A stretch of DNA of 59,414 bases from Stentor roeselii (Eukaryota > Ciliophora > Heterotrichea > Heterotrichida > Stentoridae): positions 1 to 59,414 of the forward strand of contig RSEH01000279.1 of NCBI GenBank assembly GCA_006503475.1, written 5' to 3'. Position 1 is the stretch's first letter, and the number at the start of each line of letters is the position of its first letter. Positions 1 to 59,414 of the stretch are shown in pieces. The notes below the pieces were generated by a model, which did not search any database, was not told where the DNA came from, and saw nothing but the letters and a program-made list of their open reading frames with translations. The translations under genes and the position numbers were made by a program.

Positions 1-1
1 T

Positions 2-3000
2 GCGATTAAATTTGGGATAAACTCTGTGACGAACCCTACGTCGACTGCTCCAACGTCATCATTTATTATAACGACTTATACGGATTCGACTATTTTATAT
101 CAAATTGATACTCTTAGCTCTGGTGCTACTTTTACAGCTATTGCTGCGACTCTGTCGAGTGTAACTGTGACTCCAACTTCTGACTTGGTTGGTGAGGTAA
201 CAACCTACACTTTTACCATCGTAACAACAACTACCATTTCAACTGGAGGTTACTTGATAGTGACTTTTCCTTCAGGAGTAAGCATTTCATCAACAACAGA
301 AGCTCAAAACAACTGTTTAAAGATATCTGGGTTTAATTCAGGAACATTTAGTTGTACCGCTACTTCAAGTTCTATTCAGGTTAATACAGCCTTCGCATCC
401 GGGTCTTTCAGTGCAGGAACTTTGAAGTTTTCTGTAGGATATGTGAACAACCCGACAAGTACCAAGTCAGTTCAGAGCTTTTCAGTAACGACTTATGATT
501 CAGCTGGATATACGATTGATTCTCTCTCGAGTGGGATCTCAGCAAAGGTCAATACACTTAACCTGTTAACCTCAGCGTCCGTATCAATGGTGAGTTTAGT
601 GAATGGAGCTTCAACTACCTATACATTTTCAGTGACCCCTAAAACGAGTACTCCAACAAGTTGCCAAATTTGGGTAATCCCGCCAAGCACAGTCTCATTT
701 CCTTCAACTCCTTCTTGCACTAAAGTTTCTTCAATAATTTCAACAATCACCTGCTCCCTCGATGTAGACGGGACATTAAAAGCAACTTTAAGTTTATCTT
801 CTCAAGCAAGTAGTTCAAACGAGTTATCTTTTTCAGTTGGGTCAGTAAAGAACCCTCCAACGACTGAACCGAGTTCGACTTTTAAGTTTTACACTTACAC
901 ATCAGATTCCTATGGAATTGATAAGAAAGAATCAGGTTTGACTGTGACAACAACGACAGCTGCTACTTTGAGCATTATATACGTAACAGCGAATGACAAT
1001 AAAATAGCAGTTTCAACATCTTACCTCATCAACTACGTCCCAGTCAATACTCATCCTATTGGCACAGTCGTGACCATTACAGTGCCATCTGAGTTCACTT
1101 TGGGAACTGTCAGTTGTTCCTCTTCATCTCTTACAAGTCTCTCCTGTGTTAGAAGTGGTTACAGTATTGTAACTAGCAGCTTCGAAAAGGCAGTCACAAC
1201 AAGTGAATATGTTTACATCACTATCACTGGAATCACGAATCCGAGTTCTCTGATCACTACTTCAGCTTGGTCAATAGTTTCGAAGACTGGAAGTTATTTT
1301 ATTGATAGTTCTAGCTCGGTTACTTCTACATTTACATGCTCATCACCCTGTCTTACATGTAAAACAACAGCATCAAAGTGCGAATCTTGCTCAACTAGTG
1401 GGGATTATCCATATCTTTATTCAGATACCTGCAATTCTGCATGTCCTTCTGGGCAGGTTGATGATACTTCAACTACAGACAAGGTATGTGTAAGCTGCAA
1501 TTCTTTATGCAAAACATGCTCAGGGACACCAACTTACTGCACTTCATGCAATTCGGGTACTTATCCTTATTTATACAGTAATACGTGCAACTCTGACTGT
1601 GAACAAGGTAAATATGGAGATGGAACAAACTGCATTGCTTGTACTAATCCTTGCCTTACATGTTCATCATCAACAGACTGCAAATCCTGCATGACTAAAA
1701 ATACATCTCCAGATTTTGGTTCAGCAACCTACTTATATGGAACATCATGTCTAGTAACTTGTCCAACAGGCTACTTACCGAATTCATCAACTTTAAAGTG
1801 TGATCAATGTGACTCCAGCTGTCTGACCTGCTCCTCTACAACAACAACTTGCACAAGTTGCACAACTGGCCAATATTTATTAAACAGTAAATGCACTTCT
1901 CAATGCCCATCAGATGGTACTTACATAGTCTCAGGGAATGTCTGCTATGCATGCACATCTCCTTGTGCGACTTGCTCAGGAACAGTGACCACATGCTTGA
2001 CCTGCATATCAAATTATCACTTATATTTAAATAGCTGTGTTTCCGCATGTCCTTCAGGCTTTGTGAGTATCTCAGGAGTATGCACTGCATGCAAATCCCC
2101 TTGTGCAACTTGTACTACGTCCACAGCCATTTGCACCTCTTGTATAAGTGACTACTACCTTTATAGTACAGCATGTCTTTCCTCTTGTCCAAATGGATAT
2201 GTTTCTGATGGAATCAATTGTGTTGTCTGTGACTCATCATGCTATACCTGTGACTTAGCTGCTAGTATATGCACATCTTGCACAAATGGTCTATATTTAA
2301 AAAATACTAAATGTTTGAGTGACTGTGGATCAGATATTTATGTTGGAATTGCTAATAAATGTGAAAATTGTGTATCGCCTTGTGCAACATGTTCAAGTAC
2401 CACAACATTTTGCAAAACGTGTATCAGTGGTTATAAACTCTATAAAAATACTTGTGTATCTACCTGCACTTCTGGGTCAACTATTGATAATGGAAGTGAA
2501 TGTTTTGACTGTAGTTCAAATTGTAAGACCTGCTCTGGTACGATAAATACTTGTGTGACCTGTGCAACTGGAATGTACCTTGAAGGAACTTCATGTGTTG
2601 ATTCTTGCTCAAATGGATATTTGTTGGTAGGATCGACATGCACAGCTTGTGCAACAGGCTGCTTTTCATGCACAGGCACCACTAATTACTGCACAAAATG
2701 CAAGTCGAATTACTATTTACTTGATAATACTTGCAACTTGAATTGCCCAGAGAATTACGTTGTTTCATATGCCAATTGTGTTGAAGTAGTTGATACTGAC
2801 TGTAATAGTGGATGTACTGCAGATTTACTTGCAAATAATGACTGTGACCAGGATTGCAATGTGGCTGCCTGCCAATACGACAACGGTCTTTGCATCGGTC
2901 CTACTTCTTGCTTAGATGGGCAGTATCAAGAAGGTAGTAAGTGCTATTCATGCTCGGATCCTTGCAATAAGTGCACTGCTCCAAAAACTTGTGTAACATG

Positions 3001-6000
3001 CATGATAGACAGCGATGGCAATCAATATTTATTTTATGAAGCAGAAGCTTATTGTTATAAATCTTGCCCTACTGGGACTTATCGTAAAAGCTTGGCTTGC
3101 TTTAGCTGTGATTCACCATGCTCAACATGCTCAGGTTCAAGTACTACCTGCCTGACCTGTGTCACTGGCTACCTGCTGTACAATAATCAGTGCATTAAGA
3201 AATGCATCGATGATTACACTGTGCAATCAGGGTCTTATTGTGAAGATTGCGATAGCAGTTGCAAAACATGCTCGGGTTCAACCACTACTTGCACTTCATG
3301 CAACTCTGATAAATACTTGCAAGGATCTTCATGTAAAGTGAGCTGTGATAGTGGGTATACAACAACTTCTGGCTCTAATATTTGTATTCAGTGCAGCGGA
3401 TGCTTAACTTGTTCTGGAAGTTCAACTACGTGCACATCTTGCTCAGGATCGAAGTATTTATACAATAGTGAATGTGTAGATTCCTGCCCACAAGGTAGCT
3501 ATCAAAATGGAAATATTTGTAACTCCTGCGATTCGACTTGTGTGACTTGCTCTGGGTCAGGTTCATGTATAACTTGCAAAAATTCTTATTACTTATTCGG
3601 CTCTCTATGTCTCAGCAGCTGTCCTTCAGGATATGAAAATACTAATGGTGTATGTACAGTAATTGTCCCTGCTGCAGACTGTACTACTGGGTGTACTTCT
3701 AGTTACTTAAATAACAATAATTGTGAGCAAGTTTGCAATGTATATGAATGCAATTATGATAACTTGAATTGTGAAATTCAAACATCAACATGCGCTGCTG
3801 GCAAGTACTTTACAGGCACCAGTTGTGCTGATTGTTCGTATCCTTGCCTTACTTGTACTGCTCCCTCTACCTGCACATCCTGCTCAGCAAGTTCAGGCTC
3901 GACAATGTATTTATACCAAAATTACTGTTATTCACCCTGCCCTTCAGGAACTATGCAGAATGGAATTCTCTGTGAAAAATGCTCATCTTCTTGTAAAGAG
4001 TGCGCAGTTTCAACTAGTACTTGCATCTCATGTGAAACCTCAAAATATCTGTATGGCGGGACTTGTGTAAGTAGTTGTCCTGCACTTACTACAATAACTT
4101 CTGGCACAGTTTGTGAATCATGCAGCAGTAATTGTCAAACATGCTCTGGAACCATTGATAAATGCCTGTCTTGTCCTTCAGGTAAGGTGCTACAAGGAAC
4201 AGTCTGTCAATCTTCATGTGACTCAGGGTATACCACAACTTCATCATCTACTTCTACTTGTTTATCATGTACTGGATATTGTCAAACATGCAGTGAAGAA
4301 ACCTATTATTGCACATCATGCAAATCACCTTATTACTTATATGAAAAAGCATGCATATCATCATGCCCTTCAAAAATTACTGTTGTTTTAGGATCAACCT
4401 GCAAAAAATGTACTTCCCCCTGCTCTGAGTGTCAAGATGTGAGCACTTATTGCACTCTTTGTGAGTCAGGGTACTCTCTTTCATCAGGACAATGTCTTTC
4501 AACTTGTCCAAGTGGCTATGAACCAGTGAATTCTGTCTGCACAGTTCTTTGTTCTGATGGATGTTCCAGTTCAAATTTAAAAGATACCACCTGTCAAACT
4601 GCTTGCAATGTAGATACATGCAACAAAGACAATGGATACTGTGTGACTCCAACAGTTTGTGATACTTACCAGTACCAAGATGGAGCAACTTGCATAGATT
4701 GCACCTATCCTTGCAATACTTGTACATCATCAAGTTACTGCCTTTCATGTAAGACAAGTACGATAACACTAGTTCAACTTTATTATTATAGTGGAAAATG
4801 CTATGACACTTGTCCAGATGGTACTTATCTCAGTGGAATCGTTTGCTTTGCCTGTGATTCAAAATGCAAAACATGTACAGGCACAAGCACAACTTGTACT
4901 TCATGTCCTGGCTCTAACTATCTCTATAAAAATGAGTGTAAATCAGCATGCCCTACTGGAACTACAATCTTAAAAAGTGGTATATGTTATGATTGCAGTG
5001 ATAATTGTTCACAATGTGCAGTTGATACAGATAAATGCACAAAATGCCCAACAGGGTCAGTCCTTGTATCATCAACTTGTATTGCTTCATGCCCAAGTGG
5101 TTACACAACAACAACTGATTCAAATGGAGAATGTGTTCAATGTTCAACTAGTTGTAAAACATGCTTAAGTAAAATTACAGATTGCCTAAGTTGTCCTGAT
5201 GGAAAATATCTTTACTCGAAGACTTGTGTCTCAAATTGTCCTGAAGGATACACAAATACATTAGATGATCCAACAATATGCACAGCATGCATTTCTAATT
5301 GCTTGACTTGTCAAGATACTACATCAAAGTGCACATCTTGTGGCTCAGGGCTAAAACTTTCAACTTCAAACACTTGCATATCAAACATAACACCAAGCTG
5401 TCCTGATGGATATACTACAACTTCTGCTTCATCTAGTGATTGTGTTAAATGTGAAAGCCCATGCATTAATTGTTTGGGAGCTACAACGTATTGCTTAACT
5501 TGCACATCTCCACTGCTTCCTAGTAGTGGCGCTTGCGTTACGTGCACTTCACCTTGTTTAACATGTACTACTTTACCAACTCTCTGTACTTCATGTATTT
5601 CTGGATATTATTTATCTGGCACTGTTTGCAATTCTTGTAATTCACCATGTTTAACTTGTGAAAGTTTAAGTACGAAATGTTTGAGTTGTGTAGATGGTTA
5701 CTTATTAAGTGGAAACTCTTGTCTTAAGTGTAACTCAGTTTGTCTGACCTGCTCTGTATCAGTTAGTAATTGCACTTCATGTGAATCTGGAAAATTTTTG
5801 AAAGATAATTCCTGTGTCAGCTGTAGTAGTCCATGTAAAACGTGTGAAGGACTTCCTGATAGGTGTACTGGTTGTAATGATGGATACTACTTAGATGGAA
5901 GTAATAAATGCATTCAATGTACAAGTTCATGCAAAACCTGCTCTGGCTCAGCCTCTACTTGTTTGACCTGCTATACTGGAAAAGTTTTAATTGACTCAGT

Positions 6001-9000
6001 TTGTGGATCATGTGATTCAACTTGTCAGACATGCACTTCTTCTTTTACAATTTGTGATTCATGCAAAACTGGATTGACTCTCATATCAGGAGTTTGTTCC
6101 GTATGCAGCTCAAGCTGTAAATCATGTGTAACAAATCATAATACTTGCGGGTCTTGCCAAGATGGCCTGTACCTCGACAGTGGATCGTGCAAGTCTTGCT
6201 CATCTCCTTGCTTAACCTGTTCAGACACAGCGACATCATGTAGAACCTGTTCAAGTCCTTACAATCTATTTGGAGATTCTTGCAAACTTTGTACATCCCC
6301 ATGCAAAACATGTTCAGGAAGCGAGACAACTTGCACATCATGCATTGAATCATATAATTTGATGGGTAGCGAATGTAAACAGTGCGAAGGTGATTGCAAA
6401 ACATGTGAAGGTACACCTCAAACTTGCAAAACTTGCTTTGATGGTTATTATATGCTGGCAACTACTTGTGTTCCTTGTGATTCCAACTGTCTTACATGTT
6501 CGAAATCTTCTAAAAATTGCATAAGTTGTCCTGAAGGTAGTACCCTAACCGGAGGAACCTGCTACTATAAATGCGCAGACGGATACGTCTTGGTCGGTAT
6601 TGCTTGTGTTCAATGTGACCCAAGTTGCAAAACCTGCGCAAGTACAGCTTCAACATGTACAAGTTGCAACTCAGCAATTTTATTCGAAAATAAATGTATC
6701 AGTGAATGTCCAACAGGTTACTATTACTCAGGAACCACTTGTCGAGCTTGTTCCAGCCTTTGTAAGACCTGCGACAATACCCCAAGTTATTGTCTCTCAT
6801 GTGAAACAGGTTACGTGCTTCAATCAAACACATGCAAACTAATATGTTCATCTTCTCAATATTATTCAGGAGGGACTTGCTATGACTGCAACAGTAACTG
6901 TTTAACCTGTGAATCAAAAGCAACGACATGCACATCATGTAAAAACTCAGATGAAGTTGTAAGTTCTCTTGGAAAATGCGAAGTTCCATGCCCAGGTGGT
7001 TACGTCCGAAACAGCAAAACAAACGAATGTGATCAATGCAGTCCTAAATGTAAAACCTGCGAAACCACAATAAACACCTGCACAGCCTGCAACAACACCT
7101 CTGAATACCTCTACGAAGGCGGGTGCTACGAAGAGTGCCCTGAGAACACAACAGTTCCAGTTAACAGTGAATGCGTCGCTTGCAAGTCGCCTTGCAAAAC
7201 CTGTAAAGGAACAAAAGACTTCTGCTTATCCTGTATAATCGGGAAGTACTTTTACTTCAACAGTTGTTTAACAAGTTGCCCAACAGGTTACAAAGGCGAG
7301 ATCGACACTTGTGTAAAATGTTTGAAATCTGATTGTTCAGAAGAAAGCAGCAGTTCAAATTCATCTTCAAGTAATTCAAGCTCTTCCAGCAATTCAAGTT
7401 CAACGAATTCCAGCAGCGGGCTTAATGGACTGACTGACGATAGTATCAACGCTGATAAACTCACAGGAGACCCGGTGCCTTTCCCATTCAGTGGAGCCAC
7501 TGTTGCTACTGCTGGAGTTGTTGGAATCACGAAGTTGACTGCCGTTGGAGTTAACTTTGTACCTTCTGTTATTTCTGTTTGGGGAGTCATGGCTGCTGGG
7601 TCTTGGATTTTCTTAGCGGCTTATTTACCTGGAGAGGGAGAATATGATTACTCTAGGAGACTTGCTGATACTATGTTGAACCCGGCGTATGGAGATATTA
7701 TTTTGACTATTGCTTTGATTATCATTGTTGTCGCTCTTACCTTTCATTTAGTTTGTAATGTGCTTTATACGACAGGTTTCCTCTTAAGAACCTGGAGCAA
7801 AGACACGAAATTCAAATATTGGCGAAAACTCCATCCTTACGCTTCTAAAACAATCAGCATTTTCAGCTACTTAATCTCATTTCACGCAATTCGAATGTTT
7901 TACTGTGGCATGTGCAATCAAAGCTGTTTTAAAGTTGACTTAGACAATATGAGCAACATTAAAAAAGGTCTTGCAAAATACGGATACGTGTCTTTATTAT
8001 GCACTCACATGCCGATGATAGCAGCTCAGATCTTGATCCTTGTTCATTTCCAACAAGGGTACTGGATCTGGATGTTCGCCCTGGACTCTTTAATCATCAC
8101 TGTTTTTCTCACTTTCTTCATCTTCTGCGATTTACGCAATATCGAAAAAGATCTGCTGAAATACGAACTCGAAAAAATCGGGGAAGAAGACGGAGAAAAA
8201 CTTGCTGTTGATGATCAGCTTAAAGACCTCATTGATATGTTTCCACCTATCGACCTTACTGGAATGGTACCTTCTAAAATGCCCAGAGGAAAAATTAGAA
8301 AAGGTATCTCAAGGTCTTATTGTGAAACACCTTGTGAAGTACCTGAGGAAAATAAACTTGTAAGGTCTCATTCTTTCCCTAAACTTGATTTAACTGGAAT
8401 TGAAATAAGACCTGAAGACTTTAAACCTCATACTGAACCTCAGATTTTTGAAGATGAACCTTTTGCTGAGAATATTTTACCATTGAAAGAAATGAGTTTC
8501 ATCGGCGATGAGCCAACAATTTTAGAAGAAAATCCACAAATGTTAGAAGAAAATTCTAAAATCTTAGAAGAAATTCCGAAAATCCTGGAAGATAATGAAA
8601 TTAATTTACCACCTGTCGAGAAATTTGAAACTGGTGAATTTTACATTTCAAATGTGGAATATAAAAACCCTCTTCTCCGTGAAGAAGCTCCGAAATACAC
8701 TCCATTCAACATCGAGCCACGTACTGAAGAATTCACAGAAATAATCGCATTCACAGAAGTAGATTCTGCAGAGTCTTCACTTTCAGAGATCGAGGAGCTG
8801 AAAGAAGAAGAACCTGTTAAAAATATTCAAGAAGTTCATGAAGAGCCTTCTCAAGAAGACCCTCGAATCATTCACGACATGAGCCAAGCGAAGCTAAACG
8901 ACTCAGAGTCCTTCTCAGAAGAACACCTTGGGACCATCAACGAAGAAAACGAGTTAGAAATAGAAAAAGCCATTGCAGACATGAACGACCCTGAAGTCAT

Positions 9001-10264
9001 TTCAGTTCCACACATCGAAACCGGTCGCAGGGTAAAAATAAAAAAAGACTTCAAAGGCGCGCGAGTTGTTGACCTTGAAAACAAAGTTGATGAAACTGCC
9101 CCACCTGTTGACGACCGTCATTTTGACATCCCGAAGACCATCGTTGACGAGTCTGATGTACGCTTCGCTACTCTTACCAGTAAAGGAGGAGAAAAGGTAA
9201 GAGTCAAAAGAAACTTCAAAGGCGCTCGCATTGTTGACCTGGAAAAACGAGTTAACCATCCTAATGCTTTTTTGATTGGAAAGTCAGTTGAAAATGAAAA
9301 CGAGTTTCAGTTCCCTTCAGCTTATCCCGACCCTGAAGACCCAGAAGTCGTGGTCGTGACTCACAAGGAAACTGGAGAAGAGGTGAAGGTCAGGAAGACC
9401 TTCCAAGATGCTTTCATAGTTGATGACAAGGGACGGCCAGTGCCTCAAGCTGCTCCAATTGACAGAAATGAATACGACATTCCTCGCACTATTGTTGATA
9501 AAGAAGACGTCCATCTGGCAACCCTCAGTCATAAGTTCACAAAAGCAAGAGTCAGGGTTCGTCGAGACTTCAAAGGAGCGAAAATCGTTGACCTTGAAAG
9601 AAAATCAGATAATTTAATATCACCCAAGCGAAAGTTCACTCATGTCACTGAAAAAAGTGAACCTGAGCCACTTTCGCCTGATCTCAGCGACCTCGAATTC
9701 ATTCCTTACCCTGAAGAAGACTTCGAAATTCCAAGGACTAAAAAAGTAAGTAGACCGAAAATGAGCCCTGGAAGAGAAAGACTTGCTGATCTTGCTAAAA
9801 TCATTTCGGAAGAGTCTAAAGGAATGCATAGTCCTTCTATTAAAGAATACCCGATGCCGGTACTTGAAAGTGATGAAGATCTTGATTTTATGCCTGAACC
9901 AGAAGTTCCTCATTATCGAGACCTTGATGATGAATTTGACTCTGAATTTGGAATGAATAGTTATCTTGATGAAAGTGAAAGCTCTGGAAATTTAAGAGGA
10001 TTTGGAAAGAAAAAAAGGAAAAAACCGAAAAGGTTTAGACCTGCTGATGCCTTTAGGATGAAAGGATTGGAAGAAATTTATTTGGAAAGGCAGGGTGTTA
10101 AGAAAAGACCTGGAATGGGAAAAGGAAAGTTTTCTGAAGATGTCTTGGAACCTGATATGGAAATTGATGATCTGGCTTCGGAAGTTCAGTATGACGGGTA
10201 TCGAGGACCTCCTTTGGAAAGAGCTGGAGAAGAAATTGTTAGGGGAAGGGCCAGGAGGTTTTAG
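2..10264 (+). CDS. Giant Cys-rich (furin-like/LNR) multi-pass surface protein, 5' partial
   Basis: The frame is open to the left edge, and residues before the GTG at 26 continue a repeat seen later (x-NPTST-x, then TYDS-x-YTID-x-LSSG), so the gene starts upstream of the window. Order: Ser/Thr-rich beta-type repeats to about 1330; some forty Cys-rich repeats of the form C-x2-C-x3-C-x-TC with YL...C and CP.GY; three LNR/Notch-like modules starting near 2801, 3680 and 4550; a Ser/Asn-rich linker (7345-7420); about five or six hydrophobic segments (7480-8150); then a roughly 700-residue charged cytosolic tail with a repeated FKGA-x-x-VDLE motif. The ectodomain suggests a surface or secretory-pathway receptor or adhesion protein; this is inference. 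The stop is TAG and directly abuts the next gene's stop on the other strand. Stop-free introns inside cannot be excluded. Confidence 0.9.
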   Translation, partial: AIKFGINSVTNPTSTAPTSSFIITTYTDSTILYQIDTLSSGATFTAIAATLSSVTVTPTSDLVGEVTTYTFTIVTTTTISTGGYLIVTFPSGVSISSTTEAQNNCLKISGFNSGTFSCTATSSSIQVNTAFASGSFSAGTLKFSVGYVNNPTSTKSVQSFSVTTYDSAGYTIDSLSSGISAKVNTLNLLTSASVSMVSLVNGASTTYTFSVTPKTSTPTSCQIWVIPPSTVSFPSTPSCTKVSSIISTITCSLDVDGTLKATLSLSSQASSSNELSFSVGSVKNPPTTEPSSTFKFYTYTSDSYGIDKKESGLTVTTTTAATLSIIYVTANDNKIAVSTSYLINYVPVNTHPIGTVVTITVPSEFTLGTVSCSSSSLTSLSCVRSGYSIVTSSFEKAVTTSEYVYITITGITNPSSLITTSAWSIVSKTGSYFIDSSSSVTSTFTCSSPCLTCKTTASKCESCSTSGDYPYLYSDTCNSACPSGQVDDTSTTDKVCVSCNSLCKTCSGTPTYCTSCNSGTYPYLYSNTCNSDCEQGKYGDGTNCIACTNPCLTCSSSTDCKSCMTKNTSPDFGSATYLYGTSCLVTCPTGYLPNSSTLKCDQCDSSCLTCSSTTTTCTSCTTGQYLLNSKCTSQCPSDGTYIVSGNVCYACTSPCATCSGTVTTCLTCISNYHLYLNSCVSACPSGFVSISGVCTACKSPCATCTTSTAICTSCISDYYLYSTACLSSCPNGYVSDGINCVVCDSSCYTCDLAASICTSCTNGLYLKNTKCLSDCGSDIYVGIANKCENCVSPCATCSSTTTFCKTCISGYKLYKNTCVSTCTSGSTIDNGSECFDCSSNCKTCSGTINTCVTCATGMYLEGTSCVDSCSNGYLLVGSTCTACATGCFSCTGTTNYCTKCKSNYYLLDNTCNLNCPENYVVSYANCVEVVDTDCNSGCTADLLANNDCDQDCNVAACQYDNGLCIGPTSCLDGQYQEGSKCYSCSDPCNKCTAPKTCVTCMIDSDGNQYLFYEAEAYCYKSCPTGTYRKSLACFSCDSPCSTCSGSSTTCLTCVTGYLLYNNQCIKKCIDDYTVQSGSYCEDCDSSCKTCSGSTTTCTSCNSDKYLQGSSCKVSCDSGYTTTSGSNICIQCSGCLTCSGSSTTCTSCSGSKYLYNSECVDSCPQGSYQNGNICNSCDSTCVTCSGSGSCITCKNSYYLFGSLCLSSCPSGYENTNGVCTVIVPAADCTTGCTSSYLNNNNCEQVCNVYECNYDNLNCEIQTSTCAAGKYFTGTSCADCSYPCLTCTAPSTCTSCSASSGSTMYLYQNYCYSPCPSGTMQNGILCEKCSSSCKECAVSTSTCISCETSKYLYGGTCVSSCPALTTITSGTVCESCSSNCQTCSGTIDKCLSCPSGKVLQGTVCQSSCDSGYTTTSSSTSTCLSCTGYCQTCSEETYYCTSCKSPYYLYEKACISSCPSKITVVLGSTCKKCTSPCSECQDVSTYCTLCESGYSLSSGQCLSTCPSGYEPVNSVCTVLCSDGCSSSNLKDTTCQTACNVDTCNKDNGYCVTPTVCDTYQYQDGATCIDCTYPCNTCTSSSYCLSCKTSTITLVQLYYYSGKCYDTCPDGTYLSGIVCFACDSKCKTCTGTSTTCTSCPGSNYLYKNECKSACPTGTTILKSGICYDCSDNCSQCAVDTDKCTKCPTGSVLVSSTCIASCPSGYTTTTDSNGECVQCSTSCKTCLSKITDCLSCPDGKYLYSKTCVSNCPEGYTNTLDDPTICTACISNCLTCQDTTSKCTSCGSGLKLSTSNTCISNITPSCPDGYTTTSASSSDCVKCESPCINCLGATTYCLTCTSPLLPSSGACVTCTSPCLTCTTLPTLCTSCISGYYLSGTVCNSCNSPCLTCESLSTKCLSCVDGYLLSGNSCLKCNSVCLTCSVSVSNCTSCESGKFLKDNSCVSCSSPCKTCEGLPDRCTGCNDGYYLDGSNKCIQCTSSCKTCSGSASTCLTCYTGKVLIDSVCGSCDSTCQTCTSSFTICDSCKTGLTLISGVCSVCSSSCKSCVTNHNTCGSCQDGLYLDSGSCKSCSSPCLTCSDTATSCRTCSSPYNLFGDSCKLCTSPCKTCSGSETTCTSCIESYNLMGSECKQCEGDCKTCEGTPQTCKTCFDGYYMLATTCVPCDSNCLTCSKSSKNCISCPEGSTLTGGTCYYKCADGYVLVGIACVQCDPSCKTCASTASTCTSCNSAILFENKCISECPTGYYYSGTTCRACSSLCKTCDNTPSYCLSCETGYVLQSNTCKLICSSSQYYSGGTCYDCNSNCLTCESKATTCTSCKNSDEVVSSLGKCEVPCPGGYVRNSKTNECDQCSPKCKTCETTINTCTACNNTSEYLYEGGCYEECPENTTVPVNSECVACKSPCKTCKGTKDFCLSCIIGKYFYFNSCLTSCPTGYKGEIDTCVKCLKSDCSEESSSSNSSSSNSSSSSNSSSTNSSSGLNGLTDDSINADKLTGDPVPFPFSGATVATAGVVGITKLTAVGVNFVPSVISVWGVMAAGSWIFLAAYLPGEGEYDYSRRLADTMLNPAYGDIILTIALIIIVVALTFHLVCNVLYTTGFLLRTWSKDTKFKYWRKLHPYASKTISIFSYLISFHAIRMFYCGMCNQSCFKVDLDNMSNIKKGLAKYGYVSLLCTHMPMIAAQILILVHFQQGYWIWMFALDSLIITVFLTFFIFCDLRNIEKDLLKYELEKIGEEDGEKLAVDDQLKDLIDMFPPIDLTGMVPSKMPRGKIRKGISRSYCETPCEVPEENKLVRSHSFPKLDLTGIEIRPEDFKPHTEPQIFEDEPFAENILPLKEMSFIGDEPTILEENPQMLEENSKILEEIPKILEDNEINLPPVEKFETGEFYISNVEYKNPLLREEAPKYTPFNIEPRTEEFTEIIAFTEVDSAESSLSEIEELKEEEPVKNIQEVHEEPSQEDPRIIHDMSQAKLNDSESFSEEHLGTINEENELEIEKAIADMNDPEVISVPHIETGRRVKIKKDFKGARVVDLENKVDETAPPVDDRHFDIPKTIVDESDVRFATLTSKGGEKVRVKRNFKGARIVDLEKRVNHPNAFLIGKSVENENEFQFPSAYPDPEDPEVVVVTHKETGEEVKVRKTFQDAFIVDDKGRPVPQAAPIDRNEYDIPRTIVDKEDVHLATLSHKFTKARVRVRRDFKGAKIVDLERKSDNLISPKRKFTHVTEKSEPEPLSPDLSDLEFIPYPEEDFEIPRTKKVSRPKMSPGRERLADLAKIISEESKGMHSPSIKEYPMPVLESDEDLDFMPEPEVPHYRDLDDEFDSEFGMNSYLDESESSGNLRGFGKKKRKKPKRFRPADAFRMKGLEEIYLERQGVKKRPGMGKGKFSEDVLEPDMEIDDLASEVQYDGYRGPPLERAGEEIVRGRARRF
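9032..9598 (+). repeat. Repeated FKGA-VDLE motifs in the cytosolic tail
   Basis: Within the cytosolic tail, a motif like VKIKKDFKGARVVDLE starts near 9032 and recurs near 9197, 9383 (diverged: VKVRKTFQDAFIVDD) and 9551. Between them two copies of a segment with DIP-(K/R)-TIVD-x-x-DV and ATL occur near 9125 and 9475, so the unit is a two-part repeat present twice. I do not recognise the domain. Confidence 0.7.
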
Positions 10265-10591
10265 TTATTTAATAGGAGCATTATAGTTTTTACTGAATGG
10301 GTTCGGTGATAACCTCATCGTTATAATCAGACTAGGAAGAGAACTACCTTTCAAAATCAAAGGAAGAAATGAATTTTTCATAGGCTCAGGAGTCCTTGAA
10401 TAAATAATCGGTAAATTTTTCAATGATTTCTTTACCTTTATCGAAGGCAAGGCTTTTTTCTTCAACAAATACTTCTCAGGTGGATCAGGACTCATAACTT
10501 TTCCAGCTTTTTCCCTAATTTTTACCTGACCGAGGAACTTTTTCTTTAATTTTCTGACTTTTTCAGGCTCAGCAAGTTGAATTTTTTCCAT
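10265..10591 (-). CDS. Small Lys-rich hypothetical protein, possibly the 3' part of a decayed gene
   Basis: A 108-residue ORF starts at ATG 10591. It is basic and charged (motifs such as KLKKKF and LLKKKALPS, with PDPPEKY in between) and has no recognisable domain. Its stop directly touches the stop of the giant surface-protein gene on the other strand. Purine-rich sense-strand composition and the AT-rich surroundings make an open frame of this length unlikely by chance. Just upstream on the same strand (10592-10725) lie coding-like stretches in another frame that no 15-nt intron can join to it, so the gene may be a pseudogene or the assembly may carry indels. Confidence 0.45.
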   Translation of the reverse strand: MEKIQLAEPEKVRKLKKKFLGQVKIREKAGKVMSPDPPEKYLLKKKALPSIKVKKSLKNLPIIYSRTPEPMKNSFLPLILKGSSLPSLIITMRLSPNPFSKNYNAPIK

Positions 10592-10742
10592 TTTAATTCA
10601 AATAATTCATTAATTCACCTTCATCAAACTTTTGGTCTTCAAAATTCAGTCCATAATATTTTTCAATGATTTAAAAGCTATCCCCAAAGTCTTTCAATCC
10701 AATTAATTCCATCTAATCTTTTCATGAAAATAAAGTATTTAA

Positions 10743-12581
10743 ATGGAAATCCAAATATGCGAAGAGTGTTCCCTTTCAAAGGCGATTCTCTTCTGCGATA
10801 ACTGTGAACAACTGTTTTGTGACCCTTGCAACGAGACTATTCATCGGAATGGAACACGGAAAAATCACACAAGAGGACCCATCCCATCAGTGAGTTTTAA
10901 TGAAAAACTACCTGCGTCGATTGACTTTGCTAGTTTAAATAAGACTCAATTTGCTGAGACTGGTTTTTCGGTTAAGACTTGTCTGAAGCCTCCCACCTCA
11001 ACCTTTGATATCAATGATATATCAAAACCCCAATCTCGGCGGGTGCACGGTAAACAAAGTTCAGCAGACACCGAAGTTTACCAAATGTTCAAAAGAAAAG
11101 CAGCCCATTCAGAGAACATCCTCGACAAAGGTCTAATATCGCACTTAAAGAAATGGGCATTCGAGGGAAAAATAATGCATGAGTACTCAGAACTTCGAGA
11201 AAACCTAGCCTTTCTTCTAAGAATCTCAAAAGAATCAGCATCCGAAGTGATCAGCACAGGTTGCAGAGTAGGAAAACTGATGCAGCAAAGCAAGAAAATC
11301 GGGACCTTTTCCTTAAACATCATCAGTCTCCGAGTCGACTCACTCACAGTCAAAGTCCTTCTCTGGGTGCTTCGTTCCCTGAAAGCCGATGAAATGATTT
11401 CCACAGAAAAAGCGATTCAAAGTCGCTTAAAAGAAGCTTTCGACTTAAAAATCAGTCCTCTTTCCTGGTCATCCTTCCTAGAAAACGCTTTAAAATTCAA
11501 AATAAATCATAAAAAATCCTGTTCTCAACTTCAAGGTTTTTCCTTATTTTCTCATCAAGAAGAAAAACCTACTAAAAACTACTCTTTTCTAAAAAAAATT
11601 GTGAAAGACTTGGGAACTGGTGCTGAAAATCTAGTGATTTACCCGAAAAACGAGGAATGGGTGTCTTATGACCAGTACATCAAGTCAGGTGACGTGTTTC
11701 AAATAAAACAAAGCCATGAATGGAGACATTTCTTGGCGTTTTTCGAAGATTTGTATAAATTTGACTGCTCTGAAGATAAAGCGATCAGTGGAGGCCGTTA
11801 CGGCTGTGCACAGTACTTGAAAAGGTCTTCTGAGTCACTTTCGCCTTCAAGTCTTGGGAAGTTGAGTTACATGATTCAACTCGCGATTGATGAAGACCTT
11901 CTTCGATATCATAAAACTCTTCTTGTTTATGTCCCTGCCTTTGATAAGAAGTGCAAAGAAGACAAACAGGCCCTTCTCAGTACAAAAAGACTTGTTGTTG
12001 ATATTTTAAACACTTGTCCTGAAGGCATCTCACTCGCACAGCTTCCAACACTTTTAAAGGAAAAACATCCTTTTGACATCGACTTGTCTAAACTCGGCTT
12101 TGCAAAGTTAAAAGACTTGATAAATGAAATTCCTGACATTGAACTTTCCTCTAAAGGTAAAAATCACCCTTTTGTTAGAGTTTTCAAGAAAAATTTTCCA
12201 AATGTTGAAGGAATTTTAAACCTTTTAAAGGAAAAAATCGAGGAATTCTCAGGTAGGATCTCGACTGTTGACTTTGAAATTGAAGTTTGTAATGCTTTTG
12301 GGTATGGATTCAGGTGGAGTACTTTGAAGTTCAGGAGTTTAGAAGATTTTTTAAAGACAAATGGAGATTTTCTAGTGATTGACAAGATGTTTATAGAGAA
12401 AAAGCAGAAGTTTAATGAAAATCATCATAGTTATACTTCTAGTACCACCAGTGAGGCTTATTCTTACTATGCAAGTCAAGAGAATTACCTGGATGACCCG
12501 AAGCATCGTTTGGAAGACCTGGAAGATCAGCAGAAGAAGTTCATTGACGGCTTGTTAGAGGAGGAAAACGAGAGAGATTAA
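10743..12581 (+). CDS. B-box zinc finger plus LOTUS/OST-HTH domain protein
   Basis: 612 residues from ATG 10743. Residues 5-46 form a B-box-like zinc site (CEEC, FCDNC, FCDPC, then H-x-N and H). Residues about 410-482 (TKRLVVDILN through NHPFVRVF) match the OST-HTH/LOTUS winged-helix pattern. Residues 486-555 look like a second, weaker copy, and 203-255 (VKVLLWVLRS, then SPLSWSSFLENAL) may be another. In known families LOTUS domains bind RNA, G-quadruplexes or Vasa-type DEAD-box helicases and act in small-RNA or germ-granule pathways. Here an RNA-regulatory role is inferred. It ends in TAA 38 bp before the next gene on the same strand. The LOTUS assignment is by pattern only. Confidence 0.72.
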   Translation: MEIQICEECSLSKAILFCDNCEQLFCDPCNETIHRNGTRKNHTRGPIPSVSFNEKLPASIDFASLNKTQFAETGFSVKTCLKPPTSTFDINDISKPQSRRVHGKQSSADTEVYQMFKRKAAHSENILDKGLISHLKKWAFEGKIMHEYSELRENLAFLLRISKESASEVISTGCRVGKLMQQSKKIGTFSLNIISLRVDSLTVKVLLWVLRSLKADEMISTEKAIQSRLKEAFDLKISPLSWSSFLENALKFKINHKKSCSQLQGFSLFSHQEEKPTKNYSFLKKIVKDLGTGAENLVIYPKNEEWVSYDQYIKSGDVFQIKQSHEWRHFLAFFEDLYKFDCSEDKAISGGRYGCAQYLKRSSESLSPSSLGKLSYMIQLAIDEDLLRYHKTLLVYVPAFDKKCKEDKQALLSTKRLVVDILNTCPEGISLAQLPTLLKEKHPFDIDLSKLGFAKLKDLINEIPDIELSSKGKNHPFVRVFKKNFPNVEGILNLLKEKIEEFSGRISTVDFEIEVCNAFGYGFRWSTLKFRSLEDFLKTNGDFLVIDKMFIEKKQKFNENHHSYTSSTTSEAYSYYASQENYLDDPKHRLEDLEDQQKKFIDGLLEEENERD

Positions 12582-12619
12582 CACATATAGAATATTCAGG
12601 TAGTTATTCATTATTGTAA

Positions 12620-13180
12620 ATGGCAGCTGCTCACTCGTACTCAATCGCTCCAGCTTATACCTTTGCAAGGTCCTCTAGATATCGAGACCCTTCTAAGTCC
12701 CCAGGACCTTTTGACTACTCACCTGCGAAGAGCTTTTATAACCCTTGTTATTCTTTATCAAGAAGCAAAAGAATTCTGAGTAACTATCGAAATATTACTC
12801 CTGGACCTGGGTATTATAACTATGGGGGAGGAACTTCTACTTCTAGGTATAGTATTAGCAAGGCACCTAGTCGTGCTATTTTTAGTAAAACTCCGGTATT
12901 TTTTAGGTAGGGACCTGGAACTTATGAGCCGAATAGGAGTTATAGCCATTATAAGTCGCCTAGGTTCTCGTTTAATGGAGACTCGAAGTTCCCGAAAATT
13001 AAGAATAATGTACCTCCTCCTGGCGCATATGAGATCCCCAGCACTTTCAAAGGACCGAAGTTCAGCCTTTCGAAAGCAAAAAAAGATGCACTGATTAAAC
13101 CTTTACCTGGTCCTGGGTATTACGAAATTCCTTCTACTATTGGAGTGGCTTCTTTGAGAGGAAGACTGAGAAATAATTAA
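12620..13180 (+). CDS. SHIPPO/sperm-tail PG-rich repeat protein (spliced)
   Basis: Two exons, 12620-12895 and 12911-13180, joined by removing a 15-nt intron, give 181 residues. Repeats typical of the STPGR/SHIPPO family are spread along it: SPGPFDYSP, TPGPGYYNYG, GPGTYEPN, PPGAYEIPST and LPGPGYYEIPST. Such proteins (ODF3, CIMAP and relatives) bind microtubules, often in the lumen of axonemal doublets or in basal-body-linked arrays. Abundant cilia make such a role plausible in this organism. Without splicing, the frame would end at the TAG inside the intron after 96 codons, and the PG repeats on the far side would be orphaned in the same frame. Confidence 0.85.
12896..12910 (+). other. 15-nt spliceosomal intron
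   Basis: GTATTTTTTAGGTAG, phase 0, carries the in-frame TAG that would truncate the SHIPPO gene. A is at position 10. Removal joins KTP to GPGTYEP, restoring the repeat TP-GPGTY exactly. Confidence 0.9.
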
Positions 13181-13243
13181 TGATCAAAGAAATTAAGGGT
13201 AAGGAATTGTTGATTTATAAACTTTCTCAAAAAATCAATCCAA

Positions 13244-13927
13244 TCACTTCGCAAATATTTTACTTCTCACAACAGCAGTCGTAGGTCTTCTCACAGGAGT
13301 TCTTTTATCACTTTCTTCAACAGTCTTCAAATTATGAACCCCTCGATCATTCTTCTCAATTCCCAGTCGAAACCTAGCCTTTTGTATCTGTTCCTTAACA
13401 TTCCTCAAATTTTCATGTAAACGCTGTAACTTAATAAGCGCTTTTTCTAATTTCTCTTCCTTTTTCTCACATTCAATCCTGACCCTATCATTTCTAAAGC
13501 TTTTTTCCCAGACATCCTTCTCAAAACAACTCCTCTTTTCAGCAATATCACAAAAAGCTTCCTTTCGTCGATGAGAGTCAAGTTCCATTTGAGCCTCTTC
13601 TAAATACTTCTTCCTCTCTTCAACAATTTCCTTCAAACATTTCACCCTCTCAATTTTTTCCAAGTTATCCTTCTCCAAAGCTGAAATTTCCTGAACAGTA
13701 AAAGCAAGATTCCCTGAAAGTACCGTATTTTTCAATTCAATAGCAGAAATCTTTGTTTTCACTTCAGTAATAGCTTTATTAAGTCTATCAGTTTCGATTT
13801 TTACCGTCTCATTCGCGATTTCCAAGAACTTTCTTCCTTCTTCAGTATTTTTGCCTTCTGGGTCGAAGTAGTTGATGGCAGCATCAATAGTTTTTAAGAA
13901 GTCATTTATGGGTTGGGTGTTAATCAT
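13244..13927 (-). CDS. Small coiled-coil protein of unknown function
   Basis: 227 residues from ATG 13927, with a short N-terminal segment (DFLKTIDAAINYFDPEG) followed by almost continuous charged helix, residues about 35-195, rich in E, K and L in heptad-like spacing. The tail is basic (TPVRRPTTAVVRSK). No catalytic motif is visible. It is divergent from the ML-domain gene, with 43 bp between the two start codons. A cytoskeletal or basal-body role would fit the composition but cannot be shown from sequence alone. Confidence 0.8.
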   Translation of the reverse strand: MINTQPINDFLKTIDAAINYFDPEGKNTEEGRKFLEIANETVKIETDRLNKAITEVKTKISAIELKNTVLSGNLAFTVQEISALEKDNLEKIERVKCLKEIVEERKKYLEEAQMELDSHRRKEAFCDIAEKRSCFEKDVWEKSFRNDRVRIECEKKEEKLEKALIKLQRLHENLRNVKEQIQKARFRLGIEKNDRGVHNLKTVEESDKRTPVRRPTTAVVRSKIFAK

Positions 13928-13970
13928 TTCTATTGAAATTCGAGTTTAGCCATGTTGTTGTTGATTGAAA

Positions 13971-14390
13971 ATGAAAATTTCCTTGTTATTTGTTTCACCG
14001 CTCGTCCTGCTGGCCATGTCGCTTTCGCCTGAGCGGATGAATTCCTTGGGAATTGGACAGTCTTGTTATTTCTTCGCGGTTATCAATAGTGCCAATATGG
14101 CTGCGAATCCTTGGCCTATCACTGCAGGAGTCAATGTTAATTGTGTGCTGACTGGAATCATGGGAAAGGATGAACCTATCGGAGATGTTATTGTGACTCA
14201 GTCTATTGGAACAAGTTCTTCGAAGAATAATGTTACTCTCAATAAGCCTTACACAAAAGGAGATACTTTTACATTTAGTTATTCATTCACTGCACCTATT
14301 AGTTCAGGTAGTTATAATGAAAAGTTCCAGGTGATGCAAAATGTCACTCAAAACACTTTGTTGTGCTGGCAGTTCTCTTTCATTATTTAA
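13971..14390 (+). CDS. Secreted ML-domain (MD-2/NPC2-like lipid-recognition) protein
   Basis: 139 residues from ATG 13971; the upstream in-frame TTG is not used as a start here. Residues 1-17 (MKISLLFVSPLVLLAMS) form a signal peptide. The rest has the ML-domain layout: an early Cys (GQSCYFF), the VNVNCVLTG strand, a glycine-rich turn, TFSYSFTAP, and a final Cys strand (NTLLCWQFSF). ML proteins bind lipids or sterols in endolysosomes or outside the cell. The length is normal for the family. Ciliates commonly have many such genes. The exact ligand is unknown. Confidence 0.75.
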   Translation: MKISLLFVSPLVLLAMSLSPERMNSLGIGQSCYFFAVINSANMAANPWPITAGVNVNCVLTGIMGKDEPIGDVIVTQSIGTSSSKNNVTLNKPYTKGDTFTFSYSFTAPISSGSYNEKFQVMQNVTQNTLLCWQFSFII

Positions 14391-14654
14391 TTTAGTTTAC
14401 TGTCTTGATTGGGAGGATTTGATTGTTAATCTCATGTTTTTGAAGATTAATGGTATCTAGGAAAGTTTAGGATTAGAGAAGAAAATTCTTAAAAATATCT
14501 TGAAAATAGTGTTTTACAATTATTTCTTTCAACAGGTAGTTCAACAATAACAATTTATTTCATTTCAAGTAATCCTTTCAAATAACTCAAAAATAAAAAC
14601 TTCCTGTTTAAGATTCAAAACCCAATAACAAAATAATCAATATTCCCACATCTA
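14391..14654. other. Intergenic, no feature seen
   Basis: AT-rich spacer downstream of the ML-domain gene. It must hold that gene's 3' end. Its right part becomes C-rich on the plus strand and runs into the coding-like remnant. Confidence 0.6.
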
Positions 14655-15008
14655 CTAATTCCACAAATCATTAATCCTCAATCCTAAATCCAACTCCTTA
14701 AAACTCCTCAAAAACTCTCCCCTCTCCCTCTTCAATTCATGCAAAAAATCTATTCCAAGCCCATGACAAATAAATGAAGGATTCTCTAAAAAATAATTTG
14801 TAAAATCCAAACAGTTTCAACCTATTCAAATTCTGCTGTTCCAAATCAACCTGCGAAGAAGAAAACAACTTCGAAATTGAGTTCCCATCACCCTCAAAGC
14901 GTTCAAGATGCGAAGGTTCCTTCCACTGTTCAACCGAGTTCCTCTACGAAAAGTCCCATCAAAAAAAGGCAAGTCTCGACCTGTTCCTAGCTCCAATCCT
15001 AGAAACTC
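14655..15008 (-). pseudogene. Coding-like minus-strand remnant with frame breaks
   Basis: The minus strand reads like protein but in shifting frames: RIGARNRSRLAFF, then NSVEQWKEPSHLERFEGDG, then, in another frame, NCLDFTNYFLENPSF followed by a 38-codon run ending LGLRINDLWN and a TAG at 14655. No GT...A(10)...AG segment of 15 or 16 nt can join the pieces. A one-base deletion in a run of three A near 14814 would fuse the last two, so this is either a decayed gene or an indel-bearing assembly stretch. No start codon or family is recognised. Confidence 0.35.
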
Positions 15009-15029
15009 CAGACTAGTCCAAAATTTAAC

Positions 15030-17690
15030 TTACCATAACCTAAACTCCTTTTCCCAACTAGTCGAATGTTTTCTTCCACTGCGATCTTCTTCAATTTCTT
15101 CATTTTTCGCGATAGTCACTTCAAACTTTTCAGTACTTTTGAACTTTTCCACTTCTTTTTTGAAATTTTGAACTGAAGGTTTATAAGGTGCTTCAATTTG
15201 TTTATTCATGAGACTTTCCCAGCTGATCCTTGAGAACCATGAGTGTTTTTTAAGAGATTCATAAGAACCTCGTAGGCCTGGATTTTGATTGAGCAGTTTT
15301 TCAATGAGAGGTCTGCATGCGAAGTCTTTTGCGAATGCTGGAAAGACGAGTTTAGACTCGAGGATAAGATTGTAAACACGGAAGGGGTCGTTTTCGCCTT
15401 CGCCGTAAGGGACGACGTTACAAACGAATTCAAAGAGGATGACTCCGAGACTCCAGATGTCGGCTTCGAGGCCGTAGCCGGTGCCTTTGATGACTTCAGG
15501 CGCCATGTAATGTGCAGTGCCTACTACTGTGTAGGTTCTGTCTTTTATCAGCTTTGCAGTGCCGAAGTCAATTAGTTTCGCGTAGCCGTCTTCGTCGACC
15601 ATGATGTTTTCAGGTTTCAAGTCTCTGTAAATAATGTTTCTTTCATGGAGGTGCTCGATGATCAGCACGAGACACCCGATGTAAAATAAAGACTTTTCCT
15701 CGTCCATCACAGGAAACTTTCGAATCACATCAAATAAGTCCATACCTTGCACAAGTTCCATTAAAAAGTAAACCCGGCTAGAATCCTTGAAAGTTTTTAC
15801 AAGTTTCACTATAAAAGGATGGTCAATTTGCATTAAAATACTTCTTTCAAGTTGTAAGTTCTTCGCAAGTTTATATTCAGAAATTTTTGTTCTATGCACT
15901 GATTTCAAAGCATAGCTGATTTTTGTTGAATAGTTATGAGCAAGAAAAACAACTCCAAACATTCCTTTTCCTAAAAGTTTAACAAGTGTGAGTTCATTTA
16001 AAGAAACTTTGTCGTTTTGAAGTTCGATTCGCTTTAAGATTTGTTTTCTTTTTGACTTGGCAACGAGTTCTAAGAAGTCGTCTTTGGTGAGCACCCAACA
16101 AGTAGAACCTGCTGATTTCACAGTGGCTGTTCTTTGCTCGTTGAAGAGAATTGCCCGTTCACCGAAGAAGTCGTGAGTTGTGATTGACCGAATCAAGGCT
16201 CCGTCTTTTAAAATCTCGACCTGGCCACTTTCGACGATGAAAAAAGAGTCGCCTTGGTCACCTTGGTTGAAGATGACTGCGCCTTTGGGATACTCGACGA
16301 TGTTTAGCTTTGTGATAAGACGTTCTAGACTTGAATCAGGAAGAGTTCGAAGAAGCTGAACACGTTTCATAATGTCTAAAATCGCATTTCTGTTGATTAT
16401 CTCCTTTAAACTCGCGCCTAGAATACTTTCAACAGTGGTTCTATCAATACTTCCTAGATTCGTCTCACAGGTGGTCACCCATTTTTCTTCATAAGTCTCT
16501 TGACTGTCATCATGCATGTCTTGATCTCCAAGTATTTCAAAGTTTCTTTTATTTTCATTACCTGCAGCGATTTCTCCTTTCAAGACAATTAAAATAATAT
16601 CTGCTTTGCCTTTGCCTTTTTTAAGAGCAGTTTTTCCTGAGGCCAATGTGAAAATAGTGATTGAATTTACCACGAGTTCGTTTTGTTCTTTGTTTAACTT
16701 GCTGAGAACAGGGGATTTTTCCATGGCGATTCTGAGAGAGTTCTTGTAAATCACGCTTTCAAGTTGACTTCCGAGTAAATTAACCATGTCGTCTGCCTTT
16801 AAACTCAGAAGGGAAACCTTGTCGATTGCGTCGACTGATGCGGTGCGAGTTGTTTTGTAAAGCAAGGCTTGTTCTCCGAAGAAGTCTCCAGAACCTAGTT
16901 GTCTTTTTTGAATACCATCGACACTTACAACGACGTTTCCTTTTTTAATGATGTATAATAGGTCCCCGTTGTCTTTTTCTTTTACGATTCTTTGGCCTGG
17001 GTTGAACTCTTGAGTTATTAGAAGAGTTAGAAGAGACTCTTTTTGGTTGCTTGTCAAACGATTGAAAAGAGGAATTTTTTCTAGAAACTGACGGTTTTCT
17101 GTCATTTTCGCGTCACTTACTGACTTGACCGCAGCTCGGAAGCCATCTCTTGTTAACACCCAGAATAAAGACTTTTCAGCCGTGCGAATCGTTGCAGTCC
17201 TTTTAGAATTATGAAGCAAAGCCATCTCTCCGAAATACCCTCCTTTAGAAAGAACAGCTTTTATGGAACCAGCTACGACCACCTCGACACTTCCAGTATG
17301 AATGACATAAAAGTTCTCCCCATCTGATCCTTCATTGAAAACAATTTGTTTTGAGTTAAAACTGTAAAGTTTAAACTCTTTAACCAAGTTATGAATGCTT
17401 TCTTTCGAGAGGGTGTTAAAAAGGAAGTGAGAACTGAGGCTTTTTAAGATAGAGTTCTTTTCTTGCATCGATAAAGACTTTTCAATAAGGGTGCCTGTGA
17501 TGAGCTCACCTGTTGAAACACTTAAAAGGCGAGGGTCAGCGATAGCTGACTTGTGTTTCACCCTTTTTCGTTCATGTGCACCGTCACTTTGCCTTGAAAG
17601 AGCAGACTCATGCCCTACAGACTGATTTCTTCTATGGTCACCCAAAGTATCATTCGCAGATTTCGACTCTTTTGCCTGAAAACAGCCCAT
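15030..17690 (-). CDS. PKG: cGMP-dependent protein kinase with four CNB domains
   Basis: 886 residues from ATG 17690. An upstream ATG at 17747 would overlap the neighbouring gene, and starting at MGCFQAKES gives a Gly2/Cys3 end suited to myristoylation and palmitoylation. CNB domains: A 85-190 (FGEMALLHNSKRTATI), B 205-305 (FGEQALLYKTTRTASV), C 320-425 without a phosphate-binding cassette, D 440-545 (FGERAILFNEQRTATV). The Thr after Arg in each cassette is the residue linked to cGMP preference. Kinase about 568-830: GKGMFGVV, Lys596, YRDLKPEN with Asp690, DFG at 708, VGTAHYMAPE. The C-terminal WEKEF resembles the PKG tail. Four CNBs with a dead third one match apicomplexan PKG. It should phosphorylate Ser/Thr targets when cGMP rises; ciliary or calcium-linked roles are inferred. 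Confidence 0.92.
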   Translation of the reverse strand: MGCFQAKESKSANDTLGDHRRNQSVGHESALSRQSDGAHERKRVKHKSAIADPRLLSVSTGELITGTLIEKSLSMQEKNSILKSLSSHFLFNTLSKESIHNLVKEFKLYSFNSKQIVFNEGSDGENFYVIHTGSVEVVVAGSIKAVLSKGGYFGEMALLHNSKRTATIRTAEKSLFWVLTRDGFRAAVKSVSDAKMTENRQFLEKIPLFNRLTSNQKESLLTLLITQEFNPGQRIVKEKDNGDLLYIIKKGNVVVSVDGIQKRQLGSGDFFGEQALLYKTTRTASVDAIDKVSLLSLKADDMVNLLGSQLESVIYKNSLRIAMEKSPVLSKLNKEQNELVVNSITIFTLASGKTALKKGKGKADIILIVLKGEIAAGNENKRNFEILGDQDMHDDSQETYEEKWVTTCETNLGSIDRTTVESILGASLKEIINRNAILDIMKRVQLLRTLPDSSLERLITKLNIVEYPKGAVIFNQGDQGDSFFIVESGQVEILKDGALIRSITTHDFFGERAILFNEQRTATVKSAGSTCWVLTKDDFLELVAKSKRKQILKRIELQNDKVSLNELTLVKLLGKGMFGVVFLAHNYSTKISYALKSVHRTKISEYKLAKNLQLERSILMQIDHPFIVKLVKTFKDSSRVYFLMELVQGMDLFDVIRKFPVMDEEKSLFYIGCLVLIIEHLHERNIIYRDLKPENIMVDEDGYAKLIDFGTAKLIKDRTYTVVGTAHYMAPEVIKGTGYGLEADIWSLGVILFEFVCNVVPYGEGENDPFRVYNLILESKLVFPAFAKDFACRPLIEKLLNQNPGLRGSYESLKKHSWFSRISWESLMNKQIEAPYKPSVQNFKKEVEKFKSTEKFEVTIAKNEEIEEDRSGRKHSTSWEKEFRLW

Positions 17691-17715
17691 AAAATATAGA
17701 ATTAATAGAATTACA

Positions 17716-19059
17716 CTATTTATTTTTCCCACGAAACATACTTCCAAGCCTTTCAGCTCCAGAAGCAGTTAAATTTCCTTTTACAAGTTTTCCAACTTCA
17801 TTTAAAACCTCTTCTTTGCTGTTCACTCCAAGAGTTGAAATGATTTTTTCTAGTATTTCTTTATTTTTCTCTTCTTTGCTTTGATCCGCTTTTAAAACTT
17901 GGTACTCTTGAACGACTTTAATGATAAATTTCCAACTTTCCTTTGGTGTTGGACTTGGCTCGTAAGAGCCTTCTGGGCTGAGGTCCATGACGAGCTTTGA
18001 AAGTTTATCGACGAGGTCTGCGCATTTGGCTCTTGTTTTTAACTTTTGGGTTTTTTGAATGACTTCTGAGTAGTTTTTTAGCTTTAGAAGAGACATCAAG
18101 TCATTGAAAATGAGGTTTAATGTTGAGGGTGAAGGTTTTTCTCCGTCTTCCAGATGATGAAGTTCTCGGTCTCGTCTCATTAAATCTCGGCTTTTTTCTC
18201 TTGTTCTTGGCTTTTCTCTTGCTTGGCTTGTGGAACGGGATCTGGACTGGCGAGATTTTAGTTGTTCTCGGAGTTCTTTGATTATGAATTCTTTGTCTTT
18301 TAGGTCTTTATGAGTTGGAAGGGAAGAGACTGACATTTGAAGGTTTTCGTTGTCTTCTGTTAGTTTTTTTACCTGCTCTTGTAGTTTGAATATCAGGAAT
18401 TCAGTCTTTGAGTCGAGTTTTTTTCCAGATACTTGTTGATTTAAGTTGTCGATTTCTGCCTTTAACTCTTCGTTTTCGTTGAGCTTTAAGTGGAATTCTT
18501 CTGAAGGGTACATATTAGAGATCTGTGTCTTTAAAGTATGTATAAACCTTGCTGAAGACTCAAGTTCCTCCTGAAGACTTCTAACAAGTTCCTGTGATTC
18601 TAATTCCTTATACTTAAATTCCTCAACTCTAGCCTTAAATTCTTTCTGTTCCAAGTCCTTCTGCTGTTCCTGTACCTTAATCCTATAAATAAGACTATCA
18701 ATTTCTTTCGAAAGTGAACTTTTCTGATACTTCAGTTCTTCAATCACAGACTCTTTATGACTCAAAAGATTTTCAAGTTTAATGATTTTATCACTAAGAA
18801 CTTCAGAATCCGAATTAACATAAAAGTTCTTCGCACTATTGTAAAGTCCATAATTTCGACTATCAATTCCATAAGACTCTCTAACTCTAACAGGTTCTTC
18901 AAATTTCGAGCTGCTTTCCAACGAGCGGTTACCCGTGACATGAGAGTAAGAAGACGGTTGAAATGTTCCAACAAAAGGCTGCTCTGAATAAAATCGGGTA
19001 TTTGAAGGTGAAAAAGCCGAAGACCTGTCCCTGGCTTCAAACAGGTTTAAATTTTCCAT
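17716..19059 (-). CDS. Coiled-coil protein of unknown function
   Basis: 447 residues from ATG 19059. Residues 1-70 are Ser/Tyr/Phe-rich and probably disordered; about 85-265 form a long coiled coil (repeated EEL, KEL and LKEQ); 265-300 is an Arg/Ser basic stretch (SRSRSTSQAREKPRTREKSR); and 310-440 is a compact helical part (LNLIFNDLMSLLKL, then VIQKTQKLKTRAKC). This resembles centrosomal or basal-body scaffolds in layout, but I do not recognise a family. Its start codon is only 9 bp from the start of the divergent UVRAG-like gene, and its stop is 25 bp upstream of the PKG start, so the promoters must overlap coding sequence. Confidence 0.8.
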   Translation of the reverse strand: MENLNLFEARDRSSAFSPSNTRFYSEQPFVGTFQPSSYSHVTGNRSLESSSKFEEPVRVRESYGIDSRNYGLYNSAKNFYVNSDSEVLSDKIIKLENLLSHKESVIEELKYQKSSLSKEIDSLIYRIKVQEQQKDLEQKEFKARVEEFKYKELESQELVRSLQEELESSARFIHTLKTQISNMYPSEEFHLKLNENEELKAEIDNLNQQVSGKKLDSKTEFLIFKLQEQVKKLTEDNENLQMSVSSLPTHKDLKDKEFIIKELREQLKSRQSRSRSTSQAREKPRTREKSRDLMRRDRELHHLEDGEKPSPSTLNLIFNDLMSLLKLKNYSEVIQKTQKLKTRAKCADLVDKLSKLVMDLSPEGSYEPSPTPKESWKFIIKVVQEYQVLKADQSKEEKNKEILEKIISTLGVNSKEEVLNEVGKLVKGNLTASGAERLGSMFRGKNK

Positions 19060-19068
19060 CGTTTGAAT

Positions 19069-20241
19069 ATGGATTATCGGTCAATGGCGAAATATTTAAT
19101 GTCGATCCGCTGGGACTGCTACCCTAAACGCCTTCGGACCATTGCCTTGAGGAACTTGCCTGGGTACCCGTCGAACATCGAGTTGAGCCTCACGTCGATC
19201 GACCAGAGCTTTTCTCTGAACAAGACTCACTTCTTCACTCGCAACCCGACCTGGCGTCAACTTGACATCCCTGGCTCGGTTTTTCCTTTGATTTTAAAAG
19301 TTTTGAATGAAGAAGGAATTAATTTGTATGAAAGTCTTCTTAGCTCTGAAGAAATGTTCTTTATTTGTGAACAACTTGAAGACCTTGAACCTTTCAACTC
19401 GACTGCTTTACTTTTAGAGTTTAATCATGAAGCTTTTTATACTACTTCAAGACATGCTGAGGAATTAACTGAACTCGCTGCTGGATGTGGAAAACTTTTG
19501 AAGTATCAGGCAACTTTTCATGCGAAAGAAAGAGAAATTCCTTTTCAAGAAGCTAAGGAAAAGTACTTGGAACTTTTTGAACATCGGAAGAAATTGTCTG
19601 ATATTGCTTCAGATATTCAGAAGATAAAAAATGAATTGGTTAACTTGTTTCCTAATAAGAAAAATCATTATTTGAACTCGAAAAGGTCGAAGGATTTAAA
19701 GGCGGAAATTCAAAAACAACAGGAAATTATTGAAAAGCAGGAAAGTCTTGTTATGGAGTATAAAAAAATGATTGTGGAAAAAACTGGACAGAAAAAAGTT
19801 TATGATGAACTTTTGAAGGCTCATAAGAAGAAAAAAAGTGAAAGACAAGAAAAGTGTAAAAAGGAAACAATGGTTTTAGTGTCGAAAGAAAGACTGCTGA
19901 AGGCTCGAAGATTGAAAATGATGTGTGAACTTATTAATGTATTTGAAGGGAAAATAGAGTTTAACAGGATCAATCAGGGAAATTATGAAAATTTGGATGA
20001 TGAGGAAATTGGGTTCACACTTGGGTACATGGCGCATGCTATTGATATTCTCAATGATATTTTTAAAACTCCTAGTATTTTTGTTGTGAAGTTCTTTGGA
20101 TCTAAGTCTGCTGTTATTTATCAGGGAAAGGAAACTCCTTTGTTTTATGTTCCTGGGTCTAGAGATTTGAGTGCTATTGACTTTTTAAAGGCGGACTTTA
20201 AGAGGCTGTTTAATTATAACACTGAGAAAGAGATGGCATAG
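19069..20241 (+). CDS. UVRAG/Vps38-like subunit of the class III PI3-kinase complex
   Basis: 390 residues from ATG 19069 (the TTG six bases earlier is not taken as the start). The N-terminal part (20-120) is C2-like and holds TRNPTWRQLDI, a hallmark resembling the NPTWR motif of UVRAG. Residues 150-290 are coiled coil. Residues 300-390 (DDEEIGFTLGYMAHAIDILN, then FFGSKSAVIY and PGSRDLSAIDFLKADFKRLF) match the C-terminal Atg14/UVRAG/Vps38 region. Such proteins pair with Beclin/Vps30 and direct Vps34 lipid kinase to endosomes or autophagosomes. The C terminus stops soon after RLFNYN, shorter than in animals; no intron that would extend it was found. Family level is fairly secure; Vps38 versus Atg14 is less so. 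Confidence 0.72.
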   Translation: MDYRSMAKYLMSIRWDCYPKRLRTIALRNLPGYPSNIELSLTSIDQSFSLNKTHFFTRNPTWRQLDIPGSVFPLILKVLNEEGINLYESLLSSEEMFFICEQLEDLEPFNSTALLLEFNHEAFYTTSRHAEELTELAAGCGKLLKYQATFHAKEREIPFQEAKEKYLELFEHRKKLSDIASDIQKIKNELVNLFPNKKNHYLNSKRSKDLKAEIQKQQEIIEKQESLVMEYKKMIVEKTGQKKVYDELLKAHKKKKSERQEKCKKETMVLVSKERLLKARRLKMMCELINVFEGKIEFNRINQGNYENLDDEEIGFTLGYMAHAIDILNDIFKTPSIFVVKFFGSKSAVIYQGKETPLFYVPGSRDLSAIDFLKADFKRLFNYNTEKEMA

Positions 20242-20583
20242 GATTTTAATATTCAGGTAATTTTTGTAACTTCAGATTGTTAATCTTTAGTCATGTGGCA
20301 GTAGATAAATGGATTTCGTTTTTTAATCATTTATTTCATTCGATTTGGAAATAAAGATCTAAAAAAGTTTCTTTCTCTGTTTATTTACTTTTTACCAGTA
20401 TATCGTTAAAGTAATAAAATCTAGACTTTTCTTAAAACAATAATTTTTCAGATTCCTTCATCAGTTTAAATCTCTTCTCATCTTAACCTAAATAAAAATC
20501 TTTCAAATAAAACCTTCATCAACTTTAAACTCTCTAAAAGCCATCCCAATTAATCTTCTATATTATTTCCATCATCCTAAATA
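20242..20583. other. Intergenic region upstream of the TBC gene
   Basis: 342 bp. The left half is AT-rich. From about 20440 the plus strand becomes pyrimidine-rich and contains CCTTCATCAG (20455) and CCTTCATCAA (20513). It must include the promoter and leader of the TBC gene. No RNA gene is seen. Confidence 0.5.
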
Positions 20584-22518
20584 ATGATTAAGTTAAGTTC
20601 ATGGAAAGATTTCATCAACTACCAAGGCCAGTTCTCTCAAAAGATCCTAGCATTAAAATCTTCAAATCTACCTGAACAAGACCCAGGTTCTTTACGTCCA
20701 TTGTAATTTTCACTTAGAGCATGGGCAGGAACGATAAACCCATCCTTCGCATTAGAAACTCTAGAATTTTTCAGATCACTCGAAACCCACTCACTTCCAA
20801 ACACATTAAAATCCAAGATAACAAACGACTGTTCATCCCTTTCAAGTAAATCTCCAATTTCTTCCTCTTGCAAGTCAAACCTGTCTAAAATCCTCCTGAT
20901 TTTTTCAGCATTTCATAAAAAACGTCCAGAAATTAGTTATTTTTCAGGAATGAATTCAATCATTTCTTATCTTTTTACTGTTTTAAATAACGAAGAAGAT
21001 GTTTTTACCTTGTTTTGCCATTTAATTGAAAATATCTTTCCTGATGTAAGTCATAAACAGCATTTTTTTGATAAGGAAGAGTCTTTTTTACAGATGAGGA
21101 CTGAATTTCAAGTGTTTTCTAAGATTGTTGAAAAAACTCGTCCTAGTATTGTGAAAAATTTGACAGCGGTTTATAAAGTTAGGAGAAATGGAACAAGGCA
21201 AAATGATTTTTATGCTTTTGAAGTCAATATGAATAAACTTGCTGAAAGGTGGTATTTGAGCTTGTTTACTTTAGGATTGCCTAGTAATGCGGTCGCTAGG
21301 ATTTGGGATTTGATTTTCTTTTATGGATTTGATGTTTTTCATAGGATTGGAATTGCTTTGTTGGTTTATCATGAGAAGAATATTATTAAAGTTATTAAGG
21401 GAGAGGGAAAGACTCTTGGAATTGAAAGATGTGTTGATTCGCTTGTTTTTGCTGGAAGCCGGGCCATTCAATCAATTCTAGAATCAATCAAGCCAATAAA
21501 CATTTCAACCTGTATCAAAACAATCCTAAATTCTAAAAACAACTCCCAGCTAGTCCGGTCCAACTATTCCATGCAATGCGAGAAGTACCAAAGACAAAAC
21601 AAATCAAGAATAATAAAACTTCGTCAAAGCAGATCACTTCTTCTCTGCCAAAACTTCACATCAGAAGCCTTTCTCCAAATCTCAAGCGAAATAGTTTCAT
21701 TCAATTTCGAAAAGCTTTCCTTAGCTGACCTGATCCGAATCTTCCAAAAGTTCTCAAATCTAAAACCCACAACAATACTAAACATTTTCAATTCAATCAA
21801 CTTTCACTTAAAAGAAAAACTTGACTACCAAGAATTCCTTCTCAATTTTTCTTTACTAATTCCAGGAAGTTTACAATCAAGATTAACCCTTTTTTCCGAA
21901 GCCCTTCCAAAAATTCCATTGAAAGATGATGATTTTCTTGGATTTTTAATAAAAATCGAGAAGTTTCTAGACCCTTTCTCCAATAATTTCATTGAAAGTT
22001 TGAATGAAAGTCATAAAAATTGGCTTAGAAAAAGACGAGAAGAGGTAGAATTTTTCGCTGAAGAAGTTTTGAACAATCAGCTTCTTGGACCCTTTGTGAA
22101 AGTGATTCAAGCTCTTGATGAAGACCAGGCTTTTTCCCCTGAATTGAGAATTGCGGATATTAACTTGTCAGGAAGTTACAGTAATTTTGAATCTTCTGAT
22201 GTGAGCTCTGAAGAATTTGATGAAGGGTCTTTGGATAAAATTAAAGAACAGGTTGTTGGAATTCATCTTGATGTTGTTAGAGATGAAGAACCAAGGACTA
22301 GGTTTAAAAGTTTCACTAATGATGAACAATGTGAGAAAATTAAAAGTCATTTAAGGGAAACGCAAAGTGAGGAGGAAAAGAAAAGTAATGAAAGTATTAA
22401 TGAGAAGATTTTATCGACTAAGTTCTCGTATGAAGAACTTGGTCAGGATGGAGGGAAAAATCAGAAAAATAGGAAATGTACGAGGTTGTGTGCTAAACCG
22501 ACTTGTGTGATTTATTAA
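20584..22518 (+). CDS. TBC-domain protein lacking both catalytic fingers (spliced)
   Basis: Exons 20584-20702 and 20718-22518 give 639 residues. The first exon supplies MIKLSSWKDF to SLRP, and the join completes the TBC start. TBC-like features: KKRPEISYFSGMNSIISYLF region (107-126), and later AERWYLSLFTLGLP followed by RIWDLIFFYGFDVFHRIGIALL. TBC proteins are normally Rab GAPs using an Arg in IxxDxxR and a Gln in YxQG. Here ITND (74-77) is followed by Ser at the Arg position (80), and the second motif reads YFSG, Ser116 in place of Gln. The C-terminal 400 residues are helical then acidic. Probably a Rab-binding pseudo-GAP; this is inference from missing residues. Confidence 0.8.
20703..20717 (+). 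other. 15-nt spliceosomal intron
   Basis: GTAATTTTCACTTAG, phase 2, creates an in-frame TAA if retained. A at position 10. Splicing joins SLRP-L to AWAGTINPS and opens 270 bp of frame leading straight into the conserved TBC region. Confidence 0.92.
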
Positions 22519-22556
22519 TTAGAGAGAGGATTTGTTATAAAAGTAATTATATTAAA

Positions 22557-23423
22557 TTACATTTTAGCCATAATCACTTCACTATTATTGGAGATATGTG
22601 TAAGATGAAAAGTCTCCCTATTGACAATCCTCACATCCTGAACCTTTCCAAGTCCACTCAAATACTGCATCAACTCAACCAATTCAGAATCATCTCGATC
22701 ATTATACCAAGAAACAATAGGAATTCCATTTTCCATCTGATAAGCAAAGCAATATGCAGAGTTATCAACTAAAACAACATCCTTCAAGTTCCTATTAGTA
22801 AGAATCCTAAGATCCTTGACATAAACTCCATCAACAAGCAAGCAATTATCTCGATAAAGTCGATGATGAATGATTTCTCGTTTAGGGTCAATCAAATCAA
22901 GTACTTTATCAGCATAGCACTGATGCGAAGCAGTGAAAACAATGATCTCGAACCTCTTACTGAGTTGAGTAAGGCACTCAACAGCGAAAGGCCGAATATT
23001 GATGCCCACTTCCAACTTGTCGCCTGAAGGCAACGTGATTGAAACTTTTCTTTCCCCGTCTCGAGGATTTTCACAGCAATGGACTAAAGTTTCATCTAAG
23101 TCGAAAATCAAGGTTTTACAGTTCTCGTATAATCGTTTTTTTTGCAGGTAAAGTGATTTCAATGCGAGTTGCTCACTGTCTGCTTGTTTTAAAGACTTCG
23201 CAAAACGAAGGGAAAGGAGAAGTTGAGAAAAGTAGTCTTTTTTTGATGATGAGACTTGATTGATTATTTCGTTAAATGACTTGCTTGACTGAAAAGTCAC
23301 TTTTGAGGGTTTTTCGATTGTGGATGATGAGGATTGGCTTGGTTTGGATGTGTTGCGAGTTATTTGCTTGTGAAGAATGCGAACTGATCTTCGGACCTTT
23401 TGGGATAAAAGTTGGTTCACCAT
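22557..23423 (-). CDS. SCP/FCP1-type (NIF) HAD phosphatase
   Basis: 288 residues from ATG 23423. After a basic, Ser-rich N terminus (1-60) comes the NLI-interacting-factor phosphatase domain, 103-285. The catalytic DLDETLVH is at 108-115 (nucleophile Asp108, Asp110), followed by IRPFAVECLTQLSKRFEIIV, the FTAS motif, HHRLYRDNC, KDLRILTNRNLKDVVLVDNS and the YNDRDDSELVEL end. These are the motifs of small CTD phosphatases, which remove phosphate from Ser/Thr in the RNA polymerase II tail or other proteins. Ciliates carry expanded sets of such genes, so the substrate cannot be predicted. The stop is close to that of the convergent TBC gene (38 bp). Confidence 0.9.
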   Translation of the reverse strand: MVNQLLSQKVRRSVRILHKQITRNTSKPSQSSSSTIEKPSKVTFQSSKSFNEIINQVSSSKKDYFSQLLLSLRFAKSLKQADSEQLALKSLYLQKKRLYENCKTLIFDLDETLVHCCENPRDGERKVSITLPSGDKLEVGINIRPFAVECLTQLSKRFEIIVFTASHQCYADKVLDLIDPKREIIHHRLYRDNCLLVDGVYVKDLRILTNRNLKDVVLVDNSAYCFAYQMENGIPIVSWYNDRDDSELVELMQYLSGLGKVQDVRIVNRETFHLTHISNNSEVIMAKM

Positions 23424-23849
23424 TTGTTATAACGATATTTTGTTTAAATGTTTTAATCATGTAAAGGAAATGGGGAAGACTTGGATGATGGTTGAATGAA
23501 GAATGGAAAATTATTGAAAGGTCTTTTGGGATTAAAGGATTCAGGGTGTTAATTTCAAGGTTTTTTTTTTGAATGGGTTTTCAGTTAGTTTGAAATTTAG
23601 AAGACTTTTAGAATACTTGGACTTAAGACTGGACCTTTTGAAGGGATTGGTCGAGGATTGAATTTTAAGAAAATCTGAGAATCACAATCGTTAAAAATTT
23701 AAAATTTTTAAACTTTTCATGATCAAAAGTTTCTTTGTTCAAAAGGCAAAACCTATAAGTCCTGACAATCAAAAACATATAAAATCTATTCTAATCATAA
23801 ATATAAATAATCCTAATACTTCCCACTATAACTCCCGACTTATAATACA
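23424..23849. other. Intergenic region upstream of the SCP-phosphatase gene
   Basis: 426 bp. The plus strand is G/purine-rich next to the start codon at 23423 (so pyrimidine-rich on the gene's sense strand), then AT-rich. Contains a run of T near 23562. No gene or RNA recognised. Confidence 0.5.
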
Positions 23850-25181
23850 TTATCTAAAATTTCTGAAATTTATCACAGTTTTATGTAACTTAGGTAAAAC
23901 TGCATTATTAGCAGGTTCAATAGGTACCAACTCCAAAGGCAATGTTTTATTCCCTGAAGATCCTAAACTGAGTTCAAACATGAAATGCCTTCCATATCCA
24001 GTACTAGTAAAAGAACGATCACTAGGATCCTGTGAAAACTTTCTCACCCTTTCAAATCCTTGATCAACTCTAACCCTTGGCCTTGGAGTACTTTCAGTTC
24101 TTCCACCATTCCTCAAAACAGTTCTAACCTTCTTACATTCCTTCTTCTTAACATTATCATACCCTTCAGAAACACTTCCCTGTTTCCGACTTGCAGCGAT
24201 TTCCAACTCCGCCGTATCAATCCAAGGTGCAAGAGGACTGATAAGTGGCACAAAAGTAGTAATAAACAAAACTTTTTCATACTTTTCATTCACCAGCCAG
24301 TCCCCCGCGTTTTTCAATTTGAGACTTGAGAGACTTGTAAGACTTTCAAAACTTTCTTCACTTTCAAAGATTCTAAACTTCCCAGGGTGGAACTCGACGT
24401 TTGAAATAGGAGGAAGGACCAGGTCCAGTTGTTTGTGACTTGAGAGAAATTTGATAAAATCTAGAAGAAGAGGACGGGATAAAACGTTTTTACCGTCGAG
24501 TTGACCTGCGGCTTCTTTGCAAAGTTTTACTGAAGATTTCACGTCTTGTTGGTTTATTGCCTTGATACCTGCCAGGCCCATGACGATTATTCCGTAAAGG
24601 TTTTTAGAGGAAAGCTTTGAAATGTTTGAATTTCGACGATTTGAAAGGATTTGGTTGATTAATTTCGCGGAACGTTCGAGATAAAGTTGAGCTTCGGGGT
24701 ATTTTTTTACTTTCCATAGAGTTATGAATGTCAGCATGTTTACGGATATCTCGATGTCGATGTGAGGAGAAATACGAGCTTCTGTTAGATTTATCAGGAA
24801 ATTTTCAGCTTGAAGAAGAAGCTTTAAGGACTCTTTGTGTTTACCTAGCCTGTTTGTTTATTACTTATAAAACAGCAGAGCTAAACTGTTGTATGTCACG
24901 ATTCTTCCTTGCCAAAGTCTTTCTTCGTTATTACCGAATTTATTCAGTTCAGTGTCAACAGCCACTGCTTTTTGTAACATGAGAAAAGCTTCTTTGAACA
25001 AGTCATATTGCAAAAAGACGATACTAAGAGAATTACAAATAGAAATCACACTTTTATATGATTTTGTGATGTCTGTACTTCGGTACCCAATTAACTCTGG
25101 CATTCTTGTGACTCTTAAAAATTTGTCTTCGACAAATTTGAGAGCTTCAGAAATAGTGAAGATTTTTTTAGGTCTTGCCAT
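23850..25181 (-). CDS. TPR-like helical repeat protein (spliced)
   Basis: Exons 25181-24865 and 24849-23850 give 438 residues. Splicing joins NSLALLFY-K to LGKHKESLKLLLQAENFL, which is one continuous TPR helix pair (xxLALLFYKLGKHKESLKLLLQA pattern); further TPR-like pairs are LQYDLFKEAFLMLQKAV before it and WKVKKYPEAQLYLERSAKL after it. The C-terminal 220 residues have no recognised fold and end basic. TPRs mediate protein binding; no partner can be named. The start codon is 3 bp from the stop of the upstream gene on the same strand. Confidence 0.82.
24850..24864 (-). other. 15-nt spliceosomal intron
   Basis: Sense strand GTAATAAACAAACAG, phase 2, giving in-frame TAA if retained. A at position 10. 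The downstream frame stays open without any other change. Confidence 0.92.
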
Positions 25182-25184
25182 TTA

Positions 25185-28130
25185 TTAACTAATTAAAGAC
25201 ATCTTAGTGATCTCCAAGATTCCTTCTTCATAATCACTGTATAACCTTCGACATCCAGGGCACCCAGCTTTAATATCAACGACTCGACATTTACTGCAAA
25301 TTCGACAATTCGCTTGTTTCTCACAAATAACGATATTAAAATCTTCATCATCTTTCATATTATTGCACTTTCCACATTTCTTCCCTACTGGTGCAGGTCT
25401 TGAAGTTAGAAGTTCATTTATTCCTTGAATATTTTTAATATAGTTAAATCTGCTGCATATTTGTGATAAACCTTGAAGTAGTTCTGGACTTTTACTGTTG
25501 TTTTCAAGAATATGTCGTGAAAGAAGAGTGATCGTTTCCTCGTAAAAGTTACGGTCTTGGTCTGGAAGACGATTCACTTCTGGCCTTGGCGGATTTTCTA
25601 CCTTTTGAGCAATTGGAATCGCCTGTTGAGGCACTTTGTTCGCATCAGCAAATTGAGGAATAGAACGATTTACAACTGGAGGACATAATGGCGCCATTGG
25701 AGGCGGGGGCTTATTCGGAGGGTTCTGAACATTAGCAGGGGTTCCATAAGCCCTTCCTGGAATTTCTAGTTTTTTCTGAATTTTCTCTTCATTATTCGGA
25801 TTTTCTACTGGATTTAACACCTGCTTATTCATCAATAACCCTGATGGCGAAGAGGAAAAAACTGGCACCTGGGGGGGTCCAGGCATTTGCATCTTTGGCA
25901 ACTCAGGGGCTGGAAGCTTTGAATGGTCATTCACTTCAGAAGACTTCGGAACTTGAAAAGATGGAAGGGCTGAATGGGCTGAAAGGACTGGCAAGTCGTT
26001 GTTGATGTTCCCAGGCTGGACTCGATTTGAAGGCTCGTTCGGATTCAGCTTCGGAAAAAAATTTGGACTTGGGTTGAAAATTGAAGATGGCGGGACGAAC
26101 TGTGGAAAAGGCTTCAGTTCTGAATTGGATGACTTTGGCTCTTCTTTTATTCCTGATGGGTTATTTGAAAGCACTGGAAAACCGGAGCCTGTTTGGATTG
26201 AATTACTGGAAATCACCTTGCTTTGATTTTCGTTTAAATCTACACTTTGCTTGATTGGGTTTATCAGTACGGGAGAGGGAAAAGGTGAAGGATTTAATGG
26301 ATTTTGCTTCACTTGTGGAAGATTCGGGATTAGTGCACTTGATCCTACTATTTGACCGGGAAATAAGTGCTGGCTCGATGGAGGCACTGATGGAACTACT
26401 GGTGGAATTGATGGAACTACTGGTGGAATTGATGGAATCGATGGAACTGTTGAGTAAAACTGAGATGTTTTTGAAGGATCAGGCAAAACTGGGATTTTTA
26501 ACTCATTTTGAGGATTTTCTATTGATTTTGCTAAGTTGGGGAATGGGGATGGGTTTTCAGAAAATTTCGGTAGAATTGGAGGATTTTCAGGAATTTTCGG
26601 GAATTGTGAAGAGTTGTCAGGAAATTTCGGCAGAATTGGAGGATTTTCAGGAATTTTAGGGAATTGTGAAGGGTTTTCAGGAACTTTCGGTAGAACTGGA
26701 GGATTTTCAGGAATTTTCGGGAATTGTGAAGGGTTTTCAGGAACTTTCGGTAGAATTGGAGGATTTTCAGGAATTTTCGGGAATTGTGAAGAGTTGTCAG
26801 GAACTTTCGGCAGAATTTGAGGATTTTCAGGAACTTTCGGGAATTGTGAATAATTTTCAGAAAATTTCGGCAGAACTGGAGGATTTTCAGGAACTTTCGG
26901 GAATTGTGAACTATTTTCATTATTTTTGACAGGTGAAAAAAAGCATTCAGAAGGTTTTGGAAAGTTTTGAAAATCAGGTCTAGGTATTTGTGGTAAATTC
27001 GAAGTATTTTGTAAGTTCTGTCCAGGTGGTAATCTCTGACCAGTTAAGAAATTTTCCCCTTGTGGAAATTTCGGTACTTGTGGCACATTCATGACTTGAG
27101 GTGCACTAGATGAAGAAAGGTTAAAATTTTGAATAGGTTTTGAAAAGTTGCCTTGATTTGCAGGGTTTGAAGGAATTTTCGAAATATCTAGTTTTCCTTG
27201 AAAAGGACCTAAGTTAGAAGCTGGCCCTTGGGGCAGAGGATAATTTCCACCACTTGGATTCGATGGAAGCCTTGGTCCTTCAATTGGGACTCCACTAGGA
27301 AAATCATTGTTCATCCCTGGCAAACTTCCGCTTGAGTTTCCATGATTCCCTGTTGAAACTGTATTTATTGAATTTCCTGAATTCATGCTGCTGTTAGAAT
27401 CAGGAACTGGAAGATCGTAAGAGTTCTCGTTGTTCATGCATTTTAAAATAAAGGGATCGTGGTTTAGATTTATTTCTGCCTCGGAATTATCGAATTCTAG
27501 AAGAACTTTAGACCGTAGAAGACGGAATTCACTTCTTGGAAGCTCGAGAAGGTAAATTGCTGGAGCTGTTTCACAGTTCTTGGGAGGGTAGAATTTTGCG
27601 GGAGAGCTTTCGGAGAATACTTTGATTATTACTCGAAAGTTGGATGAAAATTGGTTTAGGATTGATAGGGCTGTGTTTTTTTTTAGTTCTGTATCACTTT
27701 CGATCTCTGATTTCATTGCTGAGCTGGTCATCACAGAGCAGATAACCTTCTTCATCACGAAAGTGAGTCGACTGGGAACAGCTTCCTCTGAAGTTGACAT
27801 GTAATGACTATGAAGCCAATCGGTGACCTGAACTCTGCTGTAATCCGGGTTCTGAATCAGCTCAATCAAGCTTTCAATAGCTTCGAAGTTCTCTTTGAAC
27901 TCTTCTGAGTCAACAAATTGCTGGCATTCAGTGAGTTTCTGATTGAAGAACTGAAGAATTCCTTCTGAAAATACCTTATAAGTCTTGGTTCGGGCCAATA
28001 TTTCAAGCAAGCCAAGCCCGAGAAAAGTGAAAAGCGATGAATTTGGGGTTGAGGTAAATACAATCTCTGAAAAACCTGAGAATCTCTGATCCTTTAAGGG
28101 CTGATATACAAGATTAGTGGGGTTCGACAT
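25185..28130 (-). CDS. Pro-rich repeat protein with C-terminal Cys8 (RING-like) zinc site
   Basis: 981 residues from ATG 28130. Residues 1-230 are a helical N-terminal domain of unknown type. Residues 240-830 are low-complexity Pro/Asn/Ser, including six 20-residue repeats (FPKIPENPPILPKVPENPSQ type) at 26560-26925. Residues about 925-965 hold eight Cys in a RING-like order: CGKC, ICEK, ANCRICSKC, GCPGC. A RING of this type would suggest ubiquitin ligase activity, but the spacing is unusual and no His is in the usual place, so only zinc binding is supported. The long Pro-rich part is likely disordered. Confidence 0.8.
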   Translation of the reverse strand: MSNPTNLVYQPLKDQRFSGFSEIVFTSTPNSSLFTFLGLGLLEILARTKTYKVFSEGILQFFNQKLTECQQFVDSEEFKENFEAIESLIELIQNPDYSRVQVTDWLHSHYMSTSEEAVPSRLTFVMKKVICSVMTSSAMKSEIESDTELKKNTALSILNQFSSNFRVIIKVFSESSPAKFYPPKNCETAPAIYLLELPRSEFRLLRSKVLLEFDNSEAEINLNHDPFILKCMNNENSYDLPVPDSNSSMNSGNSINTVSTGNHGNSSGSLPGMNNDFPSGVPIEGPRLPSNPSGGNYPLPQGPASNLGPFQGKLDISKIPSNPANQGNFSKPIQNFNLSSSSAPQVMNVPQVPKFPQGENFLTGQRLPPGQNLQNTSNLPQIPRPDFQNFPKPSECFFSPVKNNENSSQFPKVPENPPVLPKFSENYSQFPKVPENPQILPKVPDNSSQFPKIPENPPILPKVPENPSQFPKIPENPPVLPKVPENPSQFPKIPENPPILPKFPDNSSQFPKIPENPPILPKFSENPSPFPNLAKSIENPQNELKIPVLPDPSKTSQFYSTVPSIPSIPPVVPSIPPVVPSVPPSSQHLFPGQIVGSSALIPNLPQVKQNPLNPSPFPSPVLINPIKQSVDLNENQSKVISSNSIQTGSGFPVLSNNPSGIKEEPKSSNSELKPFPQFVPPSSIFNPSPNFFPKLNPNEPSNRVQPGNINNDLPVLSAHSALPSFQVPKSSEVNDHSKLPAPELPKMQMPGPPQVPVFSSSPSGLLMNKQVLNPVENPNNEEKIQKKLEIPGRAYGTPANVQNPPNKPPPPMAPLCPPVVNRSIPQFADANKVPQQAIPIAQKVENPPRPEVNRLPDQDRNFYEETITLLSRHILENNSKSPELLQGLSQICSRFNYIKNIQGINELLTSRPAPVGKKCGKCNNMKDDEDFNIVICEKQANCRICSKCRVVDIKAGCPGCRRLYSDYEEGILEITKMSLIS
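26393..26450 (-). repeat. 24-bp repeat encoding Ser-Ile-Pro-Pro-Val-Val-Pro units
   Basis: Two close copies of a 24-bp unit followed by a partial one, encoding alternating PSIPPVVP. It lies in the Pro-rich part of the same gene and has likely arisen by slippage. Confidence 0.7.
26560..26925 (-). repeat. 60-bp tandem coding repeat, about six copies
   Basis: Period of exactly 60 bp, 20 codons each, with only scattered substitutions (PENPPILPK and PENPSQFPK alternate). Several other frames on both strands are also open across it, a by-product of the repeat. Confidence 0.9.
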
Positions 28131-28140
28131 TTATAGACAT
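28131..28140 (-). promoter_or_regulatory. ATGTCTATAA directly before the Pro-rich gene
   Basis: Sense ATGTCTATAA ends immediately before ATG 28130, the tightest placement of this motif in the window. Confidence 0.4.
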
Positions 28141-28200
28141 TACTTATTAACTATCTGAAAGAAGTTTGTTAAGAAACTTCAAATTTGTCCTACTTTTTCA

Positions 28201-30111
28201 TTACGATTCCAGCGTTTTCGGCTTGAAAGGGCATTCCCTAGTAAACTGATCATCAATCTGCTGTTTAATCTTCTCAATTTTTTCTTCCTTCTTATCAGGT
28301 GCCAAGTTAAACGGCTGAGGAACAGTAACCGAGTTATTATTTCCTTTAATCCCAAAAGCTTTAAATTCTCTCATTTTTTTATCTTCCTCTTGTTTCTTCG
28401 ACAGTTCTTTCCACGCCATAAACTTATCAAAGCCAGGAACCAAAACATTATCTTTACTTTCCGTCATTTCCACGATTTTCGGCTGAAAAGTGCAATTTTT
28501 GGTTTCTTTTTCTTGAGCTTCAAGTTTTAAATCTCTTAATTTTTCCTGTTTTTCTCTTTCTTTTTCCTTGATTTTTTCTAAAATATTTCCAGGGTCTGAG
28601 TAGTGACTTTTTACGTTTTTGAACTTTTTTGACTCGAGTTTTGGACGAAAACTGAAAGATTCGCAGTCTTCGATTAAAGCTGGTTTTGATTCAATTGTTG
28701 AAGGGTTTTTTGAGATGAGCTTTGATGTTGGGTTGATTTTTGGCTCGTAGCTGAACTTTGAGTAGTAGTCTTCTTGAATTTTCGCTTGTTTTTGGACTCG
28801 CTTTTCCATTTCTTGCTTGCTCATTCTTTCGAATTTGTCACCTTCTTCTTCTAGAGTCATGCATCGTGAGTTTGAGTTTATGATTGGCTTAAATGTGCAG
28901 GTGTCTTCAATCACTTGCTTTTTGGTTTGCTTGTTTTTTTCGCACTTTTTTATGAACTCTTCTTGACGGTCGAAAAAGTTTTTCAGGTTTCCTGGCTTTG
29001 ATGCGGTTTGAGGGGTGAATGTGAAGTTTTTCACTTCTGACTGGATGATATCCTCCTGTACCCGTCTTTTTGATGTATAAGTTTCACGCGACTGGCTATT
29101 TTCAATACTAACACTTCTATTCGATGCAAGTTTCGAAGACTGAGGATTGATCTTGGGTTTAAAATTACTTTCTGCTTTAGCCTCAACATTATTCCTAAGT
29201 TTACTGATAATATCCTGTCTTTCCTTCTGCAGTTCTTCAAGCCTTTCATGAATAGGAAGATAATTTTTAATCATATTAGCAGAGTTTTCACTGATCTTGG
29301 GAATAAACTTACAACTAGTTTCTTGAAGTTCTTTTTCCTTAATAAGCTAATTAAATTTCACCTTTTCCCTGTTTTTCTGCTGATCCTGTCCCAATTTCAT
29401 CAATCGATCCTCAATCTTATCAATCGACGGGTTTTTCGCGAAATAAGGCGTAACCTGAGGTGCAAAAGAACATTCTTTCAACTCCGCTTCATCCTTTTTC
29501 TTCTTTTCCATTTCCCTCTGTTTCAAGGCATCTTCTTTAATCTTCATCAATTCATCAATTCTTTTCTCAAAAGGGTCTTTTTTCAACTCCTTCTCACTTC
29601 CACCAGTCACTTTACTATTCTTTTGCAAGTGATTTTTTCCTTGATTTGTAAGACTTTCCTCAGATTTCTTGTTTTTCATTCGAACTTGTGTCTTATCCTC
29701 AGTCTTCGGAAGTTGCTTCGGAAGATTTCCAGACCCTTTTTCTTTACCCTTTAAAATTTTACTCGATTTTGAAACAATTTCGCGCTTTTTCGGCTTTTCG
29801 TCAAAAAACTGGTCTTCTTCGTATTGCCAGCTTTGAGGAGGGCTGAAGTCGGAAGAGTCTGAAGGACTGAAGTTTTGTTTTGAATGATGATCGTCTTTTA
29901 AAGCGTCTTGAAGATTGGCTTTGCTCAGCTGGTAAAGGTCTTGATTTCTTCTTTCTTGTACCAGTCTTGCAATCGTTTCGCTGCGGAAGCTGTGGGCGGC
30001 TTCGGGCTCGTATGAGTCGAGATTGAAACTTTGCTTGCGTTTTTCTCTTTCTTGTTCGAGGTATTGCATGATTTCTTGTCTTCTTTTGGATGATTCTGAA
30101 GGTTCTTCCAT
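28201..30111 (-). CDS. FxPK-repeat charged protein, probably cytoskeletal (spliced)
   Basis: Exons 30111-29362 and 29346-28201 give 631 residues. The protein is very charged, with long Lys/Glu helices broken by short repeats of the type C-x-F-x-P-K/Q-I: CSFAPQVTPY, CKFIPKISEN, NFKPKINPQSSKL, CTFKPIINSNS, FSYEPKINPTSKLI, FSFRPKLESKK, CTFQPKIVE and CPFKPKTLES. Repeats like this recur in protist proteins, many of them ciliary or microtubule-linked, but I know no assigned function. The intron removal joins NREK to LIKEKELQETS. The start is 14 bp from that of the divergent PEX11 gene. Confidence 0.8.
29347..29361 (-). other. 15-nt spliceosomal intron
   Basis: Sense strand GTGAAATTTAATTAG, phase 0 with in-frame TAG; A at position 10; GTG rather than GTA at the 5' end. 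Removing it adds the FIPK repeat to the following exon in frame. Confidence 0.9.
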
Positions 30112-30125
30112 TTAAATATTTGATC

Positions 30126-30776
30126 ATGGAACATTTCTATCGTTTGACTTTACATGCTGATTTGACCAGTCATGCTTTGAAGGTTGTTCAGTATTTGTTT
30201 AAAGCTCTTGATGGGCAGAAGGTTGGAAGGGTAGCAATAGAAAAGCTAATTAATTCATGTGCAAGTATTCGTAGATTCCTGCGCCTTCTATCAACACTAG
30301 TGCTTCTCTTCAAGTTAAAAGGTGCAAAATCCCTAGGATACGAGCATTTATCAGATTTTTCTCAATTATTCTTCAATATTCTGGACCATCTGCTAATTCA
30401 CTACAACAACTCACCCGACCCAATTGGGGGTCTTATCTCAATCCTTCGAAACTGGTTATGGGTAGTCAACAGTTTAGCTCAAATAGCATCCTGCTGCTAC
30501 AAAACAGCTCAAACACGAGAAAAACTTCAAAATCTGGTACTATTTACCTAGCACGACTCAAACGCTCACAACAAATTCTCAGACCGTCGAAAAGAATACG
30601 AAAAGACTTTAAGAAAAGACAAAATCATTGAAATGTCGACAATCTCCTCTACATTCGACCTTCCCTTATGCATATTTTGCTGTGATCGAAAGAGTTTAAA
30701 TCCCCTTTTTGCCTATGTGATGGGAATAATAAGTGCAAGTGCCAAAGTCTCAGCTTCTCTAGAACGCCTTAGGTGA
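30126..30776 (+). CDS. PEX11: PEX11-family peroxisome membrane protein (spliced)
   Basis: Exons 30126-30536 and 30552-30776 give 211 residues. ATG 30126 is chosen because an earlier ATG (30090) would overlap the divergent gene. Pex11 traits: an N-terminal amphipathic helix (HALKVVQYLFKALDGQ), the conserved SCASIRRFLRLLSTLVLL region, a hydrophobic mid segment, RNWLWVVNSLAQIASCCYK, and after splicing a C-terminal DLPLCIFCCD and YVMGIISASAKVSASL resembling the family's last helix. PEX11 proteins elongate and divide peroxisomes. Slightly short for the family (usually about 230-260). The stop at 30774-30776 is TGA, supporting TGA as a stop here, and lies one base from the stop of the convergent RBR gene. 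Confidence 0.85.
30537..30551 (+). other. 15-nt spliceosomal intron
   Basis: GTACTATTTACCTAG, phase 0 with in-frame TAG; A at position 10. Removal restores the C-terminal PEX11 helix. Confidence 0.92.
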
Positions 30777-30777
30777 A

Positions 30778-31803
30778 TTAGTTAATAAAAATCAAAATAG
30801 TCTTAGCAAAAAGCATAAAAACTCCAAGAACCGGGAACAAAACCAAAGAAGCCACAAAGACCAGAGTACAAAAAGCCACCGCCGCTAAAAAAATAAAAAA
30901 ACTAATCCCAAAAACCAAATACTTGATAAAATTTTTACCTTTCACCGCACGAAAGACTTCAACAGTGATAAAACTTGAAAAAAGCAGCAAAATCACAGGT
31001 AAAACTCCAGGCATCAACACCGGCGACAGTAAAATCGCGAAAAAAAGTCCAACATTGAAACATTTTCTAAATTTTTTTCGAAATTTTTCTTGCTCGTCAA
31101 GATAAACAGAAAGCGTCATTGCCAGAGGGATAAAAAACAAGAGAGTCAAAGGAAAAAGTAAGAAAATCACACTTAACACCCAGTAAAAAGAGTCTTTTTT
31201 AGATTTCAAGAAACATCTTCGAATGTCGTGAATCGCCAGGTCTTGTCCGCAGAGCCAACAGAAGCGAAGTCCGCATTTTGAACAAGAAACTTCAGGACAA
31301 CCACGATTTTTCTCGATTATCACGAAACAACGAGGACAAGGCTTCAGGTGACGGCTTTTTAGTGAGGAGAGAGAAGAACAACTCCCTTTGTGGAAGGCTT
31401 CGCTGCAGATAAAACAAAATTTAAAGTTGCATTTGTTGCAGGTTAATTCGTTGGATATAATTTTTTTACTGCTGCCTTTGCAACCTGCTTTAGGACACCA
31501 TCGGAAGAAAGGGTCTTGCTCGCTTTTTTTGTTTGATTTGAATTGGAGATATTTTGGCAGAAGGTCAGGTAAAAGGAGTGAGATTAGGTCTAGATCTAAC
31601 TCGAGTGAACAGTCTGATGATGGACATTTTAGGTTTAGCACCTCACCTTCTGTGATTTTTAATGAAATATAAGTAGTTGTACATGATTTGCAAAACAGAT
31701 GAAGACACGTTGGAATTTCAATATCAGATGGATTTTCTTCACAAATTGAACAGAGAGTTCCTTTTACTAGCTGGTACTCTTTTGTTGAGTCTAATACAGA
31801 CAT
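30778..31803 (-). CDS. Membrane-anchored RBR (RING-IBR-RING2) E3 ubiquitin ligase
   Basis: 341 residues from ATG 31803. RING1 spans 18-65 (CSIC, CLHLFCKSC, CPSSDC). The IBR is about 100-142 (WCPKAGCKG, CNKCNFKFCFIC, H-x-G-x-C). RING2 is 156-186 (CPRCFVIIEKNRGC, CSKCGLRFCWLCG), with Cys169 at the thioester position used by RBR ligases. Three hydrophobic blocks follow (about 205-235, 245-280, 290-338), so the ligase is anchored by its C terminus, like RNF19/RNF144-type enzymes, in the ER or another membrane. RBR enzymes take ubiquitin from an E2 on RING1, load it on Cys169 and pass it to the substrate. Targets unknown. Confidence 0.9.
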   Translation of the reverse strand: MSVLDSTKEYQLVKGTLCSICEENPSDIEIPTCLHLFCKSCTTTYISLKITEGEVLNLKCPSSDCSLELDLDLISLLLPDLLPKYLQFKSNKKSEQDPFFRWCPKAGCKGSSKKIISNELTCNKCNFKFCFICSEAFHKGSCSSLSSLKSRHLKPCPRCFVIIEKNRGCPEVSCSKCGLRFCWLCGQDLAIHDIRRCFLKSKKDSFYWVLSVIFLLFPLTLLFFIPLAMTLSVYLDEQEKFRKKFRKCFNVGLFFAILLSPVLMPGVLPVILLLFSSFITVEVFRAVKGKNFIKYLVFGISFFIFLAAVAFCTLVFVASLVLFPVLGVFMLFAKTILIFIN

Positions 31804-32378
31804 TGTTTAAAAATTATAATGATATGTATTAGATGAAGAGGGAATTAATATTTTAAGTTAAATACTGATAAGATAGTAATCTCTAATAAAATTGACTTAA
31901 ACTTAGACTTGATATATTTCTTAATAAACTTCATAAGTGAGTCAACTAATCAAAAAGTAGCCTGATGAAAAAACTCTCTTATTCAAACAGAATTCTTTTC
32001 TTATTTTTTCCTGTGGAAGTTGAATTTTGAATAATATAATCATTTTTAGGTTAAACAACTTACTTAAAAATCTTAATCCTAAAGCCTCTTAAATATTTAA
32101 TAATTAATCCGTTTAAGTTTTTGTTCTTCTGAAATAAACTCTGAGACTATTTGTTTAAAGTAACAGAAATCTTATCGATGCACGAAGAGCGTGGACTGGC
32201 GTGAACTGACTAGTTGAGAGATTTTGATGAATATAATTATAGAATTTTTATTGTAAAAACTAGAAGATTAGGAAAATAGGATGTATTTTAAGCATTTGTT
32301 TTTGGTTCAGGTAAGTTAGGAGGTTAATATATTTTATCGTTAACTATCAAAACCATCACAATAAAATCAATCCTAAAA
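31804..32378. other. Intergenic region, no gene seen
   Basis: 575 bp, AT-rich. A short GC-richer island (32175-32215) contains no tRNA fold or complete C/D box pair. A 21-codon open frame starts at 31963 on the plus strand. The region should hold the promoter of the RBR gene at its left and the 3' end of the kelch gene at its right. Confidence 0.5.
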
Positions 32379-35300
32379 TTAATCATTATTTTCCGCACTA
32401 TACCTCGTAACAATATAATTTTGTCTCCTATCAATCGACTCACAATAAAACCGATTCCTACTTCTAACCCAAATCACAAGTTGTTCAAAAATTCCTAAAA
32501 CCCATCCAAAAACCGCAAGAATTCCCGAAGCAGTTCCCAGTACCGTTCCAAAGAAAACAATCAACTCTTGCCTGATCCTTCTTTCAGTAACCAAAGCAGT
32601 ATCACTGACTTCAACCCTAACAATAACATGCAAATAAGAAGCACTCGACAAGTTCTCAACATTGACCTGACTTCCACTTTGCGATGTTTTTTTTTCCGAT
32701 AAATGAAATCCAGTCTGTTTATTTTTCCATCTTCTTGTTTGAGACCTGAAGAAAGAAGGAGTCGCCCAAAAGTAAAACTGAGTCGGTTCAGCTCCGATAA
32801 AGACAGAGTCGTTCAAGGCGGAGACTGAAGCAGTTACAGCGCTTTCTTCATTTGGAACTGAAGAACTTGAAGAAATTCTTGCTTCGATGCTGGATGAGAA
32901 ACTGCGAGTTTCGGTTAAAGATATGGAAACTTCACCTCCTTGAAAAATTTCTCCGTCGTTGCAGGTTATGAGTAAATGACAGTTGTTTTGAAGAAGTTCA
33001 CATGAAATTTCGAGATTTTCACAGGAAATATGGAGAAATAAGACTTTTGTTGTGTTTAAACATTTTGAATTTTTACTGCATTCGCCTCGGTATGAATAAA
33101 AAATCAGGGAAATGGAAAGTTCTTGAGAGTTAAATGAAGAGACTTCTGACTCAAGGATTGCTAAAGGGACTAAACCTTTTATTTCTTCGATGTTGCCTTT
33201 AATTAAAGTGAAAACTGAGGAAGATGTTAACAGTAGTGTCGCGATGATAAATAAAAAACTGAAAAAAGCTCCAGTTTTATTCTTTTTCTGTAAAATATAA
33301 GAATTCAACTCACAGTAATGGTCACTTTCAAAGATGTCAAAGTTTCTAAGTTTACTCCTCAATTTTTTCCATATAAAAAAAAGAAAAAAAACCAAAATAA
33401 TAGGAACACTGACTAAAACTCGATAAATAATAACCTCTTCATCCATTTCAGGACTTTCATACAAATTCGGCTGCGCTGATTTCAAAGAAAAATCCGAATT
33501 TTCCAATCCTTTCTCTTTAAAACCAGAACAAAACTTTTCTCTTTTACAATTCTCACATTTTTTTGCATTATTTTCAGAATTTCCACAAGGAAGACACTGA
33601 TAAACCGAGCTCGACGCGTTGAATTCACTGAAGCTTCCCATTTCACAATCTTCACATTTCTGTCCAGGTCTTTCAGAAAAAGTGCCTTCAGGACAAGCCT
33701 GGCATCGGCCATTGAAATTTCGGGTGCCTGAAGAGCAAAGTGCTTTACAACCCGCTTTTTCACAGACCTGTTCAATACTTATCTGAAGGAAAAGACCAGA
33801 AGCAGTCTTTGGGAACATTAAACTTCCTAAACTACTTCCGCCTCCAAAGCAAAAGAGTGACTTGTTGAAGTAAACGAAAGAAGCAGCGTAGATGTTTAAG
33901 TCGAAGTTTAATATTTTTGTTGATTTTCCTGAGGTCAAAATGGTGATTTTTTGTTTTGTTGTCTCTTGCCAGGCCTGACCCCCAATGCTTATTAAGGTGT
34001 TGTCCAGAAATACTTGGCAGGATTGGGCTGAGTCGAAATGAGTTAAATGGTGGGAATGGAAAATGTGCCAGGTATTTGAGGAAAGGTTAAATATGTCGAT
34101 GTTCGGAGATGGCTGCTGGTTTTCGTCTGAACCTAATGATATGAAAAATTGGAATGAGTCCATCCAGCAGTGTGGGTAGGATAGTCTTCGTGGACCTGTG
34201 CTGAGAAGTTTGTATTTACTGAGCCCAATATCAAATTCCCACAACTCATTAGACATACCAGAGTCAGTTTTTCCTCCAAAAATCATTACTTTCAAATCTT
34301 TCACGACCAAGCAACTCCCTTTAGCAGGTCTCGGTCCTTGCGTAGACCCTGGTACGATCAGTGTCCATAATCCAGTCAAAGTATTAAAAACAAACAAATC
34401 ATTCCTAAGTTCTTCAAAGTCCTGTCCTCCCCATACAAAAATCGAGTACCCTTCAGCCGCTGAAGCATGCAAGTACCTCGGAGAAGGTACCTGCCCCTTG
34501 GGTAAAACTGGACTCCACTCAAAAGAATCCAAGTTAAACCTCCACAAATCATTAAAAATCAAATCAGAATCCATTCCTCCAAATAAATAAATAAAAGAAT
34601 TCACAACTGTCATCGAATGCATTGTCCGAGCTTTAGGCATCAAGTAATGTTTACTTATTGTGACAGATTCATAAGTCTTCAGGTTTATTTTATCGATTGC
34701 GTTTGTGTAAGTTTGTAAAAAATGACTGAAACCTCCGAAATTTAAAAGAAATTCTGAAATTTTCACGGAGGAAAAACTGTCGATTGCAAGTTTAGATGGA
34801 ATTTTTTGATTTTCCCAGGATTTGTTGTGGGAGGTGAGGTTTATTATCAGAATATCTGTTAAGGCTTCGTTGTACTGGTAGTCCCAGCCGGAAAACACGA
34901 AAAAACGGTCAAGATGGATGAAGCTTTGAGCTAGTCCTCGACATTTAAAAGAACTTTTTCTGTCTGATATGACTGCCCATTTTAGGGATGTTAAAGAGTA
35001 GCTGTATAGAAAAGGTAAACAAGGACTGGACCCTGAAGGGATTCCAGTTGCTTGAAGTATCTGACCGTTGTAGTACTCAATAACAGGACTACCACTTGCT
35101 TGAGGTCTTTCCCCATTCGGTGGAAGTAACTCCCAAGTTAAGCAGGTAACATTCAACCTTTTTACTTTTACCTGTACAACTCGTTATTTAATTTGTCAAA
35201 TAAAAACCCTCCCTGAACCACAAAGTACAAAAATCCATTCTCAGTATAAGAAGTGAATCCAAAAGCTGATCGAGAAGCTGGAGTTGAAATAGTTTCAACC

Positions 35301-35683
35301 TTTTCCCACCTCATGTCTTCAAAGTCAAAGCTCCATAAATCATTTTCAAGTCCTGAAGCCGTCAGTCCTCCAAATATAAAAAGCTTTTCTGGACTTGAAG
35401 TCGTGAATCCTCCGCAACCTGAACGACTTGCTGACTAAATTTTACCTGGAATCGATTTTGATGTAATTAAAAGTCTCTCCCAGGTTAAAGTGGTTAAAGA
35501 AAATGACCAGAGGTCGTTTGAACTGACTTCATCGTTCAACCCTCCGAAGATTATTAAAGAGTTCCTGGTCGGAAGGTAGTCCATGAAAGATTCTATTCTT
35601 GGAGATGGGGGAGACTTTGATGATGGGATAAATGATATCATTGAAGCGCAGCATAGGGTGATCATTGAGACTAGAGAAAACAT
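32379..35683 (-). CDS. Kelch-propeller, Cys-rich, multi-pass membrane protein (two introns)
   Basis: Exons 35683-35446, 35430-35172 and 35157-32379 give 1,091 residues. ATG 35683 starts a signal peptide (MFSLVSMITLCCASMISF); an ATG 57 bp earlier is possible. Kelch repeats with GG and later W (SLIIFGGLNDEVSSNDLWSF, KLFIFGGLTASGLENDLWSF, then FGGMDSDLIFNDLWRF, VWGGQDFEELRNDLFVF) build a propeller over about 500 residues. Then a Cys-rich ephrin-receptor-like block (33540-33780), a membrane segment (VLVSVPIILVFFLFFIW), a second (FFSFLFIIATLLLTSSS), a second extracellular domain and a last membrane segment near the end. It resembles the three tandem paralogues further right. A ligand-binding surface receptor is inferred. 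Confidence 0.85.
35158..35171 (-). other. Apparent 14-nt intron
   Basis: Sense strand GTAAAAGTAAAAAG. Only removal of 14 nt restores frame with the kelch reading NNELYR-LNVTCLTWELL, exactly the family pattern; a 15-nt GT-start variant gives a stop. Either a true 14-nt intron or a 15-nt intron that has lost one A from its five-A run, by mutation or assembly error. Confidence 0.75.
35431..35445 (-). other. 15-nt spliceosomal intron
   Basis: Sense strand GTAAAATTTAGTCAG, phase 1 with in-frame TAG; A at position 10. Removal joins the kelch repeat ending TSKSIPA to SRSGCGGF. Confidence 0.9.
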
Positions 35684-36382
35684 TTTAGAAATATTAGAAA
35701 GTTTATGGGTTATTTTAAGGATTAGTTTGGAGATTAGCATTTTTTTAGATTTTTGGGGATTTTTTGAGGTGTATTGATTAATTTTATGTGAATTGCTTGG
35801 ATTAAGACTGATATAATTTAGGGTGTTAGAAAATTGTGGAATTTTTGTGTAAGATATATTTATTATCTTAAATTATGTAGCTTTAAGTTAAAAAAATATT
35901 GTTAGAGAAAATCCTATTGCTTTATTTTTGTGATTTTCAATAAGATTATAAATCATGGAGGGTAGATGACATGACAAACAGATAATAGTGAAAGTTTTGA
36001 TTGATAAATTATTAAAAATCTAAAATAAAATTATTAATCTCGTTATTTCTACTGAAAATGATGAATTAAAACCTAATCGAAAAACTTGTTATTAGACTAC
36101 CTATAAATTTTTGAATATTTTGATAATCAATTCTTTGAATGATGTTTGCATTATAGTTCAAACCAATGATTTGAAAAAATAATCTAAGAATGAAATAGAA
36201 ACTTTAAATCGAACTGGAAATTTTAATTTATTCAATCAACAGAGAAGACTTGATTTTCATGATATTGTTTTCATATACCTTGTATGCAGAAACACCTAGA
36301 CTTCCTTATATTCCAAAAAAATATATTTTCCATCTTCCTAAAAAAACCCACTAAAATCCTAAAAACCCGATAAAAATATTAT
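35684..36382. other. Intergenic region, no gene seen
   Basis: About 700 bp, AT-rich, between the kelch gene start and the vWA-E2-U-box gene stop. No tRNA or repeat noted. Confidence 0.5.
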
Positions 36383-39300
36383 CTACTGAATATTCAAAGC
36401 ACAAAACCTTCTAATATTGTTCAACAAATTAGCTTCAGGAAACAACTTCTTTAAACTAGTAGGCTGTCGAGTAACAGGATCAAACCCATTTTTCCTAATA
36501 AACTCTTCAATATCTTGTCTCTCATACGTGATTCCCGAGGTTCTACAAGTGACAGGGTCTGTCATAATCTTCTTAGTAAGAGCGCAAAGGAACTCAACAG
36601 GTACCCCAGGCTGAGCCTCATGAAAGCTGATGCCCTGAAGCAATTCAGAAACAGGCTTCATTGCAAAAGACTGAGTCCATTCTTTCGCAATAAAATTATA
36701 TCTTTCCCTTGAAGACCTAAACAAACTAGCAATATTAGTATCAAGCGAGTCACTTCCTTCAGGGTTCATGAAAAGTCCATAAATACTTTGCATTAATTTC
36801 AAAATAGTGATTTCAGGTGCATAGTCGCTATTCAGCACAGAAATGCAAATTCTTCCTGAAGAGTTTACATTTATATGATAAATTTGTGTCAAAAAACGAA
36901 TTTCAGGAGGTTTTGAAGGATATTCCTCAGGAAAACTGATGTAAAAGTGAAAATTTCCACCTTCATAAGGTGTTCCAAGTGGTCCAGTGAGAATTCCATT
37001 CCAGAACTGAATATCTGCTTCACAAGGGTAAATCTGAATATCTGGATGAGGATTTTTGTGGATTAAAGCCATTTCTCGGTTAATTCTTTTAAACCTTAAA
37101 GACCCTGTCGAAGTCGCGAATTTCGGTTTTGCCAGTTCCATGGTCATTAAACTAGAAGCAATATTTGAAACTTTCAGTTTTACCTGCTCAGGTCTTTTAA
37201 AAGGTGGAGGAATCGACGTGAATTCTTTGAAAGTTGTTGAAGCGAGTTCGGAATTCGATACAGTTTCAACAACTTCTGAAGGGTATCGAAAAAATACTGA
37301 AATAAAAGCATCGGACTCGAAGATCTTGTAACCTTGCTCGACATTTTCACACCAGAAGGCGAATCCACCTGAACAAAGAGAAAGATTCTTTAAAATAATG
37401 CATTTTTCTCCAAGGTTTATACAGTCTAAAATGATTTCATTTGAAATTAGTCCTTCTAAGACTGCCTTTTCAGAAAAAACTGAAGAGTTGTCTTCACCGT
37501 CGCTGAAACAGATTATTCGTGATTTGATGTTTGTGTACTTTTTCTTTATTAGCTTTTGGTCACGCGTCGCTGAAGCGATCGCGTCGAATATTGAAGTCCC
37601 TCCGTTGCTTGTGACTGGTTCTAGGTACTCGCAAAATTTGAAAGCGCTTTCAGTGAACTTTGAGACTTTTTTTACTGATGTGTCGAATGTTGTTAAGGAG
37701 ATTATTTGGGGAAGGTTGTAACCAAGGGATCGGTTTATGAATGAGTTGAAAAGGTCTTTTGCTACTGTCATTCGAGATTTCTCTGTACTTTGGTAGGTGC
37801 TTGCCATGGACCCGCTGGTATCCAAAAGTATCGAAATTGCTTCTTCAGGAATTCTAGAATAATTTTCTTCTTCAACCTGTAACTTTTTAGAACTAATATT
37901 CTCTTCCTGGTTAAAAACAGAAGCCAAGCTATCAGGATCAACAGAAGTAACCAAGCCAGTAAGTACATTTTTAATCGAGATATCATTCGAGCATTCCATC
38001 AACCCAAGATTAACAACAACTTTTCTATCCAAATTAAAAGTCAAAGTCTTTCTCTTCGAGTTAAGTTTCAAATCCAGGTAACTTGTAATCTGTGTAACAA
38101 ATCTTTTCGCTTTAATAACTTCAAAATCATTAAAACCCGAAATTTTCGGTGCATGTTTAAACAAAGCACCAACATCAAAAGTACTATCAAAGCAAGTTTT
38201 CATGATAACCAGTTCATTTACCTCAACACCCTCAGTCCTCTTAATGATCTTCATCAACTCCAAGTCCACCCTAAGGTTATCAATAGACCCTTGAAGCTTA
38301 GGAATGCTGCCTTGAGCCTTTTTCAGTTCTTCTATTCGAGAAAGGTCGTAAATTTCGAAGGTGTTGTTAATCAAAGGGACTATCACCGGTTTTCGCACTT
38401 TAAAAGGATTTGCAATGATTTTTGTTTCGAAGTTTTCATTCTCGCTTTTTGTGAAACTTTTCACATCAGCCAATTCGAAAAGAAATGAAAAAAAATCAAG
38501 AGTGTGTTCGAAAAAAGCCTCAAATGGACAGTTTAAACGAAGGGTGTTGTTGAGGTTGAAGAACAGGAAGAATGAACCTTCGTTTAAAGCGATTAGTTCT
38601 GATTCAGTTTTAGAATTTTGCTTTAGTGAAAGATGAAAAGAGTACAGGAAGGGGTTGAATGGAAGAATGTATCGAGTTACTGCTAAAAGTCGCTTTCTTA
38701 CCTCGATTGTAGTGTGGTCGGGAAGACAGTAAAGGAAATTGTGGAAAAGTCGTAGACCTTCGAGGGATTGGGTTGATATCGGGTTGTAATGGTTCAGGCT
38801 TAGATTTGGGTTGTTGTTGAATAACTTGTAATGGATTTTTAATGGAGTTTGGGTTTCTATTGATATTGATGAGCTTGGACTTCTTATGGCTAAACCGATC
38901 AGGTCTTTCAGTTCTTTTTCTTTGTCGAAGGTCGGGTTGATCTTCAATTCAATCGATTCTTTCGTGTCAACATCAACAGCAGAAATAATCAAGTTCCTTT
39001 CATATCGATGTTTTAAAATCAACTGATTATCATAAAGATTATTTGAAACTATCACAAAAACTCTTTCTTCATCTGACAAAACATCAGAAACCCTTAAAAA
39101 CTGTGAAGTGTAGAAACTTGGTGACAAAGGTTGTCCATCAAAAGAGTAAAAAAAACAAACAAATTTCAAATTATCAAGTTTTCTTTCCTTTATGATAATA
39201 TCTGAGACTTCATTTAAGTAAAGGTCTTTTGGAACTTGCACTTTTAAAGACTGTTGCCTGTCAAATGAGGAAATGATGAATTCGATTGAAAAGGAATTTT

Positions 39301-39592
39301 CAGGCCTTTGACTTGCCTGGACCTCTGGAATAGTCTCGTTGATGACTGAAGAATTTCTTGATTCTGATGAATAGAGAACTGTTAATTCGAGCTTTTGGTA
39401 ACCGGCTGACTTGTACCCTTCAAATGCGTCGGAGTCAATTTCAGAGTTATCTTCATCTAGAATACGGATATTCGAATTCACTAGGTTGAATTTCACTGAT
39501 ATCTGAATTTTTAGTTGATGAAAAGTTGAGGAGAAGATCGTTTTAGATGAGTCCTGGTAGTGAACTATGCAGCGAATTTGAGTGACACTCAT
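36383..39592 (-). CDS. vWA-UBC(E2)-U-box fusion, E2 and E3 ubiquitin modules in one chain
   Basis: 1,069 residues from ATG 39592; an in-frame TTG 30 bp earlier is not used. Order: an N-terminal ubiquitin-like/PB1-like beta region (1-80) and a second such region (100-190), weakly supported; unknown 200-570; vWA 584-765 with a full MIDAS (DTSGS 591-595, Thr666, Asp698); a linker with RRFxx-type basic residues; an E2 ubiquitin-conjugating core 830-975 with TGPLGTPYEGG, FPEEYPSKPPEIRF, HIN in place of HPN (906-908), the active Cys916 in SSGRICISVL and DYAPEITILK; then a U-box 1000-1065 (LCALTKKIMTDPVTCRTSGITYE, DPVTRQP). Expected to carry ubiquitin on Cys916 and use its own U-box as E3. vWA may bind substrate with a metal. 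I know of no named family with this order. Confidence 0.9.
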   Translation of the reverse strand: MSVTQIRCIVHYQDSSKTIFSSTFHQLKIQISVKFNLVNSNIRILDEDNSEIDSDAFEGYKSAGYQKLELTVLYSSESRNSSVINETIPEVQASQRPENSFSIEFIISSFDRQQSLKVQVPKDLYLNEVSDIIIKERKLDNLKFVCFFYSFDGQPLSPSFYTSQFLRVSDVLSDEERVFVIVSNNLYDNQLILKHRYERNLIISAVDVDTKESIELKINPTFDKEKELKDLIGLAIRSPSSSISIETQTPLKIHYKLFNNNPNLSLNHYNPISTQSLEGLRLFHNFLYCLPDHTTIEVRKRLLAVTRYILPFNPFLYSFHLSLKQNSKTESELIALNEGSFFLFFNLNNTLRLNCPFEAFFEHTLDFFSFLFELADVKSFTKSENENFETKIIANPFKVRKPVIVPLINNTFEIYDLSRIEELKKAQGSIPKLQGSIDNLRVDLELMKIIKRTEGVEVNELVIMKTCFDSTFDVGALFKHAPKISGFNDFEVIKAKRFVTQITSYLDLKLNSKRKTLTFNLDRKVVVNLGLMECSNDISIKNVLTGLVTSVDPDSLASVFNQEENISSKKLQVEEENYSRIPEEAISILLDTSGSMASTYQSTEKSRMTVAKDLFNSFINRSLGYNLPQIISLTTFDTSVKKVSKFTESAFKFCEYLEPVTSNGGTSIFDAIASATRDQKLIKKKYTNIKSRIICFSDGEDNSSVFSEKAVLEGLISNEIILDCINLGEKCIILKNLSLCSGGFAFWCENVEQGYKIFESDAFISVFFRYPSEVVETVSNSELASTTFKEFTSIPPPFKRPEQVKLKVSNIASSLMTMELAKPKFATSTGSLRFKRINREMALIHKNPHPDIQIYPCEADIQFWNGILTGPLGTPYEGGNFHFYISFPEEYPSKPPEIRFLTQIYHINVNSSGRICISVLNSDYAPEITILKLMQSIYGLFMNPEGSDSLDTNIASLFRSSRERYNFIAKEWTQSFAMKPVSELLQGISFHEAQPGVPVEFLCALTKKIMTDPVTCRTSGITYERQDIEEFIRKNGFDPVTRQPTSLKKLFPEANLLNNIRRFCALNIQ

Positions 39593-40774
39593 TTTTATTA
39601 GGGATTCTGTAAAGACCCCCAAAATATAGACACTTAAGAAATAGTAATTTTTAGTAGTTTCTTTATAGGGATAATTTTTAGGGTTAAGTATGATAAAGAC
39701 TTAATTTGAGTTCTTTAGAGGATCAATAATTAAACAAGTGGTTTAAGTATTATTCTGGGTTATAAACATTTAAACAAAAGTAAAATTGGTTAAAGTAAGA
39801 AAACTTAAATAGTAATTAATATTTCAAGACTTTGGAAATTTTTTTGAATTGGATTGAGTCAGAGATAATCATTTTTTATTTGATATAGTTATATACCATA
39901 AAGAAATAGACAAGCGTATAAAAATTTATATTAGTTCAGTAAAGAAATCTCTTAATTTAAGTACTTGAAGTGATTAGAGTTTTATTCAATTAGTTGAATT
40001 ACAATTTTATGACTTTACTTAAAAGATGTACCTTAGTGATTTTTGTAACTCGCAGGAAAATTTAGAATTATAAGTTGATATAAGATATATTGGGTTTACT
40101 TTCTTTAACTCATCATCATGAGCAATAAACTACTAATAAATATACTTTATCAAGATGGTTAAATTTGATAATTTCTAATTTAGAAATTCTGCGTTCAGTC
40201 ATCAATTAATGCTTGAACATATCTATTGAACTAATCTTATATAAAAGCTATAGAGTAAGTATATATAAATATATAAATATCGTAAGAAAATCCACAAAAA
40301 CTACCTCGAAATTAAGTTAAATGATCCAAATTTATTTATCTAAGAAATATTTGTATTTAAAATGAAGTTTAGACCCAGTTTTCCAAAAGGATTCATTCGT
40401 TTGTTTCTCTCATTAAAAGCAGTCACCTTCATCCAAAGCTAATAATAATTAATTAAATCTTTTCCTCTAATGATTCCTTTTAAAAATACGCCCTTAAATA
40501 ACTCTAATCCCTTAAAATATCCCAAATCTTTCTAAATTCATAAAATCCAACTACCTCCACATAAATACTCCTTCACCTTCCCCCTACCTTCCCAAATTAA
40601 AATTCAAACCCTTTCTTTAAAATCCTTAAAAAAATCTTCATCCTCTCCAATTTTCTCATTCCCAAAAAACCCAAAAAAAATCCCATAAATTAACTTCAAA
40701 AACTAAATCTTTTTTCAGTTCTTTTAAAACCTTCCTAATTCTAAGCAATTGAAAATCCACCAGTCATTAATAAA
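39593..40774. other. Long intergenic region, divergent promoters
   Basis: 1,182 bp between divergent genes. The left part is AT-rich with TATAGACA at 39625-39632 close to the vWA-E2-U-box start, and a 19-bp near-palindrome at 40170-40188. From about 40330 the plus strand is C-rich and pyrimidine-rich up to the start codon of the next gene. Minus-strand reading of that stretch looks partly protein-like but has many stops. No RNA gene recognised. Confidence 0.5.
39625..39632 (-). promoter_or_regulatory. TGTCTATA upstream of the vWA-E2-U-box gene
   Basis: Sense TGTCTATA lies about 33 bp upstream of ATG 39592, matching the core of the motif seen at the kelch genes. Confidence 0.35.
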
Positions 40775-43700
40775 ATGTTGATTTTCTCCCTTCTCATCAT
40801 TCTAGGACATGCAGGTAAATTAGTCGAGTACCGTTTCGGGTACAACTTCGGAACGACCTTCAAAGACTTCTCAGAGAACGGTCGAGACGGTACAACGAGT
40901 GGAGGCACAGGCATAATCTGCACAGACCGAGGAGTCTACTTCACAGGAATAAAGAAAACCATTTCAATTCCATCATTCACGTTGCCTGATGTGATGTGGA
41001 TAATAATCTGGTTGATCTCGAAATGGAATGGTCAGATTTACTTCCACGGTCCAATAAACTCCAACTTTTTAAGCCTTTCAGTCTCCGACGGTTCTCTCTT
41101 CTGCGCGAATACAATGACCACATCATCAACTTCCCTAGGCAGTGGCCTTGAAAGGAACAGGTGGGAGTTGGTAGTGATTAAGAAAAACTTCAACAAGTAC
41201 AGTTTGGAGAACTCTGCAAGACTTTCAACTTCTGACATGACTTACAACAGTGGCTTCGAGTCCATCGGGATTGGAGGGAATTCGAAAAAAATTGACTTTA
41301 AAGGATTTGTTTGGTACTTCTTGATGACTGATGAGACTTTTACTAAAAGTAATTATATTCAAACTGGAGGAAGTTACTCGAAGATTGGAAATCCAGGTTC
41401 TTGCTCGATGACTTTTCTTGACCCTGTCTATGGCGCGGTTTGCATTTCAGGTCAAATCGACCCTGGCAGAGACTCTTTTTCTCAAACTTGCGCCAGTCCA
41501 GGGACAGGGTGTTCCGGGACTTTCTCTTATTCTTGCACTTGTTCTGAGTACTGTTTTTACGAAATCCAAACAAAAACCAGTTCTTGTTCAGTTCCGAGTA
41601 CGACTCCTAGTTGCACTGCTCCGTATGAAGATAGAAAAGGAAATTGTTGTATGAAGATTTGTGCAAGTTGTGAGGATTTTATTTCATGTAAAACTTGCAT
41701 TGACCCTAATGCTGAAGTTTCAGGATCGACTTGTGTTTGTTCAACTGGGTTTTATGGAAGTCCTTCGGAAAGTTTAACTTCAGGGTGTTATGCTTGTATG
41801 GAAAATTGCATCGCCTGTCCTAGTTTGGATTCTTGTACGACTTGTAAGGATATTTTTGTGAAAGTGAATGAAACATGTGTTTGTCCTAATGGGTATTATT
41901 TGGATGATTCAAGTGTTGTTGATATGTCGTGTGTCTTGTGTGGAATTGGATGTGATGTTTGTAATAATTTGACTTGCTTGTCGTGTAGCAGTATTGATTT
42001 TGAAATTGATTTGGTTGATTGTAAGTGTAAGGAAGGGTTTTATAATAGTGATTTGACGAATCGTGCGTTGGTTTGTGTTAGGTGTAGTAGTGATTGTGTA
42101 GAATGTATCTCGGAGAGTCAGTGCTTGAAGTGTAAAGATCCTTTTGCTTCTCCTGTTGGAGGAGTTTGTACTTGTAACTTAGGGTTTAAAGGGATTCCGT
42201 CAATCTCAACCACTCCAGGATGTCAGGCGATCTGTGGAGAAGGTTGTTTAGAATGTCTAACTTCAATGAGCTGCAACAAATGCATCGACCCAAACTCTTT
42301 TATTTTTATCTCAAACTGCAAATGCAACGATGGTTTCTACTGGAACCCTTCAAACAACCTTTACTGTTCACCATGTTCAGACCTTTGCATGTCCTGTAAA
42401 GACTCAACAACTTGCATTTCTTGTTTCGATTCAAACGCTCAGGTATTAAACGGTCAATGTATCTGTAAAGATAACTTCTTCGGAACACCTGCAGGAAAAA
42501 CATCTGCCTTTGGGTGCCTCTCCTGTCTTGAGGACTGTGAAACTTGTGAAAACGATTCAACTTGTTTGACTTGCAAGGAAGATGGAGCTCAAATAGTTTC
42601 AGGGAAATGTGAATGTAAAGAAGGATTTTATAAAAATGAGGAAAGTTCCTCTTTGAATTGTCGGCCGTGTCTTGAGGAATGCGACACTTGTAGTGATGGG
42701 AAAAGTTGCTTGACTTGCAAAGCTTTGAATTCGGAAATCAATGGCTTTGGATGTCAATGTTTGAATGGATTTTATAATGAAACTTTGATCAGTCTTCAGG
42801 AATCTTGCTTGCCTTGTGATAGTCTTTGTGAGGTTTGTGATAGTCTGGATATTTGTAGAAGGTGTAGGGGAAGGTTTACAGAAATTAAGGATATGAAATG
42901 TCAGTGTATTAAAGGATTTTTTAAAGTTGAGTATGATAGTCAAGATTGTGTGCCTTGTGTTAATCGCTCATCATCCGAAGAATGCGAGAACATCTGCCCA
43001 GCCTCAACATTTCTACAAAACGGCAAATGTAAACCATGCAGTCTTTTTTGTCTTCAATGCAATTCAACAGACTTCTGCGAGTCCTGCGAAAACTTCACAA
43101 GAACCCTAAGCGGTATATGCAAATGTCCAAAAGGTCAACAAGTATTATCAAAATCCTGCAAAGACAAATACTTCGAAGGTTCTCTAAAAGTCCAAGAAAA
43201 CAATTCAATTCTTCTAAAATTCTCCGAAAAAACTGAATTTCTCTTAAAAGAAGAAATTTTTTCTTTAATTTTCCTGAACAAGTCCCACTCAATCCGAGTA
43301 AAAAGTGAAAACATGTTAAACTACTCAATAACTTTAATAGAAAAAAGTAATTTTCCAGCTTCAGTTCCTTTCAAACTAACCCTTTTAAGTCCTATTTTCA
43401 GCAACAAAGATTCAAAACTAAAGACTTACCAATTCGAAGACACCTTTTTCAAGACTCCATTCACGATATTTGAAGAAACCGTTGAAACAACAGTAAAAAC
43501 CGCCGTGACTTTAAGTTTCGCTGCAGGGATTATTTCAAATCCAGGAGCTTGCTGGGTGTTAATCAACACGATTCAAATAATAGTTTATATGCCTCTTGCA
43601 AATTTGAATTTTTCTCCAGAAGTGCTTCAGTTTTTACAGGCGATTTCAGGATATTCTGTGATTCCTAATCTTTTTTCAAAGGTTTTTGATGAGGACACTA

Positions 43701-44761
43701 CTTCTAAACCCATTTGGAGGGCAAGAAGAGCTGGAATTGATTCAACAGTTTTTTGGATTAACGTTGGACCTAATGCGGTTTTGTTTGTTTTTTATTTGGC
43801 ATTGGTTCCTTTCGCTTTGATTGGCACGAAGATTCCTTATTTAAGTGAAAAATGTTATAATTATCTCAGAAAGTATAGATACGCTTTTTTCATCAGGTTC
43901 TGGATTCAAGTCTTTCTTGATTTCGGGATTTTCGCTTTGATTCAGATTAATTCAGTGAGTTTTATGCAGAGTATTCAAGAAGAGCAACAAGGGTACTTCA
44001 ACTTTATCACGGCTTGTGTGTTAATTGTAGGGTTTATTTAGATGATTGTTGGAATTTCACCTGTGACTGTCTTGATACTTTTAACAAGACATCGAAAAAA
44101 CTTAGAAGATTTTAAAGTTAAGGAAAAATATGGAAGTCTTTTTGAGGAGTTTAAAAATGATAAAGGATTTTTCAGTTGTCTTTATTATTTCTTTTTCTTG
44201 ATTAGAAGGTTTCAGTATATGATGACTCAGGTATTTTTAGGCTTTACACCTAGAACTCAACTTGGAATGAACATCGCGTTTTCTTTTATTCATTTCTTTT
44301 ATCTAGCTTATTATCGCCCTTTTAAGAGTAAACTGGTACTTTTCACTGATTTTATTGGAGAAATTTGCATTATTTTCTTGTTTATTGAATCAGTTTGCTT
44401 TTTACCTGAAGTTAATCTGGAGTCTTCAACTATTGATCAGGTTTTTATTGTAGTTGTTATTATTGCTATCAGTTTTCAGACCTTGGCTAATATGATTGGA
44501 TTAGGCATGAAAATTGTAGAAATTTATAAAAAGTGTCAAAATTACAGAGCACAGAAAATTATTAAAAGGTCGAATAAGGTACACCCTGAGAAACATACTC
44601 ATGTTGGGGAATCACTTGAAGTTAACTTTGAAAATCAAGGTCATGGGACGTTTAAATGGTCGAGAAAAGTACATCCTGAGAAAAATACTTATGGTGAAAA
44701 CTCGTTTGAAATGAATCCTGGGAATACTGCTCCTCAAGAAACTATTAAAGATGAAGAGTAA
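40775..44761 (+). CDS. LamG-like, Cys-rich, seven-pass surface protein (spliced)
   Basis: Exons 40775-44026 and 44042-44761 give 1,323 residues. A signal peptide (MLIFSLLIILGHAG) is followed by a concanavalin/LamG-like domain (20-200, with LVEYRFGYNFG, WNGQIYFHG, WYFLMTDE) and about a dozen Cys-rich repeats of the form C-x2-C-x-TC-x6-C-x-C-x-x-G-F/Y-Y (to about 43160). After a 100-residue beta region come seven hydrophobic segments, the fourth interrupted by the intron (FNFITACVLI joined to MIVGISPVTVLILL). The cytosolic tail holds a duplicated KVHPEKHTHVGES/KVHPEKNTYGENS motif. This multi-pass end resembles ciliate surface proteins with a receptor-like layout. Function unknown. Confidence 0.85.
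44027..44041 (+). other. 15-nt spliceosomal intron
   Basis: GTAGGGTTTATTTAG, phase 0 with in-frame TAG; A at position 10. Its removal fuses two same-frame open stretches and completes a membrane helix. Confidence 0.93.
44563..44710 (+). repeat. Duplicated tail motif (KVHPEK)
   Basis: Two copies, near 44577 and 44668, of a segment encoding KVHPEK(H/N)T(H/Y)-x-GE followed by N/S-rich residues. Basic-acidic tail of the seven-pass protein; presumably a small in-gene duplication. Confidence 0.6.
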
Positions 44762-45100
44762 TTATTTAGGTTAATTTTTACAATTTATATTTGTTTTAGG
44801 ATATGGAAAAATCAATCAGTTTTTAAAATATTTAAAGAATTGAGTATGAGATAATTGTGATTTAGATTCAGTTTTAATAATGTAGTTGAATATAATAGGC
44901 TATTTTTATTTAATTTATGCCTTGGATATACATTGTTTGAAAATCTGAAGTAATCAAATTCAATTTACTGTTAAAAATCTGTGAATCAGTTTATGTTAAT
45001 CTTATTCTGAGGATATTTTTCATTTATAAGAGTTTTTTCGATGATTAATGATTAAATTTTAAATGATGATTTTAAAACCTTTAATAATTAGTTTTATGGA
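44762..45100. other. Intergenic region, no gene seen
   Basis: 339 bp between convergent stops, very AT-rich. Holds the two 3' ends; no repeat or RNA recognised. Confidence 0.5.
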
Positions 45101-48100
45101 TTATTTATTCCTACTAGTAGAATCTAATCCAGTCATCATTTTTTCCTCATTTTCATCTTTATCATTTTCTTTACCATCTTCATTTCTTTTTTTTTTTTTG
45201 CCATCCTTCAACCTTTTCTCCTCTTTATTTTCTTTATTTTCCTCATTTTCTTCATTTTCTTCATTTTCTTCATTTTCTTCATTTTCCTCATTTTCTTCAT
45301 TTTCTTCATTTTCATTTTTCAAATTTTTAAGTCTCTGAAGTTCTTCATCATAAAACGAAAAAACTTCCTTCCCTCTAAACTCAACCTTATAAAACAAAAA
45401 CTCTAAAATTTTCATAAAAAAAGCAGCAGCAAAAAAGATTCCACTAAGAGCTCCAACAGCGATTCCAATAAATCCAATAGTATCATTTTTAAGCTGTCTA
45501 GTAGTATAAAACCCAGTTTCACTTAAAATGAACTCAATGCGAATCCGAAGGCCAACATTCAAATTGATGCTATTAATATCAGTTTTACTTCCTTCCTCAG
45601 GAGTTAAAAAGTTAGAAACCCTGTAACCATGCATATCTTTTTCTTTATCTAAAGAAAAATCCTGAAAGTAAACCGGAATAAACTCAAATCGAAAAACCGA
45701 AGAATCTTTACCTTTAAAAACATTTCCATCATTTAAAGTCAATGAGTTAACCGCTCGACTGGTCAAGTTACGATAAGCAGCGTTGGTTTCAATTGAAACA
45801 GTGAAATCTGAAGTATAGCAAGAGAGGCAAGTTGAGTAAATTTCAAGGTAGTCCCCAGAAGTAATAAGAGAATTTTTAGTGACTAGAAAATTTACATGGC
45901 AGGAGTCCTCAAAGTCCCCTGGAAATAATTTTTTTTCACTTAAGATCACTGTTAAATTTTCGGAATTTTTAATGTTAAAAATACTTGAATTGCACTGATC
46001 AGCTCTCAAGGAACTCGACCCAAGAAATACTCTGAAAGTCTGACCATTGAATTTATTATCTTTAATCAGTGTACCTGTTGTCACTAAAGTAATTGAATCG
46101 ATTTCATTGTACTTAAAGTAGGTAACTATGTAATACAAAAGACCTCCTAATAAGAAAATAAATGAAACTCCTGTGAAAAAACCTCCAATTTGAGAGGGAT
46201 TCGAAGGGATTTCAGAAAAGGACTCGGTTTTTAAAGTCGGTCTTTCCAGATGTCTTTTCTTAAAAAAGTCATTTACTGCAAGTTTTACTCGAAAGGGCAA
46301 AGAAAACGACCAGGTCAATGAAAAAATTAATAAAAGGCCGCCGATGCCGCAGCCTAGGCCGATGATAGTTGAAATATTGTTTTGGACTCTGAGTAGGTCA
46401 GGCTGGGTCTCAGGGATGGTTATTGAGGATAAATCATCTTCGAATGAACCTACGTAGCAAGTTGATTTGTTGCATTCTAAACAACTTCCTTCTGACATGT
46501 AAAAACCGTATTCGCATGGAAGACATTCAATGATGTGAGTAGCTCCTGTATAAGAAGTTGATGATCCTTTTGGACATGCGATGCAGGAAGTATTGTAAAT
46601 ACTTTTATATGATCCTTTTTCGCATTTATTACAATATGATTTTGATTCATCAATTATATAACCAGGACCACAATTATCAGAACTTTTATCGAAAAGGTCA
46701 TAAATAAAATAAGAATAAGAAGACTGAAGATCGAAACCATCTCCATGACCTTCTCGCCCTGAGTAAAGTAACAAGTATCCATTAAACATTGCAAAGCCCA
46801 TCGAGTGGATCCCATTCAAATCCTTTGAAAACTCTTTACTGATAATAGTTTTCTCTTTTAGATCTAAGATCAACATATCACTAAAGCTTCTTTGGAAATT
46901 TATTTGTCCTCCTATAATATAAACTTTAGAGTTTATTACAGTGTAAGCGAAGTTAAACCTTCCTTGGACCTGGTCATCGAACTGGACGACATTAAAAGTC
47001 AATTTCGAAAAATTACTAACATTTATTTTTCTTACTTCTGAACAAGGATTTCCTGAAATATCTGAAGACCCGAAGAAGGTGTAAATAAATTTTCCTTTTT
47101 CATTAGATTCGAAATGACATCCATGTCTTGATATTCCAGTGAACCTCTTTTCATGTTCTTTGCTTTTAAATTGTCCTTCCTCGAATAAACCTTCTACAAA
47201 GCTGTATCTCCAAATGAAGTTCTTGGTTTTATAGCCGTCTTCACCACCTACGATGTAAAAGTAAGGCATGTCTAGCATAACGCAAGACCCTGCAAAAGGA
47301 GGAGGAGAAGAAGATGAAGGATCAGGAGTGATTTCATTCCAATAATAACCATCATTATTCGAAGTTAACACCCAAAAATCACTGAAGATTTCAAAGTTTT
47401 CATCATATCCTCCTGCGACGAGCATGAGATTTCCTTGACTTGCTGTTGCATGAAGTGTTCTTTTATTTGGGTAAGTTCCACTAGCTTCTATTTTTCGCCA
47501 TTCTTGAAGTTCTTTATTTTCTCCAAATATTGAGTCTATAGGTAGTCTCCAAAGGTCATTGAAAAATTTAGATTTTTGGTTTCCACCAAATAATAATGAT
47601 TGATTTGAAACGACTACAATCGAAGATTTCATTCTGCTAAGTGGATTTTGGTATGAATTAAAATACCCTGGTTTTAATTCTTCAGTACTTTTACGGATAT
47701 TTATGTACATATGTGAATTTGAAAGTCCTGTAGGACTTTTTCCTGAATAGACTATGACATATATATATAAATCTTCTCCAGCTTTTTCAGTTATTACATC
47801 CGAGAATCCGAATTCACTTCTTCCTTCTTCAAATGGTTGCGATAATGGATATATTTTTTTTTCCCATCCAGCTTTGAGATTTTTTAGGTTTAATTTATAA
47901 TAATCTAGTATGAATCCTTGATTATTAATACCTAAAAAGTAATAAAGAATATCATTATAAATCAAACTTCCTCCTTGAGCTGAATCAACAAGGGGATTTT
48001 CAGTTTTATACTCAAACCATTCATTTTTTTCTATTGAGTACTCACAAATATAATTATAAAATCCATAATCATTATCTTTTAAGCTAAAACCTGAAAACAA

Positions 48101-48715
48101 GTACAATTTAGAATCATAATGCTGAAGTTGACAACCAAAAATTCCATTAATCGAGCATTTATTTTTTAAGGATCTTTTCGAGTATATTTTAAAAGTATCA
48201 TTTGAAAATATTTCTATCAAATAAAAGTCAGTATAGTATTCAGTAGAAGACTTCCCGCCAACAATCGCAAAATAAATAGAATTATTCCCTGAATCAAAAG
48301 TAGCAGTCGCGAAATCATATCTCTCTCCAATTTCAGATATTTCGAAAAGACTTTCCCAGTAATCGCCATTTATATCATATCTCCAAAAGTCACCTAAGCT
48401 TCCCTTGGGACCCTCTCCTCCAAACAAATAAAGTGAATTATTGAAAACAACTTTTGAAAGGCCGTATAAGTGTCTTGGACTTGGAGAGGTTTTGCTTTTT
48501 GATGTTAAAGTTTTCTTTATATTTTCATTGTAGTTGTAGTCGATAAAGTAAAAGTTTTCATCGAATTCAGTTTCTGAAATTTTACCAGAAAAGTACCTTA
48601 GATCTTTGTCGATGCTTAGAGAAATGAGCTGGATTCCTGATACTGCTGGAGAGGAAAAATAACCATGATATGAACTTGAAAGGACGCATTTCAAGATAAT
48701 GAGAAAAAGCGCCAT
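45101..48715 (-). CDS. Kelch-propeller, Cys-rich, three-pass membrane protein (tandem paralogue 1)
   Basis: 1,204 residues from ATG 48715. A signal peptide (MALFLIILKCVLSSSYH) is followed by AVSGIQLISLSIDKDLRYFSGK, a mark shared by all three tandem genes. Kelch repeats (SLYLFGGEGPKGSLGDFWRY, KLYLFSGFS, SLLFGGNQKSKFFNDLWRLP) run to about residue 650. An ephrin-receptor-like Cys-rich part (GYIIDESKSYCNKC, CPKGSSTSYTGATH, CLPCEYGFY) follows. Then membrane helix 1 (IIGLGCGIGGLLLIFSLTW), helix 2 (GGFFTGVSFIFLLGGLLYY), an outer domain of about 220 residues, and helix 3 (IGFIGIAVGALSGIFFAAAF). The cytosolic tail ends in a (NEE)n repeat and Lys/Glu. Surface receptor or sensor by inference. Confidence 0.9.
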   Translation of the reverse strand: MALFLIILKCVLSSSYHGYFSSPAVSGIQLISLSIDKDLRYFSGKISETEFDENFYFIDYNYNENIKKTLTSKSKTSPSPRHLYGLSKVVFNNSLYLFGGEGPKGSLGDFWRYDINGDYWESLFEISEIGERYDFATATFDSGNNSIYFAIVGGKSSTEYYTDFYLIEIFSNDTFKIYSKRSLKNKCSINGIFGCQLQHYDSKLYLFSGFSLKDNDYGFYNYICEYSIEKNEWFEYKTENPLVDSAQGGSLIYNDILYYFLGINNQGFILDYYKLNLKNLKAGWEKKIYPLSQPFEEGRSEFGFSDVITEKAGEDLYIYVIVYSGKSPTGLSNSHMYINIRKSTEELKPGYFNSYQNPLSRMKSSIVVVSNQSLLFGGNQKSKFFNDLWRLPIDSIFGENKELQEWRKIEASGTYPNKRTLHATASQGNLMLVAGGYDENFEIFSDFWVLTSNNDGYYWNEITPDPSSSSPPPFAGSCVMLDMPYFYIVGGEDGYKTKNFIWRYSFVEGLFEEGQFKSKEHEKRFTGISRHGCHFESNEKGKFIYTFFGSSDISGNPCSEVRKINVSNFSKLTFNVVQFDDQVQGRFNFAYTVINSKVYIIGGQINFQRSFSDMLILDLKEKTIISKEFSKDLNGIHSMGFAMFNGYLLLYSGREGHGDGFDLQSSYSYFIYDLFDKSSDNCGPGYIIDESKSYCNKCEKGSYKSIYNTSCIACPKGSSTSYTGATHIIECLPCEYGFYMSEGSCLECNKSTCYVGSFEDDLSSITIPETQPDLLRVQNNISTIIGLGCGIGGLLLIFSLTWSFSLPFRVKLAVNDFFKKRHLERPTLKTESFSEIPSNPSQIGGFFTGVSFIFLLGGLLYYIVTYFKYNEIDSITLVTTGTLIKDNKFNGQTFRVFLGSSSLRADQCNSSIFNIKNSENLTVILSEKKLFPGDFEDSCHVNFLVTKNSLITSGDYLEIYSTCLSCYTSDFTVSIETNAAYRNLTSRAVNSLTLNDGNVFKGKDSSVFRFEFIPVYFQDFSLDKEKDMHGYRVSNFLTPEEGSKTDINSINLNVGLRIRIEFILSETGFYTTRQLKNDTIGFIGIAVGALSGIFFAAAFFMKILEFLFYKVEFRGKEVFSFYDEELQRLKNLKNENEENEENEENEENEENEENEENEENKENKEEKRLKDGKKKKRNEDGKENDKDENEEKMMTGLDSTSRNK
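45238..45315 (-). repeat. 9-bp microsatellite coding for Asn-Glu-Glu
   Basis: About eight or nine 9-bp units (sense GAAAATGAA type, with two GAG variants) encoding a run of N-E-E in the cytosolic tail. Acidic, low-complexity, probably length-variable by slippage. Confidence 0.85.
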
Positions 48716-48727
48716 TTATTATAATAT

Positions 48728-48737
48728 TTGTAGACAT
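48728..48737 (-). promoter_or_regulatory. ATGTCTACAA upstream motif (kelch paralogue 1)
   Basis: Sense ATGTCTACAA ends 13 bp before the start codon at 48715; a related CGTCTATAA lies at 48742-48750. The same motif precedes the two sister genes and several other minus-strand genes. Role inferred: core promoter or shared regulatory site. Confidence 0.45.
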
Positions 48738-48982
48738 CTGATTATAGACGATTAGAATATGGAGAGTATGAGAATTGTCTTAGGATAAGATTTTTAGTGA
48801 ATGAAAATAATGATGACTTTGAAGATGATAATTTTTTAAAACAATTCTCATTGCTTTCAAATAAATGATTTATTTTACAGCTGAGAAATGTTTAATCAAC
48901 GAAAAGACTCTTATAAAAAGTAACTCAAATAATTATGAGCTTTTAAGTCTCTTCTCATCAAGTTTCTTAATAATACATTTAA

Positions 48983-51900
48983 TCAATTGAATACAATTGA
49001 ATACCTTGAACTCAAATTGCTTTTAAGATCCTGATTGACTCCTGGGCTATCCAAGTCATCAGGATTTATTTCTCCTTTCTTTTCATCATTTTTTCCTTTC
49101 TTATTATCCTCATTCATCTTCAAAGCCCTATCAACTTCCTCCTTATAATTCGAAATCACTTCTTTCTTCCTATTTTTGATCTTATTATAAAAAAACTCAA
49201 TAATCTTCATAATAGCAGCCAAAGTCCAAATCGCTCCACTGATAGCACTTAAAGTGATTCCAATATACCCTAAAGTATCAATCTTCATAAGCCGAGTGAT
49301 GTAAACTCCACTTTGACTGATCATAAAAACAACCCTAATTTTTAATTCCCTGAATAAAACACTTCTCGCAGGATTCGAAATACTTCCTTTTTTCGGAGAA
49401 GTAGCTTCTGAAACGCGATAACCATAGGAGTCACTTTCTTTAGTCAGTGAAAAATCTTGGAATAAAGCAGGAATTAACTCAAATTGAAAAATGGAAGGAA
49501 CTTCACCTTTAAATACTTCTTGATTTTCAAGAATTATTTCACTGGATTCTCGACTTTTTTCATTGTTGTAGGCTGAGTCGCTTTCTACTGAGACATGAAG
49601 ATAAGATGCGAATGCTGAAGGGCATTCGAAGATCATTTCAATAAAGTCACCTGTTTCAATAATGCTTTTTTTATTGACTTTAAAGAGTTTAGAGAGAGAA
49701 TTGTAGTCATCGTCATAGTCAGATGTGATTTTTTCGTAATAATCAATAATCAACCCAGAGGAACTCTTGTTTGAAAATTTGCAATTTTCAGGTTCTAGGA
49801 TTTTTAAGTCATAAATTTTTAGATTAATTTGAAGTTCTCCATCTTTTGAATCAAATTTTTCAGTTAAAGTGTTTGAAGGGACTAATGTTATACTTTCTGT
49901 AGTGTTTCCTTTGATGTACATGTAGATGAAATAAGTTAATATTGCTAGAAATAGAAATATTACAAAACCTGTGAAAAAACCTCCAATGTAAAAAAATTCT
50001 CGACGAGGCTTTGGAAGAATTTCTGGATTTTTAAGCCTTGGAGGCCTTAAATGATGTTTTCTGAAGAAATCGTTTATCGTGAGTCGAACTCTTAGCTTTA
50101 CAAATAAAAACCAAAAAATCACGAATATTATCAGGCAGCCTCCACATGTAAAGACTAAAATCAATAGAAAAAATGTATTATTTCTTTGTTTTAATAGATT
50201 TGGATGTTTTTCATCATTTTGTATATCATATTTAATTTCACATGTTTCACTATTATTGCAGATTTTGCATTTTGAGGAAACAAGAGATGATTCTGGTAAG
50301 CACTGTGATATGTGAGTCGATCCTTTATCATATGTGAACGTTCCATTAGGACATATTTGGCATTTTTCTTCATATTTGCTTTTATAATAACCACATTCAC
50401 AATCCCAGCATACTTTGTAAGATGCATAGTAATATTCATAATCGCCATAATATCTATTCTCTGAACCTTCAATGCATTTTGGGATCAGACAAGTTTTATT
50501 TGTCAAGGGCATAAAGAATAGCAATTCAGATGAAGGAACATCGATTTGGTTCCCATTATCGCTTGAACCTGAATAAATAATCATCTTTTCTTGAATTGAT
50601 GAGAATGCCATGGAGTGAAGTCCATTTACTTTAATAGTGTTAGAGTATTGGGTTTCTATTTCTGAATATGAAAATGTATCCTCTTCTAGGTCTATTGAAA
50701 TGAAATCTAATAAACTTTCTTTGAAAAATCTCTGGCCTCCAAATATATATATTTTTGAACGGTAAGCAGTATAGGCGAAATCAGATCTACCTATCATAAT
50801 TGAGTCATTTGTAATAACAGTTATATTAATATTGTTAAAATCTGTGATGTTTAATTTCAGCAAATTATTTGAAGGTATATTTGACTTATCTAGCGACCCG
50901 AATATAGTATAAATAAAAATTTCATCATCAATTTTATCCAAGAAACACCCATGCCGAGATAATCCTTTTTGTTTACTTTTTATCTTTCCTTCTTCAAAAG
51001 TATTATCAGAAAAATCATATCTCCAGATATCAAAGAGTAACTTTTCAGAGGTTTCTCCGCCAATAATATAAAAGTAAGGAAGATCTAAAATTGTACATGA
51101 ATTGATTCTAGCCAATGGTGGCTTTTGACTAGAAGATGGATGAATTTCTATCCATTTTTTGCTACTCCCTGAAGCATCAAGCAACCAATAATCTGGAAGA
51201 ATTGTTAGGTCTTCACTATATCCTCCACTAATCAAAAGAAATGAACCTTGAGAAGCTGCAGAATGTGAAAATCTTTTAGGTGGAAGCTCGCCATAGATTA
51301 TTTCATTTTTCCAATAATGATCTAATAAATAATCATAAAGAGATTCACAATTTTTACATTTATAAGACCAAAGATCATTAAAACATTCACCATTTTGAAC
51401 TCCTCCAAATAAATAGAGCTGGTTTGAAACATGAGAAAGAGTTGACTTGAATCTAAAACCAGGATTAGATTTTGAATCTGAACAATAAATGTAAATATAT
51501 TTATAATAATTATCATAAACGGCATATCCAAGTGAATTCAAATATCCATCGTTACTCATCCCACCATAAAAAAGTAAAATTTTATATGAATATTCATCAA
51601 ATTTATTTAAAATGAGAGTTCCAAATTGAGATCTAGAGCAATCAGTTTCAATATATCCTCTATAATATTTAACCCATCCTGCATTCAAGTCAGTTAAATT
51701 TAAACTATACATTTCTTCATTAAATTTTTCATCTTCTCTGCCGAAAAAATAATATAATTTATTTTTAAATATAAAACTTCCACCCTGGGCTGAATTAATT
51801 AATTTTTGTTGTAAGTCATACATAATCCAATAATTTTTTTCCATATCAAAAACACAAAGATCTTGAAAATATTCATGTTTGCTATTTCGGGTGATTGAAC

Positions 51901-52522
51901 CTGAAAAAAGATATAAAGCATTTTCAAAATATTGAAGCTGAGCACCTGAAATAGATTCAATGCTGCAATTATGATAAGGTGATGGCATTTTAACAATATT
52001 TATTGATTCATTTTTGTAAGTCTCAATAAAATAAAAATCTGAAGTGAGTTCATAATAGTTTTTACTACCTCCAAGTATTGCGAAGATTGAATGATCATCT
52101 TTTTGTATTGTTGTGAAAGCATAGTCAAACCTTGCAGGGATCGAGCATTCAACTTGTTCCCATTTGTTATCATTAATGTAATATTTCCACAAATCTCCTA
52201 AAGCACCATTAGAGCCTTGTCCTCCAAAAATGTAAGCTAAAGATTCACTGTGCTTGGATACTCCATACAAACTTCTTGGACTTGGTAATTTTTCACTTTT
52301 TCTTAGAGAAACATAATAAAAATATTTTGTTTGATTATATTTAAGAGAATACTCTCTCAATGATGATTCAAATGTCAATGAAGAGGTTTTTCCTGAAAAA
52401 CTAAGAAAGTTTTCATTTTCGCTCAATGGGATTAAATTTATGCCAGATACGCCCTTTGGTTTTATGCCTGTGAAAAAATATTCCCCAGAAGCTAAAACTA
52501 TAAAAAAAACCAAATGTATCAT
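48983..52522 (-). CDS. Kelch-propeller, Cys-rich, three-pass membrane protein (tandem paralogue 2)
   Basis: 1,179 residues from ATG 52522. Signal peptide MIHLVFFIVLASG, then GVSGINLIPLSENENFLSFSGK matching paralogue 1. Kelch repeats (AYIFGGQGSNGALGDLWKY, LYLFGGVQNGECFNDLWSY, IYIFGGQRFFKE) are followed by a Cys-rich part that has lost some Cys pairs (the block corresponding to CEYGFYMSEGSC is shortened to a SSLVSSKCKICNNS stretch), membrane helices 1 and 2 (LLILVFTCGGCLIIFVIFW; GGFFTGFVIFLFLAILTYF), an outer domain with ITLVPSNTL, and helix 3 (LGYIGITLSAISGAIWTLAA). The tail is charged and carries no NEE repeat. Codons are more AT-rich than in paralogue 1 and the flanking genes. Same inferred role as its neighbours. 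Confidence 0.9.
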   Translation of the reverse strand: MIHLVFFIVLASGEYFFTGIKPKGVSGINLIPLSENENFLSFSGKTSSLTFESSLREYSLKYNQTKYFYYVSLRKSEKLPSPRSLYGVSKHSESLAYIFGGQGSNGALGDLWKYYINDNKWEQVECSIPARFDYAFTTIQKDDHSIFAILGGSKNYYELTSDFYFIETYKNESINIVKMPSPYHNCSIESISGAQLQYFENALYLFSGSITRNSKHEYFQDLCVFDMEKNYWIMYDLQQKLINSAQGGSFIFKNKLYYFFGREDEKFNEEMYSLNLTDLNAGWVKYYRGYIETDCSRSQFGTLILNKFDEYSYKILLFYGGMSNDGYLNSLGYAVYDNYYKYIYIYCSDSKSNPGFRFKSTLSHVSNQLYLFGGVQNGECFNDLWSYKCKNCESLYDYLLDHYWKNEIIYGELPPKRFSHSAASQGSFLLISGGYSEDLTILPDYWLLDASGSSKKWIEIHPSSSQKPPLARINSCTILDLPYFYIIGGETSEKLLFDIWRYDFSDNTFEEGKIKSKQKGLSRHGCFLDKIDDEIFIYTIFGSLDKSNIPSNNLLKLNITDFNNINITVITNDSIMIGRSDFAYTAYRSKIYIFGGQRFFKESLLDFISIDLEEDTFSYSEIETQYSNTIKVNGLHSMAFSSIQEKMIIYSGSSDNGNQIDVPSSELLFFMPLTNKTCLIPKCIEGSENRYYGDYEYYYASYKVCWDCECGYYKSKYEEKCQICPNGTFTYDKGSTHISQCLPESSLVSSKCKICNNSETCEIKYDIQNDEKHPNLLKQRNNTFFLLILVFTCGGCLIIFVIFWFLFVKLRVRLTINDFFRKHHLRPPRLKNPEILPKPRREFFYIGGFFTGFVIFLFLAILTYFIYMYIKGNTTESITLVPSNTLTEKFDSKDGELQINLKIYDLKILEPENCKFSNKSSSGLIIDYYEKITSDYDDDYNSLSKLFKVNKKSIIETGDFIEMIFECPSAFASYLHVSVESDSAYNNEKSRESSEIILENQEVFKGEVPSIFQFELIPALFQDFSLTKESDSYGYRVSEATSPKKGSISNPARSVLFRELKIRVVFMISQSGVYITRLMKIDTLGYIGITLSAISGAIWTLAAIMKIIEFFYNKIKNRKKEVISNYKEEVDRALKMNEDNKKGKNDEKKGEINPDDLDSPGVNQDLKSNLSSRYSIVFN

Positions 52523-52556
52523 ATTATTGTAATTTGTTCAATCATCGGATAAAAAT

Positions 52557-52566
52557 TTGTTGACAT
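52557..52566 (-). promoter_or_regulatory. ATGTCAACAA upstream motif variant (kelch paralogue 2)
   Basis: Sense ATGTCAACAA lies 34 bp upstream of ATG 52522. Further copies of the core TCTACAA occur at 52571-52577 and 52602-52610, and the reverse orientation at 52624-52632. The cluster of half-sites is denser than at the sister genes. Confidence 0.4.
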
Positions 52567-52783
52567 CTTGTTGTAGAAATCGGTAACTTCTTCCATATTT
52601 GATTGTAGACTAATAAAATAAGCTGTCTACAACACCATTCCCCTGAAAAATATATAAAAAACAACATAGTTCAACTCAAAAAAATTAATCTGCTAAAATT
52701 TTAATCAATCTTTCCTTTCTATCAATCAATAAAAAATCAAGACTTTCTAAATCAATTCAAATCTAAACTCTAAATATCTAATC

Positions 52784-55700
52784 CTAAACCCTATTCACAG
52801 TGACTGCACGATTATCCTTCAAATAATCATCCCCTTCTTTTTCGCCCTGGCCAATCGAACTAGGTCCATCAATACTTTCTTTTCCCTTCTTCGAATCCAT
52901 AAGTCTCGCAAGTTCCACTTCATACTTCGAGACAACATCTTTCCCTTTAAACCGATAAGCATAAAGCAAATGTTCAAAAATCTTCATCAAAATAGAAATA
53001 ACCCCAAAGGTCCCATTGATAGCTCCTAAAGCGATTCCAACATAGCCAATAGTATCAACTTTTAAATTTTTTCTAATGAAAAGTCCAGTCAAGCTCAAAG
53101 TAAACTCGACCTTCACCTTAAAGCCTGAATAAAATCGAAGACTTTGAATATCAGAAGTGCTTCCTGCCTCAGCAGGTATTTTTTTAGAAACTCTGTAACC
53201 GTAGATGAGATTTGATTCACTTGACAATAAGTCTTCGTAGACGGTCGGAATCAAATCAAAGAAAAATGTTGAAGCTTCATTTCCTTTGAATACTTTGTTG
53301 TCTCTTAGAACTAGACTACTTGAATCTTTACTTTCTTCATTGTTGTACCCTGTAGAAGTCGTTGCTGAAATGAAAATATCGGAAGTGAAGGCAGACTCAC
53401 AAGTAAAGTCGATTTCGATATAGTCTCCTGTTGATATTGCTGATGATTTATAGATTTCGAATGTTTTTGTGAAAAAGGAGTTTTTGGTTCTTTCTATATT
53501 ATCAGTTTCAGGATTAACTGTTAGATTTTTAGAGGATGATACAGAGAGTTCACAGAATTCTGAATCGAAGAGTAAGGATTTTGATTGAAATTTTAAGGAG
53601 ACGTGTATGTTATTTAATGAAAAATCATCAATGAAGGTATTTGATGTCACAAGTGAAGCAGTTTCAATAGTGTTTCCTTTTATGTATATGTAGATATAAT
53701 AGATCATTATCGCTGAAGTCAAAAGGAGTAGTCCTCCTGTGAAGAAACCACCTACATAAGAAACTTTTGCCTTTTCTATATTTTCTTGAGCATTTTTTAG
53801 TCTTGGTTCCTCCAAATGATGGCTTCTCAATAAGTCATTCACTGATAAAAATATTCTTATTCTCCTAAATACAAGCCAGATTAAAATAAATGAAACGATT
53901 GAACAACCAGTAACAACTGCAAGAATGAATATGAAATTATAATTACTCTTGGGCTTCAGTAATGAAGGCTCTTGTTTTTCAATAGTATAATCAAGAGATG
54001 TTGGTTCTATTGTACCTATAAAACATTCTTTATTTTCAAGGCAAGGGACACATTCCGAATCTTTCATAAAATATCCATATTCACAAGGTAAGCACTGCAG
54101 ACTATCAAAAGATCCTATAGATAAGGTATAATATGAATTAGGGCATGGTACGCAATTAAAGTTATTTCTATCCCTAAAATAATTCTTTTTGCATGCTGAA
54201 CAATAAAGTTTAACATATTCTTGAGTTCTTTCATCAGGACTTAAATCTAAATATGAGCCTTCAGTGCAATAAATATTTTCATCGCTATCATAAGATAAGT
54301 TTAGAAGAATTATATTATAAGATGGAGGCATTTCAATTAGTTCTCCATTGTCTATCGCACCTGAGTAAATTATAAGTTTATCATAAATTGATGTAAATGC
54401 CATAGAGTGTATTCCAGGTTCATTAAAATATTCAATATTATAACCATATTTTTTTTCAGATTTCGAACTATTGAGATCAATTATCAACAAATACCTTTCA
54501 AAGACTTCAAAGAATCTCTGACCTCCAAATATTAATAATTTTGAATCAATGACACTAAAAGCAAAATTTGATCTTCCTTCTTTTTCATGCTCATTATAGG
54601 TATAATCCAATATAATAGAGGAAAAGTTTGTGATTAGTATTCCAAAAATTAAATCAGATGGAGTATTTATAATATCGACTGATCCAAATATGACATAAAT
54701 GATCTTTTCTTCATCTCTTTCTTCTAAAAAGCAACCATGTCTAGAGATTCCAAAATTTAAGTCAATATTTCCTTTTGTAAAAGTATCATCGGCAAAGTTG
54801 TATCTCCAGATTTCTTTAGAATGCCCAGTAGCTGATTCTCCTCCTATTAAGTAGAAGTAAGGCATGTCTAAGATAAGACAAGAATGAACCAAAGGTAAAG
54901 GTTTTCGTGAATCTTCTTTCGGTTTTATTTCTTTCCATTCATATGTTTCATTGAAGTTTGTAAGTAGCCAATAGTCTGATAAAATTTCTAATTTCTCATC
55001 AAATCCACCTGCTATTATCATGAAAAAACCTTGAGATGCTGCTGAATGACTAAATCTTGGTTTTGGGTATTCTCCATTAGGATTTAATTCTGTCCATATA
55101 TTATTTATATCAGAAATGTCGTAACTCCAAACATCGTTCAAAATATTCTTTTTATTGATACCTCCAAAAATCAATACTTTATTTGAAACATGAGACATTG
55201 TTGAGCCAATTCTAGGTCCAGGATTTTTCAGCTCATCCATACAAAAGATTTTTACTGAATCTTCGGGATTATTTATAAAAACGTATCCTAATGAATTTAA
55301 ATATTCTCCATCCTTAGTCCCTCCAAAAAAAAGTGTCAGAGATGTATTATCATCATAGTTGTTTGTTATGGAATAAGCAAATTGACTTCTTTCGCAAGTA
55401 TGATTATCGTTTATATTATTTGGAGTACTCCAGCCTTCATGAATATTATATATATTTATTCTATAAATATCAGAGAGTGTACCATACTCATTTTCTCCAA
55501 AATAATAGTAAATGTAACTTGAGTTCAAATCATAAAAACTAGCCCCATGCTCTGATCTAAAAAGTTTATTTTTTAGTTCAAAATTTGTCCATTCTTCATT
55601 TTCATGATCGTAAACACATATATCAGTATAGAAGTCATTCTCACTATTCATTCCAGAAAAAAGGTACATATAATTATAATCACAATAAGCCTGAGACCCT

Positions 55701-56299
55701 TTTAAACCTTTAGAATCACATTGAGAAATATCTTTCAATGATTGTTTTGAGTAGTCACTAGAATTTCCAGTTAAATTAATACTTATTTTATAAAAATCAT
55801 TAAGAATTGCACCTGATCCATTTATTCCTCCAATAAAATATATATAAAAATATTCAGAGTCAAAATAATAATCTGAAGCAAAGTCATACCTACCAAAAAT
55901 AGAGGATTCTTCTATTAGTTCCCAGGTATCATTATTAATATTATAAGACCAAAAATCTTCATAAACACCTTGATCACCTTGCCCTCCGATAATATAGACT
56001 TTTGATGCGTTTTGAGAATAAAACAAACCGTATAAGCTTCTTGGTTGTGGTGAAATTAAGCTATTTGAGGCCTTAGAATAATATAAGTTATCGTATAAAA
56101 CTATGATTTCCGATTCTGACTTATAATCTATCATCGATTTTTTTCCTGAAAATGTAAAAATAAATGTTAAATAATCATCATCAACGAAGTTCGCCATTTT
56201 CATTCCTGATGCTGCCTCTGGATATATTGACTGATAATAAAAACTAGCACTCCTAGCAATAGCCAAGAAAGAAAAAAAAATTACTCTAGCTATCAGCAT
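52784..56299 (-). CDS. Kelch-propeller, Cys-rich, three-pass membrane protein (tandem paralogue 3)
   Basis: 1,171 residues from ATG 56299. A signal peptide (MLIARVIFFSFLAIARSAS) is followed by PEAASGMKMANFVDDDYLTF and then SGKKS, a diverged version of the family mark. Kelch repeats (KVYIIGGQGDQGVYEDFWSY, KVLIFGGINKKNILNDVWSY, KLLIFGGQRFFEVF) follow, and a Cys-rich part with CSACKKNYFRDRNNFNC and CLPCEYGYFMKDSEC. Helix 1 (FILAVVTGCSIVSFILIWLV), helix 2 (GGFFTGGLLLLTSAIMIYY), an outer domain with ETASLVTSNTF, and helix 3 (IGYVGIALGAINGTFGVISI). The short cytosolic tail ends NRAVTVNRV. It is the most AT-rich of the three. Function inferred as for the others. Confidence 0.9.
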   Translation of the reverse strand: MLIARVIFFSFLAIARSASFYYQSIYPEAASGMKMANFVDDDYLTFIFTFSGKKSMIDYKSESEIIVLYDNLYYSKASNSLISPQPRSLYGLFYSQNASKVYIIGGQGDQGVYEDFWSYNINNDTWELIEESSIFGRYDFASDYYFDSEYFYIYFIGGINGSGAILNDFYKISINLTGNSSDYSKQSLKDISQCDSKGLKGSQAYCDYNYMYLFSGMNSENDFYTDICVYDHENEEWTNFELKNKLFRSEHGASFYDLNSSYIYYYFGENEYGTLSDIYRINIYNIHEGWSTPNNINDNHTCERSQFAYSITNNYDDNTSLTLFFGGTKDGEYLNSLGYVFINNPEDSVKIFCMDELKNPGPRIGSTMSHVSNKVLIFGGINKKNILNDVWSYDISDINNIWTELNPNGEYPKPRFSHSAASQGFFMIIAGGFDEKLEILSDYWLLTNFNETYEWKEIKPKEDSRKPLPLVHSCLILDMPYFYLIGGESATGHSKEIWRYNFADDTFTKGNIDLNFGISRHGCFLEERDEEKIIYVIFGSVDIINTPSDLIFGILITNFSSIILDYTYNEHEKEGRSNFAFSVIDSKLLIFGGQRFFEVFERYLLIIDLNSSKSEKKYGYNIEYFNEPGIHSMAFTSIYDKLIIYSGAIDNGELIEMPPSYNIILLNLSYDSDENIYCTEGSYLDLSPDERTQEYVKLYCSACKKNYFRDRNNFNCVPCPNSYYTLSIGSFDSLQCLPCEYGYFMKDSECVPCLENKECFIGTIEPTSLDYTIEKQEPSLLKPKSNYNFIFILAVVTGCSIVSFILIWLVFRRIRIFLSVNDLLRSHHLEEPRLKNAQENIEKAKVSYVGGFFTGGLLLLTSAIMIYYIYIYIKGNTIETASLVTSNTFIDDFSLNNIHVSLKFQSKSLLFDSEFCELSVSSSKNLTVNPETDNIERTKNSFFTKTFEIYKSSAISTGDYIEIDFTCESAFTSDIFISATTSTGYNNEESKDSSSLVLRDNKVFKGNEASTFFFDLIPTVYEDLLSSESNLIYGYRVSKKIPAEAGSTSDIQSLRFYSGFKVKVEFTLSLTGLFIRKNLKVDTIGYVGIALGAINGTFGVISILMKIFEHLLYAYRFKGKDVVSKYEVELARLMDSKKGKESIDGPSSIGQGEKEGDDYLKDNRAVTVNRV

Positions 56300-56763
56300 A
56301 TTTTATATAGACATTTTTAATTAACTTGTAGACATACTTAGAAACACTTTTGTTCTACAATATAATATGTTATGGGTTATAGTTAACTCTAAAAAAAAAA
56401 ATTTTCTATTCAGCCCACTTAAAAATAGTTTCATTAATATTATCATCTTACTCTTTCAAAACCTTCCCTTTTATAATATTTTATCAAAAGATTAACCTCG
56501 TCTTGTCCTAATTTCCCATATATTGTAATAGAAATTATACTTGATAAATTTCAAATATATAATTTATTCATATTAACAAAGAATTGAATTAGTATTGATG
56601 CTACAAAGCACAAATTTGAGTGTCAAGTAGAAAGAGTCTATAATTCTCAAGCAAATTATATTAATATATAGGAAAATGAAAGTCTTAGCTGAAATGTTTA
56701 GAAAATCATTGAAAGCTGAGATTGTTATCCCATCTAATTTGGAGTAAACCTTTATATAAATTT
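56300..56763. other. Intergenic region with a 23-codon open frame
   Basis: 464 bp, AT-rich. Besides the promoter motif at its left end, it holds a plus-strand 23-codon frame, 56676-56747, encoding MKVLAEMFRKSLKAEIVIP and four further residues. That is protein-like, but too short and without context for a gene call. Confidence 0.4.
56306..56335 (-). promoter_or_regulatory. Two ATGTCTAYA motifs (kelch paralogue 3)
   Basis: Sense ATGTCTATA (56306-56314) and ATGTCTACAA (56326-56335) lie within 37 bp of ATG 56299. A partial TTCTACAA follows at 56353. Matches the motif upstream of the sister genes. Confidence 0.45.
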
Positions 56764-57861
56764 CTATCTATTCCTTTCATATACTTTTCCTGCGAGACAA
56801 GTAAGGGCATCTAAAGCACTCTCCTTATTAACAAAGCTTATAGCTTTAAGTGCTAAATCCAGGTGAATCAAAGCAAGTCTTTTAGTTGTCTCAACTCCAT
56901 ACTCGAGAGCAACCCTCTGAGCATAGCGCAAGTCCTGATCATTTAAGTCCTTTTTTGTAAAGATTTCCATAAGATCTTTTTCAAAACAGGCAGCAAACAA
57001 GGCAGGCCCAGTCACAATGCCAGCCTTTAAATCACTCATCTGAACTTTGCCTAGAGTTTTAGTGTTTGCAGAATAGTCCAGAACATCATCGATATACTGA
57101 AAAGCCATTCCAAGGTTCTTTCCAAAATCGAAGCATTTTTCTTCTTCTCTTCCATAAAAACCAATGCCTTTGCAGTAGTTCGAAAGTAGCGAAGCTGTTT
57201 TGAAATAAGTTTTATGACAATATTCAACAAGCATCTCCTCAAGAGTTGAATTTTTTTGATTTGCCTGAATCAATTCACCACGAGTCATATTCTCAAAGAT
57301 AGTAGACGCTAGTTTGATAAGCCGAATATCATTAGTATAAGTGCAGTATAAAAAAGCACTTGCTACCAGGTAATCACCTCCTAAAATTGCTGCCTTTCTT
57401 CCAACAATCGTGTGAATTGACGGTTGGCCTCTGCGGATCAGTCCATCATCAATCACATCATCATGAATCAAACATGATGAATGAAGCATTTCAATAACTT
57501 GTGAGAAAATTATCTGTTCTGGATGAGCCTTTGCCTCAAAAATATTTCCCTTTGAGTTATTAATAGCCTTGGCTAAGACCAAGCCGATAATCACACAAAT
57601 TCTTTTACCAGAGTGCTTGAAATAATATTTTGTGATAAAATCGAGAGCTTGTTCATCGTTTTCTAGGATTTTTTCAGTCTTTCTTGAAATTTCTTTCATT
57701 TCTTCTCGAACTAGACCTAATAAGTCGAATTTTGTTGAAAGTGGCTTGAAGAAATTTTGGTTTTCTTCAGCTGTAAAGCGGCTACCTTTAAGACTTAGAA
57801 TAAGTTCACAGTCTTGCTTCAAGTGAGGCTCTGTCAGTTTAAAGCTTAGTAATCTTCGCAT
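56764..57861 (-). CDS. COQ1: Long-chain polyprenyl diphosphate synthase, mitochondrial type
   Basis: 365 residues from ATG 57861; a TTG 60 bp earlier is not used. The N terminus (MRRLLSFKLTEPHLKQ) is basic and amphipathic, fitting mitochondrial import. Family motifs: SGKR early, the first Asp-rich motif LIHDDVIDDG (DDVID 134-138), RRGQPSIH, GRKAAILGGDYL, KTASLL and the second Asp-rich motif FQYIDDVLDY (DDVLD 258-262). These bind Mg2+-diphosphate for head-to-tail addition of isopentenyl diphosphate. The set, with long-chain-type residues before the first motif, fits solanesyl/decaprenyl diphosphate synthase (COQ1/PDSS1), which makes the ubiquinone side chain. The chain length it makes cannot be read from sequence. 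Confidence 0.92.
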   Translation of the reverse strand: MRRLLSFKLTEPHLKQDCELILSLKGSRFTAEENQNFFKPLSTKFDLLGLVREEMKEISRKTEKILENDEQALDFITKYYFKHSGKRICVIIGLVLAKAINNSKGNIFEAKAHPEQIIFSQVIEMLHSSCLIHDDVIDDGLIRRGQPSIHTIVGRKAAILGGDYLVASAFLYCTYTNDIRLIKLASTIFENMTRGELIQANQKNSTLEEMLVEYCHKTYFKTASLLSNYCKGIGFYGREEEKCFDFGKNLGMAFQYIDDVLDYSANTKTLGKVQMSDLKAGIVTGPALFAACFEKDLMEIFTKKDLNDQDLRYAQRVALEYGVETTKRLALIHLDLALKAISFVNKESALDALTCLAGKVYERNR

Positions 57862-57923
57862 TATTGAGAATAAAATATTAAATTGATCTAGATTGAATTT
57901 TGATAGACTGAAAATAGTCAATG

Positions 57924-57933
57924 TTGTAGATAT
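57924..57933 (-). promoter_or_regulatory. ATATCTACAA upstream of the COQ1 gene
   Basis: Sense ATATCTACAA lies 63 bp upstream of ATG 57861, with a related CAGTCTATCA at 57901-57910. Weaker match to the motif (one change in ATGTCTACAA). Confidence 0.3.
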
Positions 57934-59037
57934 TTTGTTAGATTTATTGGATATTTTGAGATATTTTGCATATTTAGGTTAAGTTTAGTTGAAAAGTAGG
58001 AAAAAAATGTTTTTATTTGATGGCCTTTGAAATATTTGGTAACTTTTAGCATCAATAATTCAAAGGAAATGATAATTATATAGAGATAAATTGAAATTAT
58101 ATTCTCAAGCAGTTCATGAATAAGGTTTAGATTCTTGGATATTTAAAACTTGACTTAGATTATTTAAACTCATCTTAAGCATTTTATTAGAGTATTCGCT
58201 GAGATCGCTTAGGCCATAATCGAAAGAAATATTAATATTCAAATAGAGATAATTATTAATGAGAATTGTATACAAGAAATCCTTTGAATTTTTTTATCGT
58301 CTTAGGTTTCATCTACTTAAATGTAGTTTAAAAGCCTTTTTTATATTATTTAAATATATATTTATTTTAGATATTAAAAAGACGTGCAAGAAAAATTGAT
58401 TAGCTATTCAATTATATCTTCATTATTTCAGATATTTGATTAATATATTACCATTAATTATCAATATTTTATTCTCTTCCAAAATAGGATTCCTTCTACA
58501 ATTTGAATCACGATTAAGATTATTTTCAAATCAGATGATTGAATAATTAGTTAAAAAAATTTTATGTAAACTAATGAAATAATATAGTCTTATTACTTGT
58601 GAATATAAGGATTATAATCATGATTCATTTCAATTTAGGTATATCTCTATTTTTTAATAATTTATTATCTGAAATTTTAGGGAAATTTTAATAATTAGAG
58701 TTTATATGATGGTTAATTTGAATCTCAATTTAGAGCATCATTAGATTTTTTTAATAATATCTAGTTCAAATATACTCAATATAATAGTAATATTTTTTTT
58801 ACTATTTAAAGACCTTCCAAATATGATTTTGAATAATAAATTTACCAAAGCCAGAATCAAATTATCAAATATAGACTATTACCAACATAAATTCCTCCAA
58901 AATATACAATAATGTTTTAAGGGAAGAGATATTTTAACTTCTCGAAGGAAAATAAATTAAATTTGAAGTTATAATATTGATAATGAACCAATTTAATTAA
59001 TTCTTAGAAATTATAATTTAAAGATTTATTGAAAATG

Positions 59038-59181
59038 TGAATCATAATTTTTTCAAATAGTACTGAAGATCCAATTAGTATAATACATAATAAGACCGAT
59101 TAAATGATTGAATCATAATTTTTTCAAATAGTACTGAAGATCCAATTAGTATAATACATAATAAGACCGATTAAATGATTG
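59038..59181. repeat. 71-bp direct tandem duplication
   Basis: Two identical 71-bp copies, 59038-59108 and 59109-59179, with identity running a few bases further. Non-coding, AT-rich. Identity implies a recent duplication or an assembly repeat artefact. Confidence 0.9.
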
Positions 59182-59414
59182 AAATTAAATACTTGAAAGA
59201 TCTGATAAATAATCAATTTAGGTTTCCTATTTTTCAAATTACTTTTATAGAATATTGCTTATCTATCCATGCATGCATTCATATGAAACTTGTATGTAAA
59301 GGAATTCCTAGATATAAGCACTCAATATCAAAAATGATAAACGATTAAATAAAACTCTATCAGTTAAAACTAGTAAAAAGAAAAAAGATTATCAAACATC
59401 TATAATTAACATCT

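Follow-up and report, generated by a model that had tools for sequence, protein, structure and literature searches.

A Stentor roeselii protein family with vWA, E2 and U-box domains in a single reading frame

The reading frame and its modules

The DNA analyzed, hereafter the window, comprises 59,414 nucleotides (positions 1 to 59,414 of contig RSEH01000279.1, assembly GCA_006503475.1) of the ciliate Stentor roeselii. Repeats of telomere type are in keeping with a heterotrich. On the reverse strand, to which all coordinates given here refer, a frame of 1069 aa runs from an ATG at 39592 to a TAG at 36383 (36383..39592) with no internal stop under the standard code; the nearest in-frame stop upstream of the ATG is a TAA 111 nt away. 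Pfam recognizes VWA_2, UQ_con and U-box in this protein, in that order. The vWA core (aa 588-700, 37493..37831; E 5.1e-12, 46.8 bits, cut-off 27) lies within a conserved block of about aa 581-775, to which the genome-wide family match also falls. From the sequence and the comparison of paralogs it contains the motif DTSGS (aa 591-595, 37808..37822), whose Asp591-x-Ser593-x-Ser595 we take, together with Thr666 and Asp698, to be the DxSxS, Thr and Asp metal ligands of a MIDAS. The E2 (UBC) core follows (aa 836-972, 36677..37087; UQ_con E 1.6e-36, 125.4 bits, cut-off 27), with UBE2D as its best PDB match (E 4.4e-37). Its Cys916 (codon 36845..36847) aligns with the active-site Cys85 of UBE2D, and the catalytic residues His906, Asn908 and Asp948 are present as well. 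A linker with a conserved E-[LI]-L (aa 979-1002, 36587..36658) leads from the E2 core to Cys1003 of the C-terminal U-box (aa 997-1065, 36398..36604; E 3e-15, 56.6 bits, cut-off 21.4), which in the PDB is closest to CHIP (E 4.3e-9). With three Pfam domains above their cut-offs in a stop-free frame, the fusion of vWA, E2 and U-box proposed by the first-pass annotation holds.

The N-terminal half (about aa 1-575), absent from that annotation, is common to the intact copies of the family described below. Its signals, of beta-grasp (ubiquitin-like) modules and of a degenerate second U-box, are weak and lie below the cut-offs. The first putative beta-grasp module (aa 1-74, 39371..39592) resembles CIDE-N, the segment aa 1-85 scoring E 0.0072 and 16.8 bits (cut-off 23.5). 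A second module (aa 100-184, 39041..39295) is conserved in the alignments and appears ubiquitin-like by eye only, with no match in Pfam and none in the PDB at E up to 10. The third (aa 200-262, 38807..38995) may be called ubiquitin-like through its counterpart in the most distant paralog, C152, which matches Pfam ubiquitin below the cut-off (E 4.7e-4, 20.3 bits, cut-off 25.4); a PDB search gave two matches, both weak (E 0.47 and 0.81), and a Pfam scan of the corresponding segment of another paralog, C112, returned no ubiquitin match. The alignment then shows a conserved region, probably helical to judge from its sequence (aa 275-385, 38438..38770), followed before the vWA by a degenerate, possibly U-box-like module (aa 386-432, 38297..38437). 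For the latter a profile comparison with U-boxes gave a probability of 61.7, and its C152 counterpart matches zf-Nse below the cut-off (E 8.6e-4); the window segment has no Pfam match, and its profile found no U-box in the PDB. Genome-wide, a front half of this type occurs only at the five loci of the family, all with E2 and U-box.

A family of paralogs in the Stentor roeselii genome

Four loci on other contigs match the window protein, and the fusion is therefore not an accident of assembly. Three are intact and have the same domain order, with identities to the window protein of 56% (C112), 47% (C507) and 32% (C152); the fourth, C124, is a truncated and interrupted relic, and so the family also decays. 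The comparisons below cover the four intact copies, the window included, among five loci. VWA_2, UQ_con and U-box each match all four, the U-box being above the cut-off in each in the genome scan, and nine residues are identical throughout (D591, S593, S595, T666, D698, H906, N908, C916 and D948). The first-pass annotation had described a complete MIDAS and an E2 core with an active Cys916, and the residues concerned recur in the paralogs: the five metal-site residues and the cysteine are kept in 4/4. The E2 assignment thus has both the UBC fold, by the UQ_con profile, and the cysteine in every intact copy. Since three intact paralogs keep the domain order together with these nine residues, the order is beyond chance, and the architecture is retained in all four intact copies. 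The linker between E2 and U-box measures 24 residues in three of them and 19 in C152. VWA_2 matches in the genome number 37, and several frames of ~740 aa resemble VIT-vWA proteins by eye.

The fused E2s cluster together (support 94/86), as they do in 95% of 200 bootstrap trees. This grouping makes a single origin well supported, in which one fusion would have been followed by duplications. Because dS is saturated for most paralog pairs, pS and pN were used instead. Taken over the whole frame, the three closer copies are nearly saturated at synonymous sites (pS 0.72-0.80), and their protein identity stands at 66-75% in the E2, 52-73% in the vWA and 43-55% in the U-box; near-saturated synonymous sites combined with the identity kept in E2 and vWA point to long selection on these two parts. 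Constraint is weakest in the U-box, where window and C507 differ by pS 0.49 and pN 0.35.

The exact H-P-N motif is found in none of the intact copies: the window has H-I-N and the others H-L-N, H-L-N and H-C-N, so that the middle residue reads I/L/L/C with His and Asn kept. Other E2s of the genome with the cysteine in place also lack the proline (HVN in C281, HLN in C92). The genome encodes a UBE2D-like E2 as well, C307. Since human UBE2E enzymes carry H-C-N and are active, the middle proline is not strictly defining. The roles described for the motif are bond formation for Asn, a structural one for His and a helping one for Pro (PMC9630792). The earlier suggestion that H-I-N may change catalysis was therefore overweighted, and H-I-N as a special catalytic change was dropped, given that the paralogs, C281 and C92 vary at the same residue with Asn and His retained; a mild effect on catalysis is conceivable.

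Contact faces and a candidate mechanism

UBE2D and CHIP are known partners (PDB 2OXQ; PMC2396629), whose contact positions can be followed in the four copies. According to that description, the S-P-A motif of the E2 is necessary, if not sufficient, for CHIP, and its change from Ser to Ala prevents productive binding; the CHIP mutations F237A and R272A stop work with UbcH5 but not with Ubc13; and in 2OXQ F237 contacts R5 and K8 of the E2, while A96 of the E2 contacts I235/H260/V264/P269/V270 (PMC2396629). In the Stentor E2s, the S-P-A position of loop 7 reads A-P-E in the window, G-P-E in C112 and S-P-E in C507, and S-P-A only in C152, position 96 thus being Glu in three of the four; the F62 position is Ser in the window copy, and K4, R5, P61 and P95 are kept in all four. 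On the U-box side (residues in the order window, C112, C507, C152) contacts are largely kept at I235 (L/L/L/I), H260 (F/Y/F/V), P269 (4/4) and R272 (R/K/K/G, hence Gly in C152), and changed at F237 (K/K/H/G), R263 (K/E/Q/T) and V264 (N/N/H/T). As the S-P-A needed by CHIP reads A-P-E in the window copy, docking of E2 and U-box in cis is plausible at most. A salt bridge between Glu927 (E2 position 96) and Lys1007 (the site of CHIP F237) was considered and rejected, the 2OXQ contacts of F237 and A96 leaving only the looser claim that both faces have changed. AlphaFold, run on the E2-U-box part as a single sequence, gave a mean pLDDT of 34, and hence no cis-docking geometry can be claimed.

We favor, with moderate confidence, a one-chain E2-U-box ubiquitin ligase with a vWA and a weakly ubiquitin-like adaptor half. 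To judge from the intact catalytic residues, Cys916 of the E2 core would be charged by E1. Joined to that core by a conserved linker of 24 residues that is probably helical, the U-box would then dock on the E2 core of the same or a partner chain and promote ubiquitin discharge. In the weakest step of the scheme, the N-terminal half and the putatively metal-binding vWA might serve as adaptor or in assembly, bringing the substrate or oligomerizing the enzyme; for the vWA, assembly is as possible as the substrate choice proposed by the first-pass annotation. In the three closer copies both faces depart from the UBE2D/CHIP norm, and we therefore read E2 and U-box as a probably partly private pair, with which other E3s and E2s would engage less readily. 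The earlier portrayal of a self-contained ubiquitin-transfer enzyme goes beyond what the sequence shows, because the meeting faces are altered and E1 is required for ubiquitin transfer in any case.

The altered faces may also keep E2 and U-box from docking on each other. BIRC6 and UBE2O are E2/E3 hybrids, and in a comparable, if rather unlikely, scenario the E2 would act without its own U-box, which would recruit other standard E2s for chain elongation. The A-P-E that replaces S-P-A in the window copy and the Ser at its F62 position, together with Glu96 in three of the four copies, are in keeping with it, and UBE2S, which also has Glu at position 96, is not known to bind a RING by the usual docking mode. 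The requirement of CHIP partners for S-P-A, where Ser to Ala blocks binding (PMC2396629), points in the same direction. However, F237, R263 and V264 have changed too, which is unexpected of a U-box still serving standard E2s, and the linker length is constant in three copies. An unlikely possibility, put forward as speculation, is an insulated single-chain E2-E3 ligase whose faces have changed together, so that E2 and U-box would serve each other and have given up the remaining E3s and E2s of the cell, forming a private ubiquitin channel with its address set by the vWA and the ubiquitin-like front half.

We consider it improbable that the U-box is solely structural or dimerizing, the protein being an E2 with a large adaptor. 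Its identity below that of the E2 in the three closer copies and the missing arginine 272 of C152 would fit, but the family match in 4/4, all over the cut-off, the P269 and hydrophobic 235 position kept in 4/4 and Arg or Lys at 272 in 3/4 argue otherwise. A chance or assembly fusion of neighboring genes, or a dead gene, as the one broken locus in five might suggest, is very hard to reconcile with four intact copies of one order on four contigs and with the single E2 group of the bootstrap trees.

Comparison with known systems

E2s and RING/U-box E3s are usually separate proteins that meet briefly, and in the laboratory they are fused artificially so that the reaction is trapped or accelerated. 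Retained across several duplications, a natural fusion would offer a ready system with fixed pairing, in which the gains from fusion could be examined: processivity, private pairing, or freedom from the competition of E1 and E3 for the E2 face. The man-made gp78RING-Ube2g2 fusion is described as highly processive (PMC10630674), and PDB 8v0d is, by molecule name only, a fusion of UbcH5B with RING3 of MIB1, for which our literature search found no paper. Both place E2 and E3 in one chain, as here, but are engineered, use a RING and have no vWA.

CHIP (STUB1) and UBE2D/UbcH5, whose solved structures come closest to the two catalytic domains, are two separate proteins. CHIP is described with TPRs (PMC2396629), whereas Pfam finds none in the window protein at E up to 1, and the S-P-A of CHIP-cognate E2s is replaced in three of the four Stentor copies. 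An E2 core within a larger protein is also seen in Ube2O, UBE2Z and BIRC6 (PMC11354881) and in a fungal PARP that carries a UBC domain (PMC2964712); the passages describing them mention no U-box, and Pfam detects neither BIR nor PARP domains in the window protein.

Searches with the paralog alignment of two collections that hold no eukaryote genomes gave 23 pattern matches in viral_contigs and 59 in genome_contigs, and the window E2 alone gave 8 in viral_contigs, with no relatives in any of them. The open-access literature searched yielded no description of the vWA-E2-U-box order, nor of an E2 joined to the vWA and U-box pair, and to this extent the first-pass proposal of an undescribed system stands; as a whole it is too strong, because proteins with U-box and VWA are known in protists. 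The Mb_UBOXa family of Monosiga, Naegleria, Trimastix and Spironucleus combines these two domains and is considered ancient and absent from animals (Marin 2010, PMC3087547). Set beside it by description only, the window protein likewise has U-box and vWA in one protist protein, but adds an E2, of which the passages on Mb_UBOXa make no mention (PMC3087547). The Stentor family would extend the known, little studied vWA and U-box proteins of protists by a catalytic half.

Anatomy and paralogs of the fusion

Read in the standard code, which the heterotrich Stentor uses (PMC9505925), the minus-strand frame at 39592-36383 is uninterrupted between its ATG and its TAG and encodes 1069 aa; an in-frame stop lies 111 nt before the ATG. 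Pfam places VWA_2, UQ_con and U-box in this order, each above its curated cut-off, and alignment with UBE2D identifies residue 916 as the active Cys of the fused E2, with H-I-N where UBE2D has H-P-N. The first-pass annotation, which had described the three domains as consecutive in one intact frame and had singled out Cys916 and the HIN replacement, was correct in both respects.

Protein searches of the 44.4-Mb genome (522 contigs, the window being the whole of C207) identified four further loci. C112 (56% identity, query 5-1066), C507 (47%, 2-1063) and C152 (32%, 121-1060) each consist of one uninterrupted frame, with respective lengths of 1073, 1049 and 1113 codons between stops. The fifth locus, C124, matches in two pieces (65% and 64%) from query residue 457 on. 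Because its N-terminal part is absent and its E2 contains a stop plus 75 nt inserted between a pair of CAAGG direct repeats, we treat it as a relic. The insert, located at L004 2758-2842, is AT-rich (29% GC) and looks like either an eliminated sequence that was retained or an insertion that duplicated 5 bases of its target. The vWA-E2-U-box proteins form a family and are no accident. They contribute five of the at least 20 U-box matches in the genome and likewise five of the E2 matches, of which at least 63 have an E of 0.01 or lower (58 of them above the cut-off); both counts are lower bounds, as for any large family here. Another E2-bearing frame (C466, locus L081, 1027-3822 minus; 932 aa) has two E2 matches, with the active-site Cys, by eye, in the first and absent from the second; it is possibly one chain that carries an active E2 and, after it, a pseudo-E2. 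As to the assembly itself, three tandem copies of the octamer CCCTAACA, which we take to be the heterotrich ciliate telomere, occur 220 + 327 times genome-wide (overlapping places within one array each counted), against 0 for the backward-read control; among the places listed, the plus-strand arrays (C26, C40, C48, C56, C70) lie within the first 80 contig bases. We therefore class the genome as that of a heterotrich-type ciliate.

Other genes of the window include a candidate RING + IBR (RBR-type) E3 at 30778-31803 minus, which lies some 4.6 kb away from the fusion and is probably its neighbour by chance. Four large kelch-repeat frames lie on this one contig (45101-56299 minus and 32379-35156 minus), three of them adjacent and of 1171-1204 aa. 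A kelch gene is broken at 35158-35171 minus by a 14-nt would-be intron, GTAAAAGTAAAAAG, one base shorter than the 15-16 nt of Stentor introns (PMC9505925); the interruption may be a base-call slip in an A run. At 10743-12581 plus, a single protein combines a B-box zinc finger with OHA and OST-HTH/LOTUS domains. A lone TAG immediately 5' of an ATG (44039-44044 plus), possibly an intron end or a read-through site, splits two long same-phase frames of 1088 and 239 aa.

Origin, constraint and the front half

An E2 tree was built from 29 domains; loci had been retrieved for 30 of the 63 matches, and the broken C124 E2 was excluded. The four fused E2s group together in it with support 94/86, just below the starred level of 95 and 80, and 95% of 200 bootstrap trees recover them as a single group. 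The family is most simply explained by one fusion and later duplication, and this single origin is well supported. Residues D591, S593, S595, T666, D698, H906, N908, C916 and D948 are identical in all four intact copies. Their codon alignment is near synonymous saturation along the full frame (pS 0.72-0.80), and pN among the three closer copies (window, C112, C507) ranges over 0.15-0.23 in the E2, 0.17-0.30 in the vWA and 0.30-0.37 in the U-box (window versus C507 U-box: pS 0.49, pN 0.35 over 77 codons). By these values the U-box is the least constrained of the three domains.

The part preceding the vWA was scanned against Pfam as ten segments from three copies (window 3, C152 6, C112 1). Below cut-off, window aa 1-85 matched CIDE-N (E 0.0072) and the third module of C152 matched ubiquitin (E 4.7e-4); since the same scan also yields matches at E 0.05-0.13 that look like chance, little weight attaches to any but these two lowest values. 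Whole-copy scans gave ubiquitin (E 0.017) and CIDE-N (E 0.04) in one of the four copies each. The third C152 module has two weak PDB matches (E 0.47 and 0.81), both presumably ubiquitin-like domain entries, and the second front-half module had none in PDB. These sub-threshold signals point to ubiquitin-like (beta-grasp) modules in the front half. A segment ahead of the vWA reached a probability of 61.7 against a U-box profile, and its C152 counterpart matched zf-Nse (E 8.6e-4), as the true U-box also does; the window's own segment had no Pfam match, and the segment profile found no U-box in PDB. A degenerate first U-box is likely, if unproven, at this position.

With the N-terminal half alone as query, six matches were obtained in the genome, confined to the five family loci. 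The C152 front part, a query extending into its E2, gave 13, five at the family loci and eight elsewhere. Since these eight all align to the E2 portion of that query, at known E2-match places, neither search reveals the front half outside the family in this genome.

Possible fit between the fused E2 and U-box

The best PDB matches of the fused E2 are UBE2D enzymes (E 4.4e-37), and that of the C-terminal U-box is CHIP (E 4.3e-9), two partners with a solved complex, 2OXQ (PMC2396629). We mapped the contacts reported there onto the four copies, assigning CHIP numbers through the CHIP alignment (order window/C112/C507/C152). On the E2 face K4, R5, P61 and P95 are retained throughout and K8 is R/R/R/K, with changes at F62 (S/Y/Y/F), S94 (A/G/S/S) and A96 (E/E/E/A). 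On the U-box face I235 (L/L/L/I), H260 (F/Y/F/V), P269 (all four) and R272 (R/K/K/G) count as retained, and F237 (K/K/H/G), E259 (E/S/K/N), R263 (K/E/Q/T), V264 (N/N/H/T) and V270 (V/V/F/K) as altered. Three copies have a 24-residue linker between the end of the E2 and the U-box Cys; in C152 it has 19 residues, and E-[LI]-L is conserved.

The E2 motif S-P-A is described as necessary but not sufficient for CHIP; its Ser to Ala change is reported to block productive binding, and F237A and R272A to abolish the function of CHIP with UbcH5 while sparing that with Ubc13 (PMC2396629). Given these effects and its own contact changes, the window pair would not qualify as a standard CHIP-UbcH5 pair. Alteration of both faces in the three closer copies would fit a re-tuned private pair, in which the fused domains suit each other and other E2s or E3s less; it would fit a loss of docking as well, and one informative split (three copies versus one) does not amount to a statistical test. 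What the sequences show is the anatomy of the protein and its conservation; for the biochemistry we infer that Cys916 would probably be loaded by E1, that the tethered U-box would close the E2-ubiquitin conjugate, in cis or within a dimer, and that the vWA and front half would hold a target or build an oligomer.

Relation to known systems

Searches of one open-access library of papers, as opposed to eukaryote protein databases, turned up no printed description of a vWA-E2-U-box protein; ciliate annotations may well hold unnamed ones. The main text of a survey of ubiquitin domain architectures (PMC4327156) has 0 occurrences of vwa or ciliate, and the yeast-focused PMC2691004 likewise has none. 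The Monosiga protein Mb_UBOXa joins a U-box to a VWA and has relatives in Naegleria, Trimastix and Spironucleus (Marin 2010, PMC3087547); in contrast to the present fusion, no E2 is mentioned for it in the passages describing it. Multidomain E2s include Ube2O, UBE2Z and BIRC6 (PMC11354881), and a UBC domain is found in fungal PARPs (PMC2964712). The precedent for a gain from E2-E3 fusion is man-made: a gp78RING-Ube2g2 chimera is described as highly processive (PMC10630674), and a UbcH5B-RING3 fusion, judged by molecule name, is present in PDB as 8v0d. For ubiquitin specialists the protein would matter mainly if the private-pair reading is true. It is a real, well conserved fusion, whose related known kinds are the U-box ligase and the multidomain E2.
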